A DNA stretch of 64,000 bases, from assembly GCA_964017185.1 (NCBI GenBank), contig OZ024874.1:54601356-54665355 (forward strand), given 5' to 3'. The position numbers were made by a program, and so were the translations under genes. The first letter of the stretch is position 1. Each line of letters opens with the position of its first letter. Shown one piece after another: positions 1 through 64,000 of this stretch. The notes under the pieces are model-generated. The model was not told the DNA's origin and did not search any database. It saw nothing but the letters and a program-made list of their open reading frames with translations. The DNA comes from Rugalucina vietnamica. Its lineage: Eukaryota > Mollusca > Bivalvia > Lucinida > Lucinidae.

Positions 1-998
1 ATAAATGATCCACGAACAAAATTTGTTGGTTAAAGCTGGATGATGTCGTTCAAGATGATCGAATCGACATTCCAGGCATCAGAAAGTGAGAACTGTCCAG
101 TTAGTTTGACGTTTCACGTGCAACAAAAAGGCATGTTTTCCTGTTATGCTGTTCTCTCGGTTGTATGCCAGCTCACAAGACGGTACTCGCCAAACATGCA
201 GTGTAAAGGCCTGACCGGGCGTGTGTTGTTCCTACTGCACGCTACCCATGTGCATGACAAACTTAAAGAACGCGAATGCCAATACAGAATGTCAGCCATC
301 TTGATCAAATGATAAATTGCGCATGCGCTTATGACATATTATATCATTGAGGACGAAAAGCACCATAACTGCACGAATCGGCCAATATCGCCTGGTTTAA
401 TGCCCAATAATTGCTATAATTGTCTAAGGCAATGATGAAAAACAGAAAAAGAGAGATCGCACAATTTTATAATATTCCCTATAATCATAAACCACTAACA
501 ACAGCATTTAAAGCAAATCATACTGGATTTTTCTAGGCAATCAAATGCACTTTTCGGGCTTTATTCGTTGATAATGATACTTTGGCATGAGAAGGCCTTT
601 CGCGTGTGCGCACATTAGCCTGCATAACCGCACAGACTCTTCCACAAACATAGTTTGTCGTTGAACTAATGCTGATAATAATACATCTCGAGAGCTTCTT
701 AAGCCTCCTGTAAACAGTCATGTGAAAGTGTCTTGTCGCAAACTCAAAAGATGGTTTTCACGCGTAATGGCTCTTAATCATATCGTGCTTGTGGCTGCAT
801 TCTATCATAAGATTACCACCTTCTTTATTTGTTTATTGGTGATGTGAATTAAATTACTAGTTTGCTATGAATGAGATTTTACATTCCATAAGTTTATTGA
901 TTTTAAATGTGCAGTTTCTGTTACAGAACCGTGTGCAGATTCTGCTTGGTTGTCACGGTCTAAATATCTTATCTGTCGTCAGCGTCACGGTAACCATG
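1..998. other. Unrecognised unique sequence
   Basis: No gene or known repeat is recognised. A 90-codon open frame at 40-312 shows no domain or coding signature. Confidence 0.4.
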
Positions 999-1276
999 CA
1001 TCAGGAAAACATGTCCATGAAAAGCATACCCACATGATCCCCACTTTTACATAAAAACTGGGGTTTGCAAGGTATACCTATTTTTCTTATTTTTACTCCA
1101 AAACATAGATTGTGGGTATTCGTTAGAACCGCCTCGGCGAGGCGGTTCTAACGTGTACCCACAATCTATGTTTTGAGCAAAAATAAGAAAACTATCAAAA
1201 AATTTCTACTAAAATTTTTCATCTTTACAGGTAAAAAAAACAACTCCATGTATTGCATGGGCATGTTTTCGTAATG
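999..1276 (+). mobile_element. MITE-2 copy 1 (hairpin MITE, full length)
   Basis: Non-autonomous element with imperfect terminal inverted repeats, CATCAGGAAAACATG at the left and CATGTTTTCGTAATG at the right. A central palindrome of about 60 bp folds on GAACCGCCTCGGCGAGGCGG and is flanked by CATAGATTGTGGGTA and its complement. No coding capacity. The family recurs about twelve times in this window. No clear target duplication is seen. Confidence 0.8.
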
Positions 1277-1353
1277 TGAGCACACACTGCGAATCGCTGG
1301 CTCTCGAGCTAAAATGTGCCATGCCCTTCGCTAGGCATGAGCGCTGGCCTAGT

Positions 1354-1524
1354 ATTCACCATCTTTGCATTATTTGCTGGTTCCCAGCTTAGAAAAAATC
1401 AATATTGGAAATGCAGGTAACCAAAACAACCCTGACCTTGAGGTCAGGGTGGCTTTGGTTACCTGTATTTCCAATATTGATTTTTGAAAGCTGGAAACCA
1501 GCAGATAATGCAAAAATGGTGAAT
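1354..1524. mobile_element. Near-perfect 171-bp foldback hairpin
   Basis: Two arms of about 80 bp are close to exact inverted copies, running from ATTCACCATCTTTGCATTAT to its complement, with the turn at CCTGACCTTGAGGTCAGG. It looks like a short hairpin MITE or a recent inverted duplication. The few mismatches suggest a young age. Confidence 0.75.
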
Positions 1525-2134
1525 TATGCCAACACCATGCTAAGGATCATACATTTTCAAGATATTCTATAAAACGCTTGGTCTTACATTGATGATCCTG
1601 AAGACTTCAAGAGGAAAATAGTGGGCGCTTTAAACAAAACGAGAATTTTCACTTACAAGTATATATGACCTATATATCTCTTTCGGAGAAAGCTTTAACT
1701 GCAGTTTTGATCAGCTGGTTTGAAGTAAATCTTTCCGCTTTCATTTTTGACAAAGCTAAGTCGCCAGTAAGACTACCTATATAGAGATTTAATTGGAATA
1801 AACTACCATGTATAGATCAATAAGCCCAAAATAACTGGATTAATTGAAGCCAAATCTTGTGATACAGCCAAAGTCTGGTAAACATGTTTGCCAGCTTCTG
1901 TTTCCCTATATTTGCTGGTGAAGCAAAATCGCAAAATCGCTTTTTGGAAGCCTGAGTCTACGAGACCTAAAGTGACTTCAGACCTGAATGTGACTTAGTA
2001 CAACCAATGCAGATGAAACCAATATCAATAAAAATGTATGATGCAAATGCCTATTGGAACATCTTACCACAGATATTCTGATCCGTGACCAGTTGTTCCT
2101 AGACAGGTATGTTCACCCTATTAATGTCGCTAGT
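1525..2134. other. Unrecognised intergenic sequence
   Basis: No gene, RNA gene or repeat recognised between the foldback hairpin and the first MITE-1 copy. Confidence 0.4.
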
Positions 2135-2366
2135 GAGCCGCGACGCGAGAAAAACGGTCTTCGGTGTTTCCGGACCAGGTCCGACACAAACCGGCCTATA
2201 CACCCACAGAAGAAAGCTACAAAATTCGGAAATTTTTGGTATAAGCAAAGGAGGAATGCTCTATCCGTGTAGCGAAAACAAAGGCGCTGATCAGCTGTGC
2301 AGTTACTGCACAGCTGATCTGCGCCTTTGTTTTCGCATAGGTTTAAATCTTCTCATGACGCGGCTC
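2135..2366 (+). mobile_element. MITE-1 copy 1 (GAGCCGC family)
   Basis: Starts GAGCCGCGACGCGAGAAAAA and ends in the near-complement CATGACGCGGCTC. The internal palindrome centres on CTGTGCAGTTACTGCACAG inside arms reading AACAAAGGCGCTGATCAG. The palindrome core differs from other copies on both arms in a compensating way. No coding capacity. Confidence 0.8.
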
Positions 2367-2555
2367 CATTGATGTTATTTGCTTCGGTTGTTGTCGCGTT
2401 TGTTGTCCCTGAATAACCGGTGTGTTAGATGAGAAAATTAAGACGCTTTCTAAAATCATTTCTGGTCATTTCGAGCTCTTTTTGGTCAATTTGAACTCAT
2501 TTGAACATGAGAACGAATCGACAAGAATTATTACGAAATTCAAAGTAAGTACGAA

Positions 2556-2912
2556 TTGATCAAGACTTGAGTACGAAATGACCAAAACTGAGTACAAACT
2601 GACATGTGTACGAATTGACCAAAACTGAGTACAAACTTACCTGTGTACGAACTGACCAAAACTGAGTACAAACTGACCTGTGTACGAATTAACCAAAACT
2701 GAGTACAAACTGACCTGTGTACGAATTGACCAAAACTGAGTACAAACTGACCTATACGAATTGACCAAAACTGAGTACAAACTGACCTGTGTACGAATTG
2801 ACCAAAACTGCGTACAAACTGACCTGTGTACGAATATACCAAAACTGAGTACAAACTGACCTGTGTACGAATTGACCAAAACTGAGTACAAACTGACCTG
2901 TGTACGAATTGA
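2556..2912. repeat. 37-bp minisatellite
   Basis: About nine to ten tandem copies with a 37-bp period. Each unit contains two related halves, GTACGAATTGACCAAAACTG and AGTACAAACTGACCTGT. Copies differ by single substitutions, and one unit is shorter. Open frames on the minus strand are by-products of the repeat. Confidence 0.9.
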
Positions 2913-2925
2913 CTCTCAGTCATGT

Positions 2926-3540
2926 GTCTTATCCGACAATTTCCGACAGCGGCTTGGGAACCCGTGACAGTGTTCCTTTTCCAGGAACGAAATCAACGTG
3001 CATCGAAATGTTACACAGTCTTATCGATAAAATAATGATATTGTTTCAATTTTGCGGTTGATATTCTAATTATGCGGTGATTGAGCGCCATGCTCTTGTT
3101 TTAATATCGCTTACTCGTTGAAATAAAGCGTGAAATTCATTTTATACCCATTCTCTCTTCGATTTAACTCAACAATATCAAATGAAAATAAATTATCCGA
3201 AATCAGTTATCTAATTAAGCTTGCTAATCGAAGATGGATCGCATTGCTTGCCATGGCTATCGATCTTTTCTCTGCATCTGCAAGAATTGTCGAGGACGCG
3301 ATCGTTTAAGGCCATTTTCAGCCATCCATTTTATTAGCACTTCGATTTAATTCCGTCTCTATTTATGTGCAGTAGTGTTGCTGGCTAATTCCATAGGTAC
3401 TTAAATGGATCAGTGTCATGCTGTCCTTTTCTGTGAAATAAAATGCATTTTGACCATCGTCAGCCATCATGGATTATGCGGAGTACATTATTCCTCAAAA
3501 TTTTAATTTCCTAATTAATATTAAAGGTAGAAATATTTCT
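2926..3540. other. Unrecognised intergenic sequence
   Basis: No gene or repeat recognised; AT-rich. Confidence 0.4.
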
Positions 3541-3544
3541 TCCA

Positions 3545-3650
3545 TAATACCCGGAATCGAACCCGGGCCATACACTTTATATATCGCACTAGGTCTATGT
3601 GCTGTCCGCGTTTGAGAGGACCCCAGCTCGATTCCGGGTAGGGTCAGAAG
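3545..3650. repeat. tRNA-like SINE fragments, head to head
   Basis: The plus strand carries CAGCTCGATTCCGGGTAGGG near the right and the minus strand carries CCCGGGTTCGATTCCGGGTA near the left. Both resemble pol III B boxes and T arms of tRNA-derived SINEs. No complete tRNA fold is apparent, so these are probably inverted SINE remnants. Confidence 0.35.
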
Positions 3651-3825
3651 AATTTTTTTTTCAACCTGTTGAATATTTGGATTTTTAATTTTCGCCTGTA
3701 AATACATATACTGTCAATTTTTACTTGAAGTCTTTCCAACCATTATTTTATTTTATTATCAGGAGCCAGTCAACTTAAATTCTAGCTTATAAGTTACGCG
3801 ATTTATGTGCCGCTTGTTGTTTTGG

Positions 3826-3827
3826 AA

Positions 3828-3894
<67 letters not shown>
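3826..3894. repeat. (AAAG)n microsatellite
   Basis: About 17 tandem AAAG units followed by AATAAATAAA. Confidence 0.95.
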
Positions 3895-3895
<1 letters not shown>

Positions 3896-4132
3896 ATAAA
3901 TAAATTAGTACATGCAGCAGGTATATTGTCATATCGAATACACTACGATATAGATATGAAGTGTCATTTTGCTGTCAAAAGGTGTCAAATGGGGGAAGAT
4001 ACCTACATTTTCCCAATACCCTATGCTCGGACAAACAGATGTACATTTGTTTATTGTCACATTGTTTGTTGTCAAATTTGATGGATATCTCCACTTTGCT
4101 GTTTTAGACTTTTTGGCATGTACAGTAACTAT

Positions 4133-4134
<2 letters not shown>

Positions 4135-4171
<37 letters not shown>

Positions 4172-4172
4172 G
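4135..4172. repeat. (CAT)n microsatellite
   Basis: A run of about twelve ATC/CAT triplets. Confidence 0.95.
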
Positions 4173-4231
4173 TCATGCAGAAAGATAAGAAATAATGATA
4201 ACTACCATATTCACTTCCATTCATAAAATGT

Positions 4232-4263
4232 TGTATTTATTTATTTATTTATTTATTTATTTT
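4232..4263. repeat. (TTTA)n microsatellite
   Basis: About seven tandem TTTA units. Confidence 0.9.
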
Positions 4264-4715
4264 AGTTGTCTACCATAAGCAACAACTCATACAAATCAAG
4301 AAATACCATTATCATACACCTGTTGCAAATTTCGTTAAAACTAAAAGCCATTTATGCCATTTAGCTATAACTGCTGATGCTCAAAGTAGTTCCATCAAAT
4401 TTGCATAAATCCCCTTCGAGCTGGTAACAGTCGAGAGGAGTTCCATCAAGGGAAAATGTGTTTTTGTGAGACGGCGGGCTAGGTTCGGACCAACCGTCAT
4501 TTTTAGCTAAAGAATGTAGGGAGCGGTTTCAATTTGCGCATCTGACACAACCCGAACTAGGCAGCAAAGACTTTTCTGAATGACGTACATGTAAATGCGC
4601 GTATGTTCAAGTTCTCAGTCAGTTTCGGATGTGCTCGTAAAAGCAGCCATTTTTCGTGATGTGGTCGGGATGAAAATGTTTGTGTAGCAAGGATAACAAC
4701 AACCAGGGGACCAAT
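4264..4715. other. Unrecognised intergenic sequence
   Basis: No gene or repeat recognised before the 4.7-kb MITE-1 copy. Confidence 0.4.
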
Positions 4716-4719
4716 ATAT

Positions 4720-4953
4720 GAGCCGCCTCATGGGAAAACCAACAATGTGGTTTCCGAACAGGTCCGACACAAACCGACCTGTACAAGCACAGAAAAGAGC
4801 TAGAAGCTTGGAATTTTGGAGTTAAGTACAGGGGGAATTGTACTATCCGAGTAGCGAAAGCAAAGGCGCTGATCAGCTTCGCGGTTACCGCGAAGCTGAT
4901 CTGCGTCTTTGTTTTCGCCTATGCAGATTGTTGGTTTTCCCATGAGGCGGCTC
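4720..4953 (+). mobile_element. MITE-1 copy 2, CAACAAT-end subfamily, TSD ATAT
   Basis: Terminal inverted repeats of about 28 bp start GAGCCGCCTCATGGGAAAAC and end in the complement GTTTTCCCATGAGGCGGCTC. It is flanked by ATAT at 4716-4719 and 4954-4957, a 4-bp target duplication. The palindromic core AGCTTCGCGGTTACCGCGAA is present. Its outer ends differ from the AAACCGG subfamily, but the core is shared. Confidence 0.85.
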
Positions 4954-5400
4954 ATATGTAAAAAGAGATTTTAGAAAAGATTTGAATTTCAATTCATCTT
5001 AAAATTATCTTGAATTTTCGTGGCTTCCGGCTAGTAATTACGTCAGATTGTGACGTTAAAACGACTAGTTTACTCTAATCATCATTACGACACAAGCTTG
5101 ATCAAGAGAAATCTGTTCTTCATCTGTTCACATGATGATGGACATATTGGTTCTGAATTCCAGCATCATTCTTACCAGTCCATACTTGCCGTTTTCAGTA
5201 TTTCCGGAAAACAAGGAGTCCGAATTGACATTATATAAAAAGAATCGGACTCGGGGAGGTTTGGGGTATAAATTGTATTATGAATAATCGGCGATGAGGT
5301 AGCCCCATATGTGCCTCGGGTGCATGGATGCCTTAAAACACCATCAGTCAGTTTCAGATAATCGGCTAAATGTCAAAAACCTGGTGCATGACCTGGACCA
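4954..5400. other. Unrecognised intergenic sequence
   Basis: No gene or repeat recognised. Confidence 0.35.
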
Positions 5401-5407
5401 TTTTTTT

Positions 5408-5830
5408 GGTTTTGTTTGATGCCAGTCAGATGGATACGTTTTTAGGGAAGAGCTAATCAACTTGATCTACCTTTTGTAATGTCTTACATTGTTATTTATC
5501 TCTTGGTGTCTAGTTTTGGCATTCTATTCTGACCTATTTCCCTTCAATTAACGAATATTTTCGATTGCAATTCTGTGTAACTTCGGAAAAACCCCAGTAC
5601 TAAGATTTCCTTCTTTTTTGTTTTTGTTGTATCCAAGCTGGATGAATACCGTTTTGGGAAAGAGCTAGTCAACTTGATCATCCTCTATACGTGTTGTTAT
5701 TTTTATGGTTTATTGTTTTGTCAGTTTTCTCGCCTAGTGTCTAGGTTGGGTCGATTCCTGGTCTTTGTAGATTTACTTCGCTTTAATAATCGAACATTTT
5801 CGATTGTCATCTATCCTGTGTACGATTTTG
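5408..5830. repeat. Diverged tandem duplication of about 200 bp
   Basis: Two related blocks, about 5408-5590 and 5620-5830, share GGGAAAGAGCTAGTCAACTT-like, GTGTCTAG and CATTTTCGATTG-like segments in the same order. They look like an old tandem duplication. Function unknown. Confidence 0.45.
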
Positions 5831-5846
5831 CGTAATTACCATGATT

Positions 5847-6048
5847 ACGGGGACATCTCCGTACAAATCTTACACTTTGAAATTATTTATTTTGTCTATG
5901 ATTTCATATATTCTTCATAAAATCATGGGCTTCGGCGTCTGTCGAAACTTGCCTCCATTTCCATGACCAATGTTCTTTATAGAAAGAAATGCCAGAATAT
6001 TTCATGTCAAAAATACTTTGATGTTGTATTGTACGGAGATGTCCCCGT
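5847..6048. mobile_element. 202-bp MITE with 20-bp perfect TIRs
   Basis: ACGGGGACATCTCCGTACAA at 5847-5866 is repeated as its exact reverse complement at 6029-6048. The interior is AT-rich and noncoding. Target duplication not evident. Confidence 0.7.
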
Positions 6049-6263
6049 GTCGTTTATGTATAAATAGAAACTAAATAAAGACATAACGAAATTGACATGT
6101 TTTTGGGTTTATTTCAATTCTGTTTTGACTCCACAAACATATGGTTATGTGATGTCCTTTTAAAGGCAGACATGTATAACGCTTGACTATGCACAGAAAA
6201 ACACTCACTAATAATTATCATTAAATCATATAATTTAGAAATATCACAAGACTTATGGAATTC

Positions 6264-6470
6264 GGACCAAGAATCGTAACAAACCTTTCCGAAATGTATA
6301 TGAAACTCGGAATGAGCTGGTATATGCGTTTTCGTTATAATATTAGCTGTTAGATTCTGTGTGGCGCTTGCCTTATTCATAAATTCACATGATAAATGCT
6401 GAAATTCACAAATTTGCGCATGTGAATTTTAGTTTAAATCTATAAAAACAGTAGTTACGATTCTTGGTCC
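6264..6470. mobile_element. 207-bp MITE with 17-bp TIRs
   Basis: GGACCAAGAATCGTAAC at the left is matched by GTTACGATTCTTGGTCC at the right, an exact inverted pair. Interior noncoding. Confidence 0.65.
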
Positions 6471-7558
6471 AAATAAAGTATCCATGTCCAATCATGCCAT
6501 TTCTTGTTATAACAATTTTACTGTAACAAAATTTTATTCAACAACAATACATTTATACAACATGTATATTTGATTCTCTAAACCTTTCAAAAGCAAACTA
6601 TATTTGATTCTCCTAGCGCTTCCGAAGCAAAACAACTTATCCATAATATCCGTCTAATTTCCCCTACCCACAGATATCAGTACCAGCTCCAAATTGATTA
6701 CTTTTTCGTCGTCCTCAATTTTAATGAGCATAAAACTTTTATCGCTCAAATATTTCAAAACTGAAAAAGCCATCCATTTCGCCTGTTTGAAATACATGTA
6801 CGAGTACGTTAAAATGACAAAAAAAAAAAAAAAAAAGAAAGCTTGCTCATCGGAGTTGAGCATGAAAAATGTTTGATAAACTTTGGAGCTCAGTTTCAGT
6901 CAGAGAACATGAGAAAACTTGAACATGTTTGGTGGACATAAGGCATGCGGCAAATATAAATGAACAATAAAAATGTCAAGATGACTTTTGAAAAACGTAG
7001 ATGCTACGTTCGGGTCGTGAATTTAGTTTTATTATTTCCCTTTTTCTGCAAGTAATAAATAAAGATACTGAATCTATATATAGATCTAATTCTGCGATAA
7101 ATGGTTAAAGTTGTTGCAAAAAAGCGGCATGTACATGTTTCTGACATTTTAATTATTACAACAAACCGTAAATAAAATTTGATGCAAAAAGTTGTTTTTG
7201 TACACCGCATAAACTTCTTTTCTTATATAAAAACTCATTTTGAAGATATTTCCTTGTTACAAGTTTATTAACAATAAATGTATGCTTTAAAATATAATAG
7301 ATGATTTATGAATATGCAGCGAAAATCTGCACTGAAATTTAGAGTAAATTTACTGTTCAAACAGGGAAGAACTGTTACAGGGCATCATGTCAGTTTTTTA
7401 GTTCGGTATATCGAATAGATGTAGCCTTTTACAGATTAAAAATTATTTTCAATCAGTACCTTATCAAAATAGATTTTATAGAAATAGAATATTTGAAGAG
7501 AACATGAAAAACAATGACAAAGCTCGCTGAATTTGATTAACTCCGAAAATGTGTATGA
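6471..7558. other. Unrecognised intergenic sequence
   Basis: AT-rich, with a short poly(A) at about 6820-6836. No gene recognised. Confidence 0.4.
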
Positions 7559-7625
7559 TTTCATAGCTCAGTGGTTAGGACACCGGATTTGTAACATGGG
7601 GATCCCTGGTTCGAATCCCATGAAA
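7559..7625 (+). repeat. tRNA-Thr-like SINE head with A-rich tail
   Basis: The A box TAGCTCAGTGG and B box GGTTCGAATCC are correctly spaced. The 5' TTTCAT and 3' ATGAAA can pair as an acceptor stem. The loop TTTGTAA would give anticodon TGT (Thr). The D stem is mispaired, and the sequence runs straight into poly(A). I read it as a SINE head or retrotransposed tRNA pseudogene rather than a working tRNA. Confidence 0.6.
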
Positions 7626-7639
7626 AAAAAAAAAAAAGA

Positions 7640-9031
7640 GAAAATGTGTATGATTCTTATTAAAGGAAATTGTACAATTATAACAGTGAGTTCTCGCGGT
7701 TTCAATGTGCAACACGGAACATTGTCAAGCTGTTTATAAGAACAACGTGAGTATTTGGTACGACAAAATATGTAACAAATACAAAAGACAGCAAATCCTT
7801 TACTTCCATCAGCTGAATTTTCCCATAAAAAAAGTGTAACGTGCCCCAAAATATGCAAAAGAATTAAACAATACACACTGTGCTATTTCCTTTCACAAGA
7901 AAAATTCGAATTGCCTCGGAAAATGTAATAATCATTTTTGACATTTGTTACATTTTTGCCGACTCAAAATCGTAACCAAAAGAGCAGATAAAATGCATGC
8001 TTGAAACAATGAAACAATGAGACAATTTTCAAATCCAACGAGTCAAATCCAATACTAGATACACATTAAGTTAGAAGTACGAATCATCAAACACATCTTC
8101 TATCTGCTTTTCTAGTTATTATAAACGATAAAATGAAAATAAATATGCTATATATAAAGACTCTCTACCATACGCCAAGTATGGACAATAAAATGGCACT
8201 AAGAAAGAAAAATTAAATTAACAGAAAATAACAAAATCTACAGCTACTTTCAGAATGAATAATGTACAGCAATTAACAAAATAAATAACAGTGAAGACCC
8301 CTTCCAGCACGTCCGAATGGTATGGAAAAATGCTCAGCAGAATTTGTACAAGTGAAATGCACGATATTCGAAAAGTACTGGCACGAACTACTAATAATTT
8401 TAAAATTTCAAGCATGCTTTCATGTGATAAATTTTGGAGAAAACATTTGGCTGCTACTGTTGTTGGTGCATGTGACTTTAGTGCAAGACTTTCAAAACAA
8501 CTTCATCATTGAAGTATGAGTGTTGCCCCAGGAACTGCAGTACTCATATTGCAGCAAAGAAATTCAGAAGCTAAAGCCACGCTTTAACTTCCACTTACTC
8601 GCATCAACAAGACAAGCAGCGAATGGTGAAAAACCAAACAAGCTTCATCTTTTGTTTTTGTGTTTATAGAATTATGCTGCATCTCACGGTGATCCAGCCC
8701 TTTCAATTATTATTTTTTTCCAAGAAATTGCGATTTCAAGCAACATCTGCAAAACATGGATTCCAGCGCATATTTAATAGCGGTTAGGACGACTAGCACA
8801 TAATACAGCACATTTCGAAATAGTCTGAAAAGAAAAGTACAAAATGACTTATACCACTATGACTGAACAATGCTATTTATGCTTGCATGTAATGCTGCAT
8901 AGTAAAGTGTTCATTATAGTTTTTAGATTGTGTAATAATGTCTAGATTATTATAAACTAAAACAATATTTTTTGCTTTGTAAAATATTCCCAGAAATATT
9001 AAGTCTTATTCAGTCAAAGAAGAAAACGATC

Positions 9032-9085
<54 letters not shown>

Positions 9086-9528
9086 ATGTCATCCGTAACA
9101 TCGTGTTATTCAAAACAATGTTTTATTCTTTCAGTAGCTTTTCTTATTACTATAGAATACTTTACTATATTTCGCTTCCCTATGTTTGTTTACATTTATA
9201 ATGCAAATGCAGTGGACTCGTATCATTTAATCCAAATGCAATGAAAATTCATACATTATTCATCGCGTGCTACCACTACTTTCATGAATAATTCATACGA
9301 AAAACGTGTAATAATTTGGTGTTCATTCAATAAATTTGGACAGTAATAATAGAAAATGGGTGATTTTTAGGTCATAACCACATTCACGAATCTGCTGAAA
9401 TGAGCATTGCCAAAATATGCAAGCAGAAAGGTAAAAATCAAAATCATTAAAAGATTCTTCAACTCTTGTTCAAAACAAAAGTTATTCTGAAAGAATAACA
9501 CTACAGAAAAACGTTTGGAAAAACAATC
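7640..9528. other. Unrecognised unique sequence with poly(A) tract
   Basis: No gene or transposon recognised. Overlapping 65-73 codon frames near 8291-8519 show no domain. A poly(A) run of about 48 lies at 9036-9083. Confidence 0.4.
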
Positions 9529-9808
9529 CATCATGAAAACATGTCCGTGAAAAGTGTACCCCCCTGAACCCCACTTTTATATAGCAAAACTGAGGTATGA
9601 AGGGGTATACCTATTTTTCTTATTTTTGCCCCAAAACATAGATTGTGAATACTCGTTAGAACCGCCTCGGCGAGGCGGTTCTAACGTGTACCCACAATCT
9701 ATGTTTTGAGCAAAAAATAAGAAAAATATCAAATATTTTCTGATGGATTTTTATTTTTTACAACTGAAAAAAAATCTCTGTATATTGCATGGGCAAGTTT
9801 TCCTAATG
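9529..9808 (+). mobile_element. MITE-2 copy 2 (full length)
   Basis: Left end CATCATGAAAACATGTCCGT, right end CATGGGCAAGTTTTCCTAAT. The central palindrome on GAACCGCCTCGGCGAGGCGG is intact. Same family as 999-1276. Confidence 0.8.
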
Positions 9809-10604
9809 CCGAAGCTCCGTATGTTAAAGGTTACGGTTGGCAATTTGTGCTGCCACGGGCAGACAACCCTTTCAGCCATGTCATTAATTGCTCATGGCAG
9901 ACTCATTTTATCATTTATTGCAAAAAACTCGCATATAGAAAGAAATAAAATTTATTGAATTGAAAATGTCTGCGCCATAATATGTCACATTACTCCCGAA
10001 GTTACCCTCACCCTCAGCAATAAACTTCATCGTTAACGCAACAGCTGTGCTAAATGAAAAAAAAAATCTGACTCCACTCCACTTGGAAAAAATGTCTTAC
10101 ATTTTGACCGACACGTATATATTTTCTGATTTAAGAGAAAAAATACATGTTTTACACTGAATTATTATTATTCCTTCAGAATCATCTTCAAGCTAAAATT
10201 TATCATTAATATATGAGTATTTAACATTTTAACGAATGAAAATTGTAACCATATAAATTGTCATTACTATTTTCAGCTCAATAAAGAAAATGAATGCCTT
10301 TTCACTAAAAAGTCATGGGAAAATATATGTACTACATGTAGTATTATTGTTACATACACAGGATGCAGGAATATAGGATTGACTATGTTTTTCGTTAAAA
10401 TATGACCTAAAAGATAATAAAAAATTTCATAACAATGTCACTTTTCTACCTACATCATAAACCATAAAAAATGTCTCTGTTTTTGTTGAAAGTTATTTTT
10501 CTCTTGTAATTTGTTGACAACCATATTAATTCTACTTAACATTTCTACCAGGGATCCAAAAACGGCAAATAATGTACAATTTTAAAATACAATTTGCATG
10601 CGCT

Positions 10605-10647
<43 letters not shown>

Positions 10648-11529
10648 AAATTGTGCATTTTTGTCTGAAATAAATTGACAGAGACATCTAGGGCAATATT
10701 AGTGGTCATAACAACAAAACCATTCTACAGCTGACAAGAGCGGATAAATGAAGAATAAATTGGATTACCCCGCCATCACAAAAATAGCATCATAAGATGC
10801 AGACAGATGTGCTCAAGAACTATAAATTAGCTAGTAAAATTTTCAATTGCTGTTTCAAAGAAATCTCAAGTACAAGAATGAGCATTGGAGATATGGCTAA
10901 AACTACGAGCACGATAATTTTCGTCTTTCTAACAATTCGGTACAGATCATTACTGCGATGCACTTTCGGACAATTCGTATTTATGTTGTGGGGTTGTAAG
11001 ACCCTTCATATTATTTTTGCCTCATGTTTGTTTAAAACAAAAGTTCTGACAAAACTGTGCGAGTGCGCAGGATTGCCAGACACTTTGCCGGTCACAAACA
11101 TGTTAAAGGGCTGTAAACCTTGAAGTTGTCTCGTTTCAATTTGAAATCTTTTAGACATAAAACTACCAAGCATAAAAATAATGACATCTATTTTTGAAAT
11201 AAGACTCTACCAAAATTGAGATGCGGATACGGCCTAGTTTCGTACAAGTAAACTTTAAACAAGTTTTAACATTTAGGAGTACATGTATTTGTAAAAAGTA
11301 AAAAAAAAAATAATTTTGTCAATTCACAATAAATATAAAAGTGTGGATACTCGATTTATACAAATTGTCATTTTTGGTCAATTAAAAAAGAATCCCTCAC
11401 TGCACACAAAATGCCCCGCATATAGCCCTAATTTTTGGGGTACTCGATTTTTCTTAGCATGTCTATTTTGGTAGAATCTTGTTCAAAAATACATTTGTTC
11501 TAAGCAGTACTGTAGAGCATATAAAATTA
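9809..11529. other. POU3F 3' flank, no gene recognised
   Basis: AT-rich, mostly non-repetitive sequence downstream of POU3F, probably including its 3' UTR. An (AAAG)n microsatellite lies at about 10603-10650. A plus-strand open frame at 10797-11123 has no recognisable domain. I could not identify a confident minus-strand polyadenylation signal between 11530 and 10600. Confidence 0.4.
10603..10650. repeat. (AAAG)n microsatellite
   Basis: About twelve AAAG units. Confidence 0.95.
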
Positions 11530-12240
11530 TCAAATCCTGAATAATTTCTTGTCAATAGCATAAGGGTCATATAAGGGAGAACTGTAAAACAAATGAGGCA
11601 TAACAGGAGGTCTATAATACTTATTTTCAAAAGCTGATTCCTGGGTCCGAACCTCATTTCCAAAGTCATTCAGAGCACTTCCATACACTTGGTTGCCGTA
11701 GAAGTCCTGTCGCGGTGCCACTGAAGTGGCTAAATCGTCAAAACTTTCCGCAGTCCGTTTATTTATAGCGGTTGAATCTAAATCACGAATTCCAGGGGCA
11801 AAGTTTTGCGACGAATCGGTATGACGAATCACATTGGTTTCCGCAACACGCTTTACGTCGAAAGCGTTCATATTTTGCGTCAAATCATCACTGTCGTTCC
11901 TAAAACTATAATCTCTGTTGAACATTTTATCATTCAAAGAAGAATTATTATTGTTCTCTCCTGACAACAAACGACTTTTCAAACTATTTCTTTCAATTCC
12001 ATCTTCCCGCTCGGGAAACTTTGAGATGACGTAACGTTCGAGATCATCAGAGGCGCTTTCATAATCACGTTTCAGGCGTTTTTCAGATCGCGATTCCAGT
12101 AAATCGTCCTTTGCCTGAGAATCATTGTCGTAAAATGGGAGAAACTTTTCACCACTTGACGGCACTGACTTGTTATTGTCTTTATTGTCCCCTGATGAGC
12201 CTGGCGTATTGTCTATAGTCCCTAATTTGCCATCATCTAG
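11530..12240 (-). CDS. In-frame 236-codon readthrough extension of POU3F
   Basis: Directly after the POU3F TGA the same frame reads LDDGKLGTIDNTPGSSGDNK and stays open for 236 codons to a TGA at 11532-11530. The stop context is TGA CTA G, a motif established as a strong readthrough signal in genes such as OPRL1, OPRK1, AQP4 and MAPK10. The predicted extension is hydrophilic, charged and Asn/Asp/Ser-rich. It has four Asp-Asp-Leu motifs (extension residues about 45, 65, 118, 168), an NLS-like basic patch (EKRLKRDY, about 53-60) and an aromatic C-terminus (HLFYSSPLYDPYAIDKKLFR). No ATG lies near its start, so independent translation is unlikely. An AATAAA occurs inside it at 11763-11758 (minus strand) but falls in coding sequence. 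A chance open frame this long in AT-rich 3' sequence is very improbable. Alternatives are a sequencing error or allele at the TGA, or an intron removing the stop. Readthrough itself is inferred. Confidence 0.72.
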   Translation of the reverse strand, partial: LDDGKLGTIDNTPGSSGDNKDNNKSVPSSGEKFLPFYDNDSQAKDDLLESRSEKRLKRDYESASDDLERYVISKFPEREDGIERNSLKSRLLSGENNNNSSLNDKMFNRDYSFRNDSDDLTQNMNAFDVKRVAETNVIRHTDSSQNFAPGIRDLDSTAINKRTAESFDDLATSVAPRQDFYGNQVYGSALNDFGNEVRTQESAFENKYYRPPVMPHLFYSSPLYDPYAIDKKLFRI

Positions 12241-13575
12241 TCAATGTCCTTGTTGTCCCGGAGACTGGTAGTGATGGTGAGGCAACGGAGTCTGTAGATG
12301 AGCAAGTGACACAATATGACTCGAACTCGGAGACATAGAGTGCGACGAAAGCGAAGAAATTGGCGACATCCCCATATTGCCCATATTTAACACACTATCC
12401 CCACCGTGTCCATTTGATTGCAGCGGGCTTCCCGGATCTCCTGGCTTCATTTCAAGAAGCCTAGTTGGGTCACTCGGTTTCATGTCCATTCTATCCATTC
12501 TCTGTGGCGAATGATCTCCCTGCTCACCGTCCGACATTAAGAGTTCACCGTTCGGCCCGAGGGGGCCAGGTGGGGTCATTCTTTTCTCCTTCTGTCTTCG
12601 ATTACAGAACCAAACCCTAACCACTTCCTTCTCCAGCTGTAGAGAGTCCGCTAACTGAGAAATTTCCTGAGCCTGGGGCTTGGGCTGCTTTAGAAAGTGG
12701 CTTTCAAGAACCCCTTTCACTGTCACTTCAATACTTGTTCGCTTCTTACGCTTTCTACCCTGTGCGGCTATTTTGTCTATGCTTGTTGTCGAGCCCGTTG
12801 AATTATCCGCCTCTTCAAGCCACTTTTGAAGTAAAGGTTTTAATTTACACATATTCTTAAAACTTAATTGCAAAGCTTCAAATCTACAGATAGTTGTTTG
12901 GCTAAATACATTACCATACAATGTACCGAGTGCTAAACCAACGTCCGCTTGCGTAAATCCAAGTTTTATTCTACGCTGTTTGAACTGTTTTGCGAATATT
13001 TCCAAATCGTCCGATGAGGGGGCGTCCTCGTCCGAGGGAGTCTGAGGCCCCTCTAGGTCCACTTGATCCGGGTCCCTCATGGAGGGGTGAATCTGGTGAG
13101 CAGGTGATAACATTCCGTTCATACCGGGGTGAATTCCGTAAGCGTGGTGCTGTAGCTGACCCCCACCGTTCGCTAAGTTCAGGTGGGTCGGAGTCATAGG
13201 CGAGTGCCATCCCTGAGGCGAATGTAAATGCTGTGGAGGACGGTGGTGTAAGGTGGTCCCCGGGTGGGTCCCGTCGGCATTCGAAAGTCCTGGTTTCATG
13301 TCCCTCATCATATCGTGTGGGTTGTGTAAACCCATCCCACCGTTAGACCAGTGGTTCATATCACCGGGTATCGGACCCCACGGGTTATGTCCATGATACT
13401 GTAGATGTCCATTCTGATGTTGAGGTGGTGTATATTTCATGTCCGGAATCTCTCGCGGTATGTAAGGCATCGACTGTGGTACTGAATAATTGAACTCGAC
13501 AGGGGATCCACTGTGTCCCGTGGGTGATCCCGACCCTAGGTATAGTCCCGCGGTAGTTGCGGCGGTCATCGCCAT
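12241..13575 (-). CDS. POU3F: POU domain class 3 transcription factor (intronless)
   Basis: This is a complete single-exon gene for a 444-aa nuclear DNA-binding protein of POU class III, orthologous as a class to vertebrate Brn1/Brn2/Brn4/Oct6, fly vvl and worm ceh-6. These factors regulate neural and ectodermal genes through octamer-like sites. The N-terminal 180 residues are low-complexity, rich in His, Pro, Gly, Gln and Met. The POU-specific domain spans about residues 181-258 ([40 protein letters not shown]). A short linker ([11 protein letters not shown]) follows, then the homeodomain at about 274-333, beginning [11 protein letters not shown] and containing the helix-3 motif [12 protein letters not shown]. 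The Ser/His/Pro-rich tail ends SPGQQGH. I chose the ATG at 13575: it is the first in-frame ATG after an upstream in-frame TAA, and it has a good Kozak context (A at -3, G at +4). Lack of introns is usual for class III POU genes. The TGA stop at 12243-12241 is followed by CTAG and a long open frame (see the next entry). Domain identity is certain; the exact paralogue name is inferred. Confidence 0.97.
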
Positions 13576-13597
13576 GATTAGGTCCAAGTTAATAATT

Positions 13598-13606
13598 TCA
13601 CAACAT
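13598..13606 (-). promoter_or_regulatory. Minimal uORF (ATG TTG TGA) in the POU3F leader
   Basis: Reading the minus strand, ATGTTGTGA lies 22 nt upstream of the POU3F start codon. If it is in the mRNA it would be a two-codon upstream ORF, a class that can hold ribosomes near the main start. The transcription start is unknown, so presence in the transcript is inferred. Confidence 0.35.
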
Positions 13607-13704
13607 CCGAATGTTTAAAACCACTTGCTACATCTATAACTTTGTCCTCAAATCTTCGTTACGAATACACAACATAAACACACAACTTCTCTAACAAGTT
13701 TAAG

Positions 13705-13710
13705 TTTATA
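13705..13710 (-). promoter_or_regulatory. TATA-like box upstream of POU3F
   Basis: The minus strand reads TTTGTATAAACTT here, about 130 bp upstream of the ATG. If used, it would place transcription start near 13680 with a leader of about 100 nt. In AT-rich DNA such a match is weak evidence. Confidence 0.3.
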
Positions 13711-13839
13711 CAAAAATCTGACTTGCAAAATTTGCCTTGCTATCCACTGACTTAATAAGGTACACTGACAAACCATTTCTTCCTTGCAGAGAGACACATT
13801 ATCATGACCATGATAGATGTCACCGCAGCGCGCGCGCTC

Positions 13840-13930
13840 ATTGGCTAGTCAGAAATTGATTGACAGTCGAGACGCAATTAAAGTTACTCGATCAATTTCA
13901 CCTTTTCGTTTATTGGCTTGAAAATATTGG
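13840..13930 (-). promoter_or_regulatory. CCAAT-box cluster with PBX-PREP/MEIS decamer
   Basis: Three ATTGG pentamers on the plus strand (13840-13844, 13912-13916, 13926-13930) are CCAAT boxes in the orientation of POU3F. Between them, 13857-13866 reads TGATTGACAG, the classic composite site for PBX with PREP/MEIS TALE homeodomain proteins. This sits 265-355 bp upstream of the start codon, next to a CG-rich patch (GCGCGCGC at about 13829). The motifs are seen directly; promoter function is inferred from position. Confidence 0.5.
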
Positions 13931-14400
13931 TTGACACCTTATTTGGCCTGAATATTACTGCGCGGATGGAGAGAAGAGAATCGATTTCAATTTTCATTCT
14001 TATCGTAAACATTACACAATTGTTTGCCCTCTTTAGCGTCTAAAGTGTTGTTAAAGTGATATTAATTTCTCACATTGAAATTAAGAATTTTAAAGTGGTA
14101 AGGAACTTTTGTGTATTGAGCAAATACGCTTATTTTGAATAAATAAATGATTAGTAAAGGTGTTAACTTTTAGTTTATACATATCGTTTACGAAAGTGAT
14201 ATAAATTTTATCTTTTGTTGAAAATAAAGACTATATGATCCGATTTCAATTTTTCAATTCCACAATAAAACACACATACATGGCGGACCAAACAAGATCA
14301 CAAAACAATTCCCAATTAATCATTATGAAGTAGAAATAGAGAATTCAACCAAAAGAATCATTCTTACTGAAAACATACTGTCACAACCAAGTCATCAGAT

Positions 14401-14618
14401 CCCGAGGTAAAGTTTTCATGCTCAACACAGCTGATATTGAATAAATTCCAAAATAGCCCAAATAAATTGAAATTTCAGGTTTAGGCCACCACCAAAGCCA
14501 GTAATTTATCTTGCTCATAAATGTTAAAATGCCAGTGGTTGGCATTTTAACATTTATGAGCGGGATAAATTTCAGTCTCAGCTGAGATGAGCATGAAAAA
14601 AGTTTTATAACCTCAGGG
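14401..14618. mobile_element. MITE-3 copy 1 (AGCTGA-TIR foldback)
   Basis: The left end CCCGAGGTAAAGTTTTCATG pairs imperfectly with the right end CATGAAAAAAGTTTTATAAC followed by CTCAGGG. An inner palindrome reads CATAAATGTTAAAATGCCA and its complement. A second copy is at 23128-23362. Confidence 0.65.
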
Positions 14619-14758
14619 CCTGCTTTACAAAGACAAGACCATTCAGATAAGCCACATCTTGATAATACAAGTAATTTCGCTATGTAATTTACGCTTCTAC
14701 ATATCATTAGCTGTTGATCGTGGACGTTTATCACAAAATGAAAGAAAAATCAGTACAT

Positions 14759-14762
<4 letters not shown>

Positions 14763-14805
<43 letters not shown>

Positions 14806-14806
14806 A
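14763..14806. repeat. (TG)n microsatellite
   Basis: About 21 TG dinucleotides. Confidence 0.95.
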
Positions 14807-15009
14807 TGGTAATTATCAGTACGGCATTGTAATCGTCAACCCCTTTTTCAGTTTTACGTCCGTTTCAAGATTATTTCAGCTCATATGAGACGGGCCAATC
14901 GGTAGGTGAGGCGAAAACGGGAGAACCGCGAGAAAAAAAAAACACCTGGCACACCCGCAAGCAGAACTTGGCGTGTCTCACATGTGGCTCGAATCCACAC
15001 CAGACACAG

Positions 15010-15245
15010 CGGTGAGATGGTCGAGTGATTAAGAAACAGTGCTCTTAACTGCAACCTAATTTCTATGGACAGAAATATGTTCATGAAATTGCCAAATAAA
15101 CGCCAAACGCAGTGTCGGGAAATCAAACCCCTATTTCCAATCGCAGGTATGCTTTGTTTGTATTATTATATGTGCATGTATATACAGAAATAAAAGTTTA
15201 AACCAATCGCAGGTAGATCTACGGTTCGACTCCCTGCCTCCACCA
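15010..15245 (+). repeat. tRNA-like (Ser/Leu type) SINE pieces split by an insertion
   Basis: GAGATGGTCGAGTGATTAAG at about 15014 resembles a tRNA A box and D arm; GGTTCGACTCCCTGCCTCCA at about 15222 resembles a B box and acceptor end. CCAATCGCAGGTA occurs at about 15137 and 15203, on either side of an intervening segment, as a target duplication would. This may be a tRNA-derived SINE with a later insertion. Confidence 0.35.
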
Positions 15246-15249
15246 TCCC

Positions 15250-15778
15250 GCCTCTGTACGAGCTTAACTGTCGGTATGAAGTCAAATTCAACCATTGATA
15301 CAAACCAATATCCTTAGTCATGATCATTTTCCCCATTGTTTTGTTGCCAGTGATAACCGTTATGGATTCTTAATAAATCCCACAAGGTGTTGTATCAAAA
15401 ATTGAAACAGAATCTATGAATAAATTAATTCTATAAAGTTTGTTTTTCTACCACTGGAGTCGCCCTTGAAACAACAAACAGCGAACATCAGCAAACACTG
15501 TTTTATGATAAGTGACATTCATTTAATTTCACAACAATAAAACTGATTCTGAGAAAATTAAATATTAATACAAACTTTATTGGAAAACTGAAACTTGAAA
15601 CTGAGTTCCACGCAATTTAACTGTTATATTCTCGATTGACTGTGATAATTGATTGGAACTTCCATTCAGAAAACGTTTCATACAGTAGCATTTGTGATGA
15701 TTCTTTCATTTTAAAATTTTGATACTGGCATTAAAGAACCGTTAAACGATTGGAAATTTATTTATTTTCATTATTTTT
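15250..15778. other. Unrecognised intergenic sequence
   Basis: AT-rich; nothing recognised. Confidence 0.35.
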
Positions 15779-15925
15779 TTACCTAGGCGGTTCTAACAAT
15801 GTTTTTTTTACCTAGGCGGTTCTAACAATGTTAATTTTTGATCAAAAATAAGAAAAATAGGTATACCCGTGTCCGTGTAAACCCCAGTTTTACTATATAA
15901 ACGTGGGGTAAGGGAGTATACAGAG
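15779..15925 (-). mobile_element. MITE-2 fragment, with local duplication
   Basis: One half of the MITE-2 element in reverse orientation, from the hairpin arm to the TATATAAA(C/A)GTGGGGT segment. A short block, TTTACCTAGGCGGTTCTAAC, is present twice in tandem. Confidence 0.6.
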
Positions 15926-16168
15926 CTGATTAGTCAGTCTATGATTGTTTCAGCTATGACTTTACGTTTCAGTAAACCAGGTTTCAGTTTTGCAATCCTA
16001 GAGATTGATTTGCCCTATATCTCTCTTGGAATGCATAACCCCGATGTGACCATGACATTTTTGGACATTACATGAACATGCGACGTTTTGAAGCTATATT
16101 TTTAGATAAAGCAAACAAAGTGTACTGTTTAGGCAATGATGGCGTAAATGAGGGTCTATAATAATAAT

Positions 16169-16379
16169 GAGCCGCCTCATGGGAAAACCAACAATCTGCA
16201 TATGCGAAAACAAAGACGCAGATCAGCTTCGCGGTAACCGCGAAGCTGATCAGCGCCTTTGTTTTCGCAACACGGATAGTACAATTCCTCTACTTTCTAA
16301 ATCCAAAATTCCAAGCCTCTAGCTGTCTATGTTGGACCTGGTCGGAAACCACGTTGTTGGTTTTCCCACGAGGTGGCTT
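16169..16379 (-). mobile_element. MITE-1 copy 3, CAACAAT-end subfamily
   Basis: Starts GAGCCGCCTCATGGGAAAAC and ends GTTTTCCCACGAGGTGGCTT, with the palindromic core AGCTTCGCGGTAACCGCGAA. Orientation is opposite to the 4.7-kb copy. Confidence 0.8.
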
Positions 16380-16726
16380 ATATGTATGGCATGTAAGCAT
16401 TCGACGAGGAAAAAAGCGCGATCAAGGGGACGGGATCGTACAAAGTCACCTATACCCTACCTAGCCCCCGATATTGCGCGGCTCGGAACGGCGTTTCTAC
16501 CCATCGTTAGATGGGGGAAACATTTTGACAAAAAAAAAATAAAAATTAAAAATGGTAAAAGCTTTAAAAGGATTTTTATCAGAGAAAATAAAAGCGACGA
16601 GACAAACTAAATTGTGGGCAATGCATCGAAATACAATTTGCTTTCGGACGCATATTTTTATTTCATTTTTCTGGCGCGCCAATTTTTAATGAAATAAACT
16701 GACAAGATAGAGACACCGTTTTTATC

Positions 16727-16982
16727 CTCAGGAAAACATATCCGTGAAATGTATACCCCCGCAAAAAAATGCTGTTTGCAAGGGTTTACCTATTTTTCTT
16801 ATTTGTCACCAGTGGTCCAAAACATAGATTGCGGGTACTCGTTAGAACCGTCTCGCAGAGGCGGTTCTAACGTGTACCCACAATCTATTTTTTGAGCAAA
16901 AACAAGTAAAATATCAAAATCAATGTACGGAAAATATTTTTTTTTCCATTTTTAAAAATTGCATGAGCGTGTTTTCGTAATG
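16727..16982 (+). mobile_element. MITE-2 copy 3
   Basis: Left end CTCAGGAAAACATATCCGTG (first bases eroded), central palindrome GAACCGTCTCGCAGAGGCGG, right end GCGTGTTTTCGTAATG. Confidence 0.75.
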
Positions 16983-17061
16983 TGCCCCTCTTTGTCATGT
17001 GTCGTGCTTGGTCGGGCATGCTAGATCATCGAGGAAGGGAGTAAATTTTTAATTATAATTT

Positions 17062-17296
17062 GAGCCTCGACGCGAGAAAACCGGTCTTCGGGAGTTCCGA
17101 CCAGCTCCAACATAAACCAGCCTGTACAGTCACAGAAACAGGCTAGAAGCTTGAAATTTCGGATTTAAGAAGAAGAGAAATTGTACTATCCGTGTAGCGA
17201 AAACAAAGGCGCTGATCAGCTTCGCGGTTACCGCGAAGCTGATCTGCGGCTTTGTTTTCGCATAGGCAAAAATCCGGTTTTCTCACGATGCGGCCC
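17062..17296 (+). mobile_element. MITE-1 copy 4, TSD ATTT
   Basis: AAACCGG subfamily. Starts GAGCCTCGACGCGAGAAAAC and ends GTTTTCTCACGATGCGGCCC. Flanked by ATTT at 17058-17061 and 17297-17300. The central palindrome AGCTTCGCGGTTACCGCGAA is intact. Confidence 0.85.
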
Positions 17297-18325
17297 ATTT
17301 AAGGTTTTGAAAAAAATGGAACAGTGAAGCCTTGATGTCAAAATAAATCGAATATTGCAATCGGGAACAAAGTTGTTGGGGTACAAATTTGTTGCGTCTT
17401 TTTCTAATGGCGCTCAAATGACGTCATGACGTAAAATGCCCGCAAAGTATGTGAGGTTTGCACTGAATTAAACTGAGTGATACTTTGAATTTGTTTGTTT
17501 GAACTGATGCTTAACGTCCCAGTCATCAACTATGGTCATGTCGGGACGTTGCTTCCATTTTATGGGACTTTTACCCAAAATTAGGACGTCATGACATCCA
17601 AAAAGTGCGAGGTCACAGAATTAGCAATAATTAAAAAACAAACATATAGGGAAATTAGCAATAATTAAAAAACAAACATATAGGGAATTTTCCAAAAACT
17701 ATAGGAAAATAAACAAAATGATATAGCATATTATTAAAATGCTTAGAATGAGGAGTTTGAAATACGTGTATAATTTTTTTTCTTGAAAAACTTTTGGCTG
17801 TAAGAGACTGCCGTCACAAAAAGAATATAGGAGCATGAAATGTTTGTATATTCGCCTATTTAATGACAGGTATGACAATATACAACGTTGTTTATTGTCA
17901 GAAAATTTCAGCATTCTTATGTACTTGGGTGACACGCGTCGGATGGAATTTTTGGCACGAGTATCGATCTACCTATACGATAGAAAGGCAGTCGAACAGC
18001 AGTTGCAGCATCATGCTGATACATTACCAAAAACACACCACTCTTTATTTTTTTTCTCCAAGTTTTCAATTCCTTTTATGAGAAGAAAAGCACATTCACT
18101 CCTTACCTATCTTTACCTTACAGTCTCATATTGATTACGGCGTTAATTAGCTATTTGGGGGATACGGATTAAAATAAGTCATTGGCTTTCTTCCGAATCC
18201 CTTTCGTTCAAATTAGTATATGTTTGTATGTTTATTGTGCATGTATGTATGTTTTGAATTCGAATAAAATATGTTTCAACCCAAAACACACCAATTACAT
18301 TTTTTTACAGAGACTTTTTTTCAGC
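17297..18325. other. Unrecognised sequence with a 36-bp tandem duplication
   Basis: Two tandem copies of a unit containing TTAGCAATAATTAAAAAACA lie at about 17618-17690. GTCATGTCGGGACGTTGCTT at about 17535 resembles a mollusc SINE 3' segment. No gene recognised. Confidence 0.4.
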
Positions 18326-18460
18326 TAGAACCGCATCGCTAACGAGTACCCACAATTTATGTTAAAAATGAGACGAATCATATACCCCTGTATACCTCTT
18401 GTTATACTATATAAAAATGGGATAAAAATGGGGTAAGGATTATATGGACATGTTATCGTG
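18326..18460 (-). mobile_element. MITE-2 fragment, eroded
   Basis: Reverse-orientation half copy: CTAACGAGTACCCACAATTT, then the TATATAAA segment and GGACATGTTATCGTGACG at the outer end. Confidence 0.55.
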
Positions 18461-19105
18461 ACGCATCAATCTATAGTTGATCATGACTGCATCGAAGAAG
18501 GGCATAATCGTATGATGCCACAGTCTTAACCTTTTGCAATGGAACCTTTTACCAGTGTTCTATTTTCTTTTATCCCTTTTCATCTTTCATCGAACATGGT
18601 TTCTCTATATCAGAAACCCCTAATATAACTATGCCGAAAGCAAGATGCAGGAAAATTACACGTTTTTTTTTTTTTTTTTTTTGTTTTTTGTTGTTTTTTT
18701 TTTTGTACTCATTGCTGTGTTTCACTTCCTATTATTGTCAATAATTTTAAAACCAATTTTATTTAACAATGCTGTACACTGTGCAATATTGATGAATTAA
18801 AGGCGTTTGCAAAAATTATACCATTTCTTATTTACTTCCATTTATACGAATACGATTAAAAATAATTTATACATATATATGTAATTACATGTATATAATC
18901 ATGAAAGCTGTTGCGTTTTAATCAATTTCTTAATTTTAACAATTAACCAATTCCTTCGTTATAACCAATTGTTCATTTTGAAAACAAAAACATAATTAAA
19001 GTAACGTGGTATAACACATGAGAATACACGAGTCTATGGCACACGTTCTTACAGATGGCAGTGAAGACAAAGACAAGATAACCATCAACGTTCTTACGCT
19101 ACATC
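18461..19105. other. Unrecognised sequence with poly(T)
   Basis: A T-rich tract of about 42 bases at 18663-18704. No gene recognised. Confidence 0.35.
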
Positions 19106-19109
19106 AGAT

Positions 19110-19344
19110 AATCCAACGCATTAGAAAACCAACAATCGGCATATGCGAAAACAAAGGCGCAGACCAGCTTCGCGGTAACCGCGAAGCTGATCAGCGCCTT
19201 TGTTTTCGCTTCACAGATAGTATAATCCCTCTTCTTCTGAAATCTAAAATCTCAAACTTCTAGCATGCTTCTGTGACTGTACATGCTGATTTGTGTCGGA
19301 CGTGGTCGGAAACCCAAATTGTTGGTTTTCTCATGCTTAGGCTC
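19110..19344 (-). mobile_element. MITE-1 copy 5, TSD AGAT
   Basis: CAACAAT-end subfamily with an eroded left terminus (AATCCAACGCATTAGAAAAC) and right end GTTTTCTCATGCTTAGGCTC. AGAT at 19106-19109 is repeated at 19345-19348. Core AGCTTCGCGGTAACCGCGAA. Confidence 0.8.
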
Positions 19345-19348
19345 AGAT

Positions 19349-20240
19349 AATTACATCAACAATGTCAGACACGGAATACACATCGGTTTCACACCTCAGG
19401 TGTCATACAGCAAAACCATAACCAGATCCGTTACATCGCACAGCCGCGGCATGGGCAATGAGAGAACGTGGAAACATAAATGAATAAATGCAAATGAAGT
19501 TGAAAGGGTAGTTAACTTTGAGCGACTCTATGCCGTTTAAAGACTTGACAGCCATTTAAAAGTATTATTACTGCTGATGTAGATACGATCGCGCAAACTT
19601 GTTTTCCAAAGTTCCATACGCAGTTCAGCGATTTTCATTTTCCTGTGACACAGTTTATCGGATTGTCCCGCGGTGTTTCCATACTGTCAACTCCTCTGGT
19701 CCCGCCTTCTTTTAGGCCACGCCCACCATTAATTAAGCTCCGCCCACGACCCGCCTTCCTCTAGAGCGTCCCAATTTGGTTGTCATGCTGGTTTCGCTGT
19801 AAATATAATAAAATAGTTTTAGAGCCTGGCCGCATGTTTGGGATCTAGTGTTACAGAATATCCCATTATTAGTGACATCCTTCTTGCTGGTTAAGAACAT
19901 GTAAAGTCATTTTGGTTAATGTAACTTAATTTGCTGTTATTGCCTGTTTTAAAGAAGAAAAGTACCATTCCCAAATATTTCCTATTGTAGCTCAATACAT
20001 TATTATTATTTTTTTTTTTTTTCATTCGTTCGTTTGCTTTCTCATTTATTTGTTTTTTTTTTTATCTATTCGTTTTATTCTCGGATCTAAAATAACGGCT
20101 TTATTGCAGCAACAATATGCAGAAGAAGTAATAAAACTTTCTTATATGATGTACATTCTGCATAGACGAGGAAACTAATAGTGTTTTCATTGTTCGTTAA
20201 CTTGACGCAATATTTTAAATGTTGATTTCATTCGAAGGTT
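19349..20240. other. Unrecognised sequence with GC-box-like motifs
   Basis: No gene seen. CCACGCCCACC and CTCCGCCCACG at about 19710-19750 resemble Sp/KLF sites but have no gene next to them. Confidence 0.35.
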
Positions 20241-20266
20241 CATATCCCATGGTACTTAACGATATA

Positions 20267-20318
<52 letters not shown>

Positions 20319-20554
20319 TATACTTTTGTCCATTTTATGCAATGCATCTAAACGCAGGTTTTGGGTTTTAAATTTATCCATGTAGACTTTCGATTTTCGG
20401 TGTTTGCAAACTTTTCCTGCAAAAGTTAAGGGATTTTTTGCTTCCCCAAGATTACAAATACGAGCAAGATTCCGAATAGAAGAAGAAGAACGAAAAGCAA
20501 CAGCTTTAGAATAAAATTTCTGTTTGTTCATATCCCATGGTACTTAACGATATA

Positions 20555-20609
<55 letters not shown>

Positions 20610-20816
20610 TATACTTTTGTCCATTTTATGCAATGCATCTAAACGCAGGTTTTGGGTTTTAAATTTATCCATGTAGACTTTCGATTTTCGGTGTTTGCAA
20701 ACTTTTCCTGCAAAAGTTAAGGGATTTTTTGCTTCCCCAAGATTACAAATACGAGCAAGATTCCGAATAGAAGAAGAAGAACGAAAAGCAACAGCTTTAG
20801 AATAAAATTTCTGTTT
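20241..20816. repeat. 288-bp tandem duplication containing (AAT)n
   Basis: Two almost identical 288-bp units begin CATATCCCATGGTACTTAAC at 20241 and 20529. Each holds an (AAT)n tract of 15-18 units followed by the same unique sequence to CTGTTTGTT. Near-identity implies a recent duplication or an assembly artefact. Tyrosine-rich open frames here come from the AAT tract. Confidence 0.9.
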
Positions 20817-20825
20817 GTTTGTCAT

Positions 20826-21472
20826 AAGCCCCGTTCTCACAGTCCCGGTTCTATCAACGGTTCACCGCGGTTTGTCCCGATGAAGACAAGCCGGTATACT
20901 GTGGACTGGGAAACTTTTCCAACAAAAACTGAACATGTTCTCACAGTCACGGTGTTACCCCGGTATATCCCCGTGTCGTTTTCCCGGTTCTGCTACGGTG
21001 TCGTCACGGCGCAGGCCGGTGTGCCCGGTTTTACTACGGTATAGCACGGTGTTACCGCGGTTGTACACGGTGGCGTCCCAGTGACTGCCGGTCGCGTCTA
21101 GATTATGTACCGGTGTTTCCCGGTATTGAAAATAATAGCGACCGGCGAGAACCGTGGCGAAAAAGTACCGGTATATGCCGGAATAGCCCGTTGTCATGGT
21201 TACCACCTGTTTACGCCAGATAATCCCAGTTTTACTTTATCACGGTGGAGCACCGGTTGTGTCACGGTTTGTCCCGGTGTCGCCTCGGTTTCACCTGGTT
21301 TTAGACATCTCTCTCGGTCTGCCCCGATTGTATTAAACACTTTGATAGAACCCGGTTCGTCCAAGTTTGCCTTGGATGCCCACGGTAGCGCTACGGTTCT
21401 ATCACGGTTCGTCACGGTTGATCCCAGTTTATCAAACAGGGGAGCTAAACCGGGACAGTGAGAACAGGGCTT
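20826..21472. mobile_element. 647-bp TIR element tiled with CGGT motifs
   Basis: AAGCCCCGTTCTCACAGTCC at the left is mirrored by GGACAGTGAGAACAGGGCTT at the right, with AT on both sides (possible 2-bp target duplication). The interior repeats CCGGT/ACGGT every 10-20 bp on the same strand. A second copy of the terminal GTTCTCACAGTC occurs about 105 bp in. Noncoding. Confidence 0.75.
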
Positions 21473-21534
21473 ATATAGCATCACCATGAGCCTGGATACG
21501 TTCCAGTCCAACAATATAGGTCCTGTATTCGAAG

Positions 21535-21870
21535 CCCCTATGCTTCATAAAAAGTTCGTCCAAATTGACCCACAAATTATAAAATAGAAGATTTCTGAAA
21601 AGTGTTTACCAAATATGGGCATAGTGGCCACCTTCGTCATCTGACCCATACATAGTAAGAAGAGTTTCATATATGGCTCACATACAAAATTTGGCTAAAA
21701 TGGCCTAGTGGTTTCTGAGTAAACCAAGTTTTTATTTCAATATGTTTAAAAGACATTTGTCATAACATTGTCATAAGAAATAACATTGAAAATGAATGCA
21801 CACACAACTGATATACTGTATCTACCAACTTTCAGGTCACAAACTACAAAACGTTTTCTCATTGAGAAGC
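21535..21870 (+). repeat. Diverged relative of the 455-bp repeat family
   Basis: Contains AAATATGGGCATAGTGGCCA and ACAAAATTTGGCTAAAATGG, which align with the unit repeated at 33-38 kb. Confidence 0.55.
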
Positions 21871-23127
21871 CTACCTGACCAAATATATAAATTTAAAATA
21901 TGATTGACCTTGCAGTCGAGATGCGTAGCCAAGGCGCAATGATATAATTAAAATCGTAGCAACCAAAAACGTTCGAAAATTAAGCCATCCACTTTGAACC
22001 GACAGACAGGGCCCTAAGTAATTCCATTCGTGTGTACCAAAGACGAAACTGATTTTCATCAAACACGCAGCCCATTTTAAGCAATGCTAAATCCGCCCTG
22101 TGAAGCCGCTTTGTTGTCATGACAGTTTGTCGGCGCATCGATTTACGGGATTTTCCTTCGCGAGTCAACTGTCGAAAATGTCAGTCGTGTTAAATCGTTT
22201 ATTTAACGAGTATTTGATTTTCTCCCGTGTCGAGACCCATATTGTCTGAAAATTTAATCTTTTGTGAGAATATTGATGTATGAATCACGATATGATCGGT
22301 GTGAACAAATTTTTGTTCTAAAAAAGAAAATTGGTACTGACGATGAGAATGGCGTTTTTGTCCCAAAATTAGGCCCGAATTGGTTGAACTTTTATGAAAA
22401 AATGTCAGCATAATCGCTATTAATCCGTCAAATACGGTTCTTTTCATTCGATGCTATATAAAACATTGTCACTTTCATTCAGATTTCAATTTTATCGAGA
22501 AATATTTGAGAAAAGTAAAGCCAAATTGGAAATTGTCGTAGTTTGATACTATTTTTAGAACACAAGTTAAAGCTTTGAGGAAAATATCAATGTTGAAAAA
22601 GGTAGCAAAGCTGCTAGAGATTGTCGGTAGATTCTATATAAAGGACAATATGTTAGACTGACACATTTATCATCATTTTCTTTTTATTTTGTACCGAGTT
22701 GATAAATATATCTGACTATTACCTTAGGCAAACATATAAATCCAAGCCTCAGGCCATGGAGGTTCTGATTTAACCTGCATGCTCAGGCTCAGGAACCACT
22801 GTGTAATGGCTTGTGAGTTGCTCAATGCCACAACCTGTTGTCAATGACCTCAAGGTGATTATGCCCCATTCTCTGCGATTCTTTATGTATTTATCATTTT
22901 TGGAAATGGTTGAGGAACACCAGAGTATAGATATGCTGAATGCTCACCTGAAGGCTCAGATGAGGTAAATATGTTCAATAATTGCCACACTATTATGACT
23001 GATATTGTCCAGTGTTTCTAGAAATCAAGCTTGTGTCATTTTCTAATACATGTAGATTGATTTGTTGTTTTCAGTCTGGTAGTAAACATATGAGGCTGTG
23101 TCAAGAATCTCAAAAGATCAGCCCAGG
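21871..23127. other. Unrecognised intergenic sequence
   Basis: No gene recognised. CTCAGGC-rich stretches at about 22740-22790 may be an eroded repeat. Confidence 0.35.
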
Positions 23128-23362
23128 CCCTGAGGCTATAAAACGTTTTTCAAGCTCAGCTTAGGTGAGCATAAAATTTCAACTGCTTAATGTTGAAATG
23201 GTCAAAAAATGTGGAAAATTCAGAATAACTCAAAAACTAGTAATTTATCCTGCTAATAAATATTAAAATACCATGGCATTTTGTTGGCATTTTAACATTT
23301 ATGAGCAGGATAAATTTTAGTCTCAGCTGAGTTGAGCATGAAAGAAGTTTTATAACCTCGAA
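23128..23362. mobile_element. MITE-3 copy 2
   Basis: CCCTGAGGCTATAAAACG at the left and AGTTTTATAACCTCG at the right are imperfect inverted repeats. The inner palindrome ATTTTAACATTTATGAGCAG matches the 14.4-kb copy. Confidence 0.65.
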
Positions 23363-23864
23363 CCACCAGTCACACATGTGATGAGTTTAAGATGCATCAG
23401 AGATTTTTTTCTTTCATTTGATGACGGGATATTTCTATAGAATGTAGATTTAAGAAAATCATTGGAAGTATCACATGTATAAAGTATTTCATTTGCGATT
23501 TTACAGCTTCAAGATTAATTCAGACGTACACACTACTGATCGAACTGTAATGAGTACTGGGCTCAAAAATTTACAGAACATTTCCTTGTATTCTTCAACT
23601 TCATGTATATAGAAACCTTCTCTGTTTGTAAAACCAGGCTTTAAGGTGTTGTGTGAATCTGGCTTGGTTGTGGCGTCATAAACTTTGATGAATTAATATA
23701 TGCATGAAACTTCTATGGTTTAAACTTTTAATTCTGTACATAAAACATATAACAAGACAAACAAAGCATTATATACAATAATTGCATATTATAACAAGGA
23801 ATTCAGAAGGAAAACTTTCTTTGTGTGTTAAGCTCTGCCTGTGATCAATGTTTTTGACATAAAA

Positions 23865-24016
23865 CATGCGCAGATCCAGAAAATTTTCGCAGTGGGGTCC
23901 AAATTCCCAGAAGGGGTCTGACGGAAAATTTCAACATGGCAAAAACTAAAAATCTGGCAAATCTAGGGGGGGGGGGGGGGTCCGGACCCCCTGTCCCCCC
24001 TCTGAATACGCCCATG
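23865..24016. mobile_element. MITE-4 copy 1 (GGTCCGGACC family)
   Basis: CATGCGCAGATCCAGAAAAT at the left and CTCTGAATACGCCCATG at the right are eroded terminal inverted repeats. A poly(G) run leads into GGTCCGGACCCCC. Same family as 54743-54899. Confidence 0.7.
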
Positions 24017-24472
24017 TTCAATATCGGTCAATTTCTACAACAACGAAGCTCAGCTTTCCATACTTAAACTGGTTCATAAGAAAAGACTTCTGGATTTCTG
24101 AGTTGGCAAGAAGTTATAATAAAAACACATTTCTTTTATTTCTCAAGTCAGCTGTGGAGCATGTATACTTTTGGCCTAAAATAAAAGAGGGAGTGTTTAG
24201 GGTAACCTGACCCTACCTAGATTTTTTTTGGTGAATCCTAATTTTTTTATCTTAATATTTCTAAGATATTGAAGAAAACAACAGTATTTATGGTTTAATG
24301 ACTTTTAACAGAAAAGTAATAAGAGAATATAATAAAATTAATAAATAAATATGCACCTTTATAGTAACCCTACCTTGAGTTTTCCAAGATGTTACCCCAA
24401 ACAAACCACTTTTTTCCAGGCCTTGTTTGATCTCGAGTTCATATATGAGCTGTGCCATGTGAGATTCCATTT
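24017..24472. other. Unrecognised intergenic sequence
   Basis: AT-rich, nothing recognised. Confidence 0.35.
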
Positions 24473-24590
24473 TTAGCCTATGTGAAAACAAAGGCGCAGA
24501 TCAGCTGTGCAGTGATCAGTGGCTTTGATTCCACTACCAGGGATAGTACAATTCCTCTTCTTCCTAAATCCAAAACTTCAAGCGTCTAAA
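24473..24590 (-). mobile_element. MITE-1 fragment
   Basis: Partial copy: GAAAACAAAGGCGCAGATCA, a shortened core, then GATAGTACAATTCCTCTTCT. One end and one palindrome arm are missing. Confidence 0.65.
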
Positions 24591-24654
24591 TTAAACCATG
24601 ATACAATACGAAAACACAACCATGAAGATTTTAGTTGAAAAATTTTGATAACTT

Positions 24655-24875
24655 AAGATGGTTGTTTTTGCTGAAACATATATTGTGGGTACTACATGTT
24701 AGAATGGCCTTGGTGAGGTAGGTCTCACAAGTACCCATAGACAATAATCTTTGGATCAAAAATAAGAAAAATAGCCGTTTAAATAGGTACACCCATGCAC
24801 ACTCCAGTTTTACTATATAAAAGTGTGGTATAAATTCCAAGGCCATGTTAGCCTTTTTCTCTACTTTAACAGTTG
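24655..24875 (-). mobile_element. MITE-2 copy, eroded, reverse orientation
   Basis: Contains TATATTGTGGGTACTACATG, AAAAATAAGAAAAATAG and TTTTACTATATAAAAGTGTG in the order expected for a reversed, diverged MITE-2. Confidence 0.6.
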
Positions 24876-25425
24876 TTTCCATTGTTTATTTCGCAGTGCA
24901 GAATTTTCCTGGGTATTCACATCATATTGTTGACCATGTCAAGGGATCACATCACATTCCTTGCATGCCTCAGACCTCTGAAAGATAATTGAAATCATGT
25001 TTACTAAAGTTGCATGGGTATATATAGTAATTCACTAGCTTTGTATCCACACTGACAGTCACTATAGCAGGGCATCTAACTTAATTTTTATAGAGCTGCT
25101 AACAGTCAGACCAGTAAAGTAGTTAAATACGAAAGATACAACTACTAGTTCATTTGAATTAATGTGACTGTATCCTGTCATATCTCCGGCACTCATCGGA
25201 GGTTATAACCCGACACATAAGCCTGCTGAGTCCCAATCCCCCGGTCCCATAGGGGCTGGGGATACAAATGACTGGTGCATAACGCATATATTTTTCCCTA
25301 GCCCACAAAAACTGTTTGAACCCTATTGGAACCCATTGACCCCACAAATACTGTCCAAAGAGACAGGTAAAATTCTTCTCTAATATTTCCTGTTTTCAGA
25401 AGTAAATTATATATATTAGCATTAA
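24876..25425. other. Unrecognised intergenic sequence
   Basis: Includes ATACAAATGACTGGTGCATA at about 25263, a motif repeated at about 26346 beside another inverted repeat. No gene recognised. Confidence 0.35.
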
Positions 25426-25701
25426 CATCAGGATAACATGTCCATGTAAAGTATACCCCTTCAAACCCCACTTTTATATATAAAAAACTTTAGTATGCAG
25501 GGGTATACCTATTTTCTTATTTTTGCTCCAAACCAAATATTGTGGGTATTCATCAGAACCGTCTCGGTGTGGTTCTACGTGCACCCACAATCTCTGTTTT
25601 GAGCAAAATTATGACAAATATGAAAAATTTTCTGGTGATAATTTTAAATTTTTAAAACATAAGAAAAACATAGTATATTACATGGGCATGTTTTCTTAAT
25701 G
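25426..25701 (+). mobile_element. MITE-2 copy 4
   Basis: CATCAGGATAACATGTCCAT at the left and GGCATGTTTTCTTAATG at the right. The central hairpin has lost a few bases (CGTCTCGGTGTGGTTC). Confidence 0.75.
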
Positions 25702-25802
25702 TGACAGCAGAGTATTAACAGTGCATGCCCACTAGACATTGCTAGAATAGCTAGATTGATTAATACACAGCTTTTCTTCATTAATACACCTCACTTGTTA
25801 AT

Positions 25803-25902
25803 ATGTTAAAAAGAAAAAGAAGAAAAAAAGAAAAAGAAGAAGAAAAAAAGAAAAAGAAGAAAAAAACAAACACAAAACACACACACACACACACACACAC
25901 AA
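25803..25902. repeat. A/G-rich tract and (CA)n microsatellite
   Basis: AAAAAGAAGAAAAAAAG-type purine repeats, then about twelve CA dinucleotides at 25878-25902. Confidence 0.9.
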
Positions 25903-26050
25903 AAGCAATGACAACAAAAACATAGAGCTAGAACCACAACAGAAACACTGCCTTAAAATTACAGAGAAGAGACCAGATTTATTGGGTCCTAATTTCTGCT
26001 GATGTTGAATGGTGGTTCACCTGTTCAGACCAATTTATAAATGCACAATA

Positions 26051-26354
26051 CATTTGTAACCACTGCTCCCCCACCTACAGGGAAGGGCAGGGATTATGAC
26101 TTTAAGCTTTCAGCACCCTGCCATTAGCCCCATCCCCAGGGGGCAAACTGGAGGTCAAAACTTTGCTCTTTGACCTGCCCTTCACAGAACAAAATCTCCC
26201 TGGGGTAACCGTAAGGATCTTAATGTCAAACCCCCATTCATTTCCCATGGACTGCGGGGACAGTCGAAAAGTAACTGCTCTGCTCTTTAACCCGGCTTTC
26301 ACCCTTCCCCTCACCCTTCCCCGTAGGTGGGGGAGGGGGCAGTGATTACAAATG
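26051..26354. mobile_element. 304-bp inverted-repeat element
   Basis: CATTTGTAACCACTGCTCCC at the left matches the complement of the right end (GGGGGCAGTGATTACAAATG) across about 38 bp, with CCCCACCTAC in each arm. Interior noncoding. Confidence 0.6.
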
Positions 26355-27260
26355 ACTGGTGCAATTAGGGTTCAGCAATCTGCCAAAGATCTTTTAGAGA
26401 CCATTGTCACGATTGTGGATAGAGCTATGCTGTAATAAACATATTTGTGGGTACTTACGAGCAGTGTTAGAGTCTCACATGTCTAATCTGCCAGGTGTAC
26501 ACCCCATACATCAGAGTAAATACATGATCTTCCCCACCCACTCCTCATGTCCATGGAATGATGGTTTGGTAAATCCAGAATTTCATGATGAAATTTCACC
26601 AAAATCAAACTGATTAATTAAATCCTTTCCACAAAATGGAGAAAGGTGACAACAAGTATCACACATTTTGATTTACAGAGAAGAACGTGACTGTTTACAC
26701 CACAGAAATACTTCAAAAACGACCGCCGACTTTACACATGTGGTGTGACGCAATACGATCTTCTCCAATACACAGAATTAGCCTCAACACGGTCAAATCT
26801 ATCTTGATGACTTACGAACGGTCAAATATAATATCCGAGTGTGAACAATTTTTTGTTCTAATATAATTGGCACCCCCTAAAATTCTCATTTCAGGGGAAT
26901 GCCGTGACAGGCAAAAGTGTTTCGCGTCGTTTTCGTTGAAAAAAAGTTTGTCATGTGGCGTCTCAGTGTAAGATGGTAATATGAAATCCCGGACAAGGCG
27001 GATCTAGCTGCACCGTATAACAGCTATTGTTTTAAGCACAGCAACAAGCGTGTCATTTTGAGAGTAATTTCGACCAAAAAAGAGGTCGCCATTTTGTTTC
27101 GGATTATTTTGCGGCGAGTAAGGTTTCAAAATAAAATACAATCACCGCATGCACGCTGGCTGCGTCCTCACTGTTGAGACCCGATTGATACATACATACC
27201 AAGTATCGTTGCAATAGGTTTATCGGCCCTGAGGAGAAGACTTTTCAAGTGAGTTTATTA
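26355..27260. other. Unrecognised intergenic sequence
   Basis: No gene or repeat recognised. Confidence 0.35.
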
Positions 27261-27680
27261 TAAATGTGCACGACGGTTGTCTTGGTCCTGTGACCCATAT
27301 ACCCTTACACACAACATTTGAGAAAATCAAATTTTGATTTTCATAAGTAAATGGCCTTTGGCCAAGGTCAAGGTATGTCACTGAATTTGAAATCTCACAG
27401 TTTCATTAATTCCTTAATTCGATACGTTATCTGTATCTACAAATCTTCAGACCACAGGCTTCTGAAAACCTTCGGGGAAAAAAAAACATCCAACGTCTAC
27501 AATTTTCCCCATTGAAAAGCCTGCATGGCATGAGTTGACCTTGTCGTCAACCCAAGGTCATGACGACTTCAAACTAAATTGGACTGGAGTCTCCGATGCT
27601 AAATACCATGTTTCGTAGAAATCAACCCACCGGTTCCGACGAAGAAACGTCTGTATATATAGCTATGGTGCCTTCAAGTT
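27261..27680 (+). repeat. Diverged dispersed repeat related to the 455-bp family
   Basis: Shows the same order of segments as the 33-38 kb units: CAAGGTCAAGG, ATCTTCAGACCACAGGCTTC, AGAAATCAACCCACCGGTTC. More diverged. Confidence 0.45.
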
Positions 27681-27699
27681 CACGATCTACTACTACTAC

Positions 27700-29645
27700 A
27701 TGTATGTCACACAACCGTCAAGTAATTGAAGGATATAGTTACCTTGTGACATGAAGTTTCTTTCTATGGGAGACACCATGACCGTCTTAGATACATGGTT
27801 GGGAGGAGGGAAATAGCTGATTAGATTTTGGTGAGTTTGACCTATTTTCAAGGTCACCAGTCCATGAAAACTGTCAAAATTAGCTTTTCCGACTGCATAA
27901 ATGTAGATGTTCACTTGATTTGAGTTGGTCTGACAGCCCTATGGGTGTGAATGGTTTGCTGTCAAAATTATTTAAACTGTACACATTTATAGGACCTGGT
28001 ATTAACTTGCCCGTTGTTTGGCAGTGGTTGTAAGAATGACACGAGTAAATGAGCTATAGATGTTTGTGCAAGTTTGGTAAAAAATATATTAATTTGATCA
28101 GAAGATATGGTATCGGAAATGTTTATCTAAACAGTTTTAATGGGCTGGCGATTTGAAAATTAGTTCAAGGTCACCAAAATCTAGTAAACACTGAGTCCCC
28201 TCCCAGCAATGTTTCAGTGCAAGTTTGGTAAAACATCCATCCATTTGCTCAGAAGACATGGTATCCGAAATGCTTAATTTTCAAGGTCACCAAAATTTAA
28301 TCAACTCAACCTTGAAAAATTAGGTCAAGGTCACCAAATTTATAAACTAAGTCTCCTCCGAACAATGTTTCTGTGCAAGTTTGGTAAAAGATATGGTGTT
28401 GGAAATGTTCATTTAAACAGTTTTCATGGACTGGTGACCTTGAAAATTAGGTCAAGGTCACCAAAATCTAATCAACTATGAGTCTCCTCCCAGCAATGCT
28501 TCTGTGCAAGTTTGGTCAAAACAAAGCCATTTGTTCATAGGATATGGTGCTGGAAATGCTAAGTTTAACAGTCTTCAGGGGCTTGTGACCTTGGAAATAG
28601 GTTCAAGGTCACAAAAATCTGATGAACTCTTTGTCTTATCCCAACAAAGTTTCTGTGCAAGTTTAGTTAAAATCCATCCATTGGTTCAGAAGATATAGTG
28701 CCGGAAAGGCTAATTTCAAGAGGGCTGGTGACCTTGAAAATCAGGTCAAGTTGACCAAAATTTAATCAACTACATGTATAAGTCTTTTTCCAACAATCTT
28801 TCTATGCAAGTTTGGTTGAAATCCATTCATTTATGTAGAAGATATCGCGTCGGAAAAGCTAATTCTGACGGTTTTCATGGGCTGGTGACCTTGAAAAATA
28901 GGCCAAGGTCACCAAAATCTAATAAACTCTATTTCTTATCCCAACAATGTTTATGTGCAAGTTTAGTCAAAATCCATTCATTGGTTCAGAAGATATAGTA
29001 CCGGAAAGGCTAATTTCAACAGTGTTCATGGGCTGGTGACCTTGAAAATCAGGTCAAGTTGACCAAAATTTAATCAACTATAAGTCTTTTTCAAACAATC
29101 TATGCAAGTTTGGTTAAATCCATTCATTTATGTAGAAGATATCGCGTCGGAAAAGCTAATTTTGACGGTTTTCATGGGCTGGTGACCTTGAAAAATAGGC
29201 TACGGTCACCAAAATCTAATAAACTCCATGTCTCAACCCAACAATGTTTCTGTGCAAGTTTAGTCAAAATCCATTCATTGGTTCAGAAGAAAGCTAATTT
29301 CAACAGTGTTCATGGGCTGGTGACCTTGAAAATTCGGTCAAGTTGGCCAAAATTTAATCATCTCTAAGTCTTTTTCCAATAATTTTTCTGTGCAAGTTTG
29401 GTTAAAATCCATTCATCTATGCAGAAGATATCGCGCCGGAAAAGCTAATTTTGACAGTTTTCATGGGCTCGTGACCTTGAAAAATATGTCAAGGTCACCA
29501 AAATCTAATCAACACTTTCTCTTCTCCCAACCATGTATCTATGCAAGTTTGGTTCAAAAGATATCGTGTCGGAAAGAAGCTACGCGGACGCCGACGCAGA
29601 CGCCGACGGGATCCGCACCAAAGCAATATGTCCCCCGCCTTCGGT
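27700..29645 (+). repeat. 150-bp tandem array ending in a GACGCCGACG linker and terminal hairpin
   Basis: About eleven units marked by TGCAAGTTTGGT at about 28069, 28220, 28374, 28505, 28654, 28805, 28955, 29102, 29252, 29391 and 29541. Each also has a GGGCTGGTGACCTTGAAAA / AGGTCAAGGTCACCAAAATC inverted pair. From 28654 on, two unit types alternate, a dimer of about 300 bp. A unit at about 27770-27905 is inverted. The array ends with GGACGCCGACGCAGACGCCG and the hairpin TATGTCCCCCGCC/GTGGGGACATA. It looks like a non-autonomous element with a satellite core. Confidence 0.8.
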
Positions 29646-30297
29646 TGTGGGGACATAAATACGATTGTTATGCCATGCGAAGCCTGGATGAGGTATATAC
29701 ACTGCTGTACATGCAGGATTTACAAAATCATACTGTCCACTGAATTTTCCTTGGCACTGCCATGAATACGCAAAGACCGATTGTTGTGCGAATCATTCTT
29801 CAATAGCTTTTTTGCATAGCTTTAAATGGCAAGGAGCTTGTGCAACAAAAATTACCGTCACTACTTGAATTAAACCCACAGAACATGTAGATAGGTGAAA
29901 ATGAATTAATAGGGTCTAAGATCTACATTATTTATCTTATTCTAACGTGAAACAAATATTTTGACATACCCGAAATATAAAATCTAGTGCCGATAGTCTC
30001 TAAGTCAATCAAAACGCCATTCTATCAACGTGAAAACCATTTTGCGGAACTGGGGACGCACCCTGCCTATGTTTGAAATAAAATAAAAATTTACAGGATT
30101 CATCAATTATCAATTTCTTTTTATCATGGGTACACAGCTAATAAATTTGTCTTTCTTCTGAGATTTCATGAGTCGTCTACAACCCCGCTGTGTAGCAGCA
30201 ATTACGCCATTGATCCAGTTTGATCGGTTATCAAAACATCTGACACACGAATAAAATGGATTATCATCAACCAGCCATATTTTCTTTCTGGAAGGTA
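29646..30297. other. Unrecognised intergenic sequence
   Basis: AT-rich, nothing recognised. Confidence 0.35.
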
Positions 30298-30298
30298 A

Positions 30299-30499
30299 AG
30301 TCCCGGTCCCACTGTGATTAAGATCGTCATACGATTGTCTAAATATTAATTTGAGGATCATTTCTTTGACCCCGGTATGCAAATTAAGAAAGCAGAAGCA
30401 CGTTGGAGAACATTTTACAAATTTTGCATACGCAGTCTTATCAATAAACGTATTATTAGACAATCGTACGATTGGTTACGATTCAGTGGGACCGGCACT
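30299..30499. mobile_element. MITE-5, PIF/Harbinger-like, TSD TAA
   Basis: Imperfect terminal inverted repeats of about 45 bp: AGTCCCGGTCCCACTGTGAT at the left and the complement of CAGTGGGACCGGCACT at the right. TAA flanks both ends, the 3-bp target typical of PIF/Harbinger elements. An open frame through it on the minus strand has no known domain. Confidence 0.7.
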
Positions 30500-30830
30500 T
30501 AAGGCATAAGGCATTTTTAATTGCGATTGAAAGTGTGCGTTTGCGCATCTGGGGACAGTGCGAAATTGGGGACGGCAACAACCGGGACAATAGTCGTATT
30601 TCAATATAGGCACATAAGCAAGCAATCGATTTTACTAGCGCTCAGGTAAATTTACGGAGACTTTCCGATAATATCCGATATTGGCCGGCGATATTCGATT
30701 ATCATTCGGCTAATCTGTCCAGGTAATGTCAGTGTTGCCTGGGGACAGTTGAGATTTCATCGCTTTTTTTAACAGCTTTCTCTGCAGCTTTCTCTGCGTG
30801 AAAACTTGATTTTAATTAAGCGCAGTTGAA
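30500..30830. other. Unrecognised intergenic sequence
   Basis: Nothing recognised. Confidence 0.35.
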
Positions 30831-31025
30831 CCCAACTTTTATATAGCAAAACTGGGGTATGCATGGGTATAGATTGTGGGCCTCGGTGAGGCGGTTCTAA
30901 CGTGCACCCACAATCTATGTTTTGAGCAAAAATAAGAAAAATTTCAATTTTTTTTCAGATGAAAATTTTCAATTTTTATAGCTAAAATAAATCTCTGCAT
31001 ATTGCATGGGCAAGTTTTCGTAATG
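30831..31025 (+). mobile_element. MITE-2 copy 5, left-truncated
   Basis: Begins in the CCCAACTTTTATATAGCAAA segment. The left palindrome arm is shortened; the right arm and right end GGCAAGTTTTCGTAATG are intact. Confidence 0.75.
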
Positions 31026-31970
31026 CAGGGACCGGGGGTATTCATCTGCTACCCCCATGTCACTTCGGATTATTTTATATAGGATATAACAGAGAACCAA
31101 CGTAAACAAAATCATTCGTCTTGCAGATGCATTTTCAAGATGATTTAAGAAGCTGCATTTATTATTTTAATAGACTTCATTAGTTGTTTGTAACCTTATA
31201 TGGAGAATAAACGTGTTGTTCCCCTTTTGAAAATATTTGCGCAGTAGTAATCATATTGTTAAAAATAAATTTAGAAGGCTATCAGGATCCGAATGTGAAA
31301 GACACATATAAAATATTAAATAAATTTGTTTTTCTTTATATAGAAATTAAATGTAATTCGTGCCAAATAAATGAATTTAGAATATTTATACATTTTCGCT
31401 GGGTAAAAAAAAAACTTAGATATTCACAGTCTATACATATCGAATTAAATTCTTCACTTCTATACTCAAACGGGCGGTGTAAGGGCGGTGATGACCTGCA
31501 CAGCGCTGAAACACCATTTTCCATAAGACCCAAGTATGCAGTTCAACCTTGATACAGTTTTAATGATAACCAATCCGGTCTTTGTCTGACATGGTCAGAA
31601 ATGCCGACCAGAAAGTAGGTTTTCACGCTTTGGTGATTATAAGGTAGTTAGATATCCAGCGTATTTAGGCTGTCGCCGCAAGGTATTAAAGTCACGCTTC
31701 TTATAAAAACATTCTCACATGATAATTTGGCAGCGTCATAGGAAAGCTGTTTTGACAGACAAAACTGATTCTGCATATCAGGCAGGCTACTCTTAGCCAA
31801 GTCTGCATATAGAGATCTAGATTCTTAAAACGAAATTCCATGTTTAATTAAACTACATTTTTTGTTAAAGCATCATGCGGTGTAAACCTGACACGCCTCA
31901 ATAATGCAAACGGTTTATTTTCTAAGGTAGGCCAAGAAACAATTTCATGTACAAGAATAAAATACCAAAT
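31026..31970. other. Unrecognised intergenic sequence
   Basis: No gene recognised. TCTGACATGGTCAGAAATGC at about 31577 may be an eroded MITE-1 end. Confidence 0.35.
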
Positions 31971-32200
31971 GAGCCTTCGCATGAGAAAACAAGTTTGGTT
32001 TCCGACCAGGTCAGGCACAAGCCGGCCTGTACAGTCACAGAAGCAGGCTAGAAGTTTGAAATTTCGTATTTAAGAAGAAGAGGAATTTGCTATCTATGAA
32101 GCTTCGTATTTAAAAAAAAGAGGAATTTGCTATCTATGAAGCTTCGTATTTAAAAAAAAGAGGAATTTGCTATCTATGAAGCGAAAACAACGACGCAGAA
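31971..32200 (+). mobile_element. MITE-1 copy 6 with internal 40-bp triplication
   Basis: Left end GAGCCTTCGCATGAGAAAAC, then ACCAGGTCAGGCACAAGCCG. The block reading GAGGAATTTGCTATCTATGA is repeated three times with a period of about 40 bp. The central palindrome and right end are lost after GCGAAAACAACGACGCAG. Confidence 0.75.
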
Positions 32201-32275
32201 ACTTGCCATTTTCATTGAGAATTATTTCAAATTATTTCTTTGTCGTCAAGAATTTCATATATCGCATATAAAAAA

Positions 32276-32405
32276 GAAAGACAGATAGAAAGAAATGAAT
32301 AAAAGAAAGAAAGAAAACAGAAAGAAAGAAAGAAACAAAGAAACAAAGAAAGAAAGAAATGAATGAATGAATGAATGAATGAATGAATGAATGAATGAAT
32401 GAATG
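32276..32405. repeat. (GAAA)n and (GAAT)n microsatellites
   Basis: Interrupted AAAG/GAAA repeats to about 32357, then about twelve GAAT units to 32405. Open frames here are repeat by-products. Confidence 0.95.
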
Positions 32406-32525
32406 CGTAATTACACATATTTAGGTTGATAAATGTTGGAGTCTTCTCTTCTACTATAGATGTATAATGATTAAATGTTTTTGTTTCGTGTCAAAATGCT
32501 TTGAGAAAGATATTAAAAAATAGAT

Positions 32526-32556
32526 TTTACTACTACTACTACTACTACTACTACTA
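32526..32556. repeat. (TAC)n microsatellite
   Basis: About ten TAC/ACT triplets. Confidence 0.9.
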
Positions 32557-32630
32557 GTCGTAGTTAAACTTCAAAGCTGGAAAGAGACGGTCGCCGACAC
32601 TATAGACAGTAGGAATATCTGCTGACATAG

Positions 32631-32910
32631 AGATTGCACAATCAAATTTCAAATACCAGGCACGAAAGAAAGTAAAATACAGAACAACACTAAAATGTTA
32701 CAACACGAATGAAAAGCAGAGATTGCACAATCAAATTTCAAATACCAGGCACGAAAGAAAGTAAAATACAGAACAACACTAAAATGTTACAACACGAATG
32801 AAAAGCAGAGATTGCACAATCAAATTTCAAGTGCCAAACCCAGACAACAGGTACTAAAGAAAGTAAAATACAGAACAACACTAAAATGTTACAACACGAA
32901 TGAAGAGCAA
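32631..32910. repeat. 89-bp tandem repeat, three copies
   Basis: Units start AGATTGCACAATCAAATTTC at 32631, 32720 and 32809. The third carries a short insertion. The following AACAAGGTAGCCATTCGGTT resembles sequence at 63430-63460. Confidence 0.85.
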
Positions 32911-33754
32911 GTTGACTAGCTCTTTCCCAACAAGGTAGCCATTCGGTTAGCATCAACTAAATACAAAAGTGTTGAGTAAAACAGAGGTAGACAGAAAACA
33001 AGTAGCCCAAGGGCAACGATCGCTCACCTGAGAGTCAAAACAAGCGTTTACAGATAAGAAGATCTTTGAAAAGCGTGCATGGACGACAGATTGGCTAAGG
33101 TCAAGAGATGACATTGACCTTAATTAATCACATACCTTCATTCACTCCCTCAGCTCTCTTCATCTACCACTTTTCAGGTCTCAGGCTGCAACAGTTTAAA
33201 AAAATCCATTGTTTTCACTTTTTCCGATGTAAAAGCACATGTTTCCAAAATTGACCTTGCTGTAAAATAAGTCAATGTCACCCAAGGGTAATCATTTTAT
33301 CAAACTACAATGTGCTTAAGTCGTAAATGCTACATACCAAGTTTCGTGAAAATCGACTTGCCGGTTCTAGAGAAGACGATTTTTGAGTGGTCTTTACCAT
33401 ATATGGGCATGGTGGCCATCTTGATCATGTTACTAGGATTTTGCAATCATACTTTTGTTTCCACTACCCATGGAGGCCGCACATAAAATTTGGCTTTCAT
33501 TGGCCAAACAGTTTCAGAGAATAAGATCTTTGAACGGTGTGTAAGGGCAACAGACCAGCCAAGGTCAAGAGATGACCTTGACCTAAATTAATCAAATACC
33601 TTCATCTACTCAGGCTGCAATAGTTTTTTTTTTTTTTTTTCACTTTTTCCCATGTAAAAGCCAATGTTTCCAAAATTGACCTTGCCGTATAATAGGTCAA
33701 GGTCATCGCAGGGTCATGATTTATATATACATTGTAGTACTTGAGTCATAAATG

Positions 33755-34564
33755 AACCTCAACGCGACAAAATGTACCTTCGGACATTCTGATATAACTA
33801 GTAGAAAACGGCAAAATAGAGGAGAAATCATGTAATATATGTTTTAGGAAAAACACTGTATTTGTAATCCTTGAACACTGGTCTGCCAAATGAATGAGTT
33901 TGAAAACATATTTATTTTCAATATTTGGAGTTATCTGCCCTAGTTTTAGACCACAATCTACTTTATTTTCCTATACCTATCGTTAAACGGTAACCATAGC
34001 AACCGCATCGTCATGAAAATAGATCAAATAATTTCGACAAATTGCCTCAAAGGATGATATGTTTCTATCTTAACAATATGTTCTGACCATGGCTAACAGT
34101 TTTATGAAAACTAGCTATTTTACCCGTCTCGACGTACCCGTAAAAACATAAATTTTACCTTTGACCTCGATGACCTTGACCTTTAAAAAAATTAACACCT
34201 CAAGCTAATATCCGGGGCCGCCCTCCACCTTCCCTCCAAGTTTGGTGAAGATCGGCCCAAGGACCTGGGAGGAGTAGGGGAACAAACAAACAAACAAACA
34301 GACAAACATTGCTCAAATTATAGTATGATGCACAGCGTTTTGTAGGCTCTAATTACATGCAGAAATGCATTACGTAACTTTGACGTCAGAACAATTAACG
34401 TCCTTAGGGTTCATATACTAAATTGATCATAACTCACAAAATAATTTGAATAATCTGGTCAAATAAAGACAAACATACTCTAGAAACATACTACATTCAA
34501 ACTAACATTGTTTTTCTAATACTAAAAAAAATGTCCGAAGGTGCATTTCCTCACGTTGTGGCCC
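33755..34564. mobile_element. Nested TIR element, TSD AAATG
   Basis: The left end AACCTCAACGCGACAAAATG and then ACCTTCGGACATT are mirrored at the right by AATGTCCGAAGGTGCATTTC. AAATG at 33750-33754 is repeated at 34565-34569. It interrupts the host unit exactly between CATAAATG and TTTCATGCCAAG. An (AACA)n tract is inside. Confidence 0.75.
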
Positions 34565-34836
34565 AAATGTTTCATGCCAAGTTTCGTTGAAATCGGTCTA
34601 CCGTTTCAAGAGAAGAAGATTTTTAAAGTTATTTTTCTATATATGGACATGGCGGCCATCTTGGTCATGTGATCTGGATTATTTATATACACATTGGTTC
34701 AAACTTCCTATAGATGCTTCTTATAAAATTTGGCTTTGATTGGCAAAGCGGTTTCAGGGAAGAATATCTTTGAAAAGTGTGTATGGACGTTAGACCGGCC
34801 AAGGTCAAGAGATAACATTGACATTAATCGTATACC

Positions 34837-36134
34837 TTCTTTAATTCTTGTCATCGACTCAATTTCTCATAAACCAGCATCTGTACCAGAGCAAAAGGAC
34901 TTGGTAATTATAGATGGGTTCTTTGCGATATTGAAATCACCCAACAATTTTAGGACGGTGCAATTTATCATAGCAAACTGAGAATCTAAAGAGGGGCACC
35001 CTTATGACACTGCAAATACCTTCTTCATCCTGTCCCAATAAACAGTATAATGTTTGAATGAAAAGGGTTAAAATCACGATTTTATACCTGTGGGATTTCC
35101 ATTACCTTGCGAACGCATAGGTGAAAAGTTATTTTCCTAAAACAGAAATTACAAGTTTTACGGGAGCTGTAAACATAGTACTATGCCAGTTTTTACGTGT
35201 TGAAAAAATTGAATGAACGTCGGAATAGAAGTTTCAGAGCCTAATAATTTCCTGTCCAGTTATGATTCATCCAAAATCTTAATGCTGCTCTGTGTCAGAT
35301 CTTTGCTGATTCCATTGATATAAGTTTTGGATTATTTATCCACTAAAATCTTGGTTTAGGTGTAATATCATTTTGAAAGATAACACAAAACGTCAGTGGA
35401 AGAGCTGTACATACCACAATAATAGCATGTACAAATACTACTTCAACTTCAAAAAATCTATTTACTTGATAAGTTCTAGAAACGTTTTGGTTGACGTTTT
35501 CAATCATGAAATTTGACAGTGTTTCTATTATGATAGAGACGGACAGCTCTCTTAGAAATTAAGCACCTGTTCTACCTTATATGTGAAGGAATTGTTAAAT
35601 TGCCTGTTAGTAACTTACAGCGAATGTCCATTTAGACCATTTTAGACACACTTGAGATAACTATCAATTTGAGATATTCACCACACAATCCAATTGACAA
35701 AAATTAAAAATACGAAAAGGTGTAACCTGTGCGGTGATTTTTGAATGACGTGTATTAAAATATTATGACGTCATAAAGCAGGAGCAATAACTCTATAAAG
35801 TCAAAATAAAAATATTCTACAAAAGTGTTTTCTGTTGCTCATATGAATGACAACATAATGTGTAAAATAAAAGTGGGCCTGTATATACTATTGCGAAAGT
35901 TATAGCCTTTTCTATACTAGGGACCGAAATAACATATTGTAAATTGACTGAAAATTAACGCAGTGTCATTACTGTACCCTGTTTTAAAATGCGATTACTA
36001 TATGACCATGCGTCGGACGGCAATAATTTTGATACCAATCTGATCAGAAAAGATCGGGCTTTCACCACATATGAACAACATTCTCATTAATTGTCCATAG
36101 AAAAATAATCAAGCAACTGACAAGTATTAAAGAA
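34837..36134. mobile_element. Nested 1.3-kb element with short TIRs
   Basis: The host unit stops at ATACC and resumes near ACTCTATTAGTTG. The insert starts TTCTTTAATTCTTGTCA and ends in the near-complement TGACAAGTATTAAAGAA. The interior is AT-rich with no coding frame. Confidence 0.5.
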
Positions 36135-36398
36135 CACCCCTCGTACTCTATTAGTTGTTCGCATCTACCACTTTTCAGGTCTCAGGCTGCAATAGTTTTC
36201 AAAAAATCCATAGTTTTCATTTTTTTCATGTAAAAGCCTATGTTTCCAAACTTGACTTTGCCGTAAAATAGGTCAAGGTCATCGCAGGGTCATGATTTCT
36301 ATAAACATTGTTGTACTTGAGTCATAGATGCTTCATGCCAAGTTTCGTTGAAATCGGTCAACCGTTTCCAGAGAAGACTTTTTTGAAGGGTTTTCAGC

Positions 36399-37913
36399 TC
36401 ACCTGAGCCGAAAGCTCAAAGGTGAGCTTATAGGATATGCAGGCACCCGGCGTCCGTCCGTCGTCCACCATTTTCAAAGATCTTCTCCACTGAAACCTAT
36501 TGGCCAATCAAAGCCAAATTTTATAGGAAGCATCAATAGGGAGAACCTATATTTATATACACATTGGGGAACCAATGTGTATATAAATAATCCAGGTTAA
36601 ATGACCAAGATGGCCGCCATGCCCATATATGGTAAAACCCTTCAAAATCGTCTTCGCCGGAAGTGGTTGGCCGATTTCAACGAAACTTGGCATGAAACAC
36701 CGATAGCTCAAGTACTACAATGTATATATAAATCATGACCCTGTGATGACCTTGATCTATTTTACGGCAAGGTCAACATAGGTCGCCTATGCATTTGAAT
36801 GAGGGAAAACTGTTAAAATGTCATTTAAAGGGAAAAACTTGCAGGAAATGAGCAACAGGACGGAATATTAATGATTCTGAAAAAAATGACCACAGGGGCT
36901 CATATGCCCCCACCCCGGGGCAATATACATGTATATTACCATAATATTCAAACATCTTCTTCTCTGAAACTGCTTGGCCAATCAAAGCCAAATTTTATAT
37001 GAAGCATCTATAGGAAGTGGGAATCAATGTATATATAAATAATTCAGGTCACATGACCAAAATGGCCGCCATGCCCATATATGGTAAAAACCCTTCAAAA
37101 ATTTTCTTCTCCGGAACCGGTAGACCGATTTCAAAGAAATTTGGAATGAAGTATTGATGACTCAAGTACTACAATGTATATATAAATCATGACCCTGTGA
37201 TGACCTTGACCTATTTTACGGCAAGGTGAACATAGGACTCCAATGCATTTGAATAGGGAAAACTTTTAAAATGTCATTTAAAGTAAAAGTCTTGCAGGAA
37301 ATGCGCAGTAGGACTGAATATTAATGATTCTGAAAAAAAAATACTGGTCCCTAGGAGCATATGCCTCGACCCCGGGGCAGTATACATGTATGTTAACATA
37401 ATATTCAAACATCTTCTCCTCTGAAACCACTTGGCCAATCAAAGCCAAATTTTATGTGAAGCATCTATAGGATGGGGTAACCAATGTATATATAAATAAT
37501 CCAGGTCACATGACCAAGATGTCCGCCATTCCCATATATGTCAAAGACCCTTCAAAAATCTTCTTCTCCGGAACCTGTGAACCTATTTCAAAGAAACTTG
37601 GCATGAAGCCTCAATGGCTAAAGTACTTTAATGTATATATAAATCATGACCCTGTGGTGACCTTGACCTATTTTACGACAAGATCAACATAGGTCGCCTA
37701 TGCCTTTGAATGGGTAAAACTGTAAAATGTCAGTTGAAGGGAAAGACCTCTAGGAAATTGGCAAATGGACAGGATATTGATTATTATGGGGGGAAAATGG
37801 CCCCAGGGCTTCATGTGCCCCTTTACTGGGGCTATTTTCCATAATATTCAAACATGTTTATCAGTATATACAACAGATCTCAGGTGAGCGTTTACAGGAC
37901 CATTGGTCCTCTG
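36399..37913 (-). mobile_element. Oppositely oriented copy of the same 455-bp family, nested
   Basis: Starts with the terminal hairpin GCTCACCTGAGCCGAAAGCT, then the CGTCCGTCCGTCGTCC linker. Three reversed units follow (GGCCGCCATGCCCATATATG at about 36615, 37061 and 37518). It ends CAGGTGAGCGTTTACAGGAC and ATTGGTCCTCTGG. It splits a forward unit between GAAGGGTTTT and ACCATATATGGG, so one family member inserted into another. Confidence 0.7.
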
Positions 37914-38970
37914 GTTACCATATATGGGCATAGCGGCCATCTTGGTCGTGTGACCTGAATTAGTTATATACACATTTGTTCCCCACTTCTTATAGATGCT
38001 TCATATAAAATTTGGCTTTGATTGACCAAGCGGTTTCAGAGAAGATCTTTGAAAAGTGTGTATGGACGACAGACCGGCCAAGGTCAAGATATGACCTTGA
38101 CATAAATTAATCATATACTTTCATCTAATCCATTAGTTGTTTGCATCTACCACTTTTCAGGTCTCAGGCTGCAATAGTTTCCAAAATATCCATAGTTTTC
38201 ACTTCTCCCATGTAAAAGGCAATGTTTCCAAAATTAACCTTGCCGTAAAATAGGCCAAGGTCATTGCAGGGTCATGTTTTATATATACATTGTAGTACTT
38301 GAGACATATATGCTTCTTGCCAAGTTTCGTTAAAATCGGCATATATGGGCATGGTGGCCATCTTGTTCATGTGAGCTGGATTATTTATATACACATTGGT
38401 TCCCACTTCATATAGATGCTTCATATAAAATTTGGCTTTGACTGACAGAGCGGTTTCAGAGAAAAAGATCTTTGAAAAGTGTGTATGGACGACAGACTGG
38501 CTAAGATCAAGAGATGACCTTCACCTAAATTAATCATATGCCTTCATCTAATCCATTAGTTGTTTGCATCTACCACTTTTCAGGTCTCAGGCTGCAATAA
38601 TTTCCAAAAAAATCCATAGTTTTCACTTTTTCCCATGTAAAAGCCAATGTTTCCAAAATTGACCTTGCCGTAAAATAGGTCAAGGTTATCGCAGGGTTAT
38701 GATTTATATACATATTGTAGTACTTGAGTCAAAGATGCTTCATGCCAAGTTTCGTTGAAATCGGTCCACCGGTTCTAGAGGAGAAGATGGGCATATCGGT
38801 CATACTGGTCATGTGACCTGGATAATTTATATACACATTAGTTCCCACTTCCTATAGATGCTTCATATAAAATTTGGCTTTGATTGGACAAGCGGTTTCA
38901 GAGAAGAAGATCTTTGAAAATGTGAACGCGCGGTCGGCCGCACGCACGCACGGACGCCGGCTCGAGTACC

Positions 38971-41900
38971 ATTACCCAGGGAGCCAAGCCCCGTTTTGGG
39001 GAGAGGAGGTGACATCACCTGCTGTAGTTGGTTTGAATACAATTTTGGTTAGGCTTTGCCATCCTATTGAAGGCCTGGGTGGACTGCTCACGAATATTTT
39101 TTGGCGCGATGGTTAAATTACGCATTGTTTCATGCTATTTGAGCTGCCTACTTTTACAAACGTTTTCTAGATATATGAACGTATCCTTTGTGTTTCAGAT
39201 CATTAACTGCTGAATTTTCTAGTCTAGAGCAATGCTAGGAATCACAGATAAAGCAGTAATCTTATTATATTCTTTAATTCATACTTTTGCAGCTATTGTT
39301 TTAGTATTTATGATGTTGAATTACCCCACCCACTTACATAATAATATGAATCATGAAATTTAAATAAATGCATAGTGATTCGTGAGACATTGAAGAACAA
39401 ATGAATATGTGATGTGCTCATAAACATTATACATGTATTTATATTTATTGTTGTCATTCAGTTTCTTTATAAATTTACATTTGTTCATCATTATTATGAC
39501 CAAGTCCATGGTCAGATTACCGTTTCCTATAAAATGTCAGATGTAAGTTCTCATTGTTCCATAGGCTGGATCATGCACACCTTTAAGCAAGCGGCTATGA
39601 AATACTACAATTGTATCTAGTTAGTTGTTCACTATTGTCATATCAATCATTTGATACTAATTTCAGCTCTCTAGGATTTTTGGTTGCTGAGATATAAACG
39701 TTTCTGTTGATATACCCCCTCTATGTTTGTGTGATTTGTATCTAATATTTTAAGTTATCATCAATATTTAAACAACAAGATAGTTGCAATATTCATTTAT
39801 CTTATCATTTGGTTATAGAACATTATCATGGCAATCATTCGATGCCAATTTCAGCTCTCTAGGACATTTGGTTGCGGAGTTATAAATTTTTTGTTGGTAT
39901 ACCCCCTCCATGTTTCTGTGATTTTTCTCTAATATATTTAAAGTTTTTATCAATATTGGAAAAACAAGTAAGTCAGATTGTTTGTGTGTCTTAGCATATG
40001 GTTATAGAACATTATCTTAGCAATCATTTGATACCAATTTCAGCCCTCTGGAGCATTTGGTCACTGAGAAATTAGCAGTTTTATTGGTATACCCCCTTCG
40101 TTTGCCAGTGATTTTTCTCTTATATCTTAAGTTTTCTTAAATATTTGAGCAACAAGAAAGTCAGCTTGTTAATATATCTTATTACATGGTTATAGAATAT
40201 TGTCATAGCAATTATCTGATACCAATTTCAGCTCTCTATGGCTTTTGGTTGCTGAGATATACACGTTTTTATTGGTATACCCCCTCTTTTTTCTGAGATT
40301 TTTATCTAATATTTAAAGTTCTCATCAATATTCCAACAACAAGAAAGTAGTATTTTTTATAGTTCTTATCACATGATTATAGAACATTGTTATAGCAATT
40401 ATTTGAAACCAATTTCAGCTCTCTAGAGCTTTTGGTCACTGAGATATTTTTAATTTTATTGGTATACCCCCTTCATTTGCCAATGATTTTTCTCTAAAAT
40501 CTTAAGTTTTCTTAAATATTGGAGCAGCAAGAAAGTCAGCTTATTTATATATCTTAATACATGATTATAGAATATAGTCATAGCAATTATTTGATACAAA
40601 TTTCTGCTCTCTATGGCTTTTGGTTGCCGAGATATAAACATTTCCGTAGGTATACGCCCTCCATTTTCTGCAATTTTTCTCTAATATTTTAAGTTTTCAT
40701 CAATATTCGAACAGCACGAAAGTCTGATTATTTATGTGTCATATTTTGTGGTTGTCATAGCAATTATTTGTTACAAATTTCAGCTCTCTATGGCTTTTGG
40801 TTGCTGAGCTATAAACGTATCTGTAGGTATACCCCCTCCATTGTTCTGTGATTTTTATCTAATTTTTAAAGTTCTCATCAATATTTAAACACCAAGAAAG
40901 TCAAATTATGCCTGCATTTTATCACATTATTATAGAACTTTATCACAACAATCATTTGATATAAATTTCAGCTCTGTAGAATTTTTGGTTGCTGAGATAT
41001 CAGCAGTGTTGTTGGTATACCCCCTTCATTTATCTGTTATTTTTCTCTAATATCTGAAGTTCTCTTTAAGAATTGAGATTAAGATAGCCAGCTTGTTTAT
41101 ATATCTTATTACATGGTTATAGAACATTGTCATAGCAATCATTTGATAACAATTTTGAGCCTTCTAGATATTTTGATTGCTGAGGTATAAGCAATTGTGC
41201 TGGTATACTCCATTTTTATGTGATTTTGTTTTCTAATATATAAAGTTCTCATTGATATTCAAACACCAGGAAGTCTGTTTGATTACATGGTTATAGAGCA
41301 TTGTCAAAACAATCTGATACCTATTTCTGCTCTCTAGGTCTATAAGTAGCCAAGATACATGTGGTAATATAGGGGTAACACATCACTTCCTCTGCTTATT
41401 AGGGGCGGGGGTGAGCATTCTGTGATTTTATGTGACACAAATGGGCATTAAAGTGATCCTCTGACCAAACTGGCACCCATGAGCATTTGTTCTAAGGGTG
41501 CAAGGTAAGTCCTATAGATAACCCGCCCCAAACACTTCAAACGGCAATATGAGAAGCCAAGTTTTGCTTAAATTAATTTTGGCAGACTTTTTCCGCATTT
41601 ACCAATCATTGTTTTGTCTCTACATGAGTAAATAAACTTTGAAAAGGATGTAAACAGAGTAAAAAGTAATAAAAATGTTATAAAAATAATGATGACATTA
41701 ACATTTGTTGATAAAATGTACTGATAAAAGTATATTGATTCTCATAATTGCACATAAAGTTTAACATATACATTAAGTGGGTGGGGTAATTCAATGCCTT
41801 AAGATGACACATAGTTTACTCAAATGACACATTTACAGCTTTATACATGGGTAAGACATACTCAGCCACAATCAGACAAGATAAAATGGCATCAGTATAG

Positions 41901-42157
41901 TATACGATAATGAAGAAACATACTACAAATAGGACTGTTCGTAATACAGTTGTGCCAACATTTCAGCTGTATTACAAATAGTACGTCTAAATGCCGTCTG
42001 ATTAAAGCATCACGCCAAAAAATTTCCAGAGCAGTCCACTTAGACCTTCTTTTGGAAGGTCAGAGCTATCCAAAAATGCATTCAAAACACTATAGCAGGA
42101 GATGTCACCTCCAACCTTTTTTTTTTGCGAGATAGAGACTTTTGGCTCCCTTGGTAC
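38971..42157. mobile_element. 3.2-kb element with ~370-bp TIRs and a satellite core
   Basis: The left arm (38971-39340) and right arm (41774-42157) are diverged inverted copies. Matching pairs are ACCCAGGGAGCCAAG / GGCTCCCTTGGT, GAGGAGGTGACATCACCTGC / AGGAGATGTCACCTCC, GTGGACTGCTC / GAGCAGTCCAC, and the exact 21-bp pair whose left copy starts TTGAATTACCCCACCCACTT. CAT flanks both sides. It interrupts the right terminus of the 33-42 kb element. No transposase frame is seen. Confidence 0.75.
39628..41345. repeat. ~185-bp diverged satellite, ten copies
   Basis: Core of the 3.2-kb element. Units repeat TTTCAGCTCTCTAGG-like, GTTGCTGAGATAT and TTGGTATACCCCCTCC-like segments at about 39628, 39817, 40000, 40195, 40380, 40570, 40750, 40930, 41115 and 41292. 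Confidence 0.85.
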
Positions 42158-42205
42158 ATACTATACGCTCCCCATGAGCCTTCGGCTCAGATGAGCTAAA
42201 AACAG

Positions 42206-43442
42206 AAACCATGATGATAAAACACAGCAGAACCTTCTTTGAACAGTCAGTAAAGAAATTATCGGAGTCACTAAGTTGGCGATTCGGGTACTACGCTAAT
42301 TAAAAACTGGCAAATATTAAAGAACGACTGTCACCAGATCCGCAAAAGTACGTCCGAAAATGCTTCTGGACCAACTTGCGAAACACATTCGCCTCAATCC
42401 CTATTCCCCGATATCGCACAACTTGTAGTATCGGCACTCCAATAAGCATTCGCCGGTCCCTTTGGAGTTCTAATGAACTTTAACTGCCGGTAGCCCAATG
42501 GGACTCTAATTTGTTTTGGTTTGTCAGAATGTCGCGTGTTTCCACGCTGCTTATTCCATTATACGGAGTTTTGTCAATACAAATTAACAAGAAGACGTGT
42601 CCGTACGGCAAATGTCCCCGACGTGACAAAGTTGTGCCGCGCCGTGACAAATTCGGCTGAGTCGCCCGTGATCATTTCGATGATTCGGATCATCTTGGGC
42701 GTTCATGGAGTCTTTTTAGAGTTTTCGAATTTTCACTGCACGCAAGATAAAAGCTTAGATCCTTGGCTACTCACAGAACGACCACCGAAGACTCATATCA
42801 CCCTGGGGCTTGCCCACGCTGATCTGAGTCTTCGTTTGGCACATACATGATGTAGCATTTTGTCACTATCCGACTGAAATGTCAAATAGATTTGTTGATA
42901 CCGACCGTCTGTCAAACTCGGTTTAGGTAATCAACCGTTATCTTAGATAATGAGAATCAGAACTGCTCGGCGAGGATGCGATCAGATCGCCCAGGATTTG
43001 GTGGAGAACGACGAAAGTAAGATAGCACGACTCGTTGTCGACAGGGTTCTTTATGAACAGACCTGCTGTCGAAGTTTTTTCAAGCATGTCTCTAAAATTG
43101 AGTTTCAGAACAAAACCTGTTTTCAGAGAAAAGCAGAAATATTCAGATGCAAAAGAACAAAACAGGGCGGAATTACATGGTCGCACAAATATTGTGATTG
43201 CAGTGGCTTAGTTTTTATTTAGATTCTGAATTTGAGTACGTTGTATATACGTATTAGTGAATATAAGTTTTATTACTTCCCTTGAAAAATAAAACCTTTT
43301 TAGTAACTGTTGCAAAAGTGCTGATGCAGCTGAAGTAAAAGTTTTTGTAAATACTATACCTTATGACGAAACATGGCGTGCTTATTGCTTTATAATACCA
43401 TTAAGTACGTATGTTACATATACATGTAGTGCACCGATAACA
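42206..43442. other. Unrecognised unique sequence
   Basis: Open frames at 42521-42850 and 42950-43222 have no recognisable domain and no coding context. No repeat recognised. Confidence 0.4.
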
Positions 43443-44040
43443 CATCAGGATAACATGTCCATGCAATAAATACTCTGGGTTGATACAGGGGTATACCTAT
43501 TATTCTTATTTTTGCTTCAAAACAGATAATGCACAGCTGAGAAACACGTGGTATTGTTTACATATAAAACGATAAATGATCGGGTGACGCACAATGAAAT
43601 TCTGTCCAAAGTAGAGATGAGAAATTCGAGCTTTCTCCTATAAGGTTTACTCAATTGACTGATAGATACGTGCAGTCAATGCAGAAATTGAGCATTTATT
43701 GAATGAAAGTAACATATTGAATCCAGGATTTCGTTTTCGCAAACACTTCCGCTCCATGAATATATAGTTCTTCCAATACAGTAACAATGAAGTGTTTCCG
43801 AAAACGAAATAACCGGGATTTCTTATGTTACTTTCTTTCAATAAATGTTCAACTTCTGTATTGACTGCACCTATCTATCCGTCAGTAGAAGAAACGCTGT
43901 AGGATAAATCTCGAAAATCTATCCTCAACTGCGTTCTCATTTTAGTGTGTGTAACCCGATCATTTATCCGTTTGTATATAAACAATACCACGTGATTGTC
44001 AGTAGTGAATGGGTACTCGTTAGAACCGCTTCGTCAATGC
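43443..44040 (+). mobile_element. MITE-2 copy 6, split by a foldback
   Basis: Left half CATCAGGATAACATGTCCAT through TTCTTATTTTTGCTTCAAAA to about 43530. Its continuation TGGGTACTCGTTAGAACCGC appears only at about 44008, after the foldback. The right end is lost. Confidence 0.65.
43546..44000. mobile_element. 455-bp foldback with ~200-bp arms
   Basis: The left arm starts CACGTGGTATTGTTTACATA and the right arm ends TATAAACAATACCACGTG. Matching internal pairs include GATAAATGATCGGGT / ACCCGATCATTTATC and TGCAGTCAAT / ATTGACTGCA. The arms meet around 43763-43790. It sits inside a MITE-2 copy. Confidence 0.75.
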
Positions 44041-44067
44041 TTAAAGGTTTGGGAATAATGATGCCGC

Positions 44068-45075
44068 GGAGGTCGATATCGCACCTGCATCGGGCAAAAT
44101 AATTAAACACGTGAAATATAGGTCAAGGTGTGCGCTTAAAGGGTATGTCAAGGACAATTACTATGCAAGGTTTCACATTTGCAGCTACCTTAGGTGCAAA
44201 GAAAATTAAAGTTTGATGTAAAACTAATAAAGTCAATGGACCATAGAATATAGGTCAAGGGCAACGGGTCAAGGTGCGTGCTTAAAGGGTACATCAAGGG
44301 TAACTATTATGCAAGGATTCACACTAGCACTTATCACAGGTGCAGAGAAAACCAAACTTGGACTTAAAAATTTACAAAGTCAATGGACCGTGAAATATAG
44401 GACAAGAGCACCGGTTCAAGGTATATGCTATAAGGGGTATGTCAAGGACAATTACTGTGCAAGGTTTCACATTCGCGGCTATCACTGGTGCGGAGAAAAC
44501 CAAACGTCGACGTAAACATTAACAAAGTCAATGGGGCGTAAAATATAGGCCAAGGGCACTGGGTCAAGGTGTGTGCTTGAAAGGTATGTCAAGGACAATT
44601 ACTATGCAAGGTTTCAAACTTGCGGCTATCACTGATGCAGAGAAAACCAAACTTCGACGTAAAAATTAACAAAGTCAATGGACCGTGAAATATAGCTCAA
44701 GGCCACTGGGTCAAGGTGCGTGCTAGAAGGGTATGTCAAGGACAATTATCATGCAAGGTTTCACACTCGCAGCTATCACTGATGCAGAGAAAACCAAAAT
44801 TTGACGTAACTTCGACATAAAAATTAACAAAGTCAATGGACCATGAAATACAGGTCAAGGGCACTGAGTCAAGGTGCGTGCTTGAAGGGTATGTCAAGGA
44901 CAATGCATTACTATGCAAGGTTTCACACTCGCAGCTATCACTGATGCAGAGAAAACCAAACTTCGACGTAAATGTCAAACTTCGAAATAAATGTTGACGG
45001 ACGGACGGACGCACGAACACACGGACGTACGGAAATTTGGACTTCCATATCGCACCCTGCTATAAGCAGGTGCGA
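44068..45075 (+). mobile_element. TIR element with 148-bp tandem core
   Basis: TATCGCACCTGC near 44079 is mirrored by GCAGGTGCGATA near 45064. The interior has about six units of roughly 148 bp (AAAGTCAATGGACCGTGAAA, AAGGGTATGTCAAGGACAAT, TGCAGAGAAAACCAAACTTC). A linker of GACGGACGGACGGACGCACG precedes the right terminus, which is itself a hairpin (GCACCCTGCTATAAGCAGGTGC). Noncoding. Confidence 0.8.
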
Positions 45076-45900
45076 TAAAAATAGCGAAGATCCACTGATG
45101 AGCATATTAGAATCTTAAACGGTATTGTTTACGTAACGAGTTGTTCCCCTTGACAGAAAAATGAATATTGGACTGTCGTCGTGCTTAAACAGCCTAATGA
45201 CTGTCTAATTCATGGAAATTACCACCAGTTAAAGATGTAACGGTGTTAATGGTTTGATTATCTGGGGTCTTATTTTCCAGTTAAACACAAACTTCCAGGA
45301 TTTATCCGTTAATTAGGAGACAGATTAGCACCTCACTTCATTAGGTATTGGTGTATGTGAAAATAAAGTTTTTACCATTTTTGTCTTTGGCAACGATAAT
45401 GACGTCATTTATCGTCATGTCTGGACCAATGACCACGTCCCTTGGACATGGGCACAACTTTGTTCTATACATGTATTGCACTAAAATATCATTTGTAATG
45501 TTGAACTGCGAATATAATTATACCAAAAGTGTCTGGTGATTTCACTGGCTTTCTCTCATATTGTTTAAAATGATCTTAAATGACATGCTAACATTATTTA
45601 AAGTCTAGATCAGACATGAAAATTAAATTTCAAACCTGCTTGAATATATGTTTTAATAGTATACATACTGTCTGAAACATTTAACGGGTGTTTACAATGA
45701 TTCTCATGAGTAACTGAAATTATGCTGTACCTCAACTTTTGCTTAATTTTCAACGTCTACGAAGATGTTGCTTTTAATTTGTTTGCCTGTCATTTTCCCA
45801 AACTGAGACATGGTCTGTGACATCTTTCGATGTTTCTGAAACCAATTTAAGAAAAGTTTGAAATTAACATTCTCATCACTGGTCCTATTTCAAAACTGCT
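45076..45900. other. Unrecognised intergenic sequence
   Basis: AT-rich, nothing recognised. Confidence 0.35.
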
Positions 45901-46178
45901 CATCAGGATAACATGTCCGTGTAATGAATACCCCCTTATACCCCACCTTTATATAGTAAAACTGGGGTATGCAGGGGTATACCTATTTTTTTATTTTTGC
46001 TCCAAAACATAGATTGTGGGTACTCGTTAGAACCGCCTCGTCGAGACGGTTCTAACATGTACCCACAATCTATGTTTTGAGCAAAAATAAGAAAAATATC
46101 AAAATTTTTCAGCTGAAAATTAGCAATTTTTAAAGCTAAAAAAATCTCTGTTTATTGCATGGGGAAGTTTTCGTAATG
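45901..46178 (+). mobile_element. MITE-2 copy 7 (full length)
   Basis: CATCAGGATAACATGTCCGT at the left, palindrome GAACCGCCTCGTCGAGACGG with one mismatch, right end GGAAGTTTTCGTAATG. Confidence 0.85.
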
Positions 46179-46260
46179 TACAGAACGTGTCTGATGTATC
46201 ACAGCATAGTACCCCAAAGTATTATTTTAAAGCACACACATATTAAGAGAAAACAAAAAA

Positions 46261-47279
46261 GTAGCCAAAGGGCAACGATCGCTCACCTGAGTTTCAAAAA
46301 ATACAGTCACTGGACAAAAGAAAACTACTTGTGGTTTTTACCATATATGGGCATGGCGGCCATCTTGGTCATTTGACCTGGATTTTTAGTACACATTGGT
46401 TCCCCCTTCCTTTGGATGCCTTATAAAAATTTGGCTTTGATTGACCAAGCAGTTTCTAAGGAGAAGAGGTTTGAATATTATGGGAATATACATGTATATT
46501 GCCCCGGGGTGGGGGCAGATGAACCCCTGGTGCTTTTTGTTTTTAAAGAATCATTGATATTCAGTCCTATTGCCCATTTCCTGCAAGATATTTTCTTTAA
46601 ATGACATTTAAACAGTTTTACCCATTCAAGTGCATAGGCTACCTAAGTTGACCTTGTCGTAATATAGGTCAAGGTCATCACAGTGTCATGATTTATATAT
46701 ACGAGGGAAAATCCAAAATAACGTAAACTTTTGCTGTAGCTTCAACATACGTAGATAAATTTTAGAAAAATGTATATTGCGATAAAATCAGAACATTCGT
46801 ATAACAAGATAAGGTAAAACAATTACACATTGCATAAGTATCTGAAACACGCCGTGCCATTTTAAAACCATGGTGACGCATAGGCGGCGCACGCGAATTT
46901 TCGGCCCTGTCCCGTGTCATACATGTCTCGACAAAATATAAAATAGGCACGATAATCGCACCAAACTTAGTCCAGTAAACGCTTGGTGTTTAGATAATGC
47001 TGTGCATAAATTTCAACAAATTTGAGTAGTGCGTTTTTGAAATATTAATATCAATTGTGCGCTTTTTCAGTACATCTAACGTTAAAAACGTTGTCGCCAG
47101 ACACAGCTTAAATCTATGCTATTACTAAACTTGCCGCCACTTTTGAAAGCGCCGACACAAAGACCGAAAATTACTAAACGTAGACAAAACGGGAATATTC
47201 AATGAATAAATCAGGTGTGTAAAAATGTCCGCGTTGTGATTCTGACGATAAAATAGCATAACAAAGTTGGAAAAAGAAA

Positions 47280-47312
<33 letters not shown>

Positions 47313-48441
47313 GCGCGTCAATGGTGACGTAAATGTGTAATGCGCTGACCGCATGCAGACCGCTGGTGATGGGGCGATTTTGAAGCAATTTAAAGTAAGA
47401 ATTTGTTTCGAGTTTTGGATACTGACGGAAAATTTGTGAGGTACAAAGCACAATAAGCAAACAATCTTTTATCTATGGTACATGTTGAATAGATGGCCGT
47501 GAGCGCTGAGAGGGTGTTAATTTCAAAATGAATAAAAACGTCAACGACGTTACGAAATCAAGGATGACGTGCGCCGGGTAGACCATAGTGGCCTTTTTGT
47601 TTTGACTTTAGATTTTTAACGAGTCGTTATTTTTTCCTGATATTTTGCCACGAAAACTAGACATATTCCGATTTATGTTCATGTTATTTTATAAGCATTT
47701 GAATAAGTTGTATAGAAGCTACAGCAAAGGTCTACGTTATTTTGGATCATCCCCCGTACATTGTAGTACTTGAGACATCGAATCTTTAAGCCAAGTTTCG
47801 TTGAAATGGCTCTACCCGTCCAGGAGAAGATATTTAAGGTCATCTTGGCCATGTGATCTGCATTTTTATATACACATTAGTTCCGCAAAGAAGAGGTTTG
47901 AGGAGAATATTATGGTAATATATATAAATAAATATGTATACGCAGATGAGCTACTGTGGTCCATTTATTTTCGATCATATATCTTCAGTCCATTATCCCA
48001 TTTCATGCAAGTTTTCCCTTTGAATGGCATTTTAACAATTTCCCCCATTCAAATGCATAGGCGACATACTTTGACCTTGCTGTAAAACAGGTCAAGGCCA
48101 TCACAGGGCCATGATTTTTATAAACATTATAGTACTTGAGTCACCAATGCTTCATGTCAAGCTCGTTGAAATCGGTCCACCCGTTCCGGTGAAGAAGATT
48201 TTTGAAGGGTTTTTAACATATATGGGCATATGGCCATCTTGGTCATGTGACCTGAATTATTTAGATCCACATTGGTTCCCTCATCCTATAGATGCTTCAT
48301 ATAAAATTTGGCTTTGGTTGGGTAAGCGGTTTCAGAGAAGATCTTTGAAAATGTGAACGCACGGACGGACGTATGTACGCACGGGCGCCGGCTCGAGTAC
48401 CATCCTGTAAGATCTCCATGAGCCATCAGCTCAGGTGAGCT
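46261..48441 (+). mobile_element. Second copy of the 455-bp-unit family
   Basis: Starts AGCCAAAGGGCAACGATCGC and TCACCTGAG. It carries ATATGGGCATGGCGGCCATC and later ATATATGGGCATATGGCCAT. It ends with ACGGACGGACGTATGTACGC, then GCGCCGGCTCGAGTACCATC and the hairpin CCATGAGCCATCAGCTCAGG. Split by the 46702-47756 insertion. Same termini as the 33-42 kb composite. Confidence 0.75.
46702..47756. mobile_element. Nested mariner-like non-autonomous element, TSD TA
   Basis: TIRs of about 42 bp start CGAGGGAAAATCCAAAATAA at the left and are mirrored by TTATTTTGGATCATCCCCCG at the right. They are flanked by TA, which restores the host sequence TATATACATTGTAG. ACGAGGG termini with a TA target fit the Tc1/mariner superfamily. 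Length 1055 bp. I see no transposase frame. A poly(A) of about 30 lies at 47281. Confidence 0.75.
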
Positions 48442-48476
48442 TACAACGTCGAAATATGTCTTCATTTTGTTTTCGA

Positions 48477-48480
<4 letters not shown>

Positions 48481-48533
<53 letters not shown>
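48481..48533. repeat. Poly(A) tract
   Basis: About 52 consecutive A residues just after the 46.3-48.4 kb element. Confidence 0.95.
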
Positions 48534-48536
<3 letters not shown>

Positions 48537-49240
48537 AATGTGTTCTTATTGTGTCCTTTAGAAAAATGACACGTCATTTCCAGTTGGACAACCAAAAAGT
48601 GTTAAAAGGGTTTCGTGGAGTAACGAGGGGCAATGAAATGCAACGGAGTGAAATACACTAAATGAATAAAAGATCACTTTTGTCTCAAAAACACATTCTG
48701 TAAGTGACCGCTCGGTCCCCGAACTTTGTTCTCCGGTTTAATGAAGAACTTATAGTTAAATTTTTCGTGTAAATAGCACAAAAGTTAGAAAAGCGCCAAC
48801 ATGAATTTTAATCTATTCAAAGTTTTAAAACGTTTCGTCCAGAAAAAAGGTCTTAACATGAAAGAAGAAAACAAGAATGAGAATAAAAATTAACAAACCA
48901 ATCAAACATGATAATGTGTATGCATTGCAAAGCTACATCGACAATGCTTCTTTCACAGCGTGTTCACTCGCAGCTTGCATATTTCTTCACGACTTATCGG
49001 TCTTTGTTTGCACAGTGAAAACAAGGATCGATAACTCTTACAGCAAAACGTCTTCGCATCGTAGATATAACAGCCAGATTTCGTTAACTTTGAAATTAAG
49101 AAAACAAAATAATTAAAATCCCAGGCGCAATAAGCATGTTTATTTGGAGAAACATGGCAAGCACTATCCGAAATGCGCACAATAATCAGCAAAGAGCATA
49201 AATGAAACCGAAGCGAGAGCACCTGTGAGAAATTCACAAA
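48534..49240. other. Unrecognised intergenic sequence
   Basis: Nothing recognised. Confidence 0.35.
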
Positions 49241-49320
49241 TATCACGTGACTTGCAAAAATAACACGTGACTTGCAAAAATTTTACGTGACTTGCAAACA
49301 TATCACTTGACTTGCATATA
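49241..49320. repeat. 20-bp tandem repeat with CACGTGA E-boxes
   Basis: Four exact 20-bp steps of TATCACGTGACTTGCAAAAA. The first two keep CACGTGA; the others read TACGTGA and CACTTGA. CACGTGAC is a USF/MITF/TFE-type E-box. Regulatory function is inferred only. Confidence 0.8.
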
Positions 49321-50765
49321 CCCATTACCTTTCTACAGTTCCGTTGTCAGGTATTCATGACGTACAGCAGTGCCTAAATGTACATGTAGGTATCACATGC
49401 AAGCCTTCCAATTGCTCCATTTTACAAAAGAAATTGTTTCATAAAGATCTACTCTTCGGCATATCAAATTATTTCTTTTGAAATTGATGGTGTATCCATG
49501 TTTGGCGAAATTCACGATTCACGTGCAAACGGAATATTGATAATCCAGTAAAACGAAATGGTTCCAAACTAGAGGTACAGTTACCGTATTTGTCCTAATC
49601 GCTGTACCCACTAAAGGTGCTGAAAACAAACAATTGATAATATTTTTTGTTTTCGATGTTGTTCTGCCGAGGTGTTAGAAGAATATGACGGAGGTTTTGC
49701 TGTTTCTTAATGTATATACAGGACCATACCGATTATTATTGAAATTCAACTAAGCTTTTGAATAATAAATCTGTAATTCAAATGTTGTCGTATGCAAGAT
49801 AGAGACAAGATTTGAATAATACCATAATCTGCAGGCGCGTTATTTACACACACGAAATAAATGTTCATGATACTAAATTGAGTTGAATACGAAATTCATA
49901 TAATTTCAGTAATGTATTGTTTATAAATAAGGCGATATTAGCTACAGGATGCAAATCTGGCCTTTTACAATTCTTCTGTCGCATACGATACCCAAATATG
50001 ACACGAAAATATTCATGTCTGGTTAATTTTGTATTCAGACATGGAAATGAACCCCAAGTCTTGTTATCTTGTGTCCTGTGTTTCAACGACATTTCCAACC
50101 AAATGTTTGCAGCTTCAATGTCGAATTTCACGAATGCCCTAACGCAGGAATCAGAATGCCGACAGTAATTATAAAAATCAACATTATGTATACGAGTAAT
50201 CAGACTCGATGGATCGTCCTTTTTCTAATGTGCCTTTCAGCAATGTTTTGCTTTAAGAAAAATATCCGTATGTTTTATAGCTGCTATGTTAGCTCATCGC
50301 ATGCGACCTTGTTCAAGTTAACCTTCCTATGATCTCTGTAACGAACATACAAAACATTCAGTGCAAAAATCGTGAGCTGGTTCTTGTCAGTCTTGTACGG
50401 ATGCCTATATGTGACTTAATTTTTTGTCTTGATGCGCATGCATTTACAAAATTTGGACACATTCTGAAAACTCTTTCTAAAGATATAATGGAGATACAAA
50501 ATTCTAGCGCAAGTAAATGGCCTTAAAATTTGGGAGAAGATGATGCGAAAAATTTACAAGCTACAAGTTGTGAATTCAAGGGCAGCCAGGTCACTGCAGC
50601 TAGTGCTGGTTCTTCGCCCAGTAAAGAGCGTTAGGCCGTAGTAAATGGCCAACGATATTCCGGAAATGAATGGGGGACCGTGCATGTAACACCAATTAGT
50701 TATCCAAGGCATTGTTTTCACATGTTGGAAAATGTACCGTGACTTGATGTACATGTTTGCCCTTT
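49321..50765. other. Unrecognised unique sequence
   Basis: Overlapping frames at 49865-50526 show no known domain. No repeat recognised. Confidence 0.4.
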
Positions 50766-50767
50766 GC

Positions 50768-50769
<2 letters not shown>

Positions 50770-50806
<37 letters not shown>

Positions 50807-50862
50807 GCACACTTTGGCAATGTTGCTTGATGTACATGTACATGTTTGCCTCTCGCCCCTCC

Positions 50863-50907
<45 letters not shown>
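50770..50907. repeat. Two (CT)n tracts in a duplicated block
   Basis: (CT)n at about 50770-50802 and 50866-50905, each preceded by CTTGATGTACATG and TTTGCC, so the flank is duplicated too. Confidence 0.9.
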
Positions 50908-50909
<2 letters not shown>

Positions 50910-51204
50910 AGCCTGTCTCGGACTAAGACAACAACAACAACTACAGTTACTTAATTGTGATACAAGCAACTTGATTTATCAGATATATTGGACAGGGACA
51001 TATATGACAAGAAACAATTTTGGAAAGAAATTAACTTTCTGTGAATAAATAAACTACACGTAATGCCACTAGATATGTTTGTAATTTCTTTCTGATCCTA
51101 GCTGTATATTTCAAGAATCCTTTAATCTCTCACTTCAGTCCCTCATCTGCTTGTAAAGTCAGCCTCATTTGCATACGTATGATCAATATGGCAAGGGAAA
51201 AACT
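50908..51204. other. Unrecognised intergenic sequence
   Basis: Nothing recognised. Confidence 0.3.
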
Positions 51205-51439
51205 GAGCCGCGACGTGGGAAAACTGGGCTTCGGTATTACCGAGCAGGTCCGACACAAACCGGCCTGTACAGTCACAGAAAAGGCCTAGAAGCTTGAAAT
51301 TTCGGATTTAAGAAGAAGAGGGAATTTACTATCCGAGTAGCGAAAACAAAGGCGCTGGTCAGCTTCGCAGTAACGGCGAAGCTGATCTGCGCCTTTGTTT
51401 TCGCATAGGCAAAAATCCGGTTTTCTCGTAAAGAGGCTC
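51205..51439 (+). mobile_element. MITE-1 copy 7
   Basis: GAGCCGCGACGTGGGAAAAC at the left; GTTTTCTCGTAAAGAGGCTC at the right. Core AGCTTCGCAGTAACGGCGAA is slightly mispaired. Target duplication unclear. Confidence 0.8.
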
Positions 51440-52367
51440 AAATGCGAAACTATGCAAAACTTAGTCAGTAGAACCAATTAAATAAGGAAAATTTCCGTGC
51501 CGTACACCAGAGTGGAAAACCGAACATTCCGCGTGCCCGGGCACCAAATTTAGGGTGAAATCAAAAAGACATTCGCGAAAATAAACGACGAAATAAGCAA
51601 AATTTGAAGAACACCCGATTTACACTCGCATTTCGTTCAGACACAATTGCTAATAAAAGAAAGTTATACTTATACTTAAGTTAGCAATAACAGACCGTTG
51701 TAGTATGCTTTGGTTGGCCCCCACCGAGCGTCTAGTCGCCGTACGCATTTTATTTGGTGGACTCTTCATTCCTTTAGTGGCCACACTGGAACAAAAGACA
51801 CTATATGCAAATCAGCTTCACCACTAGACCTGCTACAGTATCAAATTTCAAACAATTCGCGATCAGACAGGTGGATTTCTTCATTATATCATGTTTGTTT
51901 ACCTACAAGCACGTGTCTTTGAATAAACAATCCGTCATGCGGAGATGTGTCCATGTCATATCAGTCCGTTGGTGAATTAATTTAGGCCATTTGATATCCA
52001 AGGTTTCGATGATTTTGGTCGTTAGCATGCCTTCAAAAGCCACAGCATTTCCCGTTCGAACGTAGCAGTGAAACGAAATTTGTCTTTGATCGTGGCATAA
52101 ATCCAGCTAGCAAAACAGAACAAATAGTTTATTCAATCTAACTCAGACCACAAGGTAGCGTACCCTTTCCGGAGGAAAGATGGTTACAGGCATTAATTTC
52201 ACCTCGTGGTTCCGCTTCCGAGTTGTTCTCTCAATCACCGAAAATGAGGACGGGTAGCAAAATGGCCATTTTGTCTGTCATTGTGAAACTAACGTGAAAA
52301 CAGAGATTCAATGGGTTCTTAAACATGGACATTGACATCAAAAACCTAAAGTGAAGTTTCAGATAAC
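51440..52367. other. Unrecognised intergenic sequence
   Basis: No gene or repeat recognised. Confidence 0.35.
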
Positions 52368-52371
52368 AAAG

Positions 52372-52606
52372 GAGCCGCGACGCGAGAAAACCGGTCTTCG
52401 GGGTTTCCGACCAGGTCCGACACAAACCGGCCTGTGCAGTCAGAGATAAAGGCTAGAAGCTTAAAATTTCAGATTTAAGAAGAAGAGGAATTGTACTATC
52501 CGTGTAGCGAAAACAAAGGCGCTGATCAGCTTCGCAGTTACTGCGAAGCTGATCTGCGCCTTTGTTTTCGCATAGGCAAAAATCCGGTTTTCTCATGATG
52601 CGGCTC
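52372..52606 (+). mobile_element. MITE-1 copy 8, TSD AAAG (best copy)
   Basis: GAGCCGCGACGCGAGAAAAC to GTTTTCTCATGATGCGGCTC, flanked by AAAG at 52368-52371 and 52607-52610. Core AGCTTCGCAGTTACTGCGAA is a perfect palindrome with a paired change relative to the common GCGGTTACCGC core. It is the cleanest reference copy in the window. Confidence 0.9.
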
Positions 52607-52610
52607 AAAG

Positions 52611-53875
52611 TATGATACGTAGTCAGACTTTTGTGTTTTATCTTTCAGGGTGGCTATTTTGGAAATGACTGCCATTTTGTCAACCATTTTTAATTTGTGC
52701 ATGGACAACGATATTCTTCAGAACAGTTGGGCATTTTGAGCCTCAATGCCAAATTTCATGCTTGTATCATCAAATGCACGATTATTATTGAAAATTGACT
52801 TAATCTGCCTAGCTACAAGAATTTATGGACTTATAATTTCGCCGTGCATATGTCACAAGGGGGTGCAAATTTACACTCGGCAGCAGATTTGCACTCGGGT
52901 GTATTTTTGCACCCAGGTTCAAATACTGCACATAAACACGGCTTACTTGGATGGTTATTTTTGACATGACATCCTAATTTTGGGTAACATTCCCATAAAA
53001 TGGAGGCAACGTTTCGACATGACCAAAGCTGTTGAATGGGACGTAAAGCATCAATTAAAACAAACAAACAAAAGCCTTTACCTTTTGAGGAGGCATCAAG
53101 TTCTGAACCATTCACAGGTGACATGGAAAGATACCAAATTCAGAGGAAATACATGCAATCTGCTATTGGGGTTTGAACCGTATATCACGGGCCTATGTTA
53201 AAAAGTATGGGTCTCAAAGACAATGCACATTTTCAAATATTTTGGTGTAAAAATTTGTCTACTAGCATATTCATATTTCCGGATAATGGGTGATTTATAT
53301 TTCCGGAAAAAGTGCAACTTCACCTCATGGAAAGAGCCACACAAATACTATTTTGGTGTGTTTGCGAACTAAAGTGGTACGGAACCAAATGTAAAGACGA
53401 AACCAAGGTATCGATCTGATCAGTCCATAGAATTTGACAGAGCGTCGTTGCGACAAGGTTATTCCAGCGGAAATAATCGAGCGCTATCTTTCATCACAAT
53501 GGTCTAGTCCGCTTATCTAGCTCTAGCGGAAGAGACCGAACTAATTTCTTGACCATATGTCGGCGCCGGAAGGTCATTAATTGCTAATTTGAGATTTTTG
53601 TTTTACCCATATAAGCCCAATGCTAAATTTTGGCATAACATTTCTCGTCAGGGTCTGTTGTGTTTGCTACATGTAGGGATTTACAGAACAAAAATCCTAG
53701 TGGTCAAAGCCTAAAATGAAAGAGGACTCGGCATCACCCAAAGAAAGTTTGCTAAGGTAGGAAATTTACCGATCAGATTACCTGTGATCAGACTCGGCAT
53801 CGCCCAAAGAATCATATTGTTTATTTCCTCAGGTCACAACATTTATGACAACAGGAGGGGCAATAATAAATATTG
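52611..53875. other. Unrecognised intergenic sequence
   Basis: GTGCAAATTTACACTC / GCAGATTTGCACTCGG quasi-repeats at about 52862-52915. No gene recognised. Confidence 0.35.

Positions 53876-53876
<1 letters not shown>

Positions 53877-53903
<27 letters not shown>
53877..53903. repeat. Poly(A) tract
   Basis: About 27 consecutive A residues. Confidence 0.9.
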
Positions 53904-53906
<3 letters not shown>

Positions 53907-53997
53907 GACGGCACATGCACGTTCGAAGATCGAACTTACCTAGAGGGCAACAGGGAGAAGAATATTTACAAAAACTTTAAAGAAAGTTTGAAGAAAC

Positions 53998-54170
53998 GTA
54001 TTTATGCCACTCGCCTTGTAAATCCATGGATAGTCACGGTGGGTTCGATCCCGAGCTTCTCCATTTCTTTAGACGAGATTCTAAACTGATATGGCTCCGT
54101 CTCCGTATGACCTAAGATGTTGGTTGGACTTTAAACCCAAGATCAAACAAACCAACAAACAAACATCCGT
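53998..54170 (+). repeat. tRNA-derived SINE
   Basis: Carries a B-box-like GTGGGTTCGATCCCGAGC. It ends GATGTTGGTTGGACTTTAAA and a CAAACAAACAAAC-type tail, as in mollusc tRNA SINEs. The A box is eroded. Confidence 0.55.
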
Positions 54171-54742
54171 AATACTATTCTGTTGGTGGAAAATCGCAAC
54201 CGCAACTATTGTTTAAATTGACAACTACATGTACTCGTGCAAGCTATTCGTATGCATCTAAACTATGCTAAAAATTAAAAAATCACAAAGTCAACTCAAT
54301 GCAGAAAGTTTCAAGAATTACTCTAGGCCCAACTAGTGGATGTTGGAGGACAGGAAGTTGCCCTTTTGTCACCTCTGGTGACCTCAAAAGACCCCAGATG
54401 ACCTTAATTGCACCCTTGAAAAGGGAATGGATTCGATTAAAGACGGTATCCTATAACAAGTGGCCATACGTCATGTTAAAAACGCTTTTAAATTTAAAGC
54501 CACAAAATGATAAAGTCTATTACAAGTGTATTAGATTTCCTCGCCAGATTTCATTTTGATTTGTTATCTTACTTCCCTTTTATAGGCGAGGTTCTAATTA
54601 TGATAAAGTGGCAAAAAGGTTTGATTTGGCGAGATAGCATTTTGTTAGAGCGGGAGAAATTTGGTACGAAGGTGTAACGTTTGTTTATGAGTTTATACCA
54701 TGAACTGATGATTTTCGTGAGATGTCTAAAGATAAGGGAGTT
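54171..54742. other. Unrecognised intergenic sequence
   Basis: Nothing recognised. Confidence 0.35.
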
Positions 54743-54899
54743 CATGCGCGGATCCAGAAATTTTCATGAGAGGGGGTCACAGACGAGGGGGGTCCAACCC
54801 CCCCAAAATCCCGAAATTACCTTTTTTTAGGTAAAATTTTCAAATTCCAGGGGGGGGGGGGGTCCGGACCCCCGGTCCCCCCCTCTGGATCCGCGCATG
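54743..54899. mobile_element. MITE-4 copy 2, TSD GAGTT
   Basis: CATGCGCGGATCCAGAAATT at the left and CTCTGGATCCGCGCATG at the right are inverted repeats. Flanked by GAGTT at 54738-54742 and 54900-54904. Poly(G) runs into GGTCCGGACCCCCGG. Confidence 0.8.
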
Positions 54900-56245
54900 G
54901 AGTTTAGCACAAAGCAAACTGCTTTGGGCCCGGTGCAATAATGCATATACCATTTGTTTTAACATAGCATAGTCAACTTTGGGTATGGATTGTGTTGGTT
55001 TTCATGTTATACCTGTATATATGGGTCATTATCAAAAAATGGAGCAATCCTTGTCCTTGATGGTTTTCTCGCAAGCGCGATGTCCGAGGTTTGCTTTTTC
55101 CATGTACAATATTAGTTTCCGCGGTGCTTTACTAGAACCACACGCGATTTCACGTTTCCGAGTACGATATTTGCAAAAAAAGAGATGCTAGAAGTGCTAT
55201 TTTATCGATTTTTACCGTGTCCCAGGGTCAGGGTAAGTAGTTTTATGTGTTTCCATTGCAAAAGAAGCTTGACAGAAATCACATTTTCTGTGACCATCTA
55301 TTGCATAGAATGTTATTGAAGTCAAATTCAAAAATCTTATGATATATAAAGTGCTATTTAAGGGTGGGGGCACATATATAGTGTTGTCCCTGGAAAACGT
55401 ATCAGTGCTGTCACAGTTATTGAAAATCGATTTTGACCAGAGTTACAAATCATTTTCTCGGATCAAAACAATCGCGTTTTGTAGACGACACCAAGCTGAA
55501 GAAGTTACGGTAAAAAACTTTTGAACAAATCACATTACTCCGTTGCTATACCATAAAGACATGTCAGAATTGGAGTGGGAATTTTACAAGCATCAGTCCT
55601 ATCACGCGCATTTTGCCGCTTATTGTAAATATCACATACATTTTAAAACCATGACTGAATTTCAACTTAGGAGCAGTAAGAATAGACATGCAAAGTTTTC
55701 ATCCTGCATTGTGTTGTTAGTCATTAGAATTAAATTTCTGTGTGAAACTCAGTACTGTCACGGTCAGTGCTGTCACGGTCGTGACAGTACTGATGCATTT
55801 GTGACAGCACTGAGTCGACTTCTGTCAGCAGGTGTAGATTCAAGCAATTTCCTAGACTGAAATGAGCTAGGTCGCCTTTCATGAGAGGGTCTCAGCTACT
55901 AACACCAGCCGCGGCCAGAAGTGGCCAATTTATATCCGCTTGAAAACCATTTGAGGTGTGTGGGGGTGATACAAAACTACAAATGCAAAATTCTTCGTCG
56001 ACCAGGGTATATCCAATTATCCCCGGGGGCGGTACTCCCATAATGATATTGAGACAGTATGTGTATGTAGCTTCGATAAATGCCCTTTTTGCGTCGTCCA
56101 TTCCAAATAAGATTACCCCTTTTCAGTATAAAAGAAATTTTAAGCCCCCCACTTTATTCAGAAAAATTGCCTTTAAAAATGCCATCCTTTTCCTTGAGGG
56201 GTTCTTCTGGCACGGATGTGCCGTAAAACCTACCAGATTCATATA

Positions 56246-56291
56246 CATGTACCTCGAGGAGGCGTTTGTAACGGGTATCCAAATCTGTTTT

Positions 56292-56345
<54 letters not shown>

Positions 56346-56480
56346 ACACACACACCAAAAAAAAAAAAAAAAAAAAAAAAATACATAACCTTAAAATTTC
56401 ACATAATACATAACAAATACGAAAACATGCCCATGCAATAAACAGAGATTTTGAAATTGTTAAAAATGAAAATTTTCAGA
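56246..56480. mobile_element. Rearranged MITE-2 pieces with poly(A) tracts
   Basis: A MITE-2 hairpin arm (GAGGAGGCGTTTGTAACGGG) runs forward into poly(A) of about 47 at 56298 and a second A run. A reversed right end follows (GAAAACATGCCCATGCAATA). Confidence 0.5.
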
Positions 56481-56580
56481 AAAAGTGTGGTAAGAATAAT
56501 TACATAAACTTAACTGTTTACCGTGTACGCTAAAGAAGAATCTAGACAAACTAGAAATTGGCTGCAAGCAAGGCTTTCAG

Positions 56581-57781
56581 TATACCCCCCGCAAAGTCTT
56601 CTGAAGCTGGCCAATAACTTCCTAACTCAAACCTGCAGAACATTTGTCAAAGATATCTTTTCAGCATTATAATCCTTCATGTACATCCCCAGTATGCTAG
56701 TCACATCTATAAGATATTAAAAGAATATATTGAAAGCTTGAGGTTGATTTCATTGTATGCACTATGATCATTGTTTATCATGAGAAATGGTAAAAATTGG
56801 CTAAGTTAAATAAAAGCTGTAAATTTGTCAAAAATTAAATTTTCAGCATGAAAATTATTCATGTACATCTAAAATATATATCTGGAACAAATCTACAAAT
56901 TTAAAAGAAACACTGAAAGCCCTAGGAGGAGTTGATTTCACAAAGTATGCACTACCAACCATTACTGTATATAAGCAATGGTCAAAAAATGACTATGTAG
57001 AAAAATGCTGTAAATTTGTCAAAAATTATTTTTTCAGCATTATAATTCTTCATACACATCTTCAATATGTGTGGAACGTGTCTGCAAAGTAATGAAAAGA
57101 AATACTGAAAACCCTAGGAGGAGTTGATTTCACAAAATATGCACTACCAACCATTATTGTATAAGCAATGGTCAAAAATGGCTATGTTAAAAAATGCTGT
57201 AAATTTGTGAAAAATTATTTTTTCAGCATCATAATTCTTCATGCACATCTTCAATATGTGTGGAACATGTCTGCAAAGTATTGAAAAGAAATACTGAAAG
57301 CCCTAGGAGGAGTTGATTTCACAAACTATGAACTACCAACCATTATTGAATATGGCAATTATCGAAAATTGGCTAAGTTCAAAATGCTGTAAATTTGTCA
57401 AAATTCATTTTTTTCAGCATAATACTTCTTCATGCATATCTTCAATATATCTGGCACATATCTGCGAAGTATCAAAAGAGAATATTGAAAGCTGTAGGAG
57501 GAGTTGATTTCACAAAGTATGCACTATTAGCACTATGGCAAACATTCTATGTATAGGTTTAAAAAGTCCCATAACTCTTGCAAAACTGACCCTTTAGCCC
57601 CTAAATTCATATCACACATGTGTTGTCTAATGGTGCAGGTGTGTTGAAAAGTTGAACAACATCGGGCAAAAACTACTTAAGTTATACAGCAAATATGTCA
57701 AAATGTTGACGGAATCACGGAATCACGGACAGGCTGAAAACAGTATACCCCCCCTAAAACTTCGTTTTGCGGGGGGGTATA
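56581..57781 (+). mobile_element. Satellite-core element with TATACCCCCCGCAAA termini
   Basis: Starts TATACCCCCCGCAAAG and ends TTTTGCGGGGGGGTATA. Units of about 185 bp (GCTGTAAATTTGTCAAAAAT, CTAGGAGGAGTTGATTTCAC) fill the core. ACGGAATCACGGAATCACGG precedes the right terminus, which is a hairpin with TATACCCCCCC. Noncoding. Confidence 0.8.
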
Positions 57782-59280
57782 ATAAAATTTTCAGCATAAA
57801 AATTCTTCATGCACATCTGCAATATATCTGAAACAAATCTGCAAAGAATTAAAAATAAACAATGAAAGCCCTAGGATGAGTTGATTTCACAAAGTATGCA
57901 CTACCAACCATTATTGAATATAAGGAATTATCAAAAATTTGCTAAGTTAAAAATGCTGTAAATTTGTCAAAAATGATTTTTTCAGCATGACAACTGTTCA
58001 TGCACATCTGCAGTACTAGTATATCTGAAACATATCAGCAAAATATTAAAAGGAAACATTAGAATCTGTAAGAGGAGTTGATTTCACAAAGTATGTACTT
58101 GCAGTACTATGGCAAACACATTATATGAAGACTTAAAAAGTCCCATAACTCTTACAATACTGACCCTTTGGCCCCCAAATTCACACCGCAAATGTATTGT
58201 CTGATGGTGCAAGTGTGGTGAAAATTTGAAACAAATCAGGCAAAAGCTACTCCAGTTATTCAGCAAAGTTGTCAAAATTGGCTAAGTTTAAAAGGCTGTA
58301 AATTTGTCAAAAATAAAATTTTCAGCATAAAAAATCTTCATGCACATCTGCAATATATCTGAAACAAATCTGCAAAGAATTAAAAATAAACAATGAAAGC
58401 CCTAGGAGGAGTTTATTTCACAAAGTAAGCACTACCAACCATTATTGAATATAAGGAATTATCAAAAATTTGCTAAGTTAAAAATGCTGTAAATTTGTCA
58501 AAAATGATTTTTTCAGCATGACAACTGTTCATGCACATCTGCAATACTAGTATATCTGAAACATATCAGCAAAATATTAAAAGGAAACATTAGAATCTGT
58601 AAGAGGAGTTGATTTCACAAAGTATGTACTTGCAGTACTATGGCAAACACATTATATGAAGACTTAAAAAGTCCCATAACTCTTGCAATACTGACCCTTT
58701 GGCCCCCAAATTCACACCGCAAATGTATTGTCTGATGGTGCAAGTGTGGTGAAAATTTGAAACAAATCAGGCAAAAGCTACTCCAGTTATTCAGCAAAGT
58801 TGTCAAAATGTCAAAATTGGCTAAGTTTAAAAGGCTGTAAATTTGTCTAAAATAAAATTTTCAGCATAAAAAATCTTCATGCACATCTGCAATATATCTG
58901 AAACAAATCTGCAAAGAATTAAAAATAAACAATGAAAGCCCTAGGAGGAGTTTATTTCACAAAGTAAGCACTACCAACCATTATTGAATATAAGGAATTA
59001 TCGAAAATTTGCTAAGTTAAAAATGCTGTAAATTTGTAAAAAATCAAATTTTCAGCATAAAAATTCTTCATGCACATCTGCAATATATCTGGAACAAATC
59101 TGCAAAGAATTAAAAATAAACAATGAGAGCCCTAGGAGGAGTTGATTTCACAAATCAGACAAAAGCTACTCAAGTTATTCAGCAAAGTTGTCAAAATGTT
59201 GACGGAATGACGGAATCACGGAATCACAGACAGACTGAAAACAGTATACCCCCCTAAAACTTCGTTTTGCGGGGGGTATA
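57782..59280 (+). repeat. Continuation of the satellite with 531-bp higher-order repeat and a second right end
   Basis: Units continue past the first right terminus. A 531-bp higher-order block repeats at about 57787, 58318 and 58857 with very few differences. The stretch closes at 59280 with a second copy of the same right hairpin. No separate left end is present. Confidence 0.8.
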
Positions 59281-60198
59281 ACCATGAAGACGTATTAAAT
59301 GCTCAAGTAATTCAAAATTTTTAAGAACATAATTCCACAAAAATAGGCAATATTGCCTCCGGTGAACATGATGAGGGTATTAAAATGTCCCCAAAATAGC
59401 CAATCGGCGTAAAGCTTTTACGTCGTAACTAAGAAAAACTCGACATAATTTTGAATGCATGAGAGATAAACGAATCAAAGAGCACCACCACATATTCTTT
59501 ACGTTTACATGTTAACATAAATATGAAATGTTGTGGACAAAACGTAAAGAGGAACTTTCAAAAGACAGCAAAATTTGCCCAAGTCGTGCAAACGGTACAA
59601 CCACGTCAACCGTCATGGCTCTTTTTCATTCCGTTCGTTCTGTTCATTTCACTAATGCCGGTTTGAAATCAACTACCCGTACATGTACGAGGCTGGTGCC
59701 TACCGAGAAAAAAAGTGGTAACTCCGTGCTGACATGACTGAACGTTATTGACTCGGGTACATTAAACAAACAAAAATATAAGACGCGTGATGAGAAGACA
59801 TGATTTTGCATATGTGAAAGCAAAAGAGCAGCTCAGCTGCAAGGTAACCTAAATTTGAGGCCCATCCAAGGGGGTATTAGCTCCAAGGTCACTAAAAGAA
59901 AAATGACCTTTCTCCCCCAGCTCCCTTAAATGTTTTCCTTGCTCCCAGCTTCGTAAAACCAAAATTGTTCTCTTAAGCGTCAACTCTCTTCAAATGTTTT
60001 CCAGTTCTCCCAAACTCCCTGAAAACAAGTGGCCCTGCCACCCAGCTCCCTAAAACCCAGTGTGACAGGGTCCAAATTTTCCTGCGGTCTTTTGTCGTGA
60101 ACCATCCTGGTTGTTTCAGACATGGTCGAAAGGCCCAAAGACACATTTTCTCATGCTGCAGCTTAAAGTGATAAGCTGAATAGTGCTTCTACTGCGCT
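59281..60198. mobile_element. Eroded MITE-1 with insertion
   Basis: GATGAGAAGACATGATTTTG followed by TGAAAGCAAAAGAGCAGCTC at about 59790-59830, and CAGACATGGTCGAAAGGCCC to TTTCTCATGCTGC at about 60118-60165, match the two halves of a diverged MITE-1. Between them is pyrimidine-rich quasi-repetitive sequence (CTCCCAGCT, CAAATGTTTTCC). The rest is unrecognised. Confidence 0.4.
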
Positions 60199-60290
60199 TT
60201 ACGTGTTCCACTGCATTTGAACGTGTTGTATTAGAGCATTGGATCTACGCAAAGGTGTCCCTGGTTCGAGCATCAGCCGAGGCTTCATTG
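60199..60290 (+). repeat. Possible tRNA-like SINE fragment
   Basis: AGAGCATTGGATCTACGCAA then TCCCTGGTTCGAGCATC resembles the anticodon-to-B-box part of a tRNA-derived SINE. Weak. Confidence 0.3.
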
Positions 60291-60972
60291 GTTGCTACCT
60301 TAAGTCAGTCACTGCCCCTAAGCTCATCAGGTAATGGTCAGAAATTCATCAACTCCGCACACATTGGAATGAAAAAGGCGAGATCGGATAATTATCAGTG
60401 CTGTCACGACAGCATCAGTGCTGTCACGATATCAGTGCTGTCACGGTCATAATAATTTAAAATACTAGAAACGCAGCATATGAACATAATTGCTTTTGGT
60501 ATATAATGATACTATACTGAAATAGTAAACGCTTAGCTGAAATTATTTTTGGATTAATCGTACAAGATTATGTCTATAAAAATAAAGCGCTTCAGAAACA
60601 GAACAAATCACAATATGTGCATTTTCATTGGAGCTCTCTCTTTCGTGAATTCATTGAAAGTATTTAAAGCTTGTGTGAATTTTTGTTCGTGACAAGTTAT
60701 ATATATCCCCACTTACAGATTGGGGAAGTCTTATCAAATGAGCGTTTTACGCAAGAAAGTTTGTTCGTGACAGCACTGATATTTTTTCAAGGGTACCATA
60801 CAATTAATTAATGCTGGTGCACTATTTGTTCAGTTAAACTTGGCATATTTTATTTCTATATTCTTTATGCCCCTGTTAATAAAACTAACCCATTAAAAAA
60901 GAAAAAATGGACAATTATTTTTTTTCGTTTTGCCTTTCTGGATTGCTCCATTTTTTGATAATGACCCATATA

Positions 60973-63218
60973 CAAACCCGCACACGCGCACGCACGCTTT
61001 CAAGAAAATAAATCATACTTAAAAAGTCAAAAAGTCTCCTTATTTGTGTGGTCTTGTCAACATTTATATTATCTGATTATCTATCGTTCAACTAACTTCA
61101 ATAAAAAGAGCGAAAACCTCAACCGAATAGCATAGCCATCCATTGCTGTCGAAGTATGGCATCCATTCTCAGAATTATGAGCTCTTCTTGTTAATGCGAC
61201 ATCTAAAACCGCAGCGCAATTAATCTCTGGCAAACAAATTCCGAGGTTTTGAAAGTGGACCATAACTCATCAGCTTCCGTTCGGGCTTCAAACTTCTGTT
61301 TTTTGGCAACAAAATTTGCAATTTTCTCTGGTAGAAGCAATAAAGCGTGACACAACTACGCCAGCTTCTCCTCTTAATTGATAGCACAGTTCCGGGGGTA
61401 AAACAATAGAGGCAATAAGCCAGGGCCGTAATGGGTAATTTAGGGTATAACATTTCGCGTAAAAAGAGACAAAAGGCGTCTCAAACGCCATCAATATGTG
61501 AATAAGTCGTGGAGAAAGGAATAATCTGGTGTTTTAGCGTCTTATCCCATGAACTGCTAACCTTTAGATTCCAAAAGAGCGATGTTAGGCTGGAAAATGA
61601 CGAACTTATATTGCCGCCATGTCAACGTAAAAATGCGTAATAGAATTGTTCATCATTGGTTATATTCTTCCTGTTTTATTATGTTGTTTATTATTTGTTT
61701 AAGGCTATGGCCGTGTATGAAAAATCAGTCAGAAAGCTTATTTCAATCGACGTTAACAGGAATCAGGGGTTGGTAACTCAAAGCCATCTTAAGCACAAGA
61801 TCAACTTAATTATGGTGAATAACTGAAAAGAGCCTTAACACACGGCAACACCTCAACAGCATCGTAACTTTGGCGTCGTCTTATCTTACGAAGTGGCACC
61901 TTTCATCTGAAAAAGTTAGACGACTGGAATAGCAAGGGCATGAATTTTAAGGTGGTCATCTTAAGGATGCCATAAGCACGAGAACTTACCATGCCTTCGA
62001 GTTACTGGGCCCAGAACGCTTCGCAGCCATCTTATGCCAGGCTCCGGGTTTGTATCTTAACGCAGTCTTGCAGCAAAGAATTGACAATCCATCCAAGTTC
62101 GAAGAACCACATTGTTGGACACCTAGTTAATTATCGTTTACTCAACCCATCTACCAAGAGACCAACAGCACAAATTTTCAGTTCACTTCCCTCTTTCCGA
62201 TAACAAAAACCCCCATAGTCGGGTTTGTAAATCAAAAGGAAAGAAGTACATTGAATGCCTTAATTATTTTAAAGAATTCCTGTATCCCCTGGATAAAGCC
62301 TACCTCTCTGGGACATTCAGTCTAAATTAAGATCGACCACTTTTAGGCGTGCCCAATGACCGGTTCTGAATAATTAGATGTTTGAGCCAAGGCCCAGAAA
62401 GCAAATGCATTAAGGACCAGTTTCTTTTCTCCCTAGGCAGCTATCTGAACTGACGGGTCCATGGGGGTTACAGACACTCAATTTTGCCATTGACTGCAAC
62501 TTACATACTGTGTATTTTAAGGGAACCAAAGTGGAGGATACCAACTTCGTGAACAGCCAAACTGATGTCAGTCTTCAATGAACTCACACATAGCCATTTT
62601 TCGGCTTTCTGTGTTGCGGCTTATACAGATTTATCGCACAAGCCAGTTAGGAGACGCGATTCTTATCATTAAATAAAAGGATATACAAGAATTCCCTTTT
62701 AGCTGATTTCATCTCCCTTAAACAGCTTAAAATAATCAACTCGCATAATCTTTCTGTTTTTCTTATCTTGTATTTAAATGAGTATTTTCTAGAAGGAGGA
62801 ATTGTCTATTTTTTATAGTACAAATAGTACTGCCATTTTCGCAAACGGTTTCAGGCAAACGTGGTTACATTTTTCATAAATCAGCAATCTGATCGCATAT
62901 GGTCCGCGGTTAAACACTACTGAAAAATTTCCTATTTTCCAGAAATTGACTACTGTGAACAAAAAGAAACAACTCGAGCATTTGCACTAAATAATATATC
63001 TATTCGTTTTGCCTCCCCTTAACTACCATGTGTAAGTTACGAATACACATTTATGTAAAATGTAGTTTTTAATCACATTTGAGGGTGAAATAACTAGGGT
63101 TCCGACAAAGCACACACCATGTGACTACTCTTCGAACTTAGACGGGTTCTCACTGTTTGCTGCAAGGCAACATTAAAATTTAAACCAGGATATGACATGC
63201 GAAGACACTAAAACGTCC
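60973..63218. other. Unrecognised, low-repeat sequence
   Basis: The largest stretch outside the POU3F flanks with no repeat I can name. Short open frames (61081-61494, 61582-61776, 61991-62203) have no domain or splice evidence. It may hold unique or conserved noncoding DNA. Confidence 0.35.
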
Positions 63219-63283
63219 CATCAGGAAAACATGTCTATGCAATGAATACTCCTTTTCATAGCAAAACTGGAGTATGCAGAGGA
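63219..63283 (+). mobile_element. MITE-2 left-end fragment
   Basis: CATCAGGAAAACATGTCTAT through AAAACTGGAGTATGCAGAGG, then the match stops. Confidence 0.65.
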
Positions 63284-64000
63284 AAAAGGTACACGTAGGC
63301 AAAGATCAGGAAAAGGCGCAATCAGAAAAAGAATCCCACTCCAAAAACCGAGGTGGGGAAAAACCAAACAAACAATCAGGTACGTATACCATAACAACAT
63401 ACATATATCGTAAGCCGAATGAGCAGCTATTTTCCCAATAGGTGGCCACTCAGTTACCTAAACTTAACTAAAAATATGAAAACATACATAAGGCGCCAAC
63501 AGCACAAAAAAATTTAAATACCAAGACATAAAACAAAAAGAACCACCACAGAAGTATCGCCTTGGAACGATCAGTAACACAAAGTTACAGGCGGGCGTAA
63601 ACCGGTTTTACATGACCATAACCTCATCCTCAGCTTCTGCAGTGGTTCATAACATTTAGTTAGTTCTTCGGTCCTCGTGGTGAATCACTAACTAGTCAAT
63701 GAATCATCAAGAACAAACAAATAAATCACGATAAGCATCCTGATGAATCAAAAACCAGGACTCACAGATTGAGTAAGCTGCCCGACGATGGAGATCCCTG
63801 GGCGCCGAATAACCTACTAACTCCGGAGCAAAAGAAAAAACACCAGTTGGACCCCGGTGGGCCAAGCAACAGACAAGAAGCTCCGGTCCCAACCAACTAA
63901 AATGAATAGCTTTAAGTCGAGGCCATCATAAAGTCTGACACCCGACCCACCGGCGTGCAATTAAAGAAGGCAGCATAGTTATCAACCATGATTGGGTTAA
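63284..64000. repeat. Probable dispersed repeat, partly shared with 32.9 kb
   Basis: CTATTTTCCCAATAGGTGGC and CACTCAGTTACC resemble the 32920-32960 segment. The rest is unrecognised and runs off the window end. Confidence 0.35.

Follow-up and report, generated by a model that had tools for sequence, protein, structure and literature searches.

Programmed stop-codon readthrough is very probably the best explanation for a long conserved tail that follows, in frame, the stop codon of a POU class 3 (POU3F) gene in the bivalve Rugalucina vietnamica. The gene lies on the minus strand of the window, by which we mean the whole 64,000-nt stretch of DNA that was analysed. Its reading frame, ORF1 (12244..13575, with the ATG at 13575), comprises 444 codons and ends in a TGA (12243-12241) that is followed directly by CTAG; together these seven bases (12237..12243) read as the leaky UGA-CUAG context. 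As the initial annotation had it, the same frame then stays open for 236 codons (12240-11533) until it meets a second TGA (11532-11530), which would end the long form of the protein. Translation through the first TGA, where the sequence continues CTA GAT GAT GGC, would give a predicted product of 681 residues.

By this mechanism, one locus would give rise to two forms of a POU3F transcription factor. Most ribosomes would halt at the UGA and release a 444-residue protein, as the ORF1 ends of relatives suggest, while some would decode the UGA within UGA-CUAG by a near-cognate tRNA, probably that for Trp, Arg or Cys. Decoding would then run on through 236 codons, stop at the second UGA and yield the 681-residue protein, with an added tail that is charged, probably disordered and equipped with conserved short motifs. 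The context had earlier been named as leaky in OPRL1, OPRK1, AQP4 and MAPK10, which agrees with its description as common to these four mammalian genes with efficient readthrough (PMC4132726). It was leaky in mammalian reporters, and UGA-CUA alone was reported to support 1.5% readthrough (PMC4132726).

The identity of ORF1 was established from domain matches and from its closest relatives. Pfam matches placed a POU-specific domain (PF00157, E 8.4e-38) at residues 188-257 (12805..13014, minus strand) and a POU homeodomain (PF00046, E 3.7e-19) at residues 276-332 (12580..12750, minus strand). The best PDB chain was a 'POU domain protein' without a class in its name (311 bits), and among chains named by class POU3F1 came out on top with 301 bits, against 199 bits for POU2F1. 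The closest named proteins, among the best 120 of 6829 matches, were bivalve POU3F4-like proteins, with identities of 74% for Mercenaria, 71% for Dreissena and 68% for Mya. With both POU domains present and class 3 nearest, ORF1 is a POU class 3 transcription factor, as judged from domain and database matches. Among the open frames of at least 95 codons, POU3F was the sole clear coding gene in the window, and neither a tRNA nor an Rfam family at gathering score was found anywhere in it.

The open frame of the tail is far longer than expected by chance. The window has 7117 stop triplets whose following frame is closed, and among the runs behind them that of the tail is the second longest; the longest, of 457 codons, contains ORF1 itself, and the third, of 150 codons, falls within a tandem repeat. 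With four models of base composition, the probability of 236 open codons was between 7e-8 and 1.3e-6. The claim of the initial annotation that the frame exceeds chance holds, and these values are lower than its figure of about 1e-5. Each of the tail's other five frames contains 8-30 stops. The TGACTAG motif by itself means little, as it is not rare in the window (6 observed versus about 8 expected). Within the 1.09-Gb genome (47 contigs), the tail matched a single place at E<=0.001.

Two further observations concern the DNA of the tail and its surroundings. AATAAA hexamers occur inside the tail on the minus strand at 12186 and 11763, the first of them about 55 nt past the stop, and alternative polyadenylation at these hexamers could strip the tail from some mRNAs. 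Elsewhere in the window there is a tandem duplication of a 291-bp unit with AAT repeats (20238-20819, 98% matches), together with diverged tandem arrays at 28388-29559, 36565-37758, 39634-41208, 44121-44972 and 56642-57526, whose units measure about 147-457 bp.

The tail was recovered from relatives by two protein searches. The first admitted proteins of about 375-1193 residues (1132 candidates) and gave one match, P0002, a protein of 497 residues in which the POU domain, the homeodomain and the complete tail share one frame, the tail at 61% identity. For the second, a tail-only profile was built from window residues 489-681 and P0002 and run against 1040 candidates at E<=1. This profile had six matches, namely the window's own ORF and five other protein clusters (P0123-P0127), the latter with 60-84% identity and E-values of 7e-78 to 3e-102. 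Over aligned residues, the six relatives (P0002 and P0123-P0127) are 61-86% identical to the tail of the window. Some of them are close to one another, with an identity of 93% for the pair P0123/P0124 and of 82% for P0002/P0125, so that the six represent perhaps four lineages. Scans of viral_contigs and genome_contigs gave no match for the relatives' DNA.

A conserved frame behind the stop, as would be expected from the initial annotation, was found at the protein level: all six relatives keep the frame of the tail and end at the residue equivalent to its last, with the shared terminal sequence IDKK(L/F)FRI. Each comparison with the window contains 5-12 insertions or deletions, and since the alignment is intact on both sides of every one of them, the tail frame has been kept; the relatives were aligned as proteins, so that single frameshifts are visible only as lost alignment. 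This conservation of frame and end point supports the reading of the tail as a long C-terminal readthrough extension.

We then compared the substitutions in the tail with those of a neutral simulation, in which the DNA of the window's tail was mutated to the identity of each relative in 300 runs and the mean BLOSUM score of the mismatches was recorded. The observed mean was reached in 5, 2, 3, 0, 0 and 0 of the 300 runs for P0002 and P0123-P0127, respectively. By this measure, the mismatches in the tail are milder than simulated neutral change. At the distances of the relatives, simulated tails contained a mean of 1.8-4.9 stops and 0.3-18% of them were stop-free, a figure that flatters the coding case because the database holds called ORFs only and the relatives are not mutually independent. 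Between the window and P0002, identity is 66% in the tail, 87% at the end of ORF1 and 99-100% in the DNA-binding domains. Taken at the level of the aligned proteins, the tail is coding sequence under protein-level constraint.

How such a tail could be joined to ORF1 was addressed by considering the sequence on both sides of the stop. It is very unlikely that alternative splicing does so, with an intron that, in a subset of transcripts, removes the stop and links the tail to ORF1. There is a donor-like site of fair strength at 12527 (score 8.4 of a maximum of 12.7), and the tail offers acceptor-like sites at 11582 (10.3) and 11961 (6.2); donor and acceptor can be paired across the stop, in frame, in 895 ways, the best being 12527/11961 (8.4 and 6.2). 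However, this pair would re-enter the tail at codon 94, and the acceptor at 11582 only at codon 220. Because both points lie beyond the conserved block (codons 49-79), these splice sites cannot explain that block, and the in-frame pairs that would retain it have acceptor scores of 1.1 or less. Moreover, the residues flanking the stop are alike in the window and in P0002, where they belong to one called frame. Straight after the stop, the two read LDDGKLG and LEDGNLG, and this likeness from the first post-stop codon speaks for direct continuation. The orthologues of fly and human are, in addition, described as intronless (PMC8417969).

Somewhat less probable again is that the TGA is an assembly error, a polymorphism or a recent nonsense mutation of a TGG codon, in which case the tail would be the normal C-terminus of the protein. 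P0002 has a tryptophan exactly at the stop site, which could reflect a real TGG, but it could equally have arisen from gene calling under code 4, in which TGA means tryptophan. The next 12 matches argue against a TGG origin: in these (P0003-P0014, which include Mercenaria, Mya and Dreissena) ORF1 ends, as judged by eye, at an apparently homologous place, with GH as the C-terminal residues in 11 of them and PGQ in one. Furthermore, for five of the six tail relatives the called ORF lacks ORF1, which suggests that an in-frame stop lies upstream there too. A histidine directly precedes the stop in 75 of the 119 POU3F relatives listed (P0003-P0121) and in 26 of the 29 nearest (P0003-P0031), and it persists in proteins that have diverged just before it. 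This terminal histidine could represent a C-terminal motif, or else a selected 5' stop context.

A-to-I RNA editing, which would turn UGA into UGG in some transcripts and thus yield two protein forms from one locus, appears more improbable than either of these. Editing is known in some molluscs, but the A to be edited here follows a G, which is a poor ADAR neighbour. There is also no notable RNA structure near the stop. Folding of the segment from +4 to +84 gave a z of -0.59, so that no stem-loop stood out; nine other folding windows gave nothing unusual (z -0.71 to +0.78), and in stability the 80 nt past the stop ranked only 79th among 99 windows along the locus. The lack of a stem-loop is likewise a point against readthrough, although such structures assist it in some cases and are no requirement for it. 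For the fly orthologue, a test for editing close to the stop was reported as negative (PMC8417969).

The idea that the tail is translated alone, whether by internal initiation or as a gene of its own, seems to us scarcely tenable. Both the ORF lists and the protein database do present the tail as an ORF of its own, which in the window begins with GTG, and a non-ATG start is conceivable. Against this stand the similarity of P0002 directly from the stop onward and the position of the first in-frame ATG in the window's tail at codon 106. As the conserved block at codons 49-79 precedes this codon, initiation at an internal ATG would leave it unexplained. Finally, decoding of the UGA as selenocysteine, for which UGA is indeed the codon, can practically be dismissed, given that no SECIS family was among the 8 Rfam matches between 8000 and 14500 (E<=5), that the whole window lacked a match at gathering score, and that the 9 matches to a loose SECIS-like pattern were uninformative.

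Readthrough would add to POU3F a tail that differs in composition from the protein before it. The residues D, E, K and R make up 31% of the tail versus 18% of ORF1, and the tail is acidic, with a net charge of -10. It is enriched in Asp, Ser, Asn, Leu, Arg and Lys, and His (0.8% of the tail) and Pro are scarcer than in ORF1. The tail includes the stretch ESASDDLERYVISKFPER. Conservation among the relatives is found in three blocks. The first, at residues 494-524 (ESRSEKRLKRDYESASDDLERYVISKFPERE; 12004..12096, minus strand), corresponds to tail codons 49-79 and contains a KRxKR motif as well as the only predicted helical stretch. This KRxKR is present in the window and in 5 of the 6 relatives, the sixth (P0126) beginning inside it, and such a motif is a possible nuclear signal. 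A second block was evident from the relatives' alignment at residues 575-589 (KRVAETNVIRHTDSS; 11809..11853, minus strand). The third occupies the C-terminus (residues 651-681; 11533..11625, minus strand) and ends in the IDKK(L/F)FRI common to the window and all six relatives; its last residues, F-R-I, would presumably fit a class II PDZ ligand, which is a speculative assignment.

An AlphaFold2 model of the tail, based on an alignment of six rows, was mostly unstructured (mean pLDDT 49, pTM 0.13), and no fold was found at this confidence. Helix was weakly predicted at tail residues 63-74 and 76-79 only, inside the first conserved block. As modelled, the tail is probably disordered, and it combines a high charge with short motifs that are conserved. 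Judging from fly Dfr-L, its presence would probably alter transcriptional output or the activation of target genes, an effect perhaps limited to particular tissues or stages. Expression of POU3 genes has been described in the ganglia of squid and abalone (PMC4407788).

The statement in the initial annotation that no readthrough form of a molluscan POU3F had been described agrees with our literature survey, in which none was found, for any mollusc or for molluscan POU3F, among the titles and abstract openings listed from the open-licence literature. What had been missed is that readthrough is already experimentally proven for the fly orthologue, drifter/vvl, where a UAG-C stop is followed by a tail of 286 codons (PMC8417969). 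Glutamine is inserted there at the stop, readthrough can be as high as 50% in prothoracic gland, and neither splicing nor editing is reported to have been found at this stop (PMC8417969). The tail of Dfr-L was described as raising its capacity to regulate target genes, and drifter readthrough as being required for the correct timing of pupariation (PMC8417969). For fly dfr, a stem-loop at +9 to +59 was tested and promotes readthrough (PMC13170385). The molluscan candidate most likely joins the known readthrough of the fly orthologue as a new case.

If the present reading is correct, a constrained 236-codon extension of POU3F would mean that long functional post-stop extensions exist in a mollusc. 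Either the switch would be ancestral to fly and mollusc, or recoding would have arisen twice within one class of transcription factor. Two origins are favoured. A single ancient switch that predates the mollusc-insect split and was retained in bivalves and flies, with a tail that has diverged beyond recognition and a stop that has changed between UGA and UAG, appears unlikely. No named insect protein was among the matches at E<=1 when the molluscan tail served as query.

With respect to its stop context, the molluscan gene resembles mammalian OPRL1, OPRK1, MAPK10 and AQP4, with which it shares the identical seven bases (PMC4132726). The proteins are unrelated, however, and readthrough was measured in the mammalian genes whereas here it is predicted from sequence. 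Another case of readthrough in a lophotrochozoan, proposed from antibody staining, is that of the Platynereis FVa/EFLGa precursor, which is a neuropeptide precursor and not, as here, a transcription factor (PMC3890597). The fly gene differs from the molluscan one in combining UAG-C with a stem-loop (PMC13170385), as opposed to UGA-CUAG without a notable stem-loop, and its tail is reported to be rich in His, Ala, Pro, Gln, Ser and Asn, compared with Asp, Ser, Asn, Leu, Arg and Lys here. Nevertheless, the two have in common the POU3F class, a C after the stop and a long in-frame tail (286 codons in the fly, 236 here). The tail of fly Dfr-L is described as mostly disordered (PMC8417969) and that of the molluscan gene was modelled without a fold, and the long product of the molluscan gene would, like that of drifter, share the DNA-binding domains of the short form (PMC8417969).
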